This document shows, piece after piece, positions 1-64,000 of a stretch of 64,000 bases of DNA. Below the pieces are notes generated by a model. It ran no database searches. It was given only the letters and a program-made list of their open reading frames with translations, and was not told where the DNA came from. The DNA lies in assembly GCA_961205875.1 (NCBI GenBank), contig OY540821.1:3162001-3226000 (forward strand), in the 5' to 3' direction. Every line of letters begins with the position of its first letter. The stretch's first letter is position 1. Origin of the DNA: Sialis fuliginosa. Its lineage: Eukaryota; Arthropoda; Insecta; Megaloptera; Sialidae. The position numbers and the translations under genes were made by a program.

Positions 1-480
1 ACGTGAAAATTGTACAGAATCTTTTTAATGGAGCATTAAATTTTCTATAAAAAAGGTTATTAAATTTTTTGTAGTAAAATACTACCTTACAAAGATATAT
101 CGCTTTTTGCAGAATTCAGCACGATGTGTAATCGTTTTTTTTTAATTCTCAAATGGTTAGTATCTGAGGTAGCTAGAATTGTAAATTAAGGTCAAATCAA
201 TAGTAACATTAGGAACTTATACACGATTCAAGATAAAATATCATTAATTTAAAATATTAAAACCACAGAGTATGTTTAAAATTCCAGCAACTTGAAATTG
301 AAAATGATTTCAATCTAAATGAAGTTATTGTTATTAAACAAAAGTTATATAATACAATAAGTGACACTTCCCGGCATGACGTAGGGATAATTACTCCAGA
401 AATGGTAATCGCTTTTAATCTCGGGAACAATCCGTCGTTCTTGATTCGTAGGCTTTAGTCTCTTGACCCTTTCAACGAGG
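1..480. other. AT-rich DNA, no feature seen
   Basis: I see no coding exon, RNA gene or clear repeat boundary here. The stretch is AT-rich with short homopolymer runs. Confidence 0.5.
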
Positions 481-1585
481 AATTCAAACAAAACAGTTTT
501 ATTAAAAAAGAAGGTTCTCAATTCGACAACATATATATTTTTTATGTATGTTCGGGCATAACTTTGACAAAAATGTACCGATTTAGACGATTTTTTGTTT
601 GTTTGAAAAGGTATACTCCCGAGGATAGGTATTCTCCCGAGGATAGAAATTTCATCAGAATCTGACCATGGTCTTTAAAGATATAGATACGACACTCAAA
701 AGTAAAAAACTTAAAAAAAAAACATCTGCCAAGTAAATGCACAGTGCTTCCTCGTGCTAAATTCACTAAAACCGATAGTGTTCAGATAAATTGCCTGGCA
801 TTTTTATACAAATTTTACTAAAAAATCTTAGTTCGAATTTTTTCTTAAAACGCACCTGAATATTTTTTCATATATTTTTAATTTTTTGACAATTTCAATC
901 TAAATCTAAATTTATGCAAATGTCAAAATGACATTTAAAACGTCAAAGTGACATTTAAAACGCCAAAGTGACATTTAAAACGTCAAAATGACACTTAATA
1001 TATCCAATCAAATATCAATTTAGAAAAACAAAACACGAATTTTTAAAATTAATTTAGATAAATCTTTGTAAGGGAATATTTTACAACAAACGTAGTAGAC
1101 CCATATTATAGGAAATTTAATTCTCTACAAAAAATATTCTATACAATTTTCTCGTAACATGTGTCGTTCTTGAGATATCTTGAAAAAAGAAATATTTTGG
1201 GGTGTCACCCCTCCCCCTTACACACGATTTTGAAATGGGACCGTCCTCAAACCAAACCCAACCATCCGACCAAGTTTCAATAATATCGGTTCAGTGGTTC
1301 ATGAGTTATGCGTGTGACAAGGATTCAGGGGACAGACGGACGGACGGACGGACGGACGGACACACGGACACACGGACAGACAGACAGACACGGAACGAAA
1401 AGTGTTTGTCTTAACGTGAAATGGATAAATAAATTTAAAATTTTGAAATTGGAGAACTTTTTTTTTGTCTCAATCTGAAACGATCACATAGCTTCTCGTA
1501 TCTTCGATATTGCGAGGAAGCAATAACATCGACTTCAAAAGACTGAAAAGTATATAATAACTAAATTTAACAGTTTTTGAAGTCG
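481..1585 (+). repeat. ACCGACTTC-type dispersed repeat, copy 1, split by F1
   Basis: Positions 505-716 (GGTTCTCAATTCG, GGCATAACT, TATACTCCCGAGGA, GACCATGG) match the copy at 21452-21650 in the same order. The element is interrupted at 719-1523 by F1 copy A and seems to resume with CGACTTCAAAAGACTG at 1531. Repeats with the phrase ACCGACTTCAAAAAAGGAGG are widespread in insect genomes; that is background knowledge. No coding capacity is seen, and the outer ends are approximate. Confidence 0.6.
719..1523 (+). repeat. F1 interspersed repeat, copy A
   Basis: This is one of four near-identical copies of about 805 bp (others at 3509, 12703 and 15279). The copies begin AAACATCTGCCAAGTAAATG and end GCGAGGAAGCAA. 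Internal landmarks are a run of short AAAACGTCAAAATGACATTT-like repeats (920-1000) and a GACG/GACA tetranucleotide tract (1328-1392). TGCTTCCTCG near the left end is the inverse of CGAGGAAGCA at the right end, a 10-bp subterminal inverted repeat. Short open frames across the tract read TDGRTDGRTD because of the microsatellite and are not genes. The superfamily is unknown. This copy lies inside an ACCGACTTC-type repeat. Confidence 0.8.
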
Positions 1586-1599
1586 GTTTCAAGCCAATA

Positions 1600-2410
1600 A
1601 TAATTCGGGAAAGACATACACGAGTGTATGCCATAAGGTCTCCGATGTACGTACTACGTGAAATGTTTGGAACCACTTACAGGTACATTTTTAAGTAATA
1701 GTTAAAATATAAAAAAGTGTCAAGTTCTACTAATTGAGATCTATATTTTGACATACCACATGCCTAGATATCATAATAAAAAATTCTATGACGCTCCTCC
1801 CTATAATTCCAAAATTTAAAATTATATTGTTGACTTTAGTATTTGTCGTTGGTAGTCCCACCAAAGCCTCGTTACCAAATTTTTTTCAGATTTTTTGAAC
1901 CAGTAGTTACAGAGTTAGAGGGGGGGGGGGCAAAATAAAACACTGCTTTTAGTCCCCTACAGGCGCCATTTTTAAGTTAAAAAATAAAATAAAATATGGT
2001 CATGTTCTACGAATTGAGATGTACTTTTGGTCACGCCACACGATTTGGTATACAATTTTTTTGAATTTGCTTTAAAGCCCCCTACAGGCACCATTTTTGA
2101 TTTAGAAAAAAAATTGAAAAAGGGTCAAATTCCGCTTGTTTGGTTATACATTTTAACGTACCACATGCCTTGGTATAAAAAAAATATTTTTTTACCTAGC
2201 TTTAGGTCCTTGTTGCCCCCCCCTGAAAAATTATTTATTCAATAAATTTGTACATATTTTACTAGAGGGTGTCATTTTACATGTTCAGTAAAAATTTCAA
2301 GTTTCTAGTTTATATAGTTTACGAGCTATTTGGCTTTGAGTGAAAAGGACGGACGGACGGACGGACGGACGACAAAGCGAGTTAATAGGGTTTCTTCGGA
2401 ACCCTAAAAA
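1600..2410 (-). repeat. F2 interspersed repeat, copy a (reverse orientation)
   Basis: Read on the - strand it starts AGGGTTCCGAAGAAACCCT, passes a CCGTCC tract (2350-2372 on +), and ends with GTATGTCTT.CCCGAATTATT. The same order is seen on the + strand at 24476-25888 and 50777-51542. The ends carry AGGGTTCCG and CGGAACCCTT in inverse orientation. It has one complete internal unit of about 290 bp plus part of another. It is flanked by AACAGTTTTTGAAGTCGG (1569) and CCAACTTCAAAAACTGTT (2440), an inverted pair that may mark an enclosing element. No coding capacity. Confidence 0.75.
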
Positions 2411-3410
2411 CTGTATGTAAGAAAGAAAATACATAATACCAACTTCAAAAACTGTTATATTTAATTATATTTATATACTTTTTAGTATTTTATGGATTTT
2501 TTTAAGTCGTTTTTTTTGTATTCTGTCAATTTGACTTTCTTCTTTTCTGACAGCTCATTCATGTTATTTTTTTAAGGGGTGGGGGGGTATTCGAAAAACA
2601 TAACGTGTATTTTTTTTGTAAAATATGAAAATTCGTGTTATGAAAGGGTTAAATCACCCCTACCTTATTTTGTGTATTCGGGTAAATGATTGACAAATGG
2701 CTGCATAAAGGATTAAACCGAATGTTTCGCAGCCTTATTCAAATCGTACACAAAAATACCCCCTCCCTCTATTACGTCAGTTATTTAAATTGTTTTGTTT
2801 CTCTCACTGAGACTGTTTTGCATTACAATGGCGTACGTCAGGTTATCCTGTGATGAATCAAGGGCGTGTACAGATAGGGGGTGATGAGGGAGATGTCTAT
2901 TCATAAAAAATGATAAAGCTTTTGACATGTTTTTTTTTATTAATGTTTGAGATATTTTTGTATATAGATACAAAGGAAATAAAAATGAATGTATTAATTA
3001 AAAAACTGCAGGGTGTTATTTAAATTGTTTAATTTGTTTCCAAGTTACAAAAATTTCAAAATTTGTACAGTTTTTACCATTTTTAACAACATAGCTCCAC
3101 AAAAAATAACATTTATTATGTAATCTTAACTGGATTATATATTTTTTTACGAATTTTTGAGTGCTTAAACCGAATTTAGAATAAAAAATTTTAAATCTCG
3201 CTGCCCTCTATTTTTTTTTTTGCTTTTGTCACATTTATATCAATTTTGAGAGCCTGCACGGCCCGTGATAATTTTTTGAGACCAAATCCAATGAATGCAT
3301 TTTCAGACTTTTTTCTTAAATTTACTTTTTTTAAATTGCTGTACGACCATTTTTGACCGTGTTATGAAGAAAAGATTTTCAGCTGCTCCAATCTGCCCTA
3401 AAGCGGAAAG
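2411..3410. other. AT-rich DNA, no gene seen
   Basis: Apart from the CCAACTTCAAAAACTGTT motif at 2440, I see only AT-rich sequence with poly-T and short poly-G/C runs. Short open frames here show no recognisable family. Confidence 0.5.
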
Positions 3411-3505
3411 ACCAATTTAAAATTTTGAAAACGGAGAACAATTTTTTTGTTTTTTTGTAAAACGATCACAAAGCTTCTCGTATCTTTAATATTGCGAGGA
3501 AGCAA
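3411..3505 (+). repeat. F1 right-end fragment
   Basis: The last roughly 95 bp of F1 (AACGATCACAAAGCTTCTCG to GCGAGGAAGCAA) lie directly before the left end of F1 copy B, in the same orientation. This gives a head-to-tail F1 arrangement with the upstream copy truncated. Confidence 0.75.
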
Positions 3506-3508
3506 TAA

Positions 3509-4749
3509 TAAAAACATCTGCCAAGTAAATGCACAGTGCTTCCTCGTGCTAAATTCACCAAAGGTAGTTAATTATTTAACATTTTAAATAAAAACCGATA
3601 GTGTTTATATAAATTGTCTGGAATTGATTAACCATTTAATTTTTATACAATTTTACTAAAAAATATTAGTTCGAAATTTTTCATAAAACGCACCTGAATA
3701 TTTTTTCATATATTTTTGATTTTTTGACAATTTCAATCCAAATCAAAATTTATGCAAATGTCAAAATGACATTTAAAAACGTCAAAACGACATTTAAAAC
3801 GTCAAAATGACATTTAAAACGCCAAAATGACATTTAAAACCTGAAAATGACATTTAATGGCTATGTTTCGATATACACTGTGAGCACTGGCCAGTGGTGA
3901 TGACGTCATTGATCGCCGCCATTTTTACTACTGCCAGTACTGTAGCTTTATTGCATCTGTGCTCACAGTACTCTGATCACGTGATCAAAATTTGAATGCA
4001 ACTGACAGAAGCAGATGCATTTAAGGTTAACTTTGGATGTATTTTTTATTATCAGGTTATTTGAAGATGAATTTATAACATTTATGGTATATATAATCAA
4101 AAGTAAGTACAAATAAGAATAAATAGTTTAGCCTTAATTGAAATGCACTAATATAATTAAGCAAATTGACGCAATTTTTTGAATTGCTATTTTTTTCATT
4201 ATTGAAAATAATATTTGAATTATTTATTTATTATTGTACTTTATATGATCAGAGGATATTAAAAGTGATGTCATGCATAGAAATACTATGAATCTGGCCA
4301 CTTCATCGTTATAAATATATCTGGTCTTTATTTTGACTTTAGTTTCAAAATGGCGGTCTACAGTAACTGCAAAATTTAAAACGGAACGATCAATCCAGTA
4401 AAGTGGAGTGACGTCAGAAGTCACAGTGCTCGCAGAGTATATCGGAACATAGCCAATATATCCAAGCAAATATCAATTTAGAAAAACAAAACACGAATTT
4501 TAAAAATAAATTGAGGAAATTTAATGCTCTACAAAAAATATTCTATAAAATTTTCACGTAACATGTGTCGGTCTTGAAATATCTTGAAAAATAAATATTT
4601 TGAGGTGTCATCCCTCCCTCTTACACACGATTTTGATGATTTTGAAATGGGACCGTCCTCAAGCCAGACCCAACCATCCGACCAAGTTTCAATAATACAG
4701 GATTCAGGGGACAGACAGACGGACGGACGGACGGACGGACGGACAGACC

Positions 4750-4781
<32 letters not shown>

Positions 4782-4915
4782 CGGAACGAAAAGTGTTTGT
4801 CTTGACGTGAAACGGAAAGATAAATTTAAAATTTTGAAATCGGAGAGCATTTTTTTTTGTCTCAATCTGAAACGATCACAAAGCATCTCGTATCTTCAAT
4901 ATTGCGAGGAAGCAA
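3509..4915 (+). repeat. F1 interspersed repeat, copy B, split by a 596-bp element
   Basis: Left end AAACATCTGCCAAGTAAATG and right end GCGAGGAAGCAA match the other F1 copies. The body is interrupted between the CATTTAAT and ATATCC of the target by the TIR element at 3859-4454. The tetranucleotide tract at 4707-4780 is longer and more mixed (GACG, GACA, GACC) than in copy D. The copy is more diverged than A, C and D, suggesting it is older. Confidence 0.8.
3859..4454. mobile_element. 596-bp non-autonomous TIR element nested in F1
   Basis: The ends are inverted repeats of about 31 bp with three mismatches: GGCTATGTTTCGATATAC on the left, and the inverse of GTATATCGGAACATAGCC on the right, each followed by a (T/C)GAGCACTG motif. 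AAT flanks both sides (3856-3858, 4455-4457), and the uninterrupted F1 copies show a single AAT there, so the empty site is visible in this window. A 3-bp duplication fits PIF/Harbinger or related groups, but AAT is not the usual TWA target, so the superfamily is left open. No transposase frame is present. TGACGTCA-like motifs lie near both ends. Confidence 0.85.
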
Positions 4916-6500
4916 TAAGAAATATGTTAAGTAATTTTCGTCCAATACATCACAATTAAATAGAAATAACGGCACAATAAGAGTAGAGGAAATTGCAAAT
5001 TACAATAAATATTTGGCAAGAGACGATAGAATAAATGGTAACATCAGCCCGATACATTTGTCTGCAGTTGTATTTCAGAACGTTTGCCAAATTCTACGTT
5101 CGGCCTCCTCGCGTGGAACATCTGGACCGATTTATCATTTTTACACCAGTTTCATCTATAGTTTGATGATTTTAATGATTTCACTGTTCTTGACAAGAAA
5201 ACGCGTTCAAGAAAATTAGTTCTTTTATCACACTTTAGCTATTAACCCTTAACTGATCAACAAGTCATGTTTTGATGTTTTTCTAAAAATCTAAGCACCG
5301 TGTGCACCCGCCATTTTAAGTAATCTCATTACGTCGCGACTTGCGGCGGGGGCCGGACGTACGGCGATTTAACACTGTTAATTAAAGGCATAAAACATAT
5401 TTTTTTGGTTAATTAGTTTATATTAGATAAGAAAGAAAAAATATTTTTCTTCAAAATTAATTTTTTCAGTGTTTTTGTGAGTACCTAAAAATATCCAAAA
5501 AATGTGATACTTTATTGTGATAATTTAGTAAAATAATGTTAATAAAAGCTAGTTGATATATTACATAAAATGAGTGTATTATGTCTCATTTATAAACTGT
5601 TCATTATTGAAACTAGCTAATCTTTAGTGGGGACCGCAAGTACCCCACGATACCAGTTGCGTTTGTAAAATTTACGATACCAGTTAATTATGATCAATTT
5701 AAGCGTTCAGCTTTTTCCACCTTGCTACTAATTGTATTAATTTGTAGAGCCGCGAAAAATATATGTAATTATGGAAAAATGGGGGCACCATAATGTTAGG
5801 CTAAATTATGGTTTTCTAATTCAAAAATGGCGCCATTAAGGAGCTTGGAGCAGTTATTACAAATGCCCCTCTCCCTATATTGGTTAAAATAAATTTGAAG
5901 GTGAAAAAAATCATGTAAAATTTTGGAAAAAATTAGAAAAAATTTGTGTATATGGTATCTATGTAACAAAATCCTTATAGCATATCCCCCCCCCTCCGCC
6001 TGTATATCTTGGCCGGCTTTCAGATCGACTTTATAAGTTCTCGATTTTAGATTAGGATTCGTCGACGTCAAACGGATTTTAATAAACTGTAAAGCAGCGA
6101 AAAGAAATAAAAGTTTTTTTTTGTGACAGACAACTGATTATTTTTTCGTCGCAAACAAACAACCTTTGACCCTCCCCCCTTTCATCCCCCGCGCGCGTTG
6201 TGGTTGACACGTATTCCTTTATATTGGCTATAAAATCGACACGGTTTCAAAAGGTCCGTTCCACAGAAATGTAATGTTACTGGATGGGGCAGCCAGAATG
6301 GGAAAAATGATTTGTACAAAAAAAAAACTATTCGAATTTTACTTTAGTAAAAAACGTGTTTTTTAAAAGCTGAGGGTTTATAAAAAATCAGAAAAAACAT
6401 TTCGGGAAATTTACAAATTAAGTTAATAAAACCTTTTTTTAAAACCTATAAAATCAACTTTTGAAGAATCAATTTTGCAAAAAGCAAAAAAGTAAATATT
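4916..6500. other. Mostly featureless DNA
   Basis: No recognisable exon. A short dispersed repeat (F5) lies at 5238-5345 and is listed separately. ACGATACCAGTT occurs at 5648 and 5674 and again at 55483. 5020-5130 is somewhat richer in GC than its surroundings but gives no recognisable protein. Confidence 0.45.
5238..5345 (+). repeat. F5 short dispersed repeat
   Basis: The order GTCATGTTTTGATGTTTTTC, AAAATCTAAGCA, CACCCGCCATTTTAAGTA, CTCATTACGTC is found again in reverse complement at about 50190-50310. Its first part recurs at 55381-55500 with AACCCTTAA at the left. The boundaries are not defined. Confidence 0.6.
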
Positions 6501-6504
6501 TTTA

Positions 6505-7000
6505 TTTTTCTGTCTGTTCTGACTAATCAAAAATTACTAAACCGATTTTGATGGGATTTTCACTTTCAGAAAGCCTACGATCTTAGAGTTAGTTTAGATT
6601 ATGTGATAATTAATTGTAGACAGACCTGTATTGAAGAAAATTGAAAAAACAAATAAGAAATAAGATAAAAGAAGTAAAAAGTAGTTTTCTTTATTTTTTG
6701 TCTGTTTGTTCTGACAATATGCAAAAAGTACTGGGCCAATTTTTGATGACATTCTCACTATCAGAAAGCGTAAAACCTTTGAATTAGTTTAGGCTAGTGA
6801 TAATTGATTTAAGTCAGATCCGTATTAAGGAAACTTAAAAATTGATTATTTACAAATATATAAAAATTACATTTTTTGTTCTTTCTGTCTGTTCTGACCT
6901 TACACAAAAAATACTGGACTGATTTTGATGAAGAAAATCTGCAACTTTAGAATTAGTTTAGGCTATGCCTATGCGATAATTTATTTAAAGAAATTGAAAA
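6505..7000 (+). repeat. F14 tandem repeat, three diverged units of about 186 bp
   Basis: The landmarks CTGTCTGTTCTGAC, ACCGATTTTGATG, TTTCACT.TCAGAAAGC, AATTAGTTTAG and AGACCTGTATT recur in order near 6510, 6697 and 6883. Single or inverted relatives are at about 36684, 40020 and 52394-52800. The phrase about an unresolved ACTGAACCGATTTTGATG motif is common in insect Helitron-like elements, so F14 may be a derivative; that is inference. Confidence 0.65.
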
Positions 7001-7419
7001 CTAGTATTTTTTAAATAAAAAACGACAAGAAAAACATTGTTAAATTAATGTAAGAAATAAATAAATAATTTATATTATTAAATAACTAGATGAGGATACA
7101 TTAATTCCTCTATTCACGCGGTTAATTGGTTCTATGAAAATGAATGTTTCAAGGTCACTATAGTATATTTACACTATTTTTTTTGGCATTTATTTTCATA
7201 TACAGCCAGTTATTATTATGTGCGCGTCATTTTTTACGTGCACGAAATCTCGCAAATAAAAAAATGCTATTGACTTCGTTGGGGTGCCAATTGAAGCGCC
7301 TTGACGTGAATATGATCTGAAAGAAAGAATTTTTCGAAATTCTACAGCTACGGGTGTAAAAAGGGATGTAGAGATTTTTTTGGTTGGATTTACTTGAAAC
7401 TTAGCATAAATATTTTACA

Positions 7420-7650
7420 ATACAAATGTATTTCAGTAATTTTTTTTTGTTATACGTGCTTAAACAGACAATGAAGGGGTGAAAGGTGAAAACCACCCTC
7501 AAAAATTGAATTTTAAATACTAATAAATAAGTCTACAATTCATGTTGCCTTGGAAACAAATGCAATTAAATTTTAATTGTTAGATTAGTAAATGTGTGTT
7601 ATATTATTGACATTAGGATATTAGAAAACTAATATTCATAATACAAAGGT
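7420..7650 (+). repeat. F8-family tail fragment
   Basis: The sequence ACGTGCTTAAACAGACA, GGGGTGAAA..ACCACCCTCAAAAATTGAATTTTAAATACTAATA, CATGTTGCCTTGGAAACAAATGCAA.TAAATT and GACATTAGGATATTAGAAAACTAATATT (given in pieces) parallels 12420-12600 and 13600-13710. It is the right-hand part of F8 without the left part. Confidence 0.65.
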
Positions 7651-8197
7651 GAGTTTTATTTCTGATCAATTCCATTAAAATTTTTCATGTAGGTACATAT
7701 TAAAAAAATATTCTTATAAACTATATGGAAACAATAAATACTCATCATACCATGTTGGGAAGTAGATTTTGTGAACCTAAAGGGTCTCACTTCAACCCAA
7801 GGTTTGTTAACAAACTTTTTCAACCGCGTAAAAATGAATCCGCGCAAATGGAGAGACTACAGTACATTCTTGTATCTGTATTGTATTTCTATGGTTTGTG
7901 CAGTTCTTTTTAAAGTTTCACGCCGCGATCGAACGTGTATCTAGAGAAGTTCTTACATCCGATGGAAGAGAAAATTGGGAATAGAATTTACGTTTTACTT
8001 TATAGTACGTTTTTCTTTTGCCATTTTACTTTTGCGGGTTCTTTCTCGCGTGGCCTTGATAATGAAATAAAACACGAGTGTGTTTCTCACAGGCCAACAC
8101 GACTAACTTCATTCTCTGTCGATTTTGCTTGAATTACTAAATGATTTCTATACTCGTAACTAGTGTTTGTTAAAATTTTGTATTGAAAGTACTAATA
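7651..8197. other. No feature identified
   Basis: Open frames at 7725-7913 and 7935-8132 have slightly higher GC but no recognisable motif, conserved family signature or splice context. I do not call a gene. Confidence 0.4.
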
Positions 8198-9029
8198 GTC
8201 CAGGCTGGCTAAGCTAAAAAGTACCTTAAATAGGAATGTTTGCGTACAATTTTAATACTGACAGGATATGTTACAAAAGTGGTGTAGAATAATTCCCTAA
8301 GTTTGCTCCGATTTTGGTTGTCCGCGACAGGAGTTATCCATGTTTTCCCCAATAGATAAATAATTATTCAGAGCAGGTTCTTGGCTATTATTTTTTAATA
8401 TTTCTGGTTCTATGAAGCAATTGAATGGATTAAAATAAAAAAATCTCAACAATAAGATTTTAGTGTTATCATTTGCCAAAGAATTGAAAAATGTTACTTT
8501 TTTATGGTGGGAATCGATTATATAAGTCTTTGAGAACTCATACAAACAGTTTTACAAAAATAAAGGTTTTACAAAAACATTTATTTTTAGTCAAAGACAA
8601 GCATGATTCCATTATTAACAATTTAATAAAACAAATGAATGTTCTGTACTGCAGAATGTTTATTTTCCAGAGGTATCAACTTAAGAAACGTTAAACTTTA
8701 TTAGTTACTACAGCTTAAAAAAAGTATGTTTTCAGCCATTTTAATAAACAAATTAATTTTTTATTTTTTTTCAAAATGGAGATTATAGGGAATTTTGTAG
8801 CGAATAACTTTTATTTAAAACTTTTTTTGTATAATACTTATTTATACCATTATTTAGCAAAAATCAGAAAATCTGAAGAATTTTGCAATTGAACCATGGA
8901 TAACTCCTGTCGCGGACAACCAAAATCGGAGCAAACTTAGAGTATTATTCTACACCACTTTTGTAACATGTCCTGTAAGTATTAAAACTGTACGCAAAAA
9001 TAATCGGTTTTAGCCTCCACAGCCTGGAC
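8198..9029. mobile_element. F6 TIR element, 832 bp, copy 1
   Basis: Inverted arms of about 150 bp face each other: GTCCAGGCTG at the left and CAGCCTGGAC at the right, continuing through GGATATGTTACAAAAGTGG, TAAGTTTGCTCCGATTTTGG and GGACAACC.. to TTATCCATG. TA flanks both ends (8196-8197, 9030-9031), consistent with a TA target duplication as in Tc1/mariner-type MITEs. The outer 40 bp of the arms are more diverged than the inner part. The centre is AT-rich and non-coding. A truncated relative lies at 39493-39995. Confidence 0.8.
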
Positions 9030-9426
9030 TATAATTAAAAACTACATTCTGGAATTTTTCATTGATAGTTTAGAAATTTGAGGAGGGGGGGGGACGTTTT
9101 GATAACGACTTTGAAAATAAATATTTCCTGACTGAAGAGTTAAAATTAAAAGGCCATGTAGCATTTAGGAGACCTATCTAAAGACTCAATAGTGTAAGTG
9201 AAATTTTTTGTCGAGTATCTACACTTTTAAGTCAATGAAAAAAGAATTTTATCATTTCTGTTTTTAGGTTACCAATCTACGCCTGTAAACCAAATTTCAT
9301 CTTAATAGGTATAATAAATGAGAATTGTGACATACAGACAGACGGATAGACCGAAATTATAAGAGTTCCTAGTTTTCTACGAAACTCTCAAAATTGTTAA
9401 CATAGAATAAAAATTCATGTGTAATT
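9030..9426. other. No gene; insect-type GACAGACGGATAG motif
   Basis: AT-rich. At 9334-9400 the phrase CAGACAGACGGATAGACCG followed by AAGAGTTCCTAGTTTTCTACG resembles the end of a widespread insect repeat (tract then GGTTCCTAG). Boundaries not defined. Confidence 0.4.
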
Positions 9427-9695
9427 ATCCATACTAATATTATAAATGCGAAAGTATATATTATATAACATATGTCTATCTGTTTGTTTGTTACTTTTTC
9501 ATGGCTACACTGCTGAATCAATTTTGATGTAACTTGGCAGATAGCTTGAATCCTCAGGAAGCACATAGGTTACTTTGTATCCTGAAAAATTTATTAGATG
9601 TGTGACATTTGTACCCGCGACCTGTTTTATCGACTTCCATAACAGAAATCTGTATTACCTAACTTAAATTCTACGCGAACGAAGTCGCGAGTTTG
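9427..9695 (+). mobile_element. Helitron-like non-autonomous copy, degenerate 3' end
   Basis: Starts with TCCATACTAATATTATAAAT after an A, then GCGAAAGTAT, a TGTTTGTTTGTTAC segment, GGCTACACTGCTGAATCAAT and GATGTAACTTGGCAGATAGC, and finally CTACGCGAACGAAGTCGCG, the subterminal hairpin. The usual CTAG|T terminus is not intact. It matches the reverse-oriented copy at 53710-54215 in order. Such Lep1-like non-autonomous Helitrons are known in insects. Confidence 0.75.
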
Positions 9696-10443
9696 GTTCG
9701 ACGTTACGAATATTTTAAAGGAAGGTAGAATGAGTAATTTGGAAGTTATTTAAGAAAATATACCTATATATACAAAGTGCAACAGTTTTTTTTATATCGA
9801 CCATTTTTAAGAACGTGATGCGATACTTTTCAAACATTATTTTATACACATTGGACAGTGTAACTCCTCCACCTGTGCAAAAGATGATCCTGTCCATTGA
9901 GTATAAAAAATATTTGAAAAGTATCACGTTTTTAATTACTTATTAAAAATAGCATACTATGATCGACTTACTGGAAAAATGTAAAAATCTTACTTATTCT
10001 GAGATAAATGTAAGTTTTTTTAACAAAAATAGACAGTTTATGTAGGTATTATGGTAGGTTTTTCGAAAGGGTATAAAATAGAGCAATTTTTAAAATAATC
10101 AGAACATCTGTAAGCGTACTAGATTTTATAAAATATTTTTTAAAGAAATAATTTTATCAAAGTTTTTAAATGTTAAATAGCAGTCATTTTTTATTTTTGC
10201 TATTCATAAATTTTATTTTGATCTGATAGTGTAGCATAAACATTTAAGTAATATAAAAATCATGTTTAGGCTCTTTAATTTTTAAACTTTTGCGATTAAC
10301 TTGTATAAATCTGGGTTTTTTCAAAAATTTACGAAAATGGCCGATATAAAAAAAACTGTTGCACTTTGTGTATAGGTATATTTGCTTAAATCACTTCCAA
10401 ATGACTCATTCTATCTTCCTTCAAAATATTCGTATCGCCGAAC
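9696..10443. mobile_element. Inverted-repeat element, about 750 bp
   Basis: Left arm GTTCGACGTTACGAATATTT continuing through AAGGAAGGTAGAATGAGTAA and CAAAGTGCAACAGTTTTTTT is mirrored at 10320-10443. Arms are about 120 bp with roughly 10 percent mismatch. The element abuts the Helitron-like copy on its left. No clear target duplication was found and no frame codes a transposase. Confidence 0.75.
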
Positions 10444-11020
10444 TCTGTATAAGCTAACATTGACGGAATCTGTGAAATTTTGAATTTGCATATTTTAATC
10501 TATATTATATTTAGCTGAAGTTGATACATATGTATTTAATTTACTATGCATATGTTAATATGCAACATAATATGTGTTCTTGTACTGTATTAGTTTTTGT
10601 ATAGAGTTAGTTATTGTGTTCGCATTGCCACTACAAGAATAACAAATTAATTCCAAAACTAAATTTAGTTCTTGTTTGTTAAATTGTCACTACATAATGC
10701 ACATACATATGTTTGTATGTTGTATGTTAGTACGTAAATGTTCTCTCTCTGTCTGTCTGTCTGTCTTTCTTCCTCTCTTAATCCTTTCTGTGTTGTTTTG
10801 TTTTGGGCTGTTGTTGTTTTGCATTTTGCCACTGGTCGAGCTCTTCTTATTCTTCTCCTAGGTGACCAGTTGTTCATAATCACTTTAGGAGGTCATCCCT
10901 CTCTGCTCGTTCTCTGTTTTGTTTTAATGTTATAAAACTAGAACTAGTTCGAAATAACATTGTAATGGGTTTTGTAATAATTATTGAGTAATGAAATTAG
11001 TTATTTTTAAGAATATTTTA
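10444..11020. other. AT-rich DNA with a CTGT microsatellite
   Basis: A short CTGT repeat lies at 10748-10768. The short open frames overlapping it are hydrophobic only because of T-rich composition. No gene seen. Confidence 0.5.
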
Positions 11021-11520
11021 TATAAAGAGCTACAACTACTGAATTACCTATTGAAATGATTTGGTATTTTAACAGTTAAAACTAGACTAAATTATCAACA
11101 TTTTAAGATTATTCCCAGTTTTTTGGGATTTATAATTACAAAGTTCTATGTAGTCAAACATGTAGATTTTTTATATTGTGTTTTGGTGTAATTTTACCAA
11201 AAAGGCTGTGATTGCTAAACTACCTATCGAATTGATTTGGACTTTTTACAGATAAAATAAGTCTATTTAGTGAATATTTTAATACAATGTCTAAGTCTGT
11301 GTGATTTAAAGTTACATAGTTCTATGTTATCCAAGAGGATACTTTTTTTAATATTCGTGTTTTTGTTATAATTTTACTTAAAAAGCTGTAACTAATAAAC
11401 GATACATTGAAATGATTTGAAATTTGAATACATAAAACTAAATTAAATAACAAACATTTTATAACTGATATGAAGTATGTGTGATTAATAGTTACAGAGT
11501 TTTATGTCACCAAATATGAA
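11021..11520 (+). repeat. F13 tandem repeat, three diverged units of about 175-180 bp
   Basis: Each unit has a GCTGTAACTA..(A)CTA motif, a TTGAAATGATTTG motif, AAAACTA.A.TAAAT, an ACATTTTAA.A. motif, TGTGATTTATAGTTACAGAG and TTCTATGTC.CCAAACATG. Units begin near 11024, 11205 and 11380. Further single or double units are at 13905-14060, 37325-37735, about 35500-35545 and 51925-51990. It looks like an old dispersed tandem repeat. Confidence 0.65.
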
Positions 11521-11529
11521 GATATTTTT

Positions 11530-12480
11530 ACTTCCATGTTCTGAAAGGAATGGATGTATTGTAATACCATCGAAATTTCGTGTCCGAAAAAATGACAGAT
11601 TCTGATTGTACTAACTTCAAAACGTAAAGAAAAGTTAATTTCCGCATGACAGTTGTGCGTGTGCCTGTGTGTCTGGATGTAGAATTTTCTTTCGTTCACG
11701 ATAACTACTGTAAAAATGCACCGATCCGAATTATTTTTGGGGAAAATGTTTGTATCAGTGAGTACTCCAGACCTATTGATTTTGGTTCTAATCAGATGAA
11801 GAGTTTTGGAAATATTCGAAATTTTGTAACTTTTATCGTCTAAAAAGTGAACGTTGCGAGTATTATCTCACTAATTTTGATAAGAGTTGGTACATTTGTA
11901 GTTCAATTGAACCTAAGGGACATTTATTATTTGTATGTCCTTAAAGAGCCATTGAAGGGGTGAAAACCACCCTCAAAATCTGAATTTTTACTTCCATGTT
12001 CTGAAAGAAATGGAAGTATTGTAATACCATCGAAAAATCGTGTCCGAGAAAATGACAAATTCTGATTGTACTAACTTCAAAACTTAAAGAAAAGTTAATT
12101 TCCGCATGGCGGCTGTGCGTGTGTCTGTGTGTCTGTGTGTCCGTGTGTCTGTGTGTCTGTGCGGATGTAGAATTTTCTTTCGTTCACGATAACTACTGTA
12201 AAAATGCACCGATCTGAATTATTTTTGGGGAAAATGTTTGTCTCAGTGAGTACTCCAGACCTATGGATTTTGGTGTTAATCGAATTAGGGGTTTTGGAAA
12301 TATTCGCAATTTTGTAACTTTTTTCGTCTAAAAAGTGAATATTGCGAGTATTATCTCACTAATTTTGATAAGATTTGGTACATTTGCAGTTCAATTGAAT
12401 CTAAGGGACATTTATTATTTATACGTGCCTAAACAGTCATTAAAGGGGTGAAAAACACACTTAAAATTTGAATTTTAAAT
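11530..12480 (+). repeat. F8 repeat, head-to-tail dimer of about 460 bp
   Basis: Two units starting ACTTCCATGTTCTGAAAG at 11530 and 11990 are nearly identical over TGTAATACCATCGAAA, CTAACTTCAAAAC, TTCTTTCGTTCACGATAACT, CTGTAAAAATGCACCGATC and GAGTACTCCAGACCTAT. The second has an expanded GTGTCTGTGTGTC tract at 12118-12162. Reverse-oriented partial copies lie at 21893-22172 and 34255-35070. Confidence 0.8.
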
Positions 12481-12483
12481 ACT

Positions 12484-13900
12484 AATATGTCATTAATTCA
12501 TGTTTCCTTGGAAACAAATGCAACTAAATTCAAATTGTCAAATTAGTTTTTCTACGAATGTGTTTTATGTTTTTGACATTAGAAAACTAATATTTATATA
12601 CAAATGGCAAAAAGAGCTGTAACCGTTGTAAGTATTTATGTTTTTTTAATGTATTACGATATGTATATTCATAGTAGTAGGTTATATAAATAAAATATTT
12701 AAAAAAACATCTGCCAAGTAAATGCACAGTGCTTCCTCGTGCTAAATTCACTAAAACCGATAGTGTTCAGATAAATTGCCTGGCATTGGTTAACCATTTA
12801 ATTTTTATACAAATTTTACTAAAAAATCTTAGTTCGAATTTTTTCTTAAAACGCACCTGAATATTTTTTCATATATTTTTAATTTTTTGACAATTTCAAT
12901 CTAAATCTAAATTTATGCAAATGTCAAAATGACATTTAAAACGTCAAAGTGACATTTAAAACGCCAAAATGACACTTAATATATCCAATCAAATATCAAT
13001 TTAGAAAAACAAAACACGAATTTTTAAAATTAATTTAGATAAATCTTTGTAAGGGAATATTTTACAACAAACGTAGTAGACCCATATTATAGGAAATTTA
13101 ATTCTCTACAAAAAATATTCTATAAAATTTTCTCGTAACATGTGTCGTTCTTGAGATATCTTGAAAAAAGAAATATTTTGGGGTGTCACCCCTCCCCCTT
13201 ACACACGATTTTGATGATTTTGAAATGGGACCGTCCTCAAACCAAACCCAACCATCCGACCAAGTTTCAATAATATCGGTTCAGTGGTTCATGAGGTATG
13301 CGTGTGACAAGGATTCAGGGGACAGACGGACGGACGGACGGACGGACGGACGGACGGACAGACAGACAGACACGGAACGAAAAGTGTTTGTCTTGACGTG
13401 AAACGGATAAATAAATTTAAAATTTTGAAATTGGAGAACTTTTTTTTTGTCTCAATCTGAAACGATCACATAGCTTCTCGTATCTTCGATATTGCGAGGA
13501 AGCAAAATGTATATTAAAAAATTATTTAAAAAGATAGAAAGAACATGGAAGTCATGTATGGTTCTCCATACCGATATTTAATATTAGTTAATATGTCATT
13601 AATTCATGTTGCCATGGAAACAAATGCAACTAAATTCAAATTGTCAAATTAGTTGTTCTACGAATGTGTATTATGTTTTTGACATTAGGACATTAGAAAA
13701 CTAATATTTATATACAAATGGCAATAACTGCTGTAACCGCCGTAAGTATATATGTATGTTTTTTTATGTATTACGAAATTCATACTCATAGTAGTAGGTT
13801 ATATAAATAAAACATTTAAAGAAAATTATATTTAAAAAGATAGAAGGAACATGGAAGTCATGTATGGTTCTCCATACCGATATTTATTAGTGTGTTTAAT
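12484..13900 (+). repeat. Tandem pair of a roughly 300-bp unit, the first split by F1 copy C
   Basis: Unit 1 (12484-12702, resuming 13506-13585) and unit 2 (13586-13900) share ATATGTCATTAATTCATGTT, GGAAACAAATGCAACTAAAT, GACATTAG..AAACTAATATT, CATAGTAGTAGGTTATATAA and GAACATGGAAGTCATGTATG. Unit 2 is the empty site for the F1 insertion in unit 1. A reverse copy lies at 34530-34980. It is probably the right part of F8. Confidence 0.75.
12703..13505 (+). repeat. F1 interspersed repeat, copy C
   Basis: Ends and internal order as in copies A and D, with very high similarity to both. It has two fewer AAACGTCAAAATGACATTT-type units than copy A. The GACG tract spans 13324-13372. It sits inside unit 1 of the 12484-13900 tandem pair, so it arrived after that duplication or was lost from only one unit. 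Confidence 0.85.
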
Positions 13901-13904
13901 GAAA

Positions 13905-14060
13905 TTTTACTTAAATGGCAGTAACCACTGAACTATTCGTAAAAAACGATTTGAAATTTTAACACGTAAAACTAAATTTTATTACGAACTAATTTAAAGT
14001 TCATGTGATTTATAGTTACAGAGTTCTATGTCTCCAAACAGGAATCGTCGTTTTATCTAT
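13905..14060 (+). repeat. F13 single unit
   Basis: TTTTACTTAAATGGCAGTAA, CCACTGAACTATTCGT, TGTGATTTATAGTTACAGAG and TTCTATGTCTCCAAACAGG match the 11021-11520 units in order. Confidence 0.6.
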
Positions 14061-14344
14061 TCGATATACGTATTTATATGTATATGTTTTTTATAATTAC
14101 CCATAGTACACGAAGGTAGGTAGTGAACAAATTAACAACAAACAAGGTCGATTGATAGGTGCAAGCATAGAGAGAGAGAGAATTGGACAAGGACAGATAA
14201 TTGTTGTTGTTTTGAACATTCGAGTTTTTCGTGTCCCTGCTGGAAAATAATTAAATTTAATTAGCGGAAATTCTCAACGGTTTGTTAGAATACGAAATTA
14301 GATTAACGAATTTAGACACGGGATAAATGATTTATTTATATAGA

Positions 14345-14655
14345 GAATGTAAACAAACTACGTGAATATAGCAACAGACAACTTTTTAAATGTCTTTAAC
14401 TTAAAAAAATCGAAATCATTAATTTTTTTTATTGTGACACATTCTTCCGGAAGTTGGTTGGACTCGAATGAACATAGAAACAGATAAACTTAAAATTGTT
14501 GGTCAAAATATTTATATAAATTTACGTGACTATAGCAATAGACAACTTTTTAAATGTCTGGTAATTTTTACCTGAAAAATTCGAAATTGTGAATTTTTTA
14601 TTGCAACACATTCTTCCGGAAGTTGGTTGAAAATTTTGGGTCAAAAACTCATTGC
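14345..14655 (+). repeat. Tandem duplication, two units of about 170 bp
   Basis: ACGTGA.TATAGCAA.AGACA, CTTTTTAAATGTCT and ACACATTCTTCCGGAAGTTG occur in order at 14360-14455 and 14523-14625. No coding frame is maintained through the duplication. Confidence 0.65.
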
Positions 14656-15278
14656 TAAAATCAAATAAACCGTGGATAACTGTCGTATGTGAAACCAGAC
14701 ATTAAATTATGTTCTTTGTTAATTAATTATTTTTTAATAAATGAATACCATTAAAATTTCTTTATAGCGAGCGTTTACTAAGACTATATTTGTTGGGAGT
14801 TCGATTTTACCGCCCACCCCACCCACCATCCCCTAAGCACTGCCCTGTATCATGCCAGGCAATCAATATGACTTAAAATTACAGTCCTTATGTAAACGTA
14901 AAAGTAGAAATTGCATTTATCAGGTAGATTCAAAGAAACTTGATAATTAGTTGGATATAAGCCCCAATTATAAATACGGGGGTGTTCTAAATTAAACACT
15001 GTTAACCCTGCAGTGGGCGTGTTTGTACGTCGTTCTTTCCGTGGGTTTTTAAACTTAAATATTTAAGAAATCATTTCTTCAGAATTTTCACCACTTTTCA
15101 CGGATAAATAATTTTTAAAAGTTGGTTAATATTTTTGAAATCAACTATACGCGTTTTTTTATACCCCCCCCCCCCTCACCTTTACTTATGCATTTAAATA
15201 GAAATAAATAAAATAAAATAAATTAATTCTTATAAAAATAAAGTAGGCCAAAAAATGGGTCGTTTTTCTAACTTAATC
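14656..15278. other. No feature identified
   Basis: AT-rich DNA with a poly-C run at 15165-15175. No repeat partner or exon recognised. Confidence 0.45.
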
Positions 15279-16090
15279 AAAAAACATCTGCCAAGTAAAT
15301 GAACAGTGCTTCCTCGTGCTAAATTCACTAAAACCGATAGTGTTCAGATAAATTGCCTGGCATTGGTTAACCATTTAATTTTTATACAAATTTTACTAAA
15401 AAATTTTAGTTCGAATTTTTTCTTAAAACGCACCTGAATATTTTTTCATATATTTTTAATTTTTTGACAATTTCAATCTAAATCTAAATTTATGCAAATG
15501 TCAAAATGACATTTAAAACGTCAAAGTGACATTTAAAACGCCAAAGTGACATTTAAAACGTCAAAATGACACTTAATATATCCAATCAAATATCAATTTA
15601 GAAAAACAAAACACGAATTTTTAAAATTAATTTAGATAAATCTTTGTAAGGGAATATTTTACAACAAACGTAGTAGACCCATATTATAGGAAATTTAATT
15701 CTCTACAAAAAATATTCTATAAAATTTTCTCGTAACATGTGTCGTTCTTGAGATATCTTGAAAAAAGAAATATTTTGGGGTGTCACCCCTCCCCCTTACA
15801 CACGATTTTGATGATTTTGAAATGGGACCGTCCTCAAACCAAACCCAACCATCCGACCAAGTTTCAATAATATCGGTTCAGTGGTTCATGAGTTATGCGT
15901 GTGACAAGGATTCAGGGGACAGACGGACGGACGGACACACTGACAGACAGACAGACACGGAACGAAAAGTGTTTGTCTTAACGTGAAACGGATAAATCAA
16001 TTTAAAATTTTGAAATTGGAGAACTTTTTTTTTGTCTCAATCTGAAACGATCACATAGCTTCTCGTATCTTCGATATTGCGAGGAAGCAA
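15279..16090 (+). repeat. F1 interspersed repeat, copy D
   Basis: Full-length and nearly identical to copy A, with a short GACG/GACA tract (15918-15957). High similarity among A, C and D suggests a recent burst. Confidence 0.85.
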
Positions 16091-16622
16091 TTGTAGTAAT
16101 AGAATTATAAATAAAGTGCGCGTCCTCTGCAGGGTCAAACCAAACACAGTTAATAAAGGCGGAGCTACTCGTCTGCTGATAAATTGTATTGATAATGTTT
16201 TCAGTACAAATTTGAAAACGTTAGTGTATTTAACTTGAGAGTTAATTAAAAAAGTTTTGTATTTCATTGTAAATATTTAAAATTACATTCTACAGTCAAC
16301 ATACGTTAATTCGATAGCAGCCCTTTGTATCAGATATTTAAGTAAATATATGGTTTTAATTTAATTTTTATCACATGTGATGTTATCGAGGCGCTTCGGT
16401 TGCTCGACAATGGTAATATAGAGAGAAGGCTCAAAAGAGTGAAGCCTTTTGAATTGGTAAAGTGAAACAGTGCTTTTCAGTGAAGTGATTGAGTGCTGTC
16501 ATTGGACAGTAAGACTCAATAATTAACTTTATTATATTATAAGAGATAAGCTGCTTGTTAGTTTTAAGACTAGTTGTAGCGATAATATAAATGTTTAAAA
16601 AAATAAATAAAAAAAAAACATG
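16091..16622. other. No gene identified
   Basis: Some GC-richer patches (16110-16180, 16385-16460) but no exon or repeat match in this window. Confidence 0.4.
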
Positions 16623-17687
16623 TGATGTGGCACCAGTCTGGGACTCTTGTTTAATAATGTACTAAATTAGAAATATTTGTTCATATTTGATAACTGCCAT
16701 TACTGAATCATAATCTATAGAGACTTAACTCTGAAACAGCTTCATTTGATGACAATCGGCCAATGGATTCAAAGTAGTGGACATTTAGACTTATTATTAA
16801 TATAATCGATTTATTAATTATTATATTATCATAGCATCTGCTTTACATTGTTTACAATTTTACGATTCTTTATTTTATTTCTTTTGTTTCTTTATACTTA
16901 TCATTTTGTAATCATTAGTAAATGTTCATCACTGGGTGCCAATAGGCACGAAGCCTAATTTTTAAAAACTATTTTATGATGATTTTACGTGTCTCCTATT
17001 TCCAAAAAAATACTTATTTCTGCAGAAAATAAAGGTTTAATCACAAAAATTGACTCTTTTAAAACTAATTTTGAATTTGACGCCAAAACGCTCGAAGGTG
17101 TCATGGCGCATTTTTGACGTCACGCCTATGTAAAGACTTCTTGTCAACAATAATAAATCCTTGTTCCATCGCTAACGCGTCTCGGTTTTACTTTTGGTAA
17201 CACAAAACTGAGCAAATTGATAATTTAAACCACAAAATAATTTATAAACAGTGCAGATATTAATAAAACAAAAATGATGTTTACGTAGCCGTGACGTCAT
17301 CCACTCTGACTGGTGTTTTATCTGACATGGCGGATTGCTGTATTTTGTGTTTTTATTTTATCAAAAATCATATTAATCTCGCTTTTAAAATAATAATAAA
17401 TACATTTTTTAGAATCTTTTTAACCTATTTCATTATTTAAAATCATAATTTCAGTGATACTTTGTTACTGGCATCATACCTATTGCTGGTTTTTCTTTAA
17501 CCATTACTGGAGAAAAAAACATAATATAATTTAAAAAACAAACTATATTTGCAGACTATGGTAATTAAATTGATTAGCAGAAAGAATGATAGAGGTACTT
17601 GCTTTATTAGTAACATGAGTTTATAAAAAGCCCACCAATCCCAAAAAATAGTATGGCTTAAAGCGGTTAAGACTGGTGCCAGTACCT
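16623..17687 (+). mobile_element. F4 TA-target MITE, copy 1, interrupted
   Basis: F4 is a family of 450-570-bp elements with ends AGGTA(C/G)TGGCACCAGTCTTGG and the inverse. Internal landmarks are ATTTGATGACAATCGGCCAA, GTGGACATTTAAACTAATTA, GCTTTACATTGTTT and CATTACTGGAGAAAAA. Here the left end is eroded (TGGCACCAGTCTGGG at 16628), while the right end CTGGTGCCAGTACCT is followed by TA. The body is split by about 530 bp of unrelated sequence (16942-17476). No transposase. Confidence 0.75.
16942..17476. mobile_element. Likely insertion inside F4 copy 1, short inverted ends
   Basis: Other F4 copies run directly from CATCACTG.G to TACTGGTTTTACC, whereas here 530 bp intervene. The insert edges read CAATAGGCACGAAGCC and, inverted, CAATAGGTATGATGCC. 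These are imperfect inverted ends of about 16 bp. The exact boundary and target duplication are ambiguous because the F4 target itself has CCATTG. Interior contains TTTTGACGTCACGCC and GACGTCATCC motifs. No coding frame. Confidence 0.55.
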
Positions 17688-17689
17688 TA

Positions 17690-18460
17690 CAGTCGTTAAC
17701 TTACATATATCAAACTAATTTTCTTTCTCCTATTTTGATTACAGTAAATATAAAAATAATAAAATACCTCTGATACATTCTTAAGTATTTAACACCGCGT
17801 TTACCCCACTCATAGCACGCCTATGGATCTGAATGAGATGTTTAAACGTAATGTATAAAATAATGCTTGTTTGGATGGGTTTGAACGTGAAATATAATTA
17901 TACAAGATTTATTGCACAAGTAATTTGAGTTCTTTGTCTAAAGTTTTATAAGTTTTTATCTAATAGCACGCGAATTACCCATTTAAACAAGAAATTTAGT
18001 AAATTAACAGCGGGCATCTGTAAAAAATAATGTTGATTTTGATTTATCTTTATTATCTTCAATGTATTTAAGTTTTGTGTTATTTACTATAAGTATTGAA
18101 ATTTCAAAACGGGAAATTTATGTTCCTATTAAAAAAATATATTTCGTGTATACAAATATCTGCCATGGGTGCTACGGGACTTTCCTATACGTAATACTGA
18201 GTGTACTATTAGTGTACGTGTTTCTAAAAAAAAAAATATTTTTGACAAAATAATAAAAGATAAAATGAAATTAATGGGTCATAAATTATAGATAATAATA
18301 TTCTCTACAACATGTAACAAATTATTTTTAAACGTAATCACTAAACCGGAAACGGATGGTTACTCTTCGTGAGCAAAAATTTCTGATACGCCCGACTTAA
18401 TCCAGGGTGATACCGAAATTCGTTTAATTTGTAAAAGCCAAAACAACTGTAGGTATATAA
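17690..18460. other. AT-rich DNA, no feature identified
   Basis: A short open frame at 18062-18253 is hydrophobic, with no recognisable family. No repeat partner was seen. Confidence 0.45.
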
Positions 18461-18753
18461 CAGGGCTTCGAACCGTTATTTTTTTCGTTACGGTTCGAGT
18501 AAAAAAATATATTTCGGTTCGGTTCCGAAAATAAATAACGGTTTTTTCGGTTTACGGTTTAGCTCCGAGTGATTAATTAAAAAAAATTATTTGTATTAAA
18601 AATTTATTTTCTAACATAATTTAGAACATTTTATAGTACTTGTATGATAGCTCGAAAGACAATTGTAGTAGGAAATAAGATCATGTTAACGCGCGCATAT
18701 TAACATGTACTGAACCGACAAAAACGATATTTTTATTTCGGTTCGAATCCCTG
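18461..18753. mobile_element. F10 hAT-like MITE, copy 1 (293 bp)
   Basis: Ends CAGGGCTTCGAACCG and CGGTTCGAATCCCTG are inverted with one mismatch. The flanks GTATATAA and GATATAAT are similar but not identical. The interior is rich in CGGTTCGGTTCCG-like repeats. CA..TG ends fit the hAT superfamily. Copies: 35078-35467, 52871-53202, and a diverged one near 31230. Confidence 0.75.
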
Positions 18754-18863
18754 GATATAATAATTCAATTTATCAGTTTTTGAAATACCAAGCCAATAGA
18801 AAACTTTTAAAGTAAGAAAAAATAAAACCGACTTCAAAAACTGTTAAATTAAAAATTATATTA

Positions 18864-19423
18864 AGGTAAAGGCACCAGTTATGGCCATAAGAGCAATTTT
18901 TCGTTATTTTTGGATTATAGGGCTTGTTTTTTGTAATTCTCATGAACATGTTACTAAATAAAAACTATGTTACTAATAAAACAAAGTAACTCTTGATTTA
19001 ATCAATTTAATAGTCCGCAAATATAGTTTGTTTATTAAATTATAGCCTTTTATTTTGTTCATGTTTTTTCTCCAGTAATTTCAAAGGTAAAACCAGTAAT
19101 GAGTACGCAGTGATGGACACTTGCTAATGATTACAAAATGATAAGTACTACGACACAAAAGATATAAAATAAATAATCGTCAAATTTGAAACAATGTAAA
19201 GCAGTTGCTATGATAATATTGTATAATAATTAATTAATAATTTGTACTAATAATTAGTTTAAATGTCCACCATTTTGACACCTATTGGCCGATTGTCACC
19301 AAATCACGCTGTAAGACAGTTAAATGTATATAGATTTAAATATCAACACATATTTCTAATTCAGTACGTTTAATTAAAAATTTGCCATTACTGGGGTCCT
19401 TGCCAAGACTGGTGGCACTACCT
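18864..19423 (-). mobile_element. F4 MITE, copy 2 (560 bp)
   Basis: Reverse orientation relative to copy 4. Ends AGGTAAAGGCACCAG and CTGGTGGCACTACCT, each flanked by TA (18862-18863, 19424-19425). Internal landmarks are in reverse order, e.g. TCCGCAAATATAGTTTGTTT and TTTAAATGTCCACCATTTTG. Confidence 0.85.
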
Positions 19424-19425
19424 TA

Positions 19426-21450
19426 TATACTTTTCAGTGTTTTTAAGTTTTTTTTTAATTCGTGTTTATTTTTTCCTTAAATTTTTTTATGGTAAATTGA
19501 AGTACCACTGTTTTAAATTAGAAAATAAATTCCACCTCTTTCAAATTGTTTTTATAAGTCAGGTTGTATTAATAAGAAACCTTGCAGTGATTTTTATTGT
19601 CGGAATAAGGTAAAATAGGTTAATTGAAGTTCGAACTGTTTGTTCCCGTTATCTGTTAAACGATTATTTATTCCTGTAAGCTCCGTTAATGGTCGCAAAT
19701 AAAACTTACACTTAGCTTAATGATCTCAGTCTTGTATATAAAATGTATTTATATATTGCAGACATAAATTTAATATTCTTGAACAATTGCCAAAAGTATA
19801 TGGGGTCTCTACATTTACTGTTAATTTTTTCTTCAATAAAATTCTCATAAAAATAAAACAGAGTGTTCGGATATAAGTAATTGTATATATAATTTGATTT
19901 TATTGTATTTACTTTCTTATACTGATTTATTTTTTATTTTTCGTGGTTACATATGACACAAATATTTCTTTTTAATTTTTAATTAAAAAATATTGTAAAT
20001 TGGGATAGGGATGCATATCGAGACGAGATGGGTTTAAATTAGGACGAGACAAGACAGATATTAACTTTGTTCTTGTCGAGAGTCGATATTTTTGATTTTA
20101 GACAAAGTTAGAAATCAGATCGAGTCATTTTGCATTCTGCTTTTAACCCTCTAACTGTCTTCAATCGACGACGAACCGAAAATTTCGCGAGGCACGGCTG
20201 TCGTAAATAAGCTGTTTGATTAATTATGCTAGGCATTACCGTGTATAAAAATAAATATTGATATAAAAAAAACATATCAAATTCTTCATTTTTTGCGTTT
20301 GGACAGCCAGTTTTGTGAATATATTTACGTAGTGAAAGGGTTAAATAATTGACAATAATATTTGATATTAATCATTCAATCAATAATTAAAGTATTCGTT
20401 ATATTTCAGTTTTATTTTTTATATAACATGAGAATAAATGAAAAAAAATTTTTTTTAGAAAATAATTCATATAAAACCGATTTAATTTTTTTTGTGTAAG
20501 AAAAAGTTACGTAACTCATCTAATCTCTCGCTAAAATTATCATATATTTCAAAATAGTCCTAGGTTCTTAGACTTTCGAACCGTGGAAGTCGCATCAATA
20601 TCGGACCAGTAGTTTTCGTGTCAAGTTACAAAAAAAAAAACAGTGAGACAGACATTTTAAAAACGATTGAAATCTTGTATGTAAAACAACCCAAAGATTG
20701 GAGGTAAAAATTGGATTGTATTAATTAATTATTAATTAATAAATGAATATTAAACCTATGAGTGGTCGTTCAATTTTATTTTTAATTATTTTTTTTTTCA
20801 TTTTAAAGGGATTTTACCCCCTAAGGATTGATTTTTGAGACTTCAGGCTATTTTATTTTAACTAATTAATTTTTACAAAATTTTGAGCCCTATTAGACCT
20901 TATATTGTTGTGATTTTAAGTATGTGGTGTAACTTTAGACTAAAGCTACATCACACCTTATTTTCCGGAAAACGGAAACTGTAATAACTTTAATTCCGGT
21001 TGTAATAAATTGTAATTAATTTGTAAAAAAATGTTGAAAAAGGTTTTTTTGGATTTGGCTATAAATGCTGGTGTAACTTTAAGAACATTAACAAAGTTAC
21101 ATTACTATATTATTGAGCAGATAGACAAATGAACCATCAGACAAACAGACATTTTAAAAACTATTAAAATATTTCCTGTAAAATGACGCATAGGCTAAAA
21201 AATATTTACATTTTACAGGTAGAACCTACTAATATAATTAATTTTTTTTAAATTGTTCCGCGCCTCCACCATATCCTTGAATATAGAAATATTCTAGAAA
21301 CTCTTACTTGTTTATTTTTAAAATGAGACCAGAATTGTTCTTATACTTATATTGATAGAGAAGGGGGTTCCTTGATAAATGTTAGTGTGGGAAGGGGGTG
21401 AATGGAAACATGGGGTAAAATGGTACATACATTTATCTTATAATGATTTT
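19426..21450. other. AT-rich DNA with only faint repeat traces
   Basis: At 20007-20110 the phrase GGGATGCATATCGAGACGAG recalls, in inverse, CTCGTCTCGTGTGCAGCCCT at 26699, possibly two fragments of one repeat family. A motif near 20570-20630 (TCGCATCAATATCGG, AGTAGTTTTCGTGTCAAGTT) resembles F14. No exon recognised. Confidence 0.4.
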
Positions 21451-21451
21451 T

Positions 21452-21650
21452 AACCGACTTCAAAAAAGGAGGAGGTTCTCAATTCGGGCATAACTCTGAC
21501 AAATATGCACCGATTTTTTTGTTTGTTTGAAAGAGTATACTCCCGAGATTATCTCATAAAAATTTTATCAGAATTTGGCCATGGACTTCAAAAACACGTC
21601 ATTCAAAAAGAGGAAAATAAAAAACCGACTTCAATAATTGTTAAAATTAA
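21452..21650 (+). repeat. ACCGACTTC-type dispersed repeat, copy 2
   Basis: Starts ACCGACTTCAAAAAAGGAGG, continues GGTTCTCAATTCGGGCATAA, TATACTCCCGAGATTATCTC and GGCCATGGACTTCAAAAAC, and ends AAAACCGACTTCAATAATTG. It serves as the intact reference for the interrupted copy at 481-1585. Confidence 0.7.
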
Positions 21651-21661
21651 TTATTAGGTAC

Positions 21662-22323
21662 TAGTGATGTAACGAATGTATGATTTTAAACATTCACGAA
21701 TGCGAATATTGACTTTTTTTATTATACTTAAATTTTCTTTTTCTTATTTTTTCGCTTTTAGGGGAGCATTAACCTCCCTCAAAAATTGTTTTTTGTAAAT
21801 TTTAATTTGTATTAATTTGATAAGTTTTTTTAAGCGGGTGGGGGCGCGGGGAGCATGGTTAATAAAAACTTTTTTTTGTAAATAATTCAAAAGACCCCAA
21901 TCCGATTAGCATCAAAATCAATAGGTCTAGACTCTAGAGTCTAGAGTACTCACTGAGACAAACATTTTCCCAAAAATAATTTAAATCGTTACAGTAGTAT
22001 CGTGAACGAAAGAAAATTCTACCTCCAGACACAAACACGCACAACCGCCATGCAGAAATCAATTTTTCTTTACGTTTTGAAGTTAGTACAATTAGAATCT
22101 GCTCTTATCTCGTACACGATTTTTCGACGATATTACAATATTTCCATTTCTTTCAGAACATGGAAGTAAAAATAAATTTGACTGTTCCTATGTTCTTAAA
22201 AATAATTATTTAATATAAAAGATAAAAAAAAATTTTTTTTTATTATTACAAAAACAAGTAATATTCGCACTTTTTCTTGCGAATGCGAATGTTAAAAATG
22301 TGCGAATATTCGTTACATTACTA
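21662..22323. mobile_element. hAT-like element, 662 bp, 8-bp target duplication
   Basis: Inverted ends TAGTGATGTAACGAAT and ATTCGTTACATTACTA (one mismatch) are followed inside by further ATTCGCATTCG-type inverted motifs. Flanks TTAGGTAC (21654-21661) and TTAGATAC (22324-22331) form an 8-bp duplication with one change, as expected for hAT elements. It contains a reverse F8 fragment at 21893-22172 and no transposase frame. It lies 123 bp upstream of the tomosyn exon. Confidence 0.8.
21893..22172 (-). repeat. F8 fragment inside the hAT-like element
   Basis: On the - strand it reads ACTTCCATGTTCTGAAAG, AATGGAAATATTGTAATA, the CTAACTTCAAAACGTAAAG region, and GAGTACTCTAGACTCTAG, matching 11530-11790. 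It is a truncated copy captured in, or part of, the surrounding element. Confidence 0.75.
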
Positions 22324-22446
22324 TTAGATACTCTTTACAGTGTTTTTAGGTTTTTTTTATACTGACTACTGTCTACAGTTACTTTATATTGTTTTGATAA
22401 TTTTCTTACAGAGTTTGTTTAATAAAGATAATTATTATTGTTTCAG

Positions 22447-22544
22447 ACGTTTCGGCATGGTTTCCCGTTCGAGCCGACGGCCATCGCTTTCGACCCCGTT
22501 CAACGGTTGCTGGCGATCGGGTCCAAATGTGGGTCCCTTAGAAT
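22447..22544 (+). CDS. Tomosyn (STXBP5-like) internal exon
   Basis: This 98-bp exon begins after the acceptor ATTATTGTTTCAG and reads in the first frame. The peptide includes RHGFPFEPTAIAFDPVQ followed by a leucine-rich AIG segment and GSLR. This matches the start of the beta-propeller region in tomosyn, where RHGFP.PTALAFDPVQ..LAIG is characteristic. Lgl proteins usually have QHGFP, so tomosyn is preferred. Tomosyn binds syntaxin and SNAP-25 and inhibits SNARE-driven exocytosis; that is family knowledge. The exon has 32 codons plus two bases, so it ends in phase 2. The donor GTATCC after AAT is weak; the frame stays open to 22638, but that extension does not resemble the family well. The higher GC than its flanks supports coding. 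No neighbouring tomosyn exon was recognised. Confidence 0.82.
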
Positions 22545-22906
22545 GTATCCTTTTTTTATAACTACGCTTAGAAATGAATATAATGGGGTAGAACATGATG
22601 ATTCTGGAGGAAAAGGTGATCGGATAGGTGTAGTTTGATAATAGGTAAGTCGATTTTTAATTTATTTTTTATATACATATGTTTACGTAGATACATATGT
22701 TTCTTAGACTGGAGCGATTTTATTTTTATTTTAACTTAAGGAATTCTTTGATAATTTTAGTGATAAAATAAAAATGTTCAAGCGTGACCCCTAATAATAA
22801 AATTTAAATACTTTTTTTGTTTTTATATTTTTTGATAAGTTGATAGGTATGAAAATATTTGCGATCTAATGCAAAAAATCGGGTTCGAAACTCGAATTAA
22901 CACTTA
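22545..22906 (+). other. Intron start, no further feature
   Basis: A strong donor-like GGTAAGT occurs at 22644, but extending the exon to it brings in TGA, TAA and TAG at 22636-22644 in frame. No repeat recognised. Confidence 0.5.
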
Positions 22907-23445
22907 AGGCCTCTATAATGCCCTGCTAAGCACAAATGTGGTATCTGACAATTTTGTCAAAATTGAGTTAAGTACAAAATGGCATTATCTATATCTTCCT
23001 GCATCTTACTAGTGTTAAATATGGTATATATACTTGTTTTTTCTAATAAAAACCACCTTTTTGTTTTCGTTTAAGTAAAGAGTAGTTACAGTAAATTATT
23101 AAGTAAAGTAAAATAAAGTGAGTTTACAAATCTGTAAAATGTTAACTGCTTTCTTAATAGGCAATATCCATTCTATCACATTTATAATTCAAAAAACGAA
23201 TTCACCTGAAGAAATTACTTTAGATAAAAACTTTATTAATAATTGTTGTTAGCAAGTATTAAATGCATGGCAACAATTTAAAAATACAAACTGAATTTTC
23301 TCTACTTTCATCTAAATGCAGATACCATATTTGTACTTAGCAGGGCAGTATACACCACCCAATCTGCAGGGCCAATTTGTCTGCAGTACCCCCACTCTAC
23401 CTCTCGACAAATCGGTCCTGCATATTGGATGGTGTATAGAGGCCT
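22907..23445. mobile_element. F9 Harbinger-like element, 539 bp, TTA target
   Basis: Ends AGGCCTCTATA and TATAGAGGCCT are perfect inverses flanked by TTA on both sides (22904-22906, 23446-23448), typical of PIF/Harbinger insertion. Next to the left end lies CCCTGCTAAGCACAAATGTG, mirrored at 23319-23345. Between that mirror and the right end sits an extra palindromic block with CAATCTGCAGGGCC and GTACCCCCACTCTACCTC. The same block occurs at 34741-34929. No coding frame. Confidence 0.75.
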
Positions 23446-23448
23446 TTA

Positions 23449-24475
23449 GTTTAAAATAAATAGTTGTAAATTGTTGTTTATTTATTAATTTACTTGGGAT
23501 TGATTGCATTGATTTGAAAGAATATAATTTTCTAACTTTTGGGTATATTAAAAATGTTTTAACTTTGTTTTAATTTTTTTCGATGTTTTTTTGCATACTA
23601 ATTCTATATAAGGACTTATGCTTTTTAAGAGTGCAAGTCTTATCAAAATCGGTTCAATATTTTTCATATCAAGTCAGAACAAATTAAAAATTAAATAATA
23701 AATGAATTTTTTAACAAAAATATTAATTTATGTAAATTTCCCGGTCCGAGATACAGTTTTGGTTGAGAAACACTAGTCTACATGATTAATAATTCTACAA
23801 TAGTTTAACGTGTAGTTAATGTACAGGCATATTTAGTTAAATATGTATTAACACCGCTGACGAACCACTGGACTAACCGAATAATTGAGGTGAATAGTTA
23901 GCGATCACAAACTGGTATACCGCTGCATTACATATGTAACACTTTAGTAGGTATATGTGTGTTATATATATACAGGATGGCTCATAAGTTTCTTAGATTA
24001 CAGTAGCACCTCGCTATAACGGCGCTCTTAAATTTTATATTTGTACTTATTTATTTTTCAGTTAAAAATCATGTACTTTACGTTGGTACTAAATATACAG
24101 GTGTCAAAACTGTTCCGGTACTGTCGAATATTTCGAATGGTATATGCAGCATCGAAAAACAAAAAAACACCAAACTTGACCCCCACCAATGTCAAAAAAT
24201 ACGTAACTTTTGTTTGAAAATTCGGGGCAGATGGAGCTGTAATTGCTGTCCGAAAAGAAATTTTGTAATAGAAATTATCATTGAAATATTAACAAAGACG
24301 AGGCTTTGAGTAGAAAAGCATTATTGTCAATTGTCTGCAACTTGAAAAGTCTTTGAGGCAGTCTTAATATATTTAATGTTAATTCAAATCCGCCATTTTG
24401 TTTTTTTATTAAATATAAATGTCTAATTCTAGATAATACGTTAGAAGCAGGTATATAAAATGAAAATATATTTTT
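23449..24475. other. AT-rich DNA, no gene seen
   Basis: At 23971 there is TACAGGATGGCTCATAAGTT, a phrase like those at 31683, 48473 and 49174 that often begins insect repeats. No paired end was found. Confidence 0.4.
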
Positions 24476-25888
24476 AGGGTTCCGAAGAAACCCTATTAAC
24501 ATCGCTTTGTCGTCCGTCCGTATGTCCGTCCGTCCGTCCGTCCTTTTCACTCAAAGCTAAATAGCTCGTAAACTATATAAGCTAGAAACTTGAAATTTTT
24601 ACTGAACATGTAAAATGACACCCTCTAGTAAAATATGTACAAATTTATTGAATAAATAATTTTTCAGGGGAAGCAATAACGAGCTAAAGCTAGGTAAAAA
24701 AAATATTTTTTTTTATACCAAGGCATGTGGCACGTTAAAATGTATAACCAAACAAGCGGAATTTGACCCTTTTTTTATTTTTTTTCTAAATCAAAAATGG
24801 TGCCTGTAGGGGGCTTTAAAGCAAATCCAAAAAAACTAAAAAATTGTATATCAAGACGTGTGGCTCGTCAAAATGTACGTCTCAATTAGTAGAATATGCC
24901 CCTATTTTTTATTTTTTTTCTAACTCAAAAATGGCGCTTGTAGGGGGCTAAAAGCAGTATTTTATTTTGTCCCCCCCCCTCTAACTCTGTAACTACCGGC
25001 TCAAAAAATCTGAAAAAAATTTGGTAACGAGGTTTTGGAGGGACTACCAACGACAAATACTAAAGTCAACAATATAATTTTAAATTTTGGAATAATAGGG
25101 AGGGGTGTAAGAGAATTTAAAAATTTTATTTTCATATCTAGGCATGTGATATGTCAAAATGTACATCTCAATTCGTAGAACATGACCATATTTTTTATTT
25201 TTTTTCTAACTCAAAAATGGCACCTGTAGGGGGCTTAAAGCAGTGTTTTATTTTGTCTCCCCCCCCCCCCCCCCCTCTAGCTCTGTAACTACTGGCTCAA
25301 AAATTCTGAAAAAAATTTGGTAACGAGGCTTTGATGGGACTACCAACGACAAATACTAAAGTCAACAATATAATTTTAAATTTTGGAATAATAGGGAGGG
25401 GTGTAAGAGAATTAAAAATTTTTATTTTCATATCTAGGCATGTGATATGTCAAAATGTACATCTCAATTCGTAGAACATGACTATATTTTTTATTTTTTT
25501 TCTAACTCAAAAATGGCGCCTGTAGGGGGCTAAAAGCAGTGTTTTATTTTGTCCCCCCCTTCTCTATCTCTGTAACTACTGGCTCAAAAAATCTGAAAAA
25601 AATTTGGTAACGAGGCTTTGGTGGGACTACCAACGACAAATACTAAAGTCAACAATATAATTTTAAATTTTGGAATTATAGGGAGGGGCGTCATAAAATT
25701 TTTTTATATCTAAGCATATTTTATATCTGGTATGTCAAAATATAGATCTCAATTAGTAGAACTTGGACACTTTTTTATATTTAAACTTTAACTTAAAAAT
25801 GCACCTGTAAGTGGTTCCAAACAGTTCACGTAGTACGTACTTCGGAACCCTTATGGCATACACTCGTGTATGTCTTGCCCGAATTATT
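24476..25888 (+). repeat. F2 interspersed repeat, copy b, with expanded interior
   Basis: Starts AGGGTTCCGAAGAAACCCTA with a CCGTCC tract (24509-24543), then GACACCCTCTAGTAAAATAT, and ends CGTACTTCGGAACCCTTATG and TATGTCTTGCCCGAATTATT. It is about 1.41 kb against 0.77-0.81 kb for copies a and c, entirely because of extra internal units (24853-25712). Confidence 0.85.
24853..25712 (+). repeat. Tandem units of about 290 bp inside F2 copy b
   Basis: Units start near 24853, 25139 and 25437, with a partial start at 25713. Each has GGCATGTGATATGTCAAAAT (or a variant), CTAACTCAAAAATGGCGCCT, GTAGGGGGCT, a poly-C run, CTGTAACTACTGGCTCAAAA and GGGACTACCAACGACAAATA. Units 2 and 3 are nearly identical, indicating recent amplification by unequal exchange or slippage. 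The poly-C runs differ in length. Confidence 0.8.
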
Positions 25889-26137
25889 TTTGTTTCAAAT
25901 CACTACAAGTGGAGATGTGCCCCCCCCCCCCCTCCTCCATACCCCACTCACTATTTTTTTCAAGGAGTCTACTTTGACCTCAAAAAACACAAATAAAGTA
26001 TAATAAAATGCACTAAAAAAAATTTTTGTAATAAATAAAATAAAAACACATTAAAAGACTGAAAAGATTATATTTTATTTCGTTACGAAAAAAATCCTGA
26101 AAAAAGCTTAAAATTTTAGACGTCACATCGCAAAAAA

Positions 26138-26653
26138 GTAAAGGCACCAGTAAAGAACAAGTTTTCGGTTTTCTTGGAATAAATGGGCTAGTTTTTTGTA
26201 ATTCTCATGAACTCATGTTACTAATAAAACTATCTTTTTAATCGATTTAATCACCAAAGTCCGCAAATATAGTTTGTTTTTTAAATTATAATAATATATA
26301 ATGTTTTTTCTCCAGTAATGACAAAGGTAAAACCAGTAATTAGCAAGCAGTGATGGACACTTGCTATGATAAGTACTACGACACAAAAGATATAAAAGAA
26401 ATAATAGTCAAATTTGAAACAATTTAAAGCAGTTGCTATGATAATATAATAATTAATAAATAAATTATACTATTAATTAGTTTAAATGTACACCATTTTG
26501 ACACCTATTGGCCGATTATCACAAATCACGCTGTAAGACAGTTAAATGTACATATAAAGATTAATATTCAGAAATGGTAGTAATCAAATATCAACACATA
26601 ATTCGAATTCAATACATTTATTTAAAAAATTGTTAAGACTGGTGCCACTACCT
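26138..26653 (-). mobile_element. F4 MITE, copy 3
   Basis: Left edge AGTAAAGGCACCAGTAAAG is slightly eroded; right end CTGGTGCCACTACCT is followed by TA. Body parallels copy 2, including TTTAAATGTACACCATTTTG. Confidence 0.8.
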
Positions 26654-27088
26654 TACTGCCTTAGTATTTTTCGAGATCGAGATAAGATTGTCTTGACTCT
26701 CGTCTCGTGTGCAGCCCTAATATAAAAGCTAGAACACTTTTTTATTATTACATTCGTTAGTGTTAATAAAATAAAAGCACTTACTTATAATTACTGAGCA
26801 TTAAACCAGAAACAGTATCATCCGATTACCCCCAACACAACGTAGATGGTTTTATTCTGTGTGAGTTTTCTACCCCCCCCCCCCCCCCCCCACGTGGACT
26901 CCAGAGCTCTAGATGTTAAGTCTCCCGCAGTTCCGAAGACAAATTAATCCCTGGAAGATTTGTAATCCGGTTTGTGGGAACGGTTAGAAAATATACCGGA
27001 GTATTTTTATTTGCTCGTTCGAGTGTGTGGCGATTCTTCTGTATTGAACGTGTTTTTGTGTGTTAATGTCCGCATGATAAGATCCTAT
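26654..27088. other. Spacer with poly-C tract
   Basis: A poly-C run of about 20 at 26872-26891 is followed by GC-richer unique DNA (26891-27080). No exon recognised. CTCGTCTCGTGTGCAGCCCT at 26699 is a possible end of a hAT-like fragment. Confidence 0.4.
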
Positions 27089-29349
27089 TGAGACTGGGAT
27101 TTAAACAACGCGATTTTACCCGCGGTAATAACGTAAAAACTAGTTGTTTTCGCTTTTATGCACTTTTTATTGTAAAGAAATCAAATTTAATATTTCTTAT
27201 TCCGTTTATTTGAGACTGAAATTTAAACAACACGGTTTCACCCGCGGTAATAACGAAAAAACTAGTTGTTTTCGCTTTTATGCACTTTTTATTGTAGAAA
27301 AATCAAATGAAATATTTCTTATTCCGTTTATTTGAGACTGAAATTTAAACAACGCGGTTTCACCCGCGTTAATAACGAAAAACTAGTTGTTTTCGCTTTT
27401 ATGCACTTTTTATTGTAGAAAAATCAAATGAAATATTTCTTATTCCGTTTATTTGAGACTGAAATTTAACAACGCGGTTTCACCCGCGGTAATAACGAAA
27501 AACTAGTTGTTTTCGCTTTTATGCACTTTTTATTGTAGAAAAATCAATTGTTATATTTCTTATTCCGTTTATTTGAGACTGAAATTTAAACAACGCGGTT
27601 TCACCCGCGGTAATAACGAAAAACTAGTTGCTTTCGCTTTTATGCACTTTTTATTGTAGAAAAATCAATTGTAATATTTCTTATTACGTTTATTTGAGAC
27701 TGAAATTTAAACAACACGGTTTCACCCGCGGTAATAACGAAAAAACTAGTTGTTTTCGCTTTTATACACTTTTTATTGTAGAAAAATCAATTGTAATATT
27801 TCTTATTCCGTTTATTTGAGACTGAAATTTAAACAACACGGTTTCACTCGCGGTAATAACGGAAAAACTAGTTGTTTTCGCTTTTATGCACTTTTTATTG
27901 TAGAGAAATCAATTGTAATATTTCTTATTCCGTTTATTTGAGACTGAAATTTAAACAACGCGGTTTCACCCGCGGTAATAACGGAAAAACTAGTTGTTTT
28001 CGCTTTTATGCACTTTTTATTGTAGAGAAATCAAATGAAATATTTCTTATTCCGTTTATTTGAGACTGAAATTTAAACAACGCGGTTTCACCCGCGTTAA
28101 TAACGAAAAACTAGTTGTTTTCGCTTTTATGCACTTTTTATTGTAGAAAAATCAAATGAAATATTTCTTATTCCGTTTATTTGAGACTGAAATTTAACAA
28201 CGCGGTTTCACCCGCGGTAATAACGAAAAACTAGTTGTTTTCGCTTTTATGCACTTTTTATTGTAGAGAAATCAAATGAAATATTTCTTATTCCGTTTAT
28301 TTGAGACTGAAATTTAAACAACGCGGTTTCACCCGCGGTAATAACGGAAAAACTAGTTGTTTTCGCTTTTATGCACTTTTTATTGTAGAGAAATCAAATT
28401 TAATATTTCTTATTCCTCTTATTTGAGACTGAAATTCAAACAACGCGGTTTCGCCCGCGTTAATAACGTAAAAACTAGTTGTTTTCGCTTTTATGCACTT
28501 TTTATTGTAGAAAAATCAATTGTAATATTTCTTATTCCGTTTATTTGAGACTGAAATTTAAACAACGCGGTTTCGCCCGCGGTAATAACGGAAAAACTAG
28601 TTGTTTTCGCTTTTATGCACTTTTTATTGTAGAGAAATCAAATGAAATATTTCTTATTCCGTTTATTTGAGACTGAAATTTAAACAACGCGGTTTCACCC
28701 GCGGTAATAACGTAAAAACTAGTTGTTTTCGCTTTTATGCACTTTTTATTGTAGAGAAATCAAATTTAATATTTCTTATTCCTCTTATTTGAGACTGAAA
28801 TTCAAACAACGCGGTTTCGCCCGCGTTAATAACGGAAAAACTAGTTGTTTTCGCTTTTATGCACTTTTTATTGTAGAGAAATCAATTGTAATATTTCTTA
28901 TTCCGTTTATTTGAGACTGAAATTTAAACAACGCGGTTTCACCCGCGGTAATAACGGAAAAACTAGTTGTTTTCGCTTTTATGCACTTTTTATTGTAGAG
29001 AAATCAAATGAAATATTTCTTATTCCGTTTATTTGAGACTGAAATTTAAACAACGCGGTTTCACCCGCGGTAATAACGGAAAAACTAGTTGTTTTCGCTT
29101 TTATGCACTTTTTATTGTAGAGAAATCAAATTTAATATTTCTTATTCCGTTTATTTGAGACTGAAATTTAACAACGCGGTTTCACCCGCGGTAATAACGG
29201 AAAACTAGTTGTTTTCGCTTTTATGCACTTTTTATTGTAGAAAAATCAATTGTTATATTTCTTATTCCGTTTATTTGAGACTGAAATTTAAACAACGCGG
29301 TTTCACCCGCGGTAATAACGTAAAAACTAGTTGTTTTCGCTTTTATGCA
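27089..29349 (+). repeat. 122-bp minisatellite, about 18 units, with 366-bp higher-order repeats
   Basis: The 122-bp unit runs AACTAGTTGTTTTCGCTTTT, ATGCACTTTTTATTGTAGA, ATATTTCTTATTCCGTTTAT, TTGAGACTGAAATTTAAACA and CGCGGTTTCACCCGCGGTAA. It includes a 5-bp stem (CGCGG...CCGCG). Units differ at diagnostic sites after AATCAA (TTTAAT, TGTAAT, TGTTAT, TGAAAT), AGAAAA versus AGAGAA, and CCGCGG versus CCGCGT. Three-unit blocks repeat: the series starting at 28357 recurs at 28723. Because 122 is not a multiple of three, 63-codon frames recur across it; they are not genes. The unit resembles a Helitron 3' terminus. Confidence 0.95.
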
Positions 29350-30108
29350 TAAAAAATTAATTTTTTTAATACGTGCTTGGTCTCTAATATTCTTTAAGAT
29401 GATTATTTTTAATTATTTGTTTTTTATATATGTACATATAATATTAACACTAAAAAATGTTACAAAATTAAAAATTTTGTGTTTTGAGTATTAGGAAATT
29501 TTGTTAAAAATGACTTCAAATTTGGCCAATATACCAAACATCTCAATGAATAACTTTAAAATTTGCAAAACAATCATTTTTTTAATAAACTGCGGTGTAG
29601 TCATAAAAAAACGTTTAGTAAAAAAATACTTTTTTTTTTTAAATTTTTATATATGTATATATTTATTGGCCTCATTTTTAATATACAGCCAGAAAAATAC
29701 TATTGAATTTGTTGGGTAATTATGTATATTTTAATTTAATTTATTTAATTTGCACCCCATTCCAAAAACGATCATATATGATCTAAGAAATATGTATTTT
29801 TATTAAAAAAAAGTGTCAATTATAAATAAAAATACTTGAGGCAAGCGCCATTTGGTTGGTTGATGTGGGGGTTCGGGAAGGAATGGAAGCTAGAATAATA
29901 AATAAACTAATAAAGTATATTATAAAATTTTAAAGCTAATAAATTTAAAATTTCGAGAAATAAGGATTTTTTGAGATTATTTTGCGGACGGACAGACAGA
30001 CACACGGACAAAATAACTTCGCTAATAGAGTTTACATTTAACGGAACTTTAAATTATGTTTTTTTAATTTAAAACTATTCCCATCTCTAAAATATCTGTT
30101 TCTCAATA
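29350..30108. other. AT-rich DNA, no gene seen
   Basis: GACGGACAGACAGACACACG at 29987-30008 is a short tetranucleotide-type tract. Otherwise nothing recognised. Confidence 0.45.
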
Positions 30109-30560
30109 AGGTACTGGCACCAGTCTTGGATAATGTCCCAGTGTTCGACTTGTTTAATTAAATGTGCTAAATTAGAAATATTTGTTGATATTTGATAACT
30201 GCCATTACAAAATCATAATCTATAGACACTTAACTCGGTTTAATTTGATGACAATCAGCCAATGGGTGTCAAAATGGTGGACATTTAAACTAATTATTAG
30301 TGCAATCTTTGTATTTAAAATAATTATTATTATATTATTATTAGGTATCATTTGTTCCAAATTTTACGATTCTTTATTTTATATCTTTTCTGTCATACTA
30401 CTTATCATTTGGTAATCATTAGCAAGTGTCCATCACTGGGAGCCCATTGTTAGTTTTACTTTGTCCATTACTGGAGAAAAAACATGAAACAAACTATATT
30501 TTCGGACCTTATACCTTATATATCTTGCTCTTAAAGCGTCCAGGACTGGTGCTAGTACAT
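30109..30560 (+). mobile_element. F4 MITE, copy 4 (452 bp)
   Basis: Ends AGGTACTGGCACCAGTCTTGG-type on the left and CTGGTGCTAGTACAT on the right, each flanked by TA (30107-30108, 30561-30562). Landmarks are in forward order. Shorter than copy 2 in the AT-rich middle. Confidence 0.85.
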
Positions 30561-30562
30561 TA

Positions 30563-31122
30563 TCTGTATAGCAAGTATAAATTCATAATCTAATAAACTT
30601 TTATGTACCGTTAACATTTAAAGCTATCTCTTCTTTCCTTTTTTTAAAAAGGGAAACTGTATTTAATGAATATCCTTGTATTGTTGAAATCAGTGACAAA
30701 TAAAAAAAATACAGTAGAGCACTTGCAGGAGGTTGTACTGTATATATATAAAAACAGAATCGCGTGAATATGTTATAAGAACTTTGAATTTGTAAAGTTA
30801 ATACCTACCTACATTTTCAAATAAAACAAGTAATATATTTTAATCCGGTATCTGCTATAAATAACTCTGTACTCCGGATTTGTAAGTGCCCGGAATAATG
30901 TATGTATGAATCGTTATTTTTAGTCAATGGGAATTATAACATTGTAATGTTGGTATTACAATGTATTACAACTATATACATTTGAGAACATGTTAAATGT
31001 ATGTTATTTTTTAAGTGCCTAGATACATCTTTTTTAAATTTACAAAAAGAGCAGTGGTTCTCAAAAGGTGATACGTGATTTAATGTTTTGTTTCATCGCA
31101 GTATCCAAAAGATATAAGGAAG
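30563..31122. other. AT-rich DNA, no feature identified
   Basis: No exon or repeat boundary seen. Confidence 0.45.
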
Positions 31123-31123
31123 C

Positions 31124-31236
31124 CAAGGTAGCCTCAGTAGCTCGGCACGAGAGAGGTAAATACGTCATCTAGGGTGCCCAAATGTGGAGAGGGGGAATGA
31201 TGTGCCCAATCATAACAAATATAGCTTTGTAACCAG
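31124..31236 (+). repeat. F11 repeat fragment
   Basis: CAAGGTAGCCTCAGTAGCTC, GTCATCTAGGGTGCCCAAAT and TGTGCCCAATCATAAC.AAT appear in reverse complement at 41041-41155. Related phrases with TTGACCAATCAGC are at 40790, 40972 and 43282. The terminal AAGGTAG(C/T)CTCA is shared with the foldback at 46140-47904. Confidence 0.65.
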
Positions 31237-31370
31237 GGACTTGAACCTAAACCCGAACCGTAAACCCGAAAAACTCCGTATTTTTTATTAACCCGAACCG
31301 AACCGCTATATCTCAAAGTCAACGAACCTGAATCTGAACCCGAACCTTTTCATGGATACCCGGTAACCAT
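31230..31370. repeat. Diverged F10-like repeat
   Basis: ACCAGGGACTTGAACCTAAA followed by repeats of AACCCGAACCG resembles F10, with CCCGG near the right. Highly diverged; ends uncertain. Confidence 0.45.
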
Positions 31371-31502
31371 ATATTTTTAAAAGGTTCAATAAATTATTTT
31401 TTATATTTTAATATTTTCCTCCAATTATTTTAAAAATGTATTAATACTGGAAATTTGTTTAAATTTTATGAAATGATGTTACTTATCAAAACAACTATAC
31501 TG

Positions 31503-32713
31503 AAAGGACCCCGCAGTTTTTGATAGGGAAATGGCTTTCAGTCAATTTCTTTGAAACCAACTGGAAAATATTCTCTAAATCATCCCGATTAAAAGTCTCA
31601 ATGGTCGCAACCGCCTAAGTTCCCGAGGTCTCGCGCAAAGAGCTGTTTTGTACCTAATACTGCAATAAAAAAATCGATATAGTACAGGATGTCCCAAGTT
31701 CAATATTTCATTTATTATAACAAATAGAAGAAAACTTTAAATACAAAAGTTGTCAGGCTAGACAAGCAGCATATTTTTAAAATTGTTACATTTATATAAG
31801 GTGTCCCATAAGTGTGTTACAAATGAAAGTTATATTTTTATGACAACTAATTTTCTATTGTTTTTATTTTACAATTTTATATTTTTAATACTATCGCTAG
31901 TAGCTGGCGCTGACGGCACTACACATACCTTAACATGTTTTATAAAAACTTTATTATAATCCATAAACAATTTGCTAGAACTTGCAAACTTTAACAACAT
32001 AAAAATCTAGAAATTAAATAAACAAAACGATACATAAAAATTTATTTCTTTGTTCAAAATGTCCACTAGTTGTAAGTAACCTATCATTCAAATTAAACTT
32101 AATCTTCAAATAACTTTTTAACGACTGGATTTAGGTAGAACATAGTTTACAAAATGTGTTTAGAATTGAATAGGAAATTCGAAAATGTAAAAATATATAG
32201 GGTGTTCCATTTGATAAATTTGAAAAAAGTTTGGTTCAGTGTTTTGATATAGCCTGTACAAAGAATACAATTTTGTAATTGTTTGATGTATTATCGCAGT
32301 AATAGAGCATATGCCAAAACTATTTTCAGCAGAAAAGAAATTTTTTTTGTTGAAATTAGAAAATTACAAGGTGTTGAAAATAACCAAATTTTCTTACGAA
32401 AATAGTCATAATTTCTAAATTGCTCAGTATAATCCCACACACGTTTGAATTACAATATCCAGAAAAATGAATGCTTTTAGATTATCAATTAAAAAAGTAC
32501 ACTTTGTATTTAAAAAAATATAACTTTGATTTGTAACACACTTATGTAAATGTAACTATTTTAAAAATATGCAAAACAGCATTTTGCGCGAAACCTCGAT
32601 AACTTAGGCAACCATTGAGACTTTTAATCGGGATGATTTAGAGAATATTTTCCAGTTGGTTTCAAAGAGATTGACTGAAAGCCATTTCCCTATCAAAAAC
32701 TGCGGGGTCCTTT
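31503..32713. mobile_element. F7 inverted-repeat element, about 1.2 kb
   Basis: Left arm AAAGGACCCCGCAGTTTTTG, ATAGGGAAATGGCTTTCAGT and AATCATCCCGATTAAAAGTC is mirrored at the right (ends CTGCGGGGTCCTTT). The mirror goes on inside with CATATTTTTAAAAT.GTTACA and AAGTGTGTTACAAAT, after about 110 bp of extra sequence in the left arm (31663-31770). Arms are therefore about 230 bp. No target duplication is evident and nothing is coded. Confidence 0.8.
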
Positions 32714-34254
32714 ACATATTTTTCACTTTCTTTTTTAATTCTATAAGTGAATTACATTTCAATTTTCAAAAAAAATCTGAAAAATAGAAATATCAATCTT
32801 TAAAATGTAATTTTATTTTTGCCCTTTTTTCTAGCAATATTTTAATGGCTATTAATGATTTTTTCTTCTTCAGAAAAATACGTATATGGCGGACTACAAA
32901 AGTGCCAATATTTCCAAAGTTTGAAGATACGTTATTTTGAAACTTTATATCATTGTATTCAGAATACTACACTCTGTTGATTTATGGAAGAAAAACTAAT
33001 AATTTTTGAAAAAAATTGAGGGGTGTCCATTGTACCCCCCAAATAGGCTAGGGGAAAATTTTGGGGTCTAGGGGAAATTCGGATTTGGATTCATCAGCTC
33101 AAAATCCATAAGGGTAGCCTATTCACATGTAAAGTTCAGACCATTTTTTTTATTTTGTGGGCCTGTTATTTTAATTAATTTTAATTAATTTAATTCAATG
33201 ATCTAACCTCGAGAAAAACTATATATAAATTACAGATTAAATTTATATCCTCGAGTAACACCGGGTCTAATACGCTATATAGTTATAAATAAAACAACAA
33301 TATCTGAGAAAATTGAATCTTTATATAAAATGAATAAAAATGTATCTTACTTCCTTTACAATGTAATCATTTCTGTAATAATAACACACGAGTGGCCATG
33401 AGAAACAAAAGGAACTGGCTGCATTTTGCGACGAGAACTGCATATAAAACAAACTCTATATCCAGAATGCGTTGTCAGGAGATATAAGTATATATATTTT
33501 TATATCTGCTATATAAAATAAAATTTGATGATATCAATGTAACAAGAATACAATGATATGTGAAATACGACGACGGGCATTTTCTTTATTTAATTTTCTA
33601 TCGTGTTTTACGGCGTGTGAAAATTAGAACATTGTGTTGGATTTCATCATAAAATAGATATGTATACTCTATTTCATTTAAGAATGCAGTGGTTGCCGGA
33701 TTTTGACGGTACGAATCGTGCATTTAACCGTCAAAAACCACCATTTGGTCATATTGTTACTATACAATATGACCAAATTAAGATTAATTTCGAGTGGATA
33801 ATGTCTTAATTTTTTACAATTTCAAGTAATTTTAATTTCTAGTCACAAAATCGAAACAATTCGTTTTTATTATACATTTCAATAGAAATTTCTCATTAAT
33901 TACATAAGAATGACTTTCGAAAATTCGCCCCCTCCCCCCCCCCTCTCCTAAGGATCTGTAAATATAAATTGATTTAAAAAAATTGAATTATTGTAAGTAC
34001 ATGAAAAATTAATTTCAGCTATGATAATTAATTAGAAAAAAAATCCTAAAATAAGTAACGTTTTGAATCCACCCCCCTCCCCTACTGTAAGGATTCCAAA
34101 GGTTTGAAAGATCCCCTTCTTTTATATAATTAAGGAACGCCTCTTATTTAATAAAAAAATTATTTATTAAATTAATTTATTTTTTAATACCTACATACAT
34201 ATTTTTATAAGAAAATATACTAAACTTTCTTAGGCTTTATAACATAATAGTTAT
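32714..34254. other. No gene; one perfect small hairpin
   Basis: At 33744-33777 TTTGGTCATATTG and CAATATGACCAAA form a perfect 13-bp stem with an 8-base loop; TTTTGACGGT and ACCGTCAAAA frame a second stem just before it (33700-33736). The rest is AT-rich with poly-C runs. No exon recognised. Confidence 0.5.
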
Positions 34255-35070
34255 AAAATTTCGAATATTTCCAATCTGATTAGCACCAAAATTAATAGGT
34301 CTGGAGTACTCACTAAGACAAACATTTTCCCCAAATATAATTCAAATCACTGCATTTTTACAGTAGTTATCGTGAACGAAAAAAAATACTACATTTAGAC
34401 ATACAAACACACGAACAGGCGCCATGCGAAAATTAACTTTTCTTTACGTTTTGAAGGTAGTACAATCAGAATCTGCTCTTATCTCGAACACGATTTTTCG
34501 ACGGTATTAGAATACTACTATTTCCTTCGGAACATAGAAGTAAAATATTCGTACGGAGAACCATACATGACTTCCATGTTGTTTCTATCTTTTTATAATA
34601 TTTTTAAATATATGAATATTTTCGTAATACATAAAAAACATATACTTACGACGGTTACACCAGTTATTACCATATGTATATAAATATTAGTTTTCTAATG
34701 TCCTAATGTCAAAAACATAATACACATTCGTAGAACAACTCAATCTGCAGGGCCGATTTGTCAGGATGTAGAGTGGGGGTACTGCAGATTGGGTCGTGAA
34801 TAGGCAAATCGGGCCGACTATTCGCGGAATAATTGGCTTGATTTGCCTATACACGACCTAATCTGCAGTACCCCCACTCTACCTCCCGACAAATGGGCCG
34901 TGCAGAATGGGTGGTGTAAAGAGGCCTTAATTTGACAATTCGAATTTAGTTGCATTTGTTTCCAAAGCAACATGACAGCCACCATACGAAAATTAACTTT
35001 TCTTTACGTTTTGAAGTCAGTACAATCAGAGTCTGTCATTATCTCGGACACGATTTTTCGACGGTATTAC
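34255..35070 (-). repeat. F8 and its 300-bp companion, reverse orientation, split by F9
   Basis: 34255-34545 matches 11530-11790 in reverse. 34546-34740 plus 34930-34985 matches the 13586-13900 unit in reverse, and 34986-35070 is F8 again (CTTTACGTTTTGAAGTCAGT, CACGATTTTTCGACGGTATT). The F9 block at 34741-34929 interrupts between AACAACT and AATTTGAC, which are contiguous in the reference unit. Confidence 0.75.
34741..34929. mobile_element. F9 Harbinger-like fragment, palindromic
   Basis: Left part CAATCTGCAGGGCCGATTTG and right part CAAATGGGCCGTGCAG..TGGG are inverse to each other, as are GTAGAGTGGGGGTACTGCAG and CTGCAGTACCCCCACTCTAC. The right end reads GGTGTAAAGAGGCCT followed by TAA. The left AGGCCT end is missing. 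It matches the block inside 22907-23445. Confidence 0.75.
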
Positions 35071-35077
35071 TTATAAA

Positions 35078-35467
35078 CAGGGCTTCGAACCGGAACTGAA
35101 CCGAAAACCGGAAAAACTCGTTATTTTTTGCCGGAACGAAAACCGGAACAGAACTGAAATAAAAATATTGGTTTTTACGGTTCAGTACATGTTAAAATAC
35201 ACGCGTTAACAAGATCTTATTTCCCACTTCAATTGTCGTTCGGACTATCATACAAGTACCATAAAATATTCAAAATTATGGTAGAAAATTTTTTTTTAAT
35301 ACAAATAATTTTTTTTTAATTAATCACTCGGAGCTGAACCGAAAACCGAAAAAACCGGAAAAACTGTTCTTTTTTGCGGAACGAAAATCGGAACTGAACC
35401 GAAATATATTTTTTTACTCGAACCGGAACGAAAACCGAAACGAAAAAAATATCGGTTCGAAGCCCTG
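35078..35467. mobile_element. F10 hAT-like MITE, copy 2 (390 bp)
   Basis: Ends CAGGGCTTCGAACCG and CGGTTCGAAGCCCTG are perfect inverses. Flanks CTTATAAA and GTTATATA may be a decayed 8-bp duplication. Inserted at the edge of the F8 copy. The interior is an imperfect palindrome of GAACCGAAAACCGG-like repeats. Confidence 0.8.
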
Positions 35468-36097
35468 GTTATATAACGAACATTTTAACCCATTTCGAAG
35501 TTTGTGCAATTTATAATTTTCGAGTTCTATGTCGCCAAAAAAGAGACATTTTTTAACCCACCCTGCATGATATACATAAAATCTACATAAGCAAAAACCC
35601 CGACCATATAATGATATGTACATTAAATACGTACATATACATTTGCGCACACGTTATGTGTTCTGACGATTGCATATTTTCATTGCTTTTACCCCCAACC
35701 CCCCTCGCCGCAGACAGAATGATGTCCTTAGTTTAAACTGTATATTTGCATACCACGTTATCCTTTTCAAACATGCCACAGAGTCGCACAGACCCCGTGT
35801 TATCAGCTCACGCTACAGCCGGAAGTGCTACCTATCTATTCTGTACGGTTTCCGGTCCATTTCTACCTGTCTTGTATGTGTGTACAGGGTTGAACTACTG
35901 CAAAAGTATTTTTTTACTGATTATTGTAATACCAAATCGAAATCTATAATTTGAGATAAAAACCCGCGTGGTAGTTGCTCTGTGTCGAAATATACTGATT
36001 GTAAATTTACGCTAGCATCCAAACTGATCTCAGCGCGTTACTACCAGTATATACATATATATATTTTATACATTTCGTGTTTTAATTTTGATGGCAA
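35468..36097. other. No exon called; a GC-richer patch
   Basis: F13-like phrase at 35500-35545 (GAGTTCTATGTCGCCAAAA). 35700-35890 has higher GC and an open frame (35746-35949) after CCGCAG, but the peptide belongs to no family I recognise. Confidence 0.4.
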
Positions 36098-36260
36098 TCC
36101 ATACAAATATTATAAATGTGAAAGTAACTGTCTGTTTTTTACTTTCACGGCTAAACCGTTGAACTTATCGTGATAAAATTTGGCAAGAAAGGACATAGGC
36201 TACTTTTTCTACCTAAAAATTAATTAGATAAACAGATACAAATTCCAATTTGTACAATAT
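36098..36260 (+). mobile_element. Helitron-like 5' fragment
   Basis: CAATCCATACAAATATTATA, then GTGAAAGTAACTGTCTG, CACGGCTAAACCGTTGAAC and AAATTTGGCAAGAAAGGACA follow the order of the Helitron-like 5' region. The 3' hairpin end is missing. Confidence 0.65.
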
Positions 36261-37324
36261 TGTATAATAATTCTGATTCAGAGTAAAAATTATTGAAAAT
36301 TAAATGTATACCAACATTATTTTGATTGTTTATCAATTCATGGTTGCCCAGTGACTATATATGTCACGCACAGACATACAGACATATTTGAACTTTTATA
36401 ATAATTATGTATGTTGTATTTATTTATTTCATAACATATTTTTGTTGAAGAGTCCTTAATAGGTAAGTCCACCTCTGGTTCAATTCTTGAAGAAATAATA
36501 TATAAAATAGTTATGTCAATGTTTGCAATTATTCTTCCCCTTCCCTCCCCCTTTCCGGTACATTAATGTTTATATAAATTTCCGTTCTTTATGATAACAA
36601 GAGTTTTTGGTTTATTATGCTGCAGATAATATTTTTAAATTTTAATTAGATCATTTTCTGATATTAAAAAAAATCATCTATTTTTTTGTTCCAACTTAAC
36701 TCATAAACTATTGAATGGATTTTGATGGGATTTTCACTGCTAGATAGACAGTTTAAGACATGTGATGATTGATTTATGATAAATGTTTATTTTTATTAAA
36801 AAATATTTAATTTAACTTTTTTTTTTCGGTCTATTAAAAAATTCTTACAACTTTTTTTTATTGATAAAACGTATAATAAAAAAAAATGTGGACGTATTAT
36901 TTTAATGAAATCGTATAAATCAATACTTACATAAAAAATGTGCATTAAAAAATCTTACTTTCTATATTATTATGTTCATCACGTTAAAAAGAAAATAAGC
37001 TTTGGCGTTTTCTCTTCGTCTTCTTTTCCCTTTATTTATAGATAATCCTTGGCCTTTTCGACCCTCTATTAAGTGCAAGACCTTTATGTACAAAAACAGT
37101 GCATTAGAACACGTTAAAAAACGGAACCAACAAACTTAGAGGAAATAAAAAGGACGGATATTTTCCTTGATGGAAGGAAAGTTGAGATTTTTGTGTTGTA
37201 TTTTTTCCCTACGAAGTTTTAAAACATATGTGCATTAGCATCAGTATAAAAAATGCAGCGGTCGTAAAAATGTTTGTTTATCTCGGGGATTATTGATTTA
37301 TCCTTTAAAAAGTTCTGGTTTTCA
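36261..37324. other. AT-rich DNA with one F14 fragment
   Basis: 36680-36800 has TTCCAACTTAACTCATAAAC, TGGATTTTGATGGGATTTTC and ACATGTGATGATTGATTTA, an F14-like unit. No gene seen elsewhere. Confidence 0.45.
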
Positions 37325-37735
37325 CTTTGTATATCATACTTAAGGAACTGTAACTATTTATCGAAGAGGGATTTAAAATTTTTATATGTAGAACTAGATT
37401 ATTTTTTAAAACATTTTAAGACTACTCTGAGGTAGGCGTGATTTATATTTACAAAGTTCTATGTCGTGAAACATGAAGACCTTTTAAATTATTTTTTTAT
37501 ATAATTTTATTTAAATGGTTACAACTACTGAAATATCCTTCTAAAATATTTGAAATAATAGGAAAAAGTATAACAAACATTTTAAGACTTTTCCCAACTT
37601 ACTGTGATTTATAGTAACACAGTTCTATGTCGTCAAAAATGAAGACATTTTATTAAATTAATATTTTTTATACATAATTTTACTTAAATGAATGTAACCA
37701 CTGCACTATCTGTCTAAACGAGATTTAAATTAGAC
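37325..37735 (+). repeat. F13 tandem repeat, two to three units
   Basis: GTGATTTATATTTACAAAGT, TCTATGTCGTGAAACATGAAG, then GTGATTTATAGTAACACAGT and TCTATGTCGTCAAAAATGAAG recur about 175 bp apart, with a third start at 37690. They match the order at 11021. Confidence 0.6.
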
Positions 37736-38969
37736 CACTATGAAATTTTGAAAAAAAAAAATTTTTTATTGGTTTAATAAAACCTTTGAACCCCTAGAAT
37801 AAGAGACAAAAGGTGTCATACCCGCCCGAAGTCGTGTTCATTGAAATTTAGAGTTATTACTCAAGCGCTCCGAAATGCTTCAAAACGCCTACTTGCGATA
37901 GATTAACATTTAATTTTGAACTTATCTAATACACTAGAATATTTTAATGAAGAAGAAGGTCCCCTTTATGAAGCAGGAATGGCAGATTAAGGGTAAGAAG
38001 CTTAAAAAATGTTTACTTAAAAACTATAATTAGTACCAAAACTTGAAACGCGTTTTTCTCAAAAGTATGTTTTTCAAAACGGTGTACACGATATCTCGAG
38101 ATCTAATTAACGAATCTACATGAAATTTGGTACACCTATTCTAATGACTAGTGTCTTTCGGTTGATGGGCGATTTTGTCAATATTTTTTTCAATAATTAT
38201 TAATAAAATAATATGTCATTTTTCTCAAGGAATTTTGTTCTCGTCTCCAAAATAAAATAAAAATTAAAGGCTCCGTCAACCGAAAGCTAATACAATATAG
38301 ATAATGAACATATTTTTTATTTTTGTTTCAGACAACTAGTTTTCGCGAAATCGTGTACACCATCCGACCATGCGTGAAAATCATAAGGATGCGCTAAGCG
38401 GCTTAACTCGACGAGTTTTATATTTTTTTTTTTTTTAAATTGACACGTTCTTCAATGTGTATAAAAGATAATAAAAATAAAAAATTACTGGTGTTTTGTA
38501 AATACATATTTAGTAGAAGATAATAAAAATAAAAAATTACTAGTTTTTCGTAAATACATATTTAGTTAGAAATTAATTCCTGAAAATTACCCTGAAAAAA
38601 CGACCGTCACTGTGGTCTAACCCCTTAATATATATAATAATAAATTTTACCCTATTTCACATTTTATAATATTTTCCTCTTGCAAGAACCGTGATAAAGA
38701 TTTAAACGAACGTTCCAACGATATCCTACGTTCCAAGAAGTACTTACATAGTTAACTATCTCAATTTGTGTCAAGTGCATTTTGTTCTACCAAGATAAAT
38801 TGCTATTTTTACAGGACATGTAACGTATCTTAACGTTCTAATATACGGCAAGGTGACACCTGTTACTTGTACAACCGTTAGAATGTGCTACATAGTTTTT
38901 GTTGGTTGTCTATTTTATGTAGTTTTTTATTAGTTAAATTATGAATAGTATATTTACTTTTATTATATA
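37736..38969. other. No gene; a short inverted repeat
   Basis: CTTTCGGTTGA (38156) and TCAACCGAAAGC (38277) form an inverted pair, perhaps ends of a small element. A direct duplication of TAATAAAAATAAAAAATTAC with AAATACATATTTAGT lies at 38469-38565. No exon. Confidence 0.45.
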
Positions 38970-39455
38970 AGGTAGTGGCACCAGTCTTGGCAAGGACCAC
39001 AGTACTGGTAAATTTTTAATTAAATGTACTGAATTAGAAATATGTGTTGATATTTGATTACTACCGTTTCTGAATATTAATCTATATACATTTAAGTGTC
39101 TTACAGCGTGATTTGATGACAATCGGCCAATAGGTGTCAAAATGGTGGACATTTAAACTAATTATTAGTAAATTTATTTATTAATTATTTTATTATCATT
39201 GCAACTGCTTTACATTGTTTCAAATTTGACGATACTTTTTTTTTATCTTTTGTATCGTAGTACTTATCATTTTGTTATCATTAGTAAGTGTCCATCACTA
39301 CATGCTCATTACTGGTTATACCTTTGCCATTACTGAAGAAAAAAAGATGAACAAAATAAAAGGCTAAATTTAAAAAACAAACTATATTTGCGGACTTTGG
39401 TAATTAATTTGATTAAATAAAGAGTTATTTGTTTTATTAATAACATGAGTTCATT
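38970..39455 (+). mobile_element. F4 MITE, copy 5, right end missing
   Basis: Left end AGGTAGTGGCACCAGTCTTGG-like preceded by TA (38968-38969). Landmarks in forward order to AATAACATGAGTTCAT, after which the match stops before the expected right TIR. Confidence 0.8.
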
Positions 39456-39492
39456 ACATCAAACCGACGCGGCTTACACCCAGAAACCAAGA

Positions 39493-39995
39493 TCCACATA
39501 CAAATAGTTTTACAAAACTAAAGGTTTTACAAAAACTTTTATTGTTAATCAAAGACAAGCATGATTCCGTTATTAACAAATTAATAAAACAAAAACAATT
39601 GAAGATATCAGTTCTTAATTTTCAATGAATGTTCTGTTCTACATTCTGTACTAAATTATTTTCCAGTAGTTATTACAGCTTAAAAAATTGTATTTTCAGC
39701 CATTTTAATCAGCGTAGCGGATAAACAAATGAATGTATTTTTTTTCAAAATTGAGGTAGTAGAAAATTTTATAGCGAATATCTTTTATTTGAAACTTTTT
39801 TTTGTATAATACTTATTTAGATTGCTATTTAGAACTGCTAAAATAATTTTGCAATTGAACCATGGATAACTCCTGTCGTGTACAACCAAAATCGCAGCAA
39901 ACTTAGGGTATTATTCTACACCACTTTTGTAACATATCCTGTATGTATTAAAACTGTCTGCTAAAATAATCTGTTTTAGTTGGCACAGCCTGGAC
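39493..39995 (+). mobile_element. F6 element, copy 2, left part missing
   Basis: Matches 8537-9029 (AGTTTTACAAAACTAAAGG, AAAGACAAGCATGATTCCGT, ACCATGGATAACTCCTGTCG) and ends CAGCCTGGAC. The left arm is absent, so it cannot fold. The right flank AGA is not TA. Confidence 0.75.
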
Positions 39996-40660
39996 AGATA
40001 ATATTAATTTTAATAAAGTTAAAAAAATTAATCACTAAAATTATTTCACTATTCGAAATCGTAAAACCCTACAATTAATTTAAGCAATAAGATAGTTGAA
40101 TTACGGCAGGCCCGTATTAGGAAAAATGTACCATTTTAATTTTCTATAATAAAAAAAATCGATTTTGAAATAAATATATGCGGTCGTAGACACGTGATCA
40201 GTGTTAACAACTTTTGACAAGCACTGCTCTATCTCGAATCACTGCAAACAATAAAACAAACTGCTGATTATCGGAAAGCAGCCCCGAATCATCCACCCCC
40301 GCGCGCACACGGCACATTTAATGTGAGGGCACGTACGGCAAACCATAGATGTGTGGCAACTGTTACCCATAGATCAAACGTGCAAATAAAACTTGTGTGT
40401 GTGTGTATGTGTAATGTGTTTTATCTGTGGGAACAAGGTGGTTGGAGTTATTAGGCAATTGTATGCAGAATTTTGGATAAGTTAGTTGGTGTTATTTTAG
40501 TGGTGATGTTATCTTCTGAATGAGGGGGGGAGGTAGTGTGATAGTTTGAATGAAATTTTGCAAAGTCACGTTTATAAATGGAATGAGTTTATGATAAAAT
40601 AGAGGCTTTTTTGAATAATTCACAATTTTTGTCGATGTTTACTGAAAATATTGTTTAATT
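39996..40660. other. Unique spacer
   Basis: F14-like traces at 40050-40130. 40180-40390 is GC-richer, non-repetitive and carries no recognisable exon. A (GT)n tract sits at 40395-40408 and a poly-G run at 40522-40532. Confidence 0.4.
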
Positions 40661-40666
40661 TTCGAT

Positions 40667-41165
40667 ACCAAATTCGGAATATTTTTTATTCTTCTGTAGG
40701 TTTTCATGGCCTTTGTTCACGTTGTTGTATTTTTTCTAGAGATTTCTACTCTCATGTCAAAGGCCGCTATTTCATTATCAAAGACATATGCAAGGTTGCC
40801 TCAGTACCTTTTGACCAATCAGCTTGGGCACTCCAGATGACGTATTTTACCAAATTCGGAATATTTTTTCTTCTGTAGGTTTTCATGGCCTTTGTTCACG
40901 TTGTTGTATTTTTTCTAGAGATTTCTACTCTCATGTCAAAGGCCGCTATTTCATTATCAAATACATATGCAAGGTTGCCTCAGTACCTTTTGACCAATCA
41001 GCTTGGGCACCCCAGATGACGTATTTTCCCCTTCTCGCACCGAGTTACGAGGCTATATTTGTAATGATTGGGCACATCATCCTCCCTCTCCACATTTGGG
41101 CACCCCAGATGACGTATTTCCCTCTCCCGCACCGAGCTACTGAGGCTACCTTGTACTTAACATAC
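40667..41165 (+). repeat. 182-bp tandem duplication plus F11 fragment
   Basis: ACCAAATTCGGAATATTTTT begins units at 40667 and 40849. Each includes CTGTAGGTTTTCATGGCC, TTGCCTCAGTACCTTTTGAC and CAATCAGCTTGGGCAC.CCAG. The second runs on into the F11 palindrome (41041-41155) ending GAGGCTACCTTG. The 119-codon frame across this region is a product of the repeat. Confidence 0.75.
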
Positions 41166-41169
41166 CTTG

Positions 41170-42016
41170 GGACATATATATGACAGAGTAATAAGTCAAC
41201 TTTTAAATATTTTTATTTATATTGTTTCTATGATCACATATACTGAAAGTCTAATATTTGATCATATTTTTGACCGATCTTTGACATATTTCTTTGATAG
41301 TGTAATAGCGGCCTTATACAATTTCAAAAACACTCCGACATAAGTACATGAGAGTCGAAACGTAAAATAAGAAAATATGACAACAGCCCAATAATTTAGT
41401 ACTTATCGAATCACACTATGTCTGTCTGTCTGTCTGTCACACTACTGAACCGATTTAACTAAAAACCTAATAAATGAAATAATTATAGTATAGTGGCACC
41501 AATAATAGATTTGTTATGAAAAATAAAAATGCTTTTGGTGCTTTTTGAGGGACGGGGCATGGTTCACCAAAAAAATCCGGATAGGCAGCTATCAAATAAA
41601 AGTATATAAACGTTTTTTTATTGTTTAAATATTCTATAAACAATTTAAAAAAATTATTAAATTTATTTTGTTACCCACCCCTCCGAAAGTAATTGTGACA
41701 AAAATCTGAAAAATTGTGAATATTATGTAAAATGATGCATAGATCACAAGAAAATTATCAACTCTTACGTATTTTTTTTAATAATTCAAAATTGTTTTAA
41801 AAATATATACCTTTAATATATTCTATTAAATATAAGTACTGACTATTAATTTTGCTAAAATAAAATAAAATTAACATAATCGAATAAAAAAAAAAACTAT
41901 ACGGTACGAGACACTAATGCACGAATTTCAACTCGCACTTGAATATTTTTTTTATATTTCAAGTTAAAGTTACATCAAATATTTTTAACTATTCGAGTCG
42001 TTAGATACATTATAAT
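41170..42016. other. AT-rich DNA, no feature identified
   Basis: A CTGT tract at 41419-41436 is followed by ACTACTGAACCGATTTAACT, a Helitron/F14-like phrase without boundaries. Nothing else recognised. Confidence 0.4.
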
Positions 42017-42425
42017 GTAAAAAATACTAGATTACCCCCTCTCCCTATATCTTACTAGGGGCTCACAAATGTGTTAAAAATCAGTTATTTGGAAAAAATG
42101 GAGCTAGTAAATTTACAGAAAGATAAATTGTGATGTATAAAATACTATAGTAAGCCCCCCATTCCTTTTATTTATCTAGGAGCTCACAAATGTGTAAAAA
42201 AATCAGTTATTTGGGGAAAAATGGAGTTAGTAAATTGACATAAACTATTTTTCAAAATAGTCTTAGGAAAGATAAATTGTGATGTAAAAAACACTATAGT
42301 AAGTCCCCTCCCCCTCCTTATATCTATCTAGGGACTCCCAAATGTCTACAAAATAAGTTATTTGGGGAAAAAAATGGAACTAGTAAATTGATAAAACTAT
42401 TTTTCAAACTAGTCTTGGGGTGGTA
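42017..42425 (+). repeat. Tandem repeat, three units of about 120-145 bp
   Basis: TGATGTAAAAAACACTATAG, CCCC runs, TCTA.GG.(G/C)CTC.CAAATGT, TCAGTTATTTGG.GAAAAATG and AG.TAGTAAATTGA recur near 42017, 42133 and 42281. No frame is conserved between units. Confidence 0.7.
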
Positions 42426-42897
42426 ACTTCTTTCTTTATGACCTTATTTCTCGATATGACCAAAAATCAATAACCATGTGACACTGAGGACAGAAATACC
42501 TGAAGATATGTTACGCAGGTAACTGTAAAGTTATTTTTTTTTCTTGTTTTACTTTTTGATGCCGAGACGCCTTCTGGGTAGTAAACGTTATTTACAACAG
42601 CGAGTGTAACATAAATTAGAATACGCCGAGTCGGGTTTTAGTGTTCTCAACTTTTGTGTTTGAGTTTTCGTATATACAGTGTTGCCGTTGTTTACGACAT
42701 AAGTTTGTAAGTGTCTTTTGAAGTATTTTTCTCTACAGTCTACGCAGTGATTTTTGTCTTATACAAATAATTTTAAACAGTAACGGTATGATCAATATTG
42801 TTTCTAGTCTGACCGAAGGTCATTTTTTGGCTGAAACCGAAGGAATTGTATAACGCTATAAAAGTTAAGAAAAGTATACAATGTATTGTTGATTAAG
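42426..42897. other. No feature identified
   Basis: Moderately AT-rich unique DNA without a recognisable exon or repeat. Confidence 0.4.
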
Positions 42898-43260
42898 ACA
42901 TAGCATATTTAACATGGAGGCAATTAGAAGTGTTTTAGTAACCTTTGGTCAAATTTAACGATGTGTGATTGGTGCATTTTGAAATGCCGCAACAAAATTT
43001 AATAAAATAGTCATTAGTATATTGTTTTCAAATTTTTATCTGCCAAAAACAATTATTTTAATTTTATCTAGGATGCTTACTTTAATTTCATTAATGTGTT
43101 TTATTCTTTATTAAAGTTGAAAACAAAATACTGTTGATTAATTTAAAATTTATCAGTTAGTTTCGAAGCGGCATTTGAAAATGCACCAATCACACATAGT
43201 TAAATTTAACCAAAGGTTACTACAACTTTTCTAATTGTCCCCATGTTAAATTTCCTATGT
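42898..43260. mobile_element. Short TIR element, 363 bp
   Basis: Inverted arms of about 95 bp: ACATAGCATATTTAACATGG on the left and CCATGTTAAATTTCCTATGT on the right, continuing through AACCTTTGGT.AAATTTAAC and TGTGATTGGTGCATTTT. Flanks TGATTAAG and CTGATTAAGAC indicate a target duplication of 5-9 bp; palindromic overlap of the termini leaves its length ambiguous. No coding. Confidence 0.8.
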
Positions 43261-43281
43261 CTGATTAAGACAAATATAACA

Positions 43282-43395
43282 AATATAGCCTTGTAACTCG
43301 GTGCAAGAAGGGGAAAAACGTCATCTGGGGTGCCCAAGCTGATTGGTCAAAAGCTACAGAGGTAACCTGTGTATTTACTAACCTTGTAGTATTCC
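43282..43395 (-). repeat. F11 repeat fragment
   Basis: ATATAGCCTTGTAACTCGGT, ACGTCATCTGGGGTGCCCAA and GCTGATTGGTCAAAAGCTAC are the reverse complement of phrases at 40965-41065. Confidence 0.65.
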
Positions 43396-44343
43396 TTCCG
43401 GATTCACTTTTACGCGATTGAAATAGTTATATGTACATATATGTAACAGTGAATTTATGTCATTAAAATTTAATTGATTTTAATAAACATTAACAATAAG
43501 ATGCTATATTTTTGTGTTAGTTAATCAAAAACTGTTTTTTTGTCAAAATTAAAAAAATATATATCTTACTCCATATTTGATAATATGGAACAGATGTCTA
43601 TTTTTTACACGGCTTTCTTATTTTTACAAATTCAAAATTAATTAAGTGTCAAAAAGTAAAATTTAAATTACACATAATTCTATTTTTTATAATAAATACT
43701 TGCATTTTAACAATAACTGGATATCATTATTTTAGTTATCTTGATATAATCCCCTAACCATAAAAATTGTAAGAGTTTAGACTTACACGTGTTTCAATAG
43801 CAATGCTATCATCATCTAAGTCTAAATTCTAAATCTTAATTCTTAAATCTAAATACATAAATTCCTCTTCACATTAAAAACCCGGAGATATTTCTTATTT
43901 GCACTTTTTGATATTATCAATAGTTACAGAAATAAATTTCTGGTCCTATAATAACTATATATATACAGCCTGTATATAATTTTTTTTTATTTAAAGACAA
44001 AAAATGGACAATGTTATCCATGTATTAACTGTTCTGTATAGTTTACTCAAACTAGGCAATTTGCCAAAACTATTTATTAAAATTTAAATATATGTACAAT
44101 GCCTCTTCGTAAAAAAACAGATTATATATTCTTTATTGTATAGTTTTTTAATCTTCTGGTTTTCAAATTTATGTATTCGAAGAAATAATATTTTTTTCGA
44201 TTATAGACAAATAGAATTTTTTATTAAATTATATAAAAAAACAGTTGATGAAATTTTATGTATGTTAGTTTTATTTCAAAGTCATTCTTGTCTCCTGGGT
44301 GGAAATATGGTCGTTGCTTTACTTGGTAACGTTATTTAATATA
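43396..44343. other. AT-rich DNA, no gene seen
   Basis: The open frame at 44136-44339 lacks any recognisable motif. No repeat boundary found. Confidence 0.4.
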
Positions 44344-45169
44344 CAGTGCGTTCATGATGAAAGGAACAAATTCGTTTAAAATTCAGGTAATTATTTTGTA
44401 CAAAAACGCTCGGACACGTCGATTAGTATTTTTAGTTACGGATTTTTTGACATAAGAAAATTGTATACAGGCAGTCTCAAGAAGAACATTAAACAGTCAT
44501 CATTGATTTTTTTTAATGGAACACTCTATATATTATGCCATTTTTGAATTGTACGGTGTATTCTGAACACTTTTTTTACAACATACCATATCTCTAAAAT
44601 CAGCGGTTTTCGGAATAATGATGTTTGAAAATTGACATTTTGAAATACACACAAGTCAAATAAAATGTTTAAATTGAAAAAAATACACCTTGAACATTTT
44701 TTTAAAAGCCAACAAAAACATCCTGGTATTTCAAAAAAAAACATTGAACTTTTTTCATTCTTTTATTTTTCCTTTTTTCTTTTTTTTGCAATAGCAGGTT
44801 GTTTTTGTTGGCTTTTAAAAAAATGTTCAAGGTGTTTTTGTTCAATTTAAACATTTTATTTGACTTGTGTGTATTTTAAAATGTCAATTTTCAAACGTCA
44901 TTATTCCGAAAATCGCTGATTTTAGAGATATGATATGTTGTACAAAAAGTGTTCAGAATACACCGTACAATTCAAAAATGGCATAATATATAGAGTGTTC
45001 CATTAAAAAAAATCAATGATGACTGTATCTTCTGGAGACTTCCTGTATACAATTTTCTTATGTCAAAAAATCCGTAACTAAAAATACTAATCGACGGGTC
45101 CGAGCGTTTTTCCACAAAATAATTACCTGAATTTTAAACGAATTTGTTCCTTTCATCATGAACGCACTG
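44344..45169. mobile_element. 826-bp snapback element with about 390-bp arms, TA target
   Basis: Left CAGTGCGTTCATGATGAAAG and right CTTTCATCATGAACGCACTG are perfect inverses flanked by TA (44342-44343, 45170-45171). The inverse match continues through GAACAAATTCGTTTAAAATT, ATAATATATAGAGTGTTCC and AAAAGCCAACAAAAACA.CCTG almost to the poly-T centre near 44770. Ends beginning CAGTGCG with TA targets fit Tc1/mariner-type MITEs; this is family-level inference. No transposase. If transcribed it would fold into one very long hairpin. Confidence 0.9.
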
Positions 45170-45477
45170 TATAAAATAAGTAAAACTTTATTTATCGGAA
45201 TATATGATAACATGCATGAAAATCTTTACTTAAAACAAGAAAAAATAATAAAGATAGTGGTACAAGTCTTGGCCGCTTTAAGAGCAAGGTATACTGTTTT
45301 TTTTTTGGAATTGATGGACTTATTTTTTGTAATTCTCATGAAGTGACACACTATTAAAACAAGTACCTCTTTATTAAATTAACAAAGTCTGCAAATATGT
45401 TTATGTAATGGACAAAATAAAACCAGTAATGAGCACCGAATGATGGACATTTGTTAAGGATTACAAAATGATAATTA

Positions 45478-45862
45478 TAGTCCGAGAGGTAAGCTACAAA
45501 ATATTGCAACTATATACTTTATAAAGGCTGATTTTTTGAAATTACGTCACATTTGTGGTGTAGAGATACAGCCTGCCGTCAGTCAGCTAGTTTCATTAGC
45601 GTTTGGCGCAGGGGCGGCTTTATTTTTGTAAAAATGTAGCTGCAACTATTTTATAAAATCTGAAAATTTATTTGTAAGCAGTATACTAAGTAAGAACTCC
45701 TTTTATCATAATCAGCCTTCAAAAGCTTGCAACCGGGCGCGTCAGCAGCGCGTTTTACTGACTGACGGCAGGCTGTATCTCTACACCACAAATGTGACGT
45801 AATATCAAAAAATCAGCCTTTACAAAGTAGTTGCAATATTTTGTCGCTCACCTCCCCGACTA
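45478..45862. mobile_element. Harbinger-like MITE, 385 bp, TTA duplication
   Basis: Starts TAGTCCGAGAGGT and ends ACCTCCCCGACTA, with arms of about 110 bp containing CAAAATATTGCAACTA, ATTACGTCACATTTGTGGTG and GTAGAGATACAGCCTGCCG and the inverses. TTA lies at 45475-45477 and 45863-45865; other F4 copies have a single TTA- or GTA-type site (GATAAGTACTACGAC), so the empty site is visible. A half-copy is at 51700. Confidence 0.9.
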
Positions 45863-46139
45863 TTACTACGACACTAAAGTTATAAAATAAAGAATCCTAA
45901 ATTTTGAAACAATATAAAGGAGATGCTGTGATAATATAATAATTAATAAATAGATTATACTAATAATTAGTTTAAATGTCCACCATTTTGACACCCATTG
46001 ACCGATTGTCATCAAATTAAGTTCTTTTAGAGTTAAGTGTCCAAAGATTATGATTCGGTAATGGAAATTATAAAATATCAACACATATTTCTAATTTAGT
46101 ACATTTATTTAAACAATAGTCCAACACTGGGGTATTATC

Positions 46140-47904
46140 CAAGGTATATAAAGACAAGGTAGTCTCAACAATTCCTTGACCAATCAGCGTTGGTGCGGGA
46201 ATTGACGTCACCTGGGGGATCTATTCAATTGTCATAAATTTTTAATAGAATATTAATTACAAAAAATTCCTTTATTTATTCTTGTTTTCGTATTTTTTGA
46301 TATTTTAGCAACACACATGGGCGTAGCCAGGATTTTGTTCAGGGGGGGGCAAAATTTTTTTTTTTGAAACCGATTGGTCGGCGTGTTTTGCCTAGTACCC
46401 CGAGGTAATAAGAGAGAGGTGAGCAAAAAAAGCTCTCACATTATTATGGTAACCTTACCTAAAAAATTTTATAAAAATTTTTTTTAATAAAAATATTTCA
46501 ATGGGCCTCACATTTTTGGCGTCTGGGACCTCGAAATGTGTAAGAACGACTCTGATAAATGGCCATTAATGTAAACAAAATTTGGTAAATCCTTTTTTTC
46601 TTAAATTAAATGCTATAGTTTCGTTGCAACTTGGAACTTTGGCTCGTGAAAATCCGTGATTTTCATTAACTTAATAAATCAATTTTTTGGTGTGTTCTTG
46701 ATTATTATCGAGGAATTATAAAAGAGCCATGAAAAAATTAACATTTTCATTATTTATTATATATCTAGATAGGTGCGCAAAAAGTAACAATGAAAAGTCA
46801 TTCTTTTTTTCATTTCTTCTTTTATTTTCGCCACATTTTTTTCAATCAATTAATTAATGTATGTGCAATAATGTGCATATCTTTTTGAAGACAAAATCCT
46901 CTACAAAAATGTACTCTACGTTGTTATTTTGGTGTTTTTATTTTTATTTATAATTTTTTTATTTAATGTAAAAAATCGATCTAATTTGAATTGATAATAC
47001 ACATGTATAGTTGAAATATCAAAAAAACTTCTTTTTTTTGTATAAAAAGGATAAAAAGGCAATGACATGAATAGTTTACCCGCTTTAACAAGAGATTGCA
47101 ATAAAAAAAAACAATGATATTTAAATTTTCGAATCTAAAAATGTCAATATTTAGCCAATGAACTGATTCATTTGTTACTTAGTTCACGAGCTAGGGGGAG
47201 GGGCAAGCGTCCCCCCTTGCCCATGCTTTGTGGGTAGTTATTTTAACACAAAACACAGTTTTCACTGTTGCCAACACTGCGACCTTTGCCTTTAGGTGTT
47301 TTTATTTTATTTTTAATTTTCCCTGATATTTTAGTTTACATGGAAAAGTAAAAGATTGTGTTTAAAAAACTTTGATATTTGATTTTCTGGATCCAAAATA
47401 TAAATTTATGTTCAAAAATCCAATGGACATCATAGAAGTCTAGAAATATCCCTGTTTGAGCAATAATACTGATTTACTTATTACTTTTTGTCCACAAGCT
47501 AGGGGGGGGCAAGCGCCCCCCCCTGCCCCACCCTGGCTACGCCCATGGCAACACATACAATCAAATAAGTACAAATTCAACATTGCAAAATCATAAAGTG
47601 CTGTCAGAATCATATAACGTATTGCCAACTTAAGAATAGTAAAAATGATGCTTCCCGAATTGACCAAATTGTCTTTGACAGCTTTTTTATGATTTTACAA
47701 TGTTGAATTTGTACTTATTTAATAGTATGTGTTGTTAAAATATCAAAAAAATACGAAAACAAGAATAAATAAAGGAATTTTTTGTAATTAATATTCTATT
47801 AAAAATTTATGACATTTGAATAGATCCCCCAGGTGACGTCAATTCCCGCGCCAACGCTGATTGGTCAAGGAATTGTTGAGACTACCTTGTCTTTATATAC
47901 CTTG
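46140..47904. mobile_element. Foldback element with 228-bp arms, 9-bp duplication (MULE-like), split by hAT
   Basis: Ends CAAGGTATATAAAGACAAGG and CCTTGTCTTTATATACCTTG. The flanks GGTATTATC (46131-46139, 47905-47913) are a perfect 9-bp duplication, though 7 or 11 bp is possible because the termini overlap palindromically. The left arm is cut by the hAT-like element (46316-47547) and resumes at 47556-47608. The right arm is 47678-47904; the loop is about 69 bp. Without the hAT it is 525 bp. Long arms with a 9-bp duplication suggest a Mutator-like origin (inference). Ends carry TTGACCAATCAGC (CCAAT-type) and TGACGTCA.C motifs as in F11. Confidence 0.85.
46316..47547. mobile_element. Non-autonomous hAT-like element, 1232 bp, perfect 8-bp duplication
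   Basis: Perfect 16-bp inverted ends CATGGGCGTAGCCAGG and CCTGGCTACGCCCATG, flanked on both sides by GCAACACA (46308-46315, 47548-47555). CA..TG ends and 8-bp duplication are hAT hallmarks. The empty site can be read from the opposite arm of the foldback (GTTGTTAAAATATC, its inverse). Internal GGGGGGGCAAGCGCCCCCCC-like palindromes lie near the right end and a related one near 47195. No transposase frame is intact. Confidence 0.9.
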
Positions 47905-47935
47905 GGTATTATCCAAGATTGATTTTAGTACCTTA

Positions 47936-49344
47936 TTAAAATAATATTGTTTTCAGTATAATGTATAGAAATAAGGAAAATAATGTTTTTTTCTGTGTAT
48001 TTATTCTGTTTACTTAATGAAATGTACTGTCTGTCTGTCGACAGCTTATATATGAAATTTATAATGAAAATAATACGTGCACGTCGTTTTTAAGAAGAGC
48101 ATATATCATTAAACCGGAAACGAATGTATACTTTTCTAATGATTTTTAATCAATCTTTTTTTTCGATATATTTTTTATGATATTGTATAAAAAGTATTTT
48201 TTTCAGAACATTTTTTCCATGAGATATGTCATTTGCGTGGGATATTTTTCAGATAAAATACCAATACATCAAGTGTCTGTCTCGATTGTCAATATTTAAT
48301 ATAAGCTAGAGCGTTTGACATGTTACAAAAAATATGGTAAATAATGTGACGTATGGAATAATATATAAATATTAAAATATTGTAAGGTGTATGTATATCG
48401 TATATAGGTACACCTCATATTATTATGTCAATACGATAGGAAAATAAAGATTATGAAATAGAGATTATGTTATACAGGATGATTTATAACTAGTGTAAAA
48501 AAATTTTACAGTAGATCGAGGATGTTATTTTAACCAAACAACTTTATGTGAACATGTGTCCGGAAATTCTTCGTGAGGGAGCTACAGCCTTCCAAAGATT
48601 TTACTTAAAATTAGTGTTTATTAGCACACCCAAAGCATGCTTTGCAGTGTGGTATTACTCTCGTCCCATTATTTTTTTCGTATGAAATTTGATAAAATGA
48701 GCATTATATATTACATTTCTTCAGTAACCCCCTTACATGTTTACATTTTCTGAATGAGAATCTTACAGTCTCCATATTCACATAATTTAATATCGATTGT
48801 TTTTAATTTTCTGTCATAAAAATATAAACAAAGTTCAATTTGTCATTTTCGGCCCATTTTTACACCACGGCAACAAAACTACAGCTCGCAATACGTAATA
48901 AATTAACATCAAACCTTTTGAATTCGCTTAATCTATTTGTAGAATAGAACCTTATTAAAACTCAGCCAAATCGGATAACTAGAAGTAAGGAAATGTGCAG
49001 TTTATTTAATATAAATATTTTTGAGTATTTTAACGAAAATTTTGAAGGCAAATATAAAAGTGGTTCGGAGAAGTTCGATAAATATCCGCAGCGCCACTAT
49101 AGTTACTTAGCTTCATTGTATAATATGTTCTGTGGCTTCATCTGTCATATAATATTATTATAATTTATATGTATACAGGGTAGTTCAATAGTGCGTCCGG
49201 CTTTCCAAGCACACTTCCCGTAGGAGATAGAAAAAAAGTTTAAAATTAAAATTATTTTCAACAATACAGGATGTCACATTTTTGCGCTATAACAAAAACA
49301 AAGATTTTTTTAAATGGAATACCCTGTAACGTTTTATGTCTTCC
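47936..49344. other. AT-rich DNA, no gene seen
   Basis: TACAGGATGATTTATAACTA at 48473 and TACAGGGTAGTTCAATAGTG at 49174 resemble starts of common insect repeats; partners were not found. Nothing coding recognised. Confidence 0.4.
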
Positions 49345-49772
49345 GATTAAATTTTTTTACCTCTACATTAACGTCTGTTTATTTTTTAATTTAGTTACAG
49401 TGTTGCCAAATTATTATTTTTTTTCCGAAAAATAACCCATACGCAGGCTCAACCATAAAAAATCGTAGCGACCTCGTTTTTTTGGAAGTGATGAATTTTT
49501 TTAGCAATAATGTTAGTTCAGGTAAAAAGTAACATTTTGATAATAAACAATTTTAATTTAGTTCTACAGGGTGTTAATAAAAAAATGCCAAAGTTCGCAA
49601 TCTTCAAAATGATCAAACTCATTTTTTTTAAATGTGATTACCCTTTTTTTATTTCACTATTCGATGGATTTTTTTCTCGTTTTTCGGAAAAAAAATTATA
49701 ATTTGGCAACACTGTCACTAAATTAAAAAATGAACGGACGTTAATATAGAGGTTAAAAATTGACATGCTATT
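49345..49772. repeat. Inverted-repeat element
   Basis: TTACCTCTACATTAACGTCT, TTTTAATTTAGTTACAGTGT and TGCCAAATTATTATTTTTTT on the left are mirrored at 49680-49768. Arms are about 85 bp. The left TIR may extend outward (49270-49350). The centre includes CTACAGGGTGTTAATAAAAA at 49564. Confidence 0.65.
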
Positions 49773-50776
49773 TAATAACTTTAATGTTATCGATTTCCAT
49801 TATCAAAATCTGATAATTTAGACCAGGGGTGTATGGAGCCAGTGGGTCCGTCGATTTTTATCTAGTATTTTTTTGTTCTTTAATTTTTTCCTGAATTGGG
49901 TCTTGTAGAAGATTTTATGACACAAACATATACTTTATTTATTTATTATAGGGCCAACCATTTCGAGAAATATTGATTAAAAGAAAGTATTGCAGAATTT
50001 TACTTAATACGGATGCTTCAAATTACACAAAATAAGCTTATATTCTTGTTCAATGATTAAAAATAAGATACAAAGTTAATATAAATATACCTCGAAAACT
50101 GTATTTTCTTCAACAAATAGCCATTTATAGTTTCATTTTTAATATGATTTTGTAACAGTAATACAACTGGCTATAAGTCTATAATGACAAATCGTGACGT
50201 AATGAGAATACTTAAAATGGCGGGTGCCCATGATGCTTAGATTTTTAGAAAAACAAAACAATGACTTTTGAAAACCGTCCGACCTCTACGAAACCAGCTA
50301 AGGGTTAATATAAACTTTTAAATATATGTTAGTATTTTTATTCTCTTTATAATAATTTCGAGAAAAAATAAATAAGTATTTAAAAGTATGTTTATTTTTA
50401 GTAAATTTTACTAAAAACTTAAAAAGTAAAATCAATCAAAATCGTATGGGGCGTTCCTAGCTCGCATAATAAAATGGATTACCGGTACGCATACACGTCG
50501 TTAAGCGAGGGTTAAATGCGTGTACATATTCTATCGAGTAAACAATTTGTTTCTTTCTGTAACGGTTTCGTTTATCGTCAATATTAAATGAAATGTTAAT
50601 AAAATATACCCGTTCTAACGGACGCCTACGCGTGTAAATCAGTGGCGTATCAACAGTATTTTTTTTAATTAAAATTTTTGAAAATAGAATAAAATTGTTA
50701 CTTCAAATCAAATACGTTTCGTTCCGTATCCGTCTGTCTGTCTCCTAAATCACTTGCTTAGATGTCTCTCCTTTTT
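49773..50776. other. No gene; F5 repeat inside
   Basis: 50190-50310 is F5 in reverse (GACGTAATGAGAATACTTAA, GGCGGGTGCCCATGATGC). 50440-50640 is unique and slightly GC-richer. No exon recognised. Confidence 0.45.
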
Positions 50777-51542
50777 AGGGTTCCGAAGAAACCCTATTAA
50801 TATCGCCTTGTCGTCCGTCCGTATGTCCGTCCGTCCGTCCGTCCTTTTCACTCAAAGCTAAATAGCTCGTTAACTATATAAGCTAGAAACTTGAAATTTT
50901 TACTGAACATGTAAAATGACACCCTCTAGTAAAATATGTACAAATTTATTGAATAAATAATTTTTCAGGGGGGGCAATAAGGAGCTAAAGCTAGGTAAAA
51001 AAATATTTTTTTTATACCAAGGCATGTGGCACGTTAAAATGTATAACCAAACAAGCGGAATTTGTCCCTTTTTAAATTTATTTCTAAATCAAAAATGGTG
51101 CCTGTAGGGGGCTTTAAAGCAAATCCAATAAAATAAAAAAATTGTATACCAAGACATGTGGCATGTCAAAATGTACATCTCAATTAGTAGAATTTGACCA
51201 TATTTTTTATTTTTTTTCTAACTCAAAAATGGCGCCTGTAGGGGGCTAAAAGCAGTGTTTTATTTTGTCCCCCCCCCTCTATCTCTGTAACTACTGGCTC
51301 AAAAAATCTGAAAAAAATTTGGTAACGAAGCTTTGGTGGGACTACCAACGACAAATACTAAAGTCAATAATATAATTTTAAATTTTGGAATTATAGGGAG
51401 GGGCGTCATATTAGTAGAACATGACACTTTTTTTATATTTTAACTTTAACTTAAAAATGCACCTGTAAGTGGTTCCAAACATTGTAGTACGTACTTCGGA
51501 ACCCTTATGGCATACACTCGTGTATGTCTTGCCCGAATTATT
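50777..51542 (+). repeat. F2 interspersed repeat, copy c
   Basis: Starts AGGGTTCCGAAGAAACCCTA and ends CGTACTTCGGAACCCTTATG, TATGTCTTGCCCGAATTATT. It holds a single copy of the roughly 290-bp unit, against about three in copy b. The segment before CACCTGTAAGTGG has a small deletion relative to b. Confidence 0.85.
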
Positions 51543-51699
51543 CAGAATTAGTACTAAAAAAATATTAATGTTTTTTCATGAGTTATCGGATGGATTTGAT
51601 AAAAAAAAAGAACATTTGTAAAATAAATTTATAGTAATCTACTTTGAATCATTTTTAATTTAATTTTGTTTAAATTAAATAATTATACAAACCTACTTA

Positions 51700-51814
51700 T
51701 AGTCCGAGAGGTGAGCGACAAAATATTGCAACTACTTTATAAAGGCTGATTTTTTTTATATTACGTCACATTTGTGGTGTAGAGATACAGCCTGCCGCCA
51801 GTCAGCTAGTTTCG
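51700..51814 (+). mobile_element. Harbinger-like MITE, left half
   Basis: TAGTCCGAGAGGTGAGCGAC through ACAGCCTGCCGCCAGTCAGC matches the left arm of 45478-45862 and is preceded by TTA. The right arm is missing. Confidence 0.8.
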
Positions 51815-52393
51815 AACATCCGTTGACGCATGCGCTTAATCAGTTTCGGTTGTTAGGAAATATTCAATTTTAGCCATCATGTCTGACTTATCATCAGTCC
51901 AGCCATGTCAATGTTATAAACAGTTTAACTTCAATCTGAAGCTTGTATGATTTATAGTTCCAGAGTTCTTCGTCGTCAAACAGGAGGTGTTTTTATTTAT
52001 CCACGTAATATCATCTATAAATAAAATAATAATTATTTCTAACGTTACCCCATGCTATCTACGCTCCTGTTACATACAGATTGTAATACAGACACACACA
52101 CACATATACGTATATACGTACATATGTCGGACCCGGATAGGTTTAAATTAATCCGGAATTATTAAATATTTAACCGGAAATAGAGCGGGTAAACACCGGA
52201 TAATTATATCACAGTAAGTGTTCTCTGATTGTTCGTTTTATTATCTCTCTCTCTCTCTCCCACATACACACACACTCGTTTCCTGGTATAGATTGATATA
52301 ATTTATTATTTATCATAAATTACATGTGGCTTCGTTCGCGATTATTTCGAAATCTAATAATTTTTATTTGAAAATATCGATTGGTTTCTTTCC
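51815..52393. other. Spacer with microsatellites
   Basis: F13-like phrase at 51925-51990 (TATGATTTATAGTTCCAGAG). A (CA)n run is at 52090-52102 and (CT)n at 52243-52258. No exon recognised. Confidence 0.45.
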
Positions 52394-52800
52394 TCCTTAA
52401 TACGGACCTGCCGTAATTCAATTATCGCATAGCCTAAACGGAGATTAGGGTATTTCAAATAGTGAAAACCCCATCAAAATCGGTTCAGTAGTTTTCGTAT
52501 TAAGTCAGAATGAATACTTGATTTTTTAAACTACTGAAAACTACTGAACCGATTTTTATGAGATTTCTAATGTCCTACTGTAATACAATTTAAAATAATT
52601 CAAAGGTAACAGTGAAAGCCACATAAAAATCGATTCAGTAGTTTCCGTCACAAATCGACACAAATAATTGATTTTATTTTTATTTTTTGTCTCGATTTGT
52701 GACGGAAACTACTGAACCGATTTTGATGAGATTTTCACTGTTTAAGACCCTAGAATTATAGGATAACTGAATAAAGGCAGGCCTGTGTTAAGAAAAAATA
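52394..52800. repeat. F14 units in inverted arrangement
   Basis: TAATACGGACCTGCCGTAAT and CATCAAAATCGGTTCAGTAG (52395-52500) face AAACTACTGAACCGATTTTG (52540 and 52703) and CAGGCCTGTGTTAAG. A perfect mirror GTTTCCGTCACAAATCGA / TCGATTTGTGACGGAAAC surrounds 52640-52710. Confidence 0.7.
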
Positions 52801-52870
52801 TAAATATCATTTTTCTATAAAATAAAAAATGTAGTAATTTTTTCTTTAAAATAATTTCATGAATTTTTAT

Positions 52871-53202
52871 CAGGGCTTCGAACCGTTATTTTTTTCGTTT
52901 CGATTTTCGTTCCGATTCGAGTAAAAAAATATGTTTCGGTTCGGTTCCGGTTTTTGTTCCGAAAAAATAACGGTGTTTCCAGTTTTTCGGTTTTCGGTTC
53001 AGCTCCGAGTGATTAATTAAAAAAAAAATTATTTGTATTACAAATTTTTTTTCTACCATAATTTAGAACAATTAACAATAAAGTGGGAAATAAGATCATG
53101 TCAATGCGCGTATTTTAACATGTACTCAACCGTAAAAACCGATATTTTTATATCGGTTCTGTTCCGGCAAAAAATAACGGTTTTTCCGGTTTTCGGTTCA
53201 GT
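52871..53202. mobile_element. F10 hAT-like MITE, copy 3, right end lost
   Basis: Starts CAGGGCTTCGAACCG; body TCGGTTCGGTTCCGG and AGCTCCGAGTGATTAATTAA matches copies 1 and 2. The match stops at TTTTCGGTTCAGTTTATTTA, before the expected CGAAGCCCTG. Confidence 0.75.
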
Positions 53203-53338
53203 TTATTTAACAATAAGAATAACAAATTACTGCATTGCATTAAAAACATGATCCCCCCCCCCCCGTTCGCATACCCACCTACAAAAATATACACTGTTTA
53301 AAACAAAAAAAGAATAAAAAGGAGCACCAACAAAGAAA

Positions 53339-53514
53339 ATGCGGTTAGTCCTTTTTCGCCATCTCATATTTACAATTGTAATTGCGTTAATTACGACGGG
53401 TGTTTATTTTTACATTACATATGTTCTAAACAGAGTGAACTTCTCACGGTCTCTTAGGAATTCACGTGTTTTATTAACCCTTTCCTTGTCGGAGCGAATG
53501 TTGTTGTTCTACAG
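53339..53514 (+). CDS. Candidate first coding exon, type II membrane-anchor N-terminus
   Basis: ATG at 53339 (context GAAAATGC) opens 58 codons plus two bases, ending CTACAG|GTAATT, a plausible splice donor. The peptide starts MRLVLFRHLIF, then a hydrophobic span of about 20 residues (IVIALITTGVYFYITYV), then a basic polar stretch with NFSRSLRNSR (one N-glycosylation-type NFS) and SLSERMLLFY. This layout is typical of Golgi type II enzymes such as glycosyl- or sulfotransferases; that is inference, and I recognise no specific family. Composition is more balanced than its flanks and the block matches no repeat in the window. A frame of 59 codons can arise by chance, so it could be spurious. Confidence 0.4.
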
Positions 53515-53709
53515 GTAATTATGAATATAATATTTTTTGTTGGGTGTAATTTTGATATTTATTTTACTTTTACAGTATAACCTCTCTTAAAGTACAGTAA
53601 TCCTCCCATTTACGCAGTCAATTGGTTCCATGAAAACAGCGCGTAGATGTAGCAATAGTTTCGAAATGTTGTAATATTTTTTTGTAAAATAAAAGAAATA
53701 TATTAAAAA

Positions 53710-54215
53710 CTAGCTGCTACCCGCGGCTTCGCTCGCGTGGATTTCGAAACCCCCATCCCCATGATATTTTTTCCGCCGGATCGAATGAAACCAATTACAA
53801 CCCTTCATATGTGACAGGGTGTAAAATATAAAATTTTTCTTATTTTTAGTTTTCTTTCATTATACAAAATCGTTAATATCTCGGCTCCTATGCAAGATAG
53901 AGGGTTGTTTTTCTCCCTAAAACTCCCGCTTCCGTAGTATTTTTCCCGCTGGATTGAATAAAATCAATTACAACCCTTCATATGTAACGGAGGGTTAAAT
54001 ATTAATTACTAAAAAAAATAAAAAATGTTCCACCCCTTGCAATTCTTTAAGGGTTGAATTTTCGAGATACGAAGTAGCCTATGTCCATCCTCGGGATGTA
54101 AGCTATCTCACTGCCAAATTTCATCAAGATCGGTTCAGCAGTTTAGCCGTGAAAAGGTAACAAACAGACAGAGAGACAGACAGACACACTTTCGCATTTA
54201 TAATATTAGTATGGA
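53710..54215 (-). mobile_element. Non-autonomous Helitron, 506 bp, both ends intact
   Basis: On the - strand: host A, then TCCATACTAATATTATAAAT, a TGTCTGTCTGTC tract, GCTAAACTGCTGAACCGATC, CATAGGCTACTTCGTATC, a subterminal hairpin CGCGAGCGAAGCCGCG, and GGGTAGCAGCTAG, followed by host T. TC start, CTAG end, terminal hairpin and insertion between A and T are the Helitron hallmarks. It carries no Rep/helicase and contains a partial internal duplication (CAATTACAACCCTTCATATG at 53793 and 53966). Confidence 0.88.
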
Positions 54216-55380
54216 TTAAAAATGTACAACAAAATTAAAAAAGAAAATTGCCATTGCAATACTCTTGGCCACAGTTATTTACTTACTAGAAACTATATAT
54301 GATATTTTGTATGTAGGTATAGATAATTAGGTCTGGCACGTATCAAAAAATATATTTTCCAATGAAAATTCATTTAAAAATGATTTTGAATTATATGCGG
54401 CTGATGCCACAGGTAAATTCTAGAGTAATTAATAAAATTTACGATATATTTTTTACTTTCTTATACCCATGTATATGACATATAAGCCGATTTTTTTCGA
54501 AATCCGGAGTTTGATGAAATTATCTATTTTGACTTTCCCTTAATCCATTCTGATTATTTTCGTCAATGTCTGTGTGTCTGTCGGTCTGTCTGTAAGCACT
54601 GTAACTCAAATACGACAAATCGTAGAAGGGTGAAATTTTATATTAAAAATTAATTTTTGTCTGCGAAGAAAATCTTCTATTTTTGAAAACAATTTTCCAA
54701 CCGGATACGAATTTTATTCTATCTTTTATTAGTTTATCAGAAATATGTTTTAATAAAACAAGAATCACACACTGTTCACTTTCAGGATTACGTATAAGAA
54801 AGTCCCGTGGCGTCCATGGCTGATATTTATTAAATGTATATAAATTGAATGAAACCAAAATAAATTAAGTCGAATTTTTATATATAAAAATAAACATGAA
54901 TTTTATTGTTTTTTTTTTAAATTAAGTATGCAGATAAAGAAAAAGAGGAACATGTTTAATTCCATTCCTTTGTAAAATATGTCAAGTGTATAGACTTATA
55001 CACGTTACCCAAAGTGAAATTAGATCCGGATGAGATTGATGTCGCCTTTTTATTATGCCGGCATTTGATTAAATTTTCTAGAGACTGACTAAAGATCAAA
55101 AACAATTGTAAAGAGATGAATTTATATTTATTAATTTTAATTCGTGGTTAGGGAATATCCATAAACCGCGTTATTAGTAAAGGGTACATCTTTATTATCT
55201 ACATGGGGTGTGGGGCATCATATTAAAATATTACATAACCTTCTAAAGAATTAAAATATCATAAAATCATTTTTTCTAAGATATTCTTTATATTTCTTAT
55301 TTGAGATTTTCAAAATATCAAAAATAAGTGATTATTGCCTCTAGTGTTTCAAGAATGCCCTCTGAATAATAATAACAGTT
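54216..55380. other. AT-rich DNA, no gene seen
   Basis: A short CTGT tract at 54568-54590. No exon or element boundary recognised. Confidence 0.45.
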
Positions 55381-55500
55381 AACCCTTAAATGGTATCATG
55401 GGGGGTCAGCAGATCCTCACAGGTCATGTTTTGATGTTTTTCAAAAATTGAAGAATCGTGCGCTCGTTTGTAAAATTTACGATACCAGTTAAGGTGGAAA
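55381..55500 (+). repeat. F5-like repeat fragment
   Basis: AACCCTTAAATGGTATCATG, GGTCATGTTTTGATGTTTTT and TTTACGATACCAGTTAAG recall 5238-5290 and 5668-5690 combined, suggesting that those two segments belong to one element. Confidence 0.5.
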
Positions 55501-56183
55501 GTAAGAAATGTACTTAAGTTTAAAAAACTGAAACCTGACTATGCTAAAATATTTCAACGTTGAAGTTATAAACGAGTTGTCTTAAAAATATAGAATAGTC
55601 AAATAAAAATGCGGAAAGAACACAAGAAATTCACTTTAAAAAAATTATTTCGATAAAATGAAGAAAAAAATTACTAGCTACAAAAAAAATCTTTCCAGAA
55701 AAACCGAACGAATAAAATGTAATTTAAAAACGTTTACGCCAGCACTGAACCCCGGAAAGATACATGAATACGTATTGCGGTCAACCCCCTCCTCCTACCA
55801 TTTATCCCCCCCCTCCCACCACCGCGTATAAACGATCAAATAAAATGCACGGATCTCGGAGTATTATGATCAAAGATATGTCTGTATGTGTTCGGAATAT
55901 ATTTATATATATTATGTAGGTATATCTAGATGGTCTATGGACAAATCTTGTTTTCAATTGTTTGGAACACTTCCAAGATAGGTATTGCAAAATGTATATA
56001 GATAGACGAGTGAAGCAAGGTTCTATGTGGCATTGTAAAATGCTGATATTTAAAAAAATTTAAACTAGATTGTGCTTAGAAAATACCATAACATTTTTAT
56101 TTGTTAGTTCAACTAACGTAACCCTTTAATTAAAGATGGGGGGGTAGAGATAGTGGAATAGTCGAGTGAGGCTAGGTTCTATA
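55501..56183. other. No feature identified
   Basis: Poly-C runs at 55805-55820. No exon recognised. Confidence 0.4.
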
Positions 56184-56540
56184 AAGTAGTGGCAAAGACC
56201 CCATTAATGGCAAATTTTTAATTAAATGTACTGAATAAGAAATATGTGTTGATATTTGATTACTAACATTTCTGAATATTAATCTATGTATATACATTTA
56301 ACTATCTTACAGCGTGATTTGATGACAATCGGCCATTAGGTGTCAAGATGGTGGATATTTAAACTAATTATTAGTATAATTTTATTAAATATCATATTAT
56401 CATAGCAACTGCTTTACATTGTTTACATTTGACGATTCTTTCTTTTATATCTTTGTGTCGTAGTACTTATCATTTTGTAATAATTACCAAGTGTTCATCA
56501 CTGCGTGCTCATTACTGGTTTTACCTTTACCATTACTGGA
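56184..56540 (+). mobile_element. F4 MITE, copy 7, right end missing
   Basis: Left end AAGTAGTGGCAAAGACCCC preceded by TA; landmarks ATTTGATGACAATCGGCCAT and GCTTTACATTGTTTACAT. The match ends at CCATTACTGGATG. Confidence 0.75.
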
Positions 56541-57300
56541 TGTTTATGAACTTTATTTGTCACTTATTTTTTGTTTTGTCTGAGCATGTAAAAAATAATA
56601 TTTTTTAAAGTGTTATTTGTTAATATTTTTTGATTTTTCATTTGTTGGAATAAAATACTTTGTGTTTTTCATTATTTTTTCTGATAAATAAATGCAAATG
56701 AAAATCAAGTCAAAATTTTTTTTATATTATTGATACAAATATTCATTTTTTAGCTGAGGAAACAGTTAAGAAAGAGAAATAACATTTTAAACGTACCTAC
56801 AATACTAAATTTTTATGTAGTGTAAAATCAAATTTGACTTTCTTGCATGCACTTAAATTGAATATTTCGTTTATTTTTTATATCTAAATTTAATTTTAAC
56901 ATAGACTATCCTTATTATTATTTTGCCAAAATTAAACTGAAATACACAAAATGGTAGTCTTTAAAAAATGATTTTTTTTTTTGTTAATTGGCAACTATAA
57001 TAAAATGATTTATGAGGATAAAATCAATTTAAAAATAATCCAGTGTGTAATTGTGATGATTCGCAATGAGATATTAGCATGGAATATATCCAATATGCAT
57101 AAATGTATTCCATTTAAGTGCTTTCCATTTTAATATGGCCAAAAATTAGCACATCTCTTGTGTAGAGCTCTGGAACAAACAAATAAATCAATAGTGCCCT
57201 CATACACAGCGATTATACTAAACAAGGAGGTTGTGTATCCACACACACACACACACACACACATCTGCGCATACTCAACCATATAAAGATATTTAACCCT
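56541..57300. other. AT-rich DNA with (CA)n
   Basis: A (CA)n tract lies at 57241-57263. Nothing else recognised. Confidence 0.45.
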
Positions 57301-57888
57301 AGATAGGTTACTAGCTATTACCCTTCGTCCACGTGGAATTTGTATATTTTTTATTTAATCGATTTTTTTTTCGAGATACAAAGTAGCCTATGTCCTTCTT
57401 CAGGATGCAAGCTACTCACTGCCAAATTTCATCAAGATCGGTTCAGCAGATTAGCCGTATTTAGTATTGTAGGTATATACAGATATTTAACCCTGGATAG
57501 GTTACTAGCTATTACCCGCGACTTCGTCCGCGTGGAATTTGTATTTTTTTTAAATTTAATCGATTTTTTTTCGAGATACAAAGTAGCCTATGTCCTTCTT
57601 CAGGATGCAAGCTATCTCACTGCCAAACTTCATCAAGATCGGTTCAGCAGATTAGCCGTATTTAGTATTGTAGGTATATACAGATATTTAACCCTGGATA
57701 GGTTACTAGCTATTACCCGCGACTTCGTCCGCGTGGAATTTGTATTTTTTTTAATTTAATCGATTTTTTTCGAGATACAAAGTAGCCTATGTCCTTCTTC
57801 AGGATACAAGCTATCTCACTGCCAAATTTCATCAAGATCGGTTCAGCGGATTAGCCGTGAAAAGGTAACAAACAGACGTACAGAAAGA
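57301..57888 (-). mobile_element. Helitron-like element with three tandem 3' ends
   Basis: Three head-to-tail units of about 195-200 bp start GGTTACTAGCTATTACCC at 57306, 57500 and 57701. Each holds the hairpin region CGCGACTTCGTCCGCG (decayed in the first), GAGATACAAAGTAGCCTATG, TCATCAAGATCGGTTCAGC and TTAGCCGTA. The last continues into TTAGCCGTGAAAAGGTAACA and CAGACGTACAGAAAGACA. In reverse this is a Helitron whose terminal region has been repeated. The 139-codon open frame across it is a product of the repeat. Confidence 0.85.
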
Positions 57889-57892
57889 CATG

Positions 57893-58190
57893 CTACATGG
57901 GCTGAAATGTCTTTGACGTGACATACAGATGGCGACATAAACAAAAAATCCTTATGCTTCCCATAGAGTACCAACCTTAATTAGAATACTGTCAAAATGT
58001 CATGATATTTCATGTACTCTTGTTCAAGTTACAGACTTTGACGCTACTTTTGTTATTTTTTTAATTATGGAAAAAAGTGAACTTTTTGTTTTTTTGATGG
58101 GGAAAAATACCGTCCAAACAAAGAAATGGTTTGATAAGTGTTACGGCACATCTGCCCCAGCTAATTCAACCGTAAAATATTGGTGCACAA
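57893..58190 (+). mobile_element. Mariner element, 5' remnant
   Basis: Starts at TACATGGGCTGAAATGTC, directly after the Helitron-like repeat, and includes about 170 bp of leader before the transposase ATG at 58067. It is cut off near 58190, where F4 copy 8 begins. The inverted 3' end is absent. Confidence 0.7.
58067..58190 (+). pseudogene. Mariner transposase, N-terminal fragment
   Basis: The frame begins MEKSE, then FLMGKNTVQTKKWFDKCYG and SAPANSTVKYWC. This matches the first helix-turn-helix of mariner-type transposases, where a GKN..E.K.W(L/F)D pattern is followed by (S/A)AP..STV..W. The fragment has about 41 residues of a protein usually near 345. A few residues before FLMGKN appear to be missing. 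The second HTH and the DD(34)D catalytic domain are absent, so it is inactive. The frame then runs into F4. Confidence 0.75.
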
Positions 58191-58196
58191 TGATGC

Positions 58197-58368
58197 CCCA
58201 TTTACCGATTGTCTTCAAATTAAGCTGTTTTAGAGTTAAGTGTCTATAGATTATGATTCAGTAATGGCAGTACTTCATCATATACCAACAAATATTTAAA
58301 TAATGTAGTACATTTAATTAAACAAGTGTCCATCACTGGGGAATGATCCAAGACTGGAAACAGTACCC
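58197..58368 (-). mobile_element. F4 MITE, copy 8, left part missing
   Basis: Begins within CCATTTACCGATTGTCTTCA and runs through CCATCACTGGGGAATGATCC to AAGACTGGAAACAGTACCC, followed by TA. Only the right third remains; the mariner fragment lies at the break. Confidence 0.75.
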
Positions 58369-58711
58369 TAAGCACATGTGGGGTATCAAAATACGCGTCT
58401 TGACGAGCTGTTTTCAAAAATATATACACATTAAGTTCATTTGATTTAATTTGAATCAAGTATCTGTGGTAGGTATATATTGTAACCCAACAGAGCTGTC
58501 AGCCTAGTGTTAACACGTATTGAAATATGCATCGAGCTACGAATGTATTCTCAGAAGGATGTTATCAATTCATGTTAGTGTCAAAATTTACATGTGGCCT
58601 CAGAGATGTCGGGAGAGTCACAAATACTAAATACTATAGACGTATATCAAATACAAGTATACTTTGGGGGTCACTCATCCCACCTCCCCCTATTATTATA
58701 TATTTTATTAT
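58369..58711. other. No feature identified
   Basis: Unique DNA; the short open frame at 58527 shows no recognisable family. Confidence 0.4.
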
Positions 58712-60250
58712 TAACTAGCAGTGCCCACTCGGCTTCGCTCGCGTAGACTACGGAATTATTGTTTAGGATTTTTGAAAAATATAGTTTAATTAATTAAGTA
58801 CAAACACAATTAGTTATTATAGTAATAATAATTTATCAATATGTACCTAAATTACCTAACAAAAACGAATCAGAAGAAAAAAGTACAAATAATTTGTGTT
58901 CTGTTTAAATTTAAATGTTAATTATTGAAAACAAAATAAACTCAAACGATCAGCCGAGGGAATCCGAATATCTACCGAGCGTAAGCGAATCCAATCTGAT
59001 GTACATCGCTTCGATATATACATATATTTTAAGATATTTTCTAAACTATACGACCAAATTGGATGCTGTAAAGGGCAAATTATATCTACATTAAGTGCTT
59101 ATGACGATGAAATCATTTATTTCGATATGGATTAATGTTTTGCAGGTCATAAGTCCATGTAAACAGAACCCAAATATTTTATGTTTTCTTTGTAACATAA
59201 AAGTAGTCATTGTGGCTTAAATATAAAAGTTAGACATATGGTGTTGCGGACTTTATTGTAGAACTTTTGATTCTACACAATTATTTAATACATTATTTTG
59301 TTCTATATTGAACGGTTTAGGCAGCGTATTACAAAACAGCGCGCCGACGGCAAAAATTTTTCCGACTTGATTTACTATTATTGTCACTGCTTAGGATACA
59401 CAAATCAAACCTAGTTTGAAACAAGTAATTTGATGAGGAATAACTTTTTTATGTTTACTTTTCGAGAGGTTGTTAGGTCTTTTAAAATGCACCTCTCCCC
59501 CTAATTAATCCGTAAAAAAAGTCTTCTGTATCCTTATAGGTATATTAAAAAAATCAACGCCTCTCTGTCACTTCGTTAGTGCGCTTACCACTCGAAAACC
59601 ACTTATCCGATTTACGTGTGTTTTTTTTTTTGATAAATATTTTCTTTGGTCAGGTTTTAGTATATATTTTGTAACGTTAGGTAACATACGGAATAAGCAG
59701 TACCGATAATAATAAATCAAGTATCTTTGGCAATACGCTGCCTAAACTGTTAAATATTGAATAATATAATGTAGTAAACAATTGTGTACCTACTTAGAGT
59801 AAAAAGATCTAAAATAATTCAACTATATTTTTCAAAAATCTTAAACAATGGTCACGTTTACGACTGACCAAAAACAGTGAACAACGAGCTTTGATTGGTT
59901 GATTCATGGAATTTCTGGTGAAATGTACCAGAAATTTAAAGAATGTCATTTTTAAGCGTGTAAGGAAGTGAGAAAGAAGTAATCATAAAGAGATAGAAAC
60001 TAGAGTTCTGGCAGAAACGCTCAACATGAAGTGAACATAAAAGTTCGTTGGTTAGCCTGGTCACTAGTTTCTATCTCTTTCTAGTTACTTCTTTCTCACT
60101 TCCTTACACGCTTAAAAAATGACATTCTTTAAATTTCTTGTACATTCCACCAGAAATTCCATGAATCAACCAATCAAAGCTCGTTGTTCCGTTTCTTTGG
60201 TCAGACGTGAACGTTCCCAATAATTCCATAGTCCACGCGAGCGAAGCCGC
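58712..60250. mobile_element. Large foldback with Helitron-like 3' ends
   Basis: Left GGCTTCGCTCGCGTAGACTA, CGGAATTATTGTTTAGGATT and TTTGAAAAATATAG is mirrored by CTATATTTTTCAAAAATCTT (59823) and, after an insert, AATAATTCCATAGTCCACGC with GAGCGAAGCCGCGG. Inner mirrors include TTTAGGCAGCGTATT / AATACGCTGCCTAAA (59319, 59731). The left edge AACTAGCAGTGCCC matches a reverse Helitron 3' end. The central 500 bp is less palindromic. An inserted inverted repeat at 59847-60217 splits the right arm. Confidence 0.65.
59847..60217. mobile_element. Inverted-repeat element inside the foldback
   Basis: Arms of about 150 bp: ACGACTGACCAAAAACAGTG, GAACAACGAGCTTTGATTGG, TTGATTCATGGAATTTCTGG and AGCGTGTAAGGAAGTGAGAA on the left, mirrored up to CAGACGTGAACGTTCCC. 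The outer foldback would be continuous without it (CTTAAACAAT...AATAATTCC). The target duplication is not clear. Confidence 0.75.
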
Positions 60251-60257
60251 GGGTACA

Positions 60258-60400
60258 GCGCGTCCATTATATATGCGAAAATAACTCTGTTTGTTACCTT
60301 TTCACGGCTAAACCACTGAACCGATCTTGATGAAATTTGCCAGATAATAGCTTGCATCCCGAGGAAGGACTTTGTATAAGATAAGTCGCGGGTGATAACT
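60258..60400 (+). mobile_element. Helitron-like 5' region fragment
   Basis: GCGAAAATAACTCTGTTTGT, ACCTTTTCACGGCTAAACCA, CTGAACCGATCTTGATGAAA and GCTTGCATCCCGAGGAAGGA follow the Helitron-like order. A degenerate 3' end AAGTCGCGGGTGATAACTAA occurs near 60384. Confidence 0.7.
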
Positions 60401-60804
60401 AATTAATAATATAAACAAAACTTAGTTAAACGTTGAGTGATTTTTTAAAATTAAAAGTAAATAAATACTTGTATATAAGAGGGATGAAGGAGGGGGTGGT
60501 AGAAGGAAATATCCCGAGCTTATGGAGGTTACACTGTATTAGTTTGTATAATGTAGCATACGTCAATACCTTGGTAATTAATGTACATGTACAATGTACA
60601 TTTAATGTATGTAAACACTGAATATGCATGATGTACCTATCTACTGTCCATAATAATTCCAACGATGGAATATTTCAATTGTATACCTATCTCAGGTAAA
60701 TGGTTTATTATATCTGATATAGAGTTTTACTGGTCTTAACTTAACAGAGTGATGGGTACTTCATTGCATTATTATATCCCCACCCTCCCCAAATATTAGA
60801 TTAC
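60401..60804. other. No feature identified
   Basis: A small palindromic stretch TGTACATGTACAATGTACA at 60581-60600. No exon recognised. Confidence 0.4.
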
Positions 60805-61716
60805 AGAGGCCGACAAAAAATTACTTTTGTAATGGTGTCTCTACTTCAATAAGTGATTTAAGAGATTTTGGCATGCTGTAACCGAATCCGTAAACCGAAT
60901 TGCTCCATCACGTCAGGTTTTTGGTATAATCTAACCTAAAAGTATCAAAATGACAATTTTGGTAATGTTTAAGAATTTATTACCAAGTAGAGATTTTTTT
61001 TCTAAAGTTTTCGTTCGCGATAAGAAATAGTACTATCTTTCCTCTTTAAAATGAATTTTTATTTTTTACTGTACGATTTTTTTTCACCAAAATATACTAA
61101 TTTGAATATATGATATTTTTCTTAATAGAGTAGACCATAAACATGTAGGACTGGACAGCGCGATCTGTATCTTACAAGTCTAATCAAGTGGTCATCAAAA
61201 ATAGAAGAGATACAGAGATGTGTGAAACTGTTTCTGTCTCCTTCTACGTTATATTACGGCACTGTGTAAAAGGAAATAGAACGTGGGGTAAACCGTTTCT
61301 ATCTCTCTCACTCTTGACGACCATCTTAAAATGCGAATTGCGCTGTCCAGTCCTACATGTCTATGGAGTAGACACAGTAACACAATGGACTTTACTATAT
61401 GTACATTAAATATAACAATAAATTCAAACTAGTTTATTTCGGTAAAAAAAAATCGTACAGTAGAAAGTAAAAAATTACTCTAAAGAGGAAAGATAATACT
61501 ACTTCTTACCATTAACGAAAACTTTAGAAAAAAATTACCTACTTGATAATAAATTGTTAAATATTACCAAAATCATCATTTTGGACACTTTTAGGTTAGG
61601 TTATATCAAAAACCTGACGTGGCGGAGCAATTTGGGAAACGGATTCGGTTTCAGCACGCCAAAAGTCTCTGAAATCACCTATTTAAGTAGACATACTAAA
61701 AGTGATGTCGGCCTGT
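60805..61716. mobile_element. Long inverted repeat with about 320-bp arms, split by a hAT-like MITE
   Basis: Left ACAGAGGCCGACA, TTTGGCATGCTGTAACCGAA, CAGGTTTTTGGTATAATCTA, TTCGTTCGCGATAAG.AATA and TACTGTACGATTTTTTTTCA is mirrored at 61425-61716, ending TGTCGGCCTGTGT. Arm mismatch is about 10-15 percent, so it is an older element than the insert it carries at 61136-61365. No target duplication was confirmed. Confidence 0.8.
61136..61365. mobile_element. hAT-like MITE, 230 bp, perfect 8-bp duplication
   Basis: Inverted ends CATAAACATGTAGGACTGGA and TCCAGTCCTACATGTCTATG, 26 bp with one mismatch, continue to CAGCGC. Flanked by GAGTAGAC on both sides (61128-61135, 61366-61373). A further imperfect mirror GTATCTTACAAG..GATACAGAG lies inside. 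No coding. Confidence 0.9.
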
Positions 61717-64000
61717 GTTATTCTTAAAGGAACTAACAAATAATTGTTAACTAGCAAGCACTTTCAAATGTGGTATTAATTCTGATGATATTATCTACGG
61801 ATTTGTTTTGGAATTTAGATCAGTGATACTTCAACTTATTGTAACACAGTAAGAACAAGATAATTTTTACATAAGTCACTACTTTTTTAATACCGTTGGT
61901 GTTTACTTACTTAATTTGTCAATAAATGTCATAGAACTGTCATATAAGTCTTCAATATGCTTCCAAATTTTATTCTATATAATACAGGACATAAGTTAAC
62001 AAGATTTTAATCAATATTTTAATGGATCGTTACTTCCTGTATAAAGCCGGTCCTGATGGAAGAGCTGTGCTGAAAAAATATTGTTCTTTGTAAGAAAAAT
62101 AAACGAGAAATCGATGAAAATTCATCAAAATCATTTTAAGATTGCACATATTTTGATTTAATATTAATTTTTTTAATTCTAATTTTTAAATTAAATAATT
62201 AGATACAAATTATTTCGAATGGTACTGTATGTAGGTAAATATTTTAAATTATAAAGGAAACTGTCGTTCTTAGAAGGGGGGGGGGGTAGACTCCCACACG
62301 CGCGACGCAACTGGCATTATCGCATCTCCGCGCGTGTAACAACAATAATCGACAAGGGAGACTTATGCATGTTATAAATAAACCCTCAGATTAAACTTCA
62401 CAATGGAATTTTTGATGAGGGTAGTAGATCTTAGCCCAACTTAAAATCCTACCCATACCCCGTGTAACCCCCCCCCCACCCACCACCTATCCGACGGCTT
62501 AACTTCTTGAGCTGTTAAATTACTTCGACGGAGAAACGCGAGTTCTTGCGGCGTGAAATATTAATACAAATTCTATGCATTTTTATTTATTTATTAATCC
62601 AATCTACTCGTCTTACACACGCGCCATGTGTTGTTAAACGTAAAAAGGACTCTTATCACACTCTGTTCTATTTTTTTTTGCTCTCCATTCCACACGCGCT
62701 ATATGTTAATATTAACCCATTAACACCCAAAAGAAAATATGCAGAAGATTTTTTAAGGGGTATGAACAGTGTAAACGTCAGAATCTTAGGTGTTTTTTGT
62801 TTATTTTATAAAAAGAAATCGGTTTGATGGATTCATATCAAACTTTGTACACATCTTTAGTACATTAATAAGTACTTAATTTTTTTTTTTAATGGTATAT
62901 TTTTGCATAATGGTCCTTTGAAAATGGCACCTCTTGAATCTGGCCTTAGTGGCGTTAACAGCAATTCGTTCAAATAGATCATCTGAGGACAAAAAATCGA
63001 AAAAGATTCTTAAAATATATGTTATTAGCTATAGCCGGACGTAGGGGATTTTCAAAATATCGTTTAGAAAAAAATTGCGACCATTTGAAAAAAATATCAA
63101 AATTTCGCGAATTTTTCAATAGAAAATTGTTTATAAAAAAGGGTAAAAAAAACAGCTACGTCCGGCTGAAGAGGCACGTTTCCTCTACAAAATCCATTTT
63201 AAGTCAAATCGATCGGACGAAAACTGTCTTAGTTTTGCTCTCAACCAGGTCAAAAAAAGTGATTTTGAGTAAACGGCGTTTAAAGTTTTGGAAGAGATAA
63301 GAGAGCTCGGAAAGCATGACAGCATTTGGCGCTCTTTTAGAATACTTAACGTTCGAATTTTTACTTGAAACTTGAGATACATATTCTTTGTGGTGTAAAC
63401 TAATAATTTATAAGCAAATAAAAAAAAAATATTTTTTGAAAATTTTACACTGTGCATATCCCTTAAGTGAATTAAGTACACATACAATATATTTAACTAA
63501 ATTTTACAACATTTACTTTTTTTTAATATTTAGAAAAAAAAATAACGGTGTGCATATATTGGCAGATATGAAGCTTATTTTGTGTGAGACTGCTTTTCTG
63601 ATATAATTTTTTTTTTAGATAAATTACATTTAAAAATCAAGTTATATTATTATTAATATGTTATTTAATCAAGTATATTTAAGTTATTCCATAAAAACAA
63701 ACTTGTTTGTTTAAACGTCAAAAATTTAATTAAGAAAAGGTAATCGCAAGCTTTCGATTCACAGAATCATCGTCAGGCTAAAATATAATAAGTTATTCCA
63801 TATACATACTTTAAACAAAATTCGAAATCACATGCTTCAGTTGGATAAAATACATTAGCATATTAAATGCCTCTATTCATATACAAATAATTCGCAGCAA
63901 TTAAAACACGTTTAAACACTCATGAAACTAATAAGGTTAACAGATTTTGTTTGTTGCACTACTAGCATCTGATTTTTAAGGAAATATTGTGAATTAATAT
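61717..64000. other. AT-rich DNA, little recognised
   Basis: Poly-G run at 62277-62287 and GC-richer patches at 62290-62480. An inverted pair AGCCGGACGTAG / CTACGTCCGGCT (63034-63045, 63155-63166) could bound a small element. GAATCATCGTCAGGC at 63765 and CTTTCGATTCACAG near it resemble a common insect repeat phrase. Open frames at 62546 and 63019 were not accepted as genes. Confidence 0.4.

Follow-up and report, generated by a model that had tools for sequence, protein, structure and literature searches.

A nest of four non-coding DNA transposons in Sialis fuliginosa and the partial order of their insertions

The nesting of transposons and its use for ordering their activity are established. 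Transposition-in-transposition (TinT) and interruption analysis (PMC3014933, PMC2517846) likewise take nested insertions as evidence on element history, there as statistics over whole genomes and here in one nest read base by base. For the superfamilies that bear on the present locus, the described target-site duplications (TSDs) are 8 bp for hAT, 3 bp (TAA or TTA) for PIF/Harbinger and 7-12 bp, together with long terminal inverted repeats (TIRs), for Mutator (PMC10741241); Tc1/mariner elements target TA (PMC2874221), and Muta1 is described as making TSDs of 8-9 bp (PMC5225508). The four elements reported below match these TSDs and differ from the elements described there in that limited searches linked no transposase to them. 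The account of Tm1, a Mutator/Foldback system of root-knot nematodes, describes foldback-type ends, 9-bp TSDs and MITE-like members, as found here, and also a case in which an inverted-repeat element of 936 bp, with 7-bp TSDs, has inserted into such an element, a nesting like that of the present locus (PMC3169594). The Tm1 ends, as that account presents them, are composite, with tandem repeats of 13-15 bp and 7-bp end motifs that lack symmetry, and show no consensus at the target (PMC3169594); the foldback described here, unlike Tm1, is a near-palindrome of ~524 bp, no repeats of that sort were seen in it, and its TSDs have a purine-first, pyrimidine-last bias.

In a 64,000-nt stretch of Sialis fuliginosa contig OY540821.1 (the whole stretch analysed, hereafter the window) four non-coding DNA transposons lie nested one in another at 45251-47933. 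An F4 MITE holds a 385-bp Harbinger-like MITE and, separately, a 525-bp foldback, and the left arm of the foldback holds a 1232-bp hAT-like element, so that the foldback now spans 46140-47904. The initial annotation had proposed these four elements and their three internal duplications at these positions, and direct reading together with exact searches bears them out:

45249-45250, no strand: TA, left flank of F4 (TA precedes 25 of 26 F4 TIR ends, taken from the window and from loci L002-L068, L009 and L039 excluded)
45251-45477, plus: F4 MITE, left part, ending with the left TTA (aligned with 11 other copies; TIR AGGTACTGGCACCAG)
45475-45477, plus: left TTA duplication of the Harbinger-like MITE (first T is G in other F4 copies)
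45478-45862, plus: Harbinger-like MITE, 385 bp (TIR TAGTCCGAGAGGT.../...ACCTCCCCGACTA; alignment of 13 copies)
45863-45865, plus: right TTA duplication of the Harbinger-like MITE (exact search)
45866-46139, plus: F4 MITE, middle part, ending with the left GGTATTATC (alignment to F4 copies)
46131-46139, plus: left 9-bp duplication GGTATTATC of the foldback (exact search, family TSD test)
46140-46315, plus: foldback, left arm, ending with the left GCAACACA (reverse-complement match to the right arm)
46308-46315, plus: left 8-bp duplication GCAACACA (first base G; A in other foldbacks)
46316-47547, plus: hAT-like non-autonomous element, 1232 bp (TIR CATGGGCGTAGCCAGG; 8-bp TSDs in the family)
47548-47555, plus: right 8-bp duplication GCAACACA (G present here too)
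47556-47904, plus: foldback, remainder, with inner stem, loop and right arm (inner stem complementarity, DNA folding)
47728-47735, minus: the 8-bp target in its right-arm version, undivided, ACAACACA (built-in empty site)
47905-47913, plus: right 9-bp duplication GGTATTATC (exact search, family TSD test)
47914-47933, plus: F4 MITE, terminal piece on the right (other copies show the family end CTGGTGCCAGTACCT)
47934-47935, plus: TA, right flank of F4 (direct reading, alignment)

All four elements have TIRs, a TSD and many dispersed copies with differing flanks, and none has a transposase ORF, as is the case for MITEs and other non-autonomous TIR elements. MITEs are usually 50-800 bp long, according to the size range given in PMC6171319, which the 1232-bp hAT-like element exceeds. 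The nest is overlapped by no ORF longer than 75 aa; thus all four elements would have depended on transposases from elsewhere, acting in trans. All comparisons are with copies within one genome (392 Mb in 20 contigs, the window lying on C13 and having a GC content of ~30%), and the fetched copies of each family are those most similar to the query, a non-random sample.

Each insert was excised in silico together with one copy of its duplication, which brings the foldback to 525 bp and leaves the expected parent, as had been proposed: the rebuilt F4 aligns over both joins in single alignments, both with L005 and with copies in the window. The L005 alignment covers positions 352-875 of the reconstruction in one piece, from the first base of F4 to nearly the last; that of L004 spans the first join and most of the F4 middle part, and the F4 copies within the window cross one or both joins. 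The initial annotation had suggested alignment to copies 2, 3 and 4; the window contains seven further F4 matches. For the query 45251-45500, the best-scored 40 genome candidates all match, and a multiple alignment with 11 other copies places the family ends at AGGTACTGGCACCAG... and ...CTGGTGCCAGTACCT; the nest copy's own ends are worn. Other nests were met unsought: L006 has a different insert in its F4, and the foldback at L049 measures 1060 bp, not 524. To the left of F4, 77 bp from its flanking TA, the window also contains an 826-bp near-perfect hairpin (44344-45169) with outer arms ~97% complementary, ends CAGTGCGTTCATGATG and TA flanks, one arm of which is matched twice by L006, near its F4.

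The duplications were examined both for their occurrence in the window and for their constancy within families. On either strand GGTATTATC occurs in the window only twice, at the two flanks of the foldback, and GCAACACA has one further occurrence, at 14603. A perfect 8-bp TSD is present at 25 of 30 hAT-like loci; imperfect ones are L026 (7/8), L030 (6/8) and L016 (3/8), and the 30 include L031, which gave a wrong pairing only (1/8), and L032, which has no complete end pair. The foldback family has a perfect 9-bp TSD at 26 of 30 loci, the others being L041, L044 and L047 (8/9 each) and L060 (3/9). In the Harbinger-like family the 3-bp flanks agree in 12 of 13 complete copies (10 TAA or TTA, one TAT, one TCT); 6 of the 18 fetched stretches yielded no complete end pair. 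The nest copies are counted in all three totals. Chance agreement was estimated by comparing the left flank of one copy with the right flank of another, including in this control, though not in the locus count, five extra hAT-like rows in which an end was paired wrongly with an internal site. Perfect matches arose in 0 of 1112 mismatched pairs for 8-mers, 0 of 870 for 9-mers and 52 of 156 for 3-mers; a 3-bp duplication is therefore weak individually, since most are TTA or TAA. Random recurrence of the duplications, which the initial annotation had named as grounds for abandoning its proposal, is contradicted by the zero controls for 8 and 9 bp and by TSD lengths that are constant within families. 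A shorter form of the hAT-like element, 994-997 bp long (e.g. L036-L038), is without approximately positions 892-1121 and keeps perfect 8-bp TSDs.

Two of the duplications hold a base that differs from other copies of the host element. The 8-bp target begins at foldback position 169 (window 46308), where all 28 other aligned foldbacks have A; the nest has G in both target copies, and the G therefore predates the hAT-like insertion. The right arm of the same foldback retains the target undivided (ACAACACA). Similarly, at the site of the first base of the TTA target, one alignment has G in 11 of 11 F4 copies and a second has G in 9 of 10, the tenth having A, so that T is found in 0 of 21 other copies; both TTA copies of the nest carry T, and the change therefore came first and created the Harbinger-type target. 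As judged from the other copies, the substitutions would have run from A to G and from G to T. The target of the foldback says less: all nine letters of GGTATTATC are found in L099 too and eight of them in L103, and the off-consensus T in its second half is shared by 4 of the 9 aligned F4 copies with a letter there (L096, L099, L102, L103).

Divergence gives a second, coarser view of the same order. From its family consensus the nest copy differs at 46 of 349 sites in the F4 right body (a figure somewhat inflated by flanking bases), at 10 of 376 in the Harbinger-like MITE, at 8 of 524 in the foldback (4 of them strictly private) and at 21 of 1222 in the hAT-like element. F4 is thus separated from the Harbinger-like MITE (p = 9e-8), the latter is not separated from the foldback (p = 0.24), and by consensus the hAT-like element gives no sign of being younger than the foldback (p = 0.84). 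However, the nest copy of the hAT-like element and its sister L010 have 33 alignment columns in common in which they are unlike other copies, and the two differ at only 6 of 1232 sites (0.5%). At these the nest copy alone is odd at 609 and has the minority state at 40, as do 4 of 21 others; at the remainder it carries the common state, and the hAT-like insertion therefore looks recent. Compared with the 8/524 of the foldback, the 2/1232 odd or minority sites give p = 0.0015, and a cautious count of all 6/1232 differences gives p = 0.037; strictly private sites (1/1232 against 4/524) give p = 0.030. The divergences support F4 as the oldest element and, through the one sister copy L010, the hAT-like insert as the youngest.

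In each case the host predates the element inserted into it, and the partial order supported is F4, then the Harbinger-like MITE and the foldback (mutually unordered), then the hAT-like element. This is the order that the initial annotation had read from the nesting, and it is upheld by excision and alignment, by the TSDs of the families and by the base changes in two of the duplications. As an order by divergence it holds in part: F4 is oldest, and the foldback precedes the hAT-like element by way of L010 but not by the consensus comparison. Absolute ages would have to be inferred.

On TSD length and TIRs, F4 fits a Tc1/mariner-type element (TA at its ends), the 385-bp element fits PIF/Harbinger (3-bp TAA or TTA), the foldback Mutator and the 1232-bp element hAT (8-bp TSDs). 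The labels "Harbinger-like" and "hAT-like" of the initial annotation are consistent with these features, but limited searches, which covered hAT, P-superfamily and MULE domains, linked no transposase to any of the elements. The 22-base hAT-like end CATGGGCGTAGCCAGG has 322 exact copies in the genome; within 10 kb of the 100 of these that were compared, over the matching part of C1-C3, lay 0 of 62 hAT dimerisation domains (PF05699) and 0 of 16 P-superfamily domains (PF21787). hAT TIRs generally start with YARNG and the TIR of the element here starts with CATGG, a misfit that, as P elements also generate 8-bp TSDs, makes the P superfamily or another 8-bp-TSD superfamily a possible source. P-superfamily domains are indeed present in the genome (68 matches, seven with equal score and a 907-aa frame), and one, at C3:35976224, outside the set compared above, lies ~3 kb from a hAT-like copy (C3:35972169-35973162). 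That copy is complete in itself, however, and the proximity is probably chance, given the copy number; the genome has no fewer hAT dimerisation domains (150 scored matches of 613 candidates), and co-location, being nil for both domains, does not discriminate. Membership in a superfamily other than hAT is viewed as unlikely, though well short of far-fetched.

On C1 (L087), two TIR ends that face each other across 4.1 kb were considered as a candidate autonomous hAT-like partner, but they belong to two copies, in inverted orientation, of one and the same non-coding element. Among the matches listed for five strings of hAT-like TIR words in the literature (titles and the starts of abstracts), no such transposon appeared. 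The genome has other features of interest for these superfamilies. The seven equal-scoring PF21787 places are C1:33660016, C2:10265820, C2:30295683, C4:14786914, C5:17299576, C7:11070192 and C13:5786154. The 2.5 kb upstream of two of them (L104-L107) are 99.9-100% identical and contain large inverted repeats, with no boundary and no P-superfamily TIR seen there; these places suggest what may be a very recently active and rather long unit. Dozens of PF05699 places share one score (41.9 bits), a 113-aa frame and one stop, as a large uniform hAT-domain family; and at ~3.3-6.0 Mb C14 has many pieces of hAT and P-superfamily domains, including five hAT domains within 6.03-6.04 Mb.

The foldback is placed as MULE-like because of its 9-bp TSD and long arms. 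The arms form a 190-bp reverse-complement match, 95.8% identical, that runs 13 bases past the left end; an inner stem (47549-47597 with 47686-47734, 94% complementary) continues the hairpin, and the uninterrupted part folded as DNA gives z = -6.8. Of the 30 TSDs of L039-L068, 25 begin with G or A and 28 end with C or T, a symmetric target bias. Some foldbacks (L061, L048, C7:7060144 and C7:7060669) adjoin or lie near another foldback, which hints at local or end-to-end insertion. Mobilisation by a transposase other than a MULE is a doubtful alternative, which draws on the MULE places themselves: at 6 fetched places (L088-L093) of 10 PF10551 matches, ~4 kb each, no convincing arm match was seen, four places having none at E <= 0.001 and all six, at E <= 1, having only short ones among the matches listed, the best at about 0.001. 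Arms further out than the ~4 kb covered around each of these 6 of 10 places would escape such a comparison, however, and Mutator-type elements that combine long inverted arms and a 9-bp TSD are described in animals, in the account of Tm1 (PMC3169594), Muta1 making TSDs of 8-9 bp (PMC5225508). A MULE transposase is the preferred candidate. It is very improbable that the foldback, with its target bias and with no linked MULE found at the places covered, was moved by an undescribed type of transposase and that the nest records, in datable form, several transposase systems acting one after another.

The nest almost certainly arose as non-autonomous DNA transposons inserted by cut and paste four times, one after another. 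As reconstructed from the sequence, F4 would have inserted first, at a TA, and would then have aged, a G-to-T change making a TTA at which the Harbinger-like MITE inserted, duplicating it. Independently, the foldback, probably mobilised by a MULE transposase, would have inserted with a 9-bp TSD at a target ending 20 bp from the right end of F4. Its left arm would later have acquired G for A, and the 1232-bp hAT-like element would have inserted there, duplicating the 8 bp with the G. Segmental copying of repeats is common and the comparison covers a single genome, but arrival of the block already nested, as a unit by duplication or gene conversion, is extremely hard to credit, as no second place common to all parts was found among the best-scored candidates (best 40 for each), and of 59 rebuilt target sites of foldbacks and hAT-like elements only 2, which are those of the nest itself, fall within one of five library families. 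The same count bears on whether foldback and hAT-like elements target F4 or each other: with only the nest's own 2 of 59 sites within the five local families there is no sign of targeting, in a test that demands one alignment over the join and may miss insertion in a worn F4 (the L031 site depends on wrongly paired ends, and L029 and L061 directly adjoin an F4 and a foldback).

In kind the nest is ordinary, a clean example of a common and well-known pattern, and alone it alters no view of transposon biology. Its value is as a clean local stratigraphy, in which host base changes present in both copies of a TSD order insertions with no need of a molecular clock; applied across the whole genome, such a reading could put the transposon families of this species in order.
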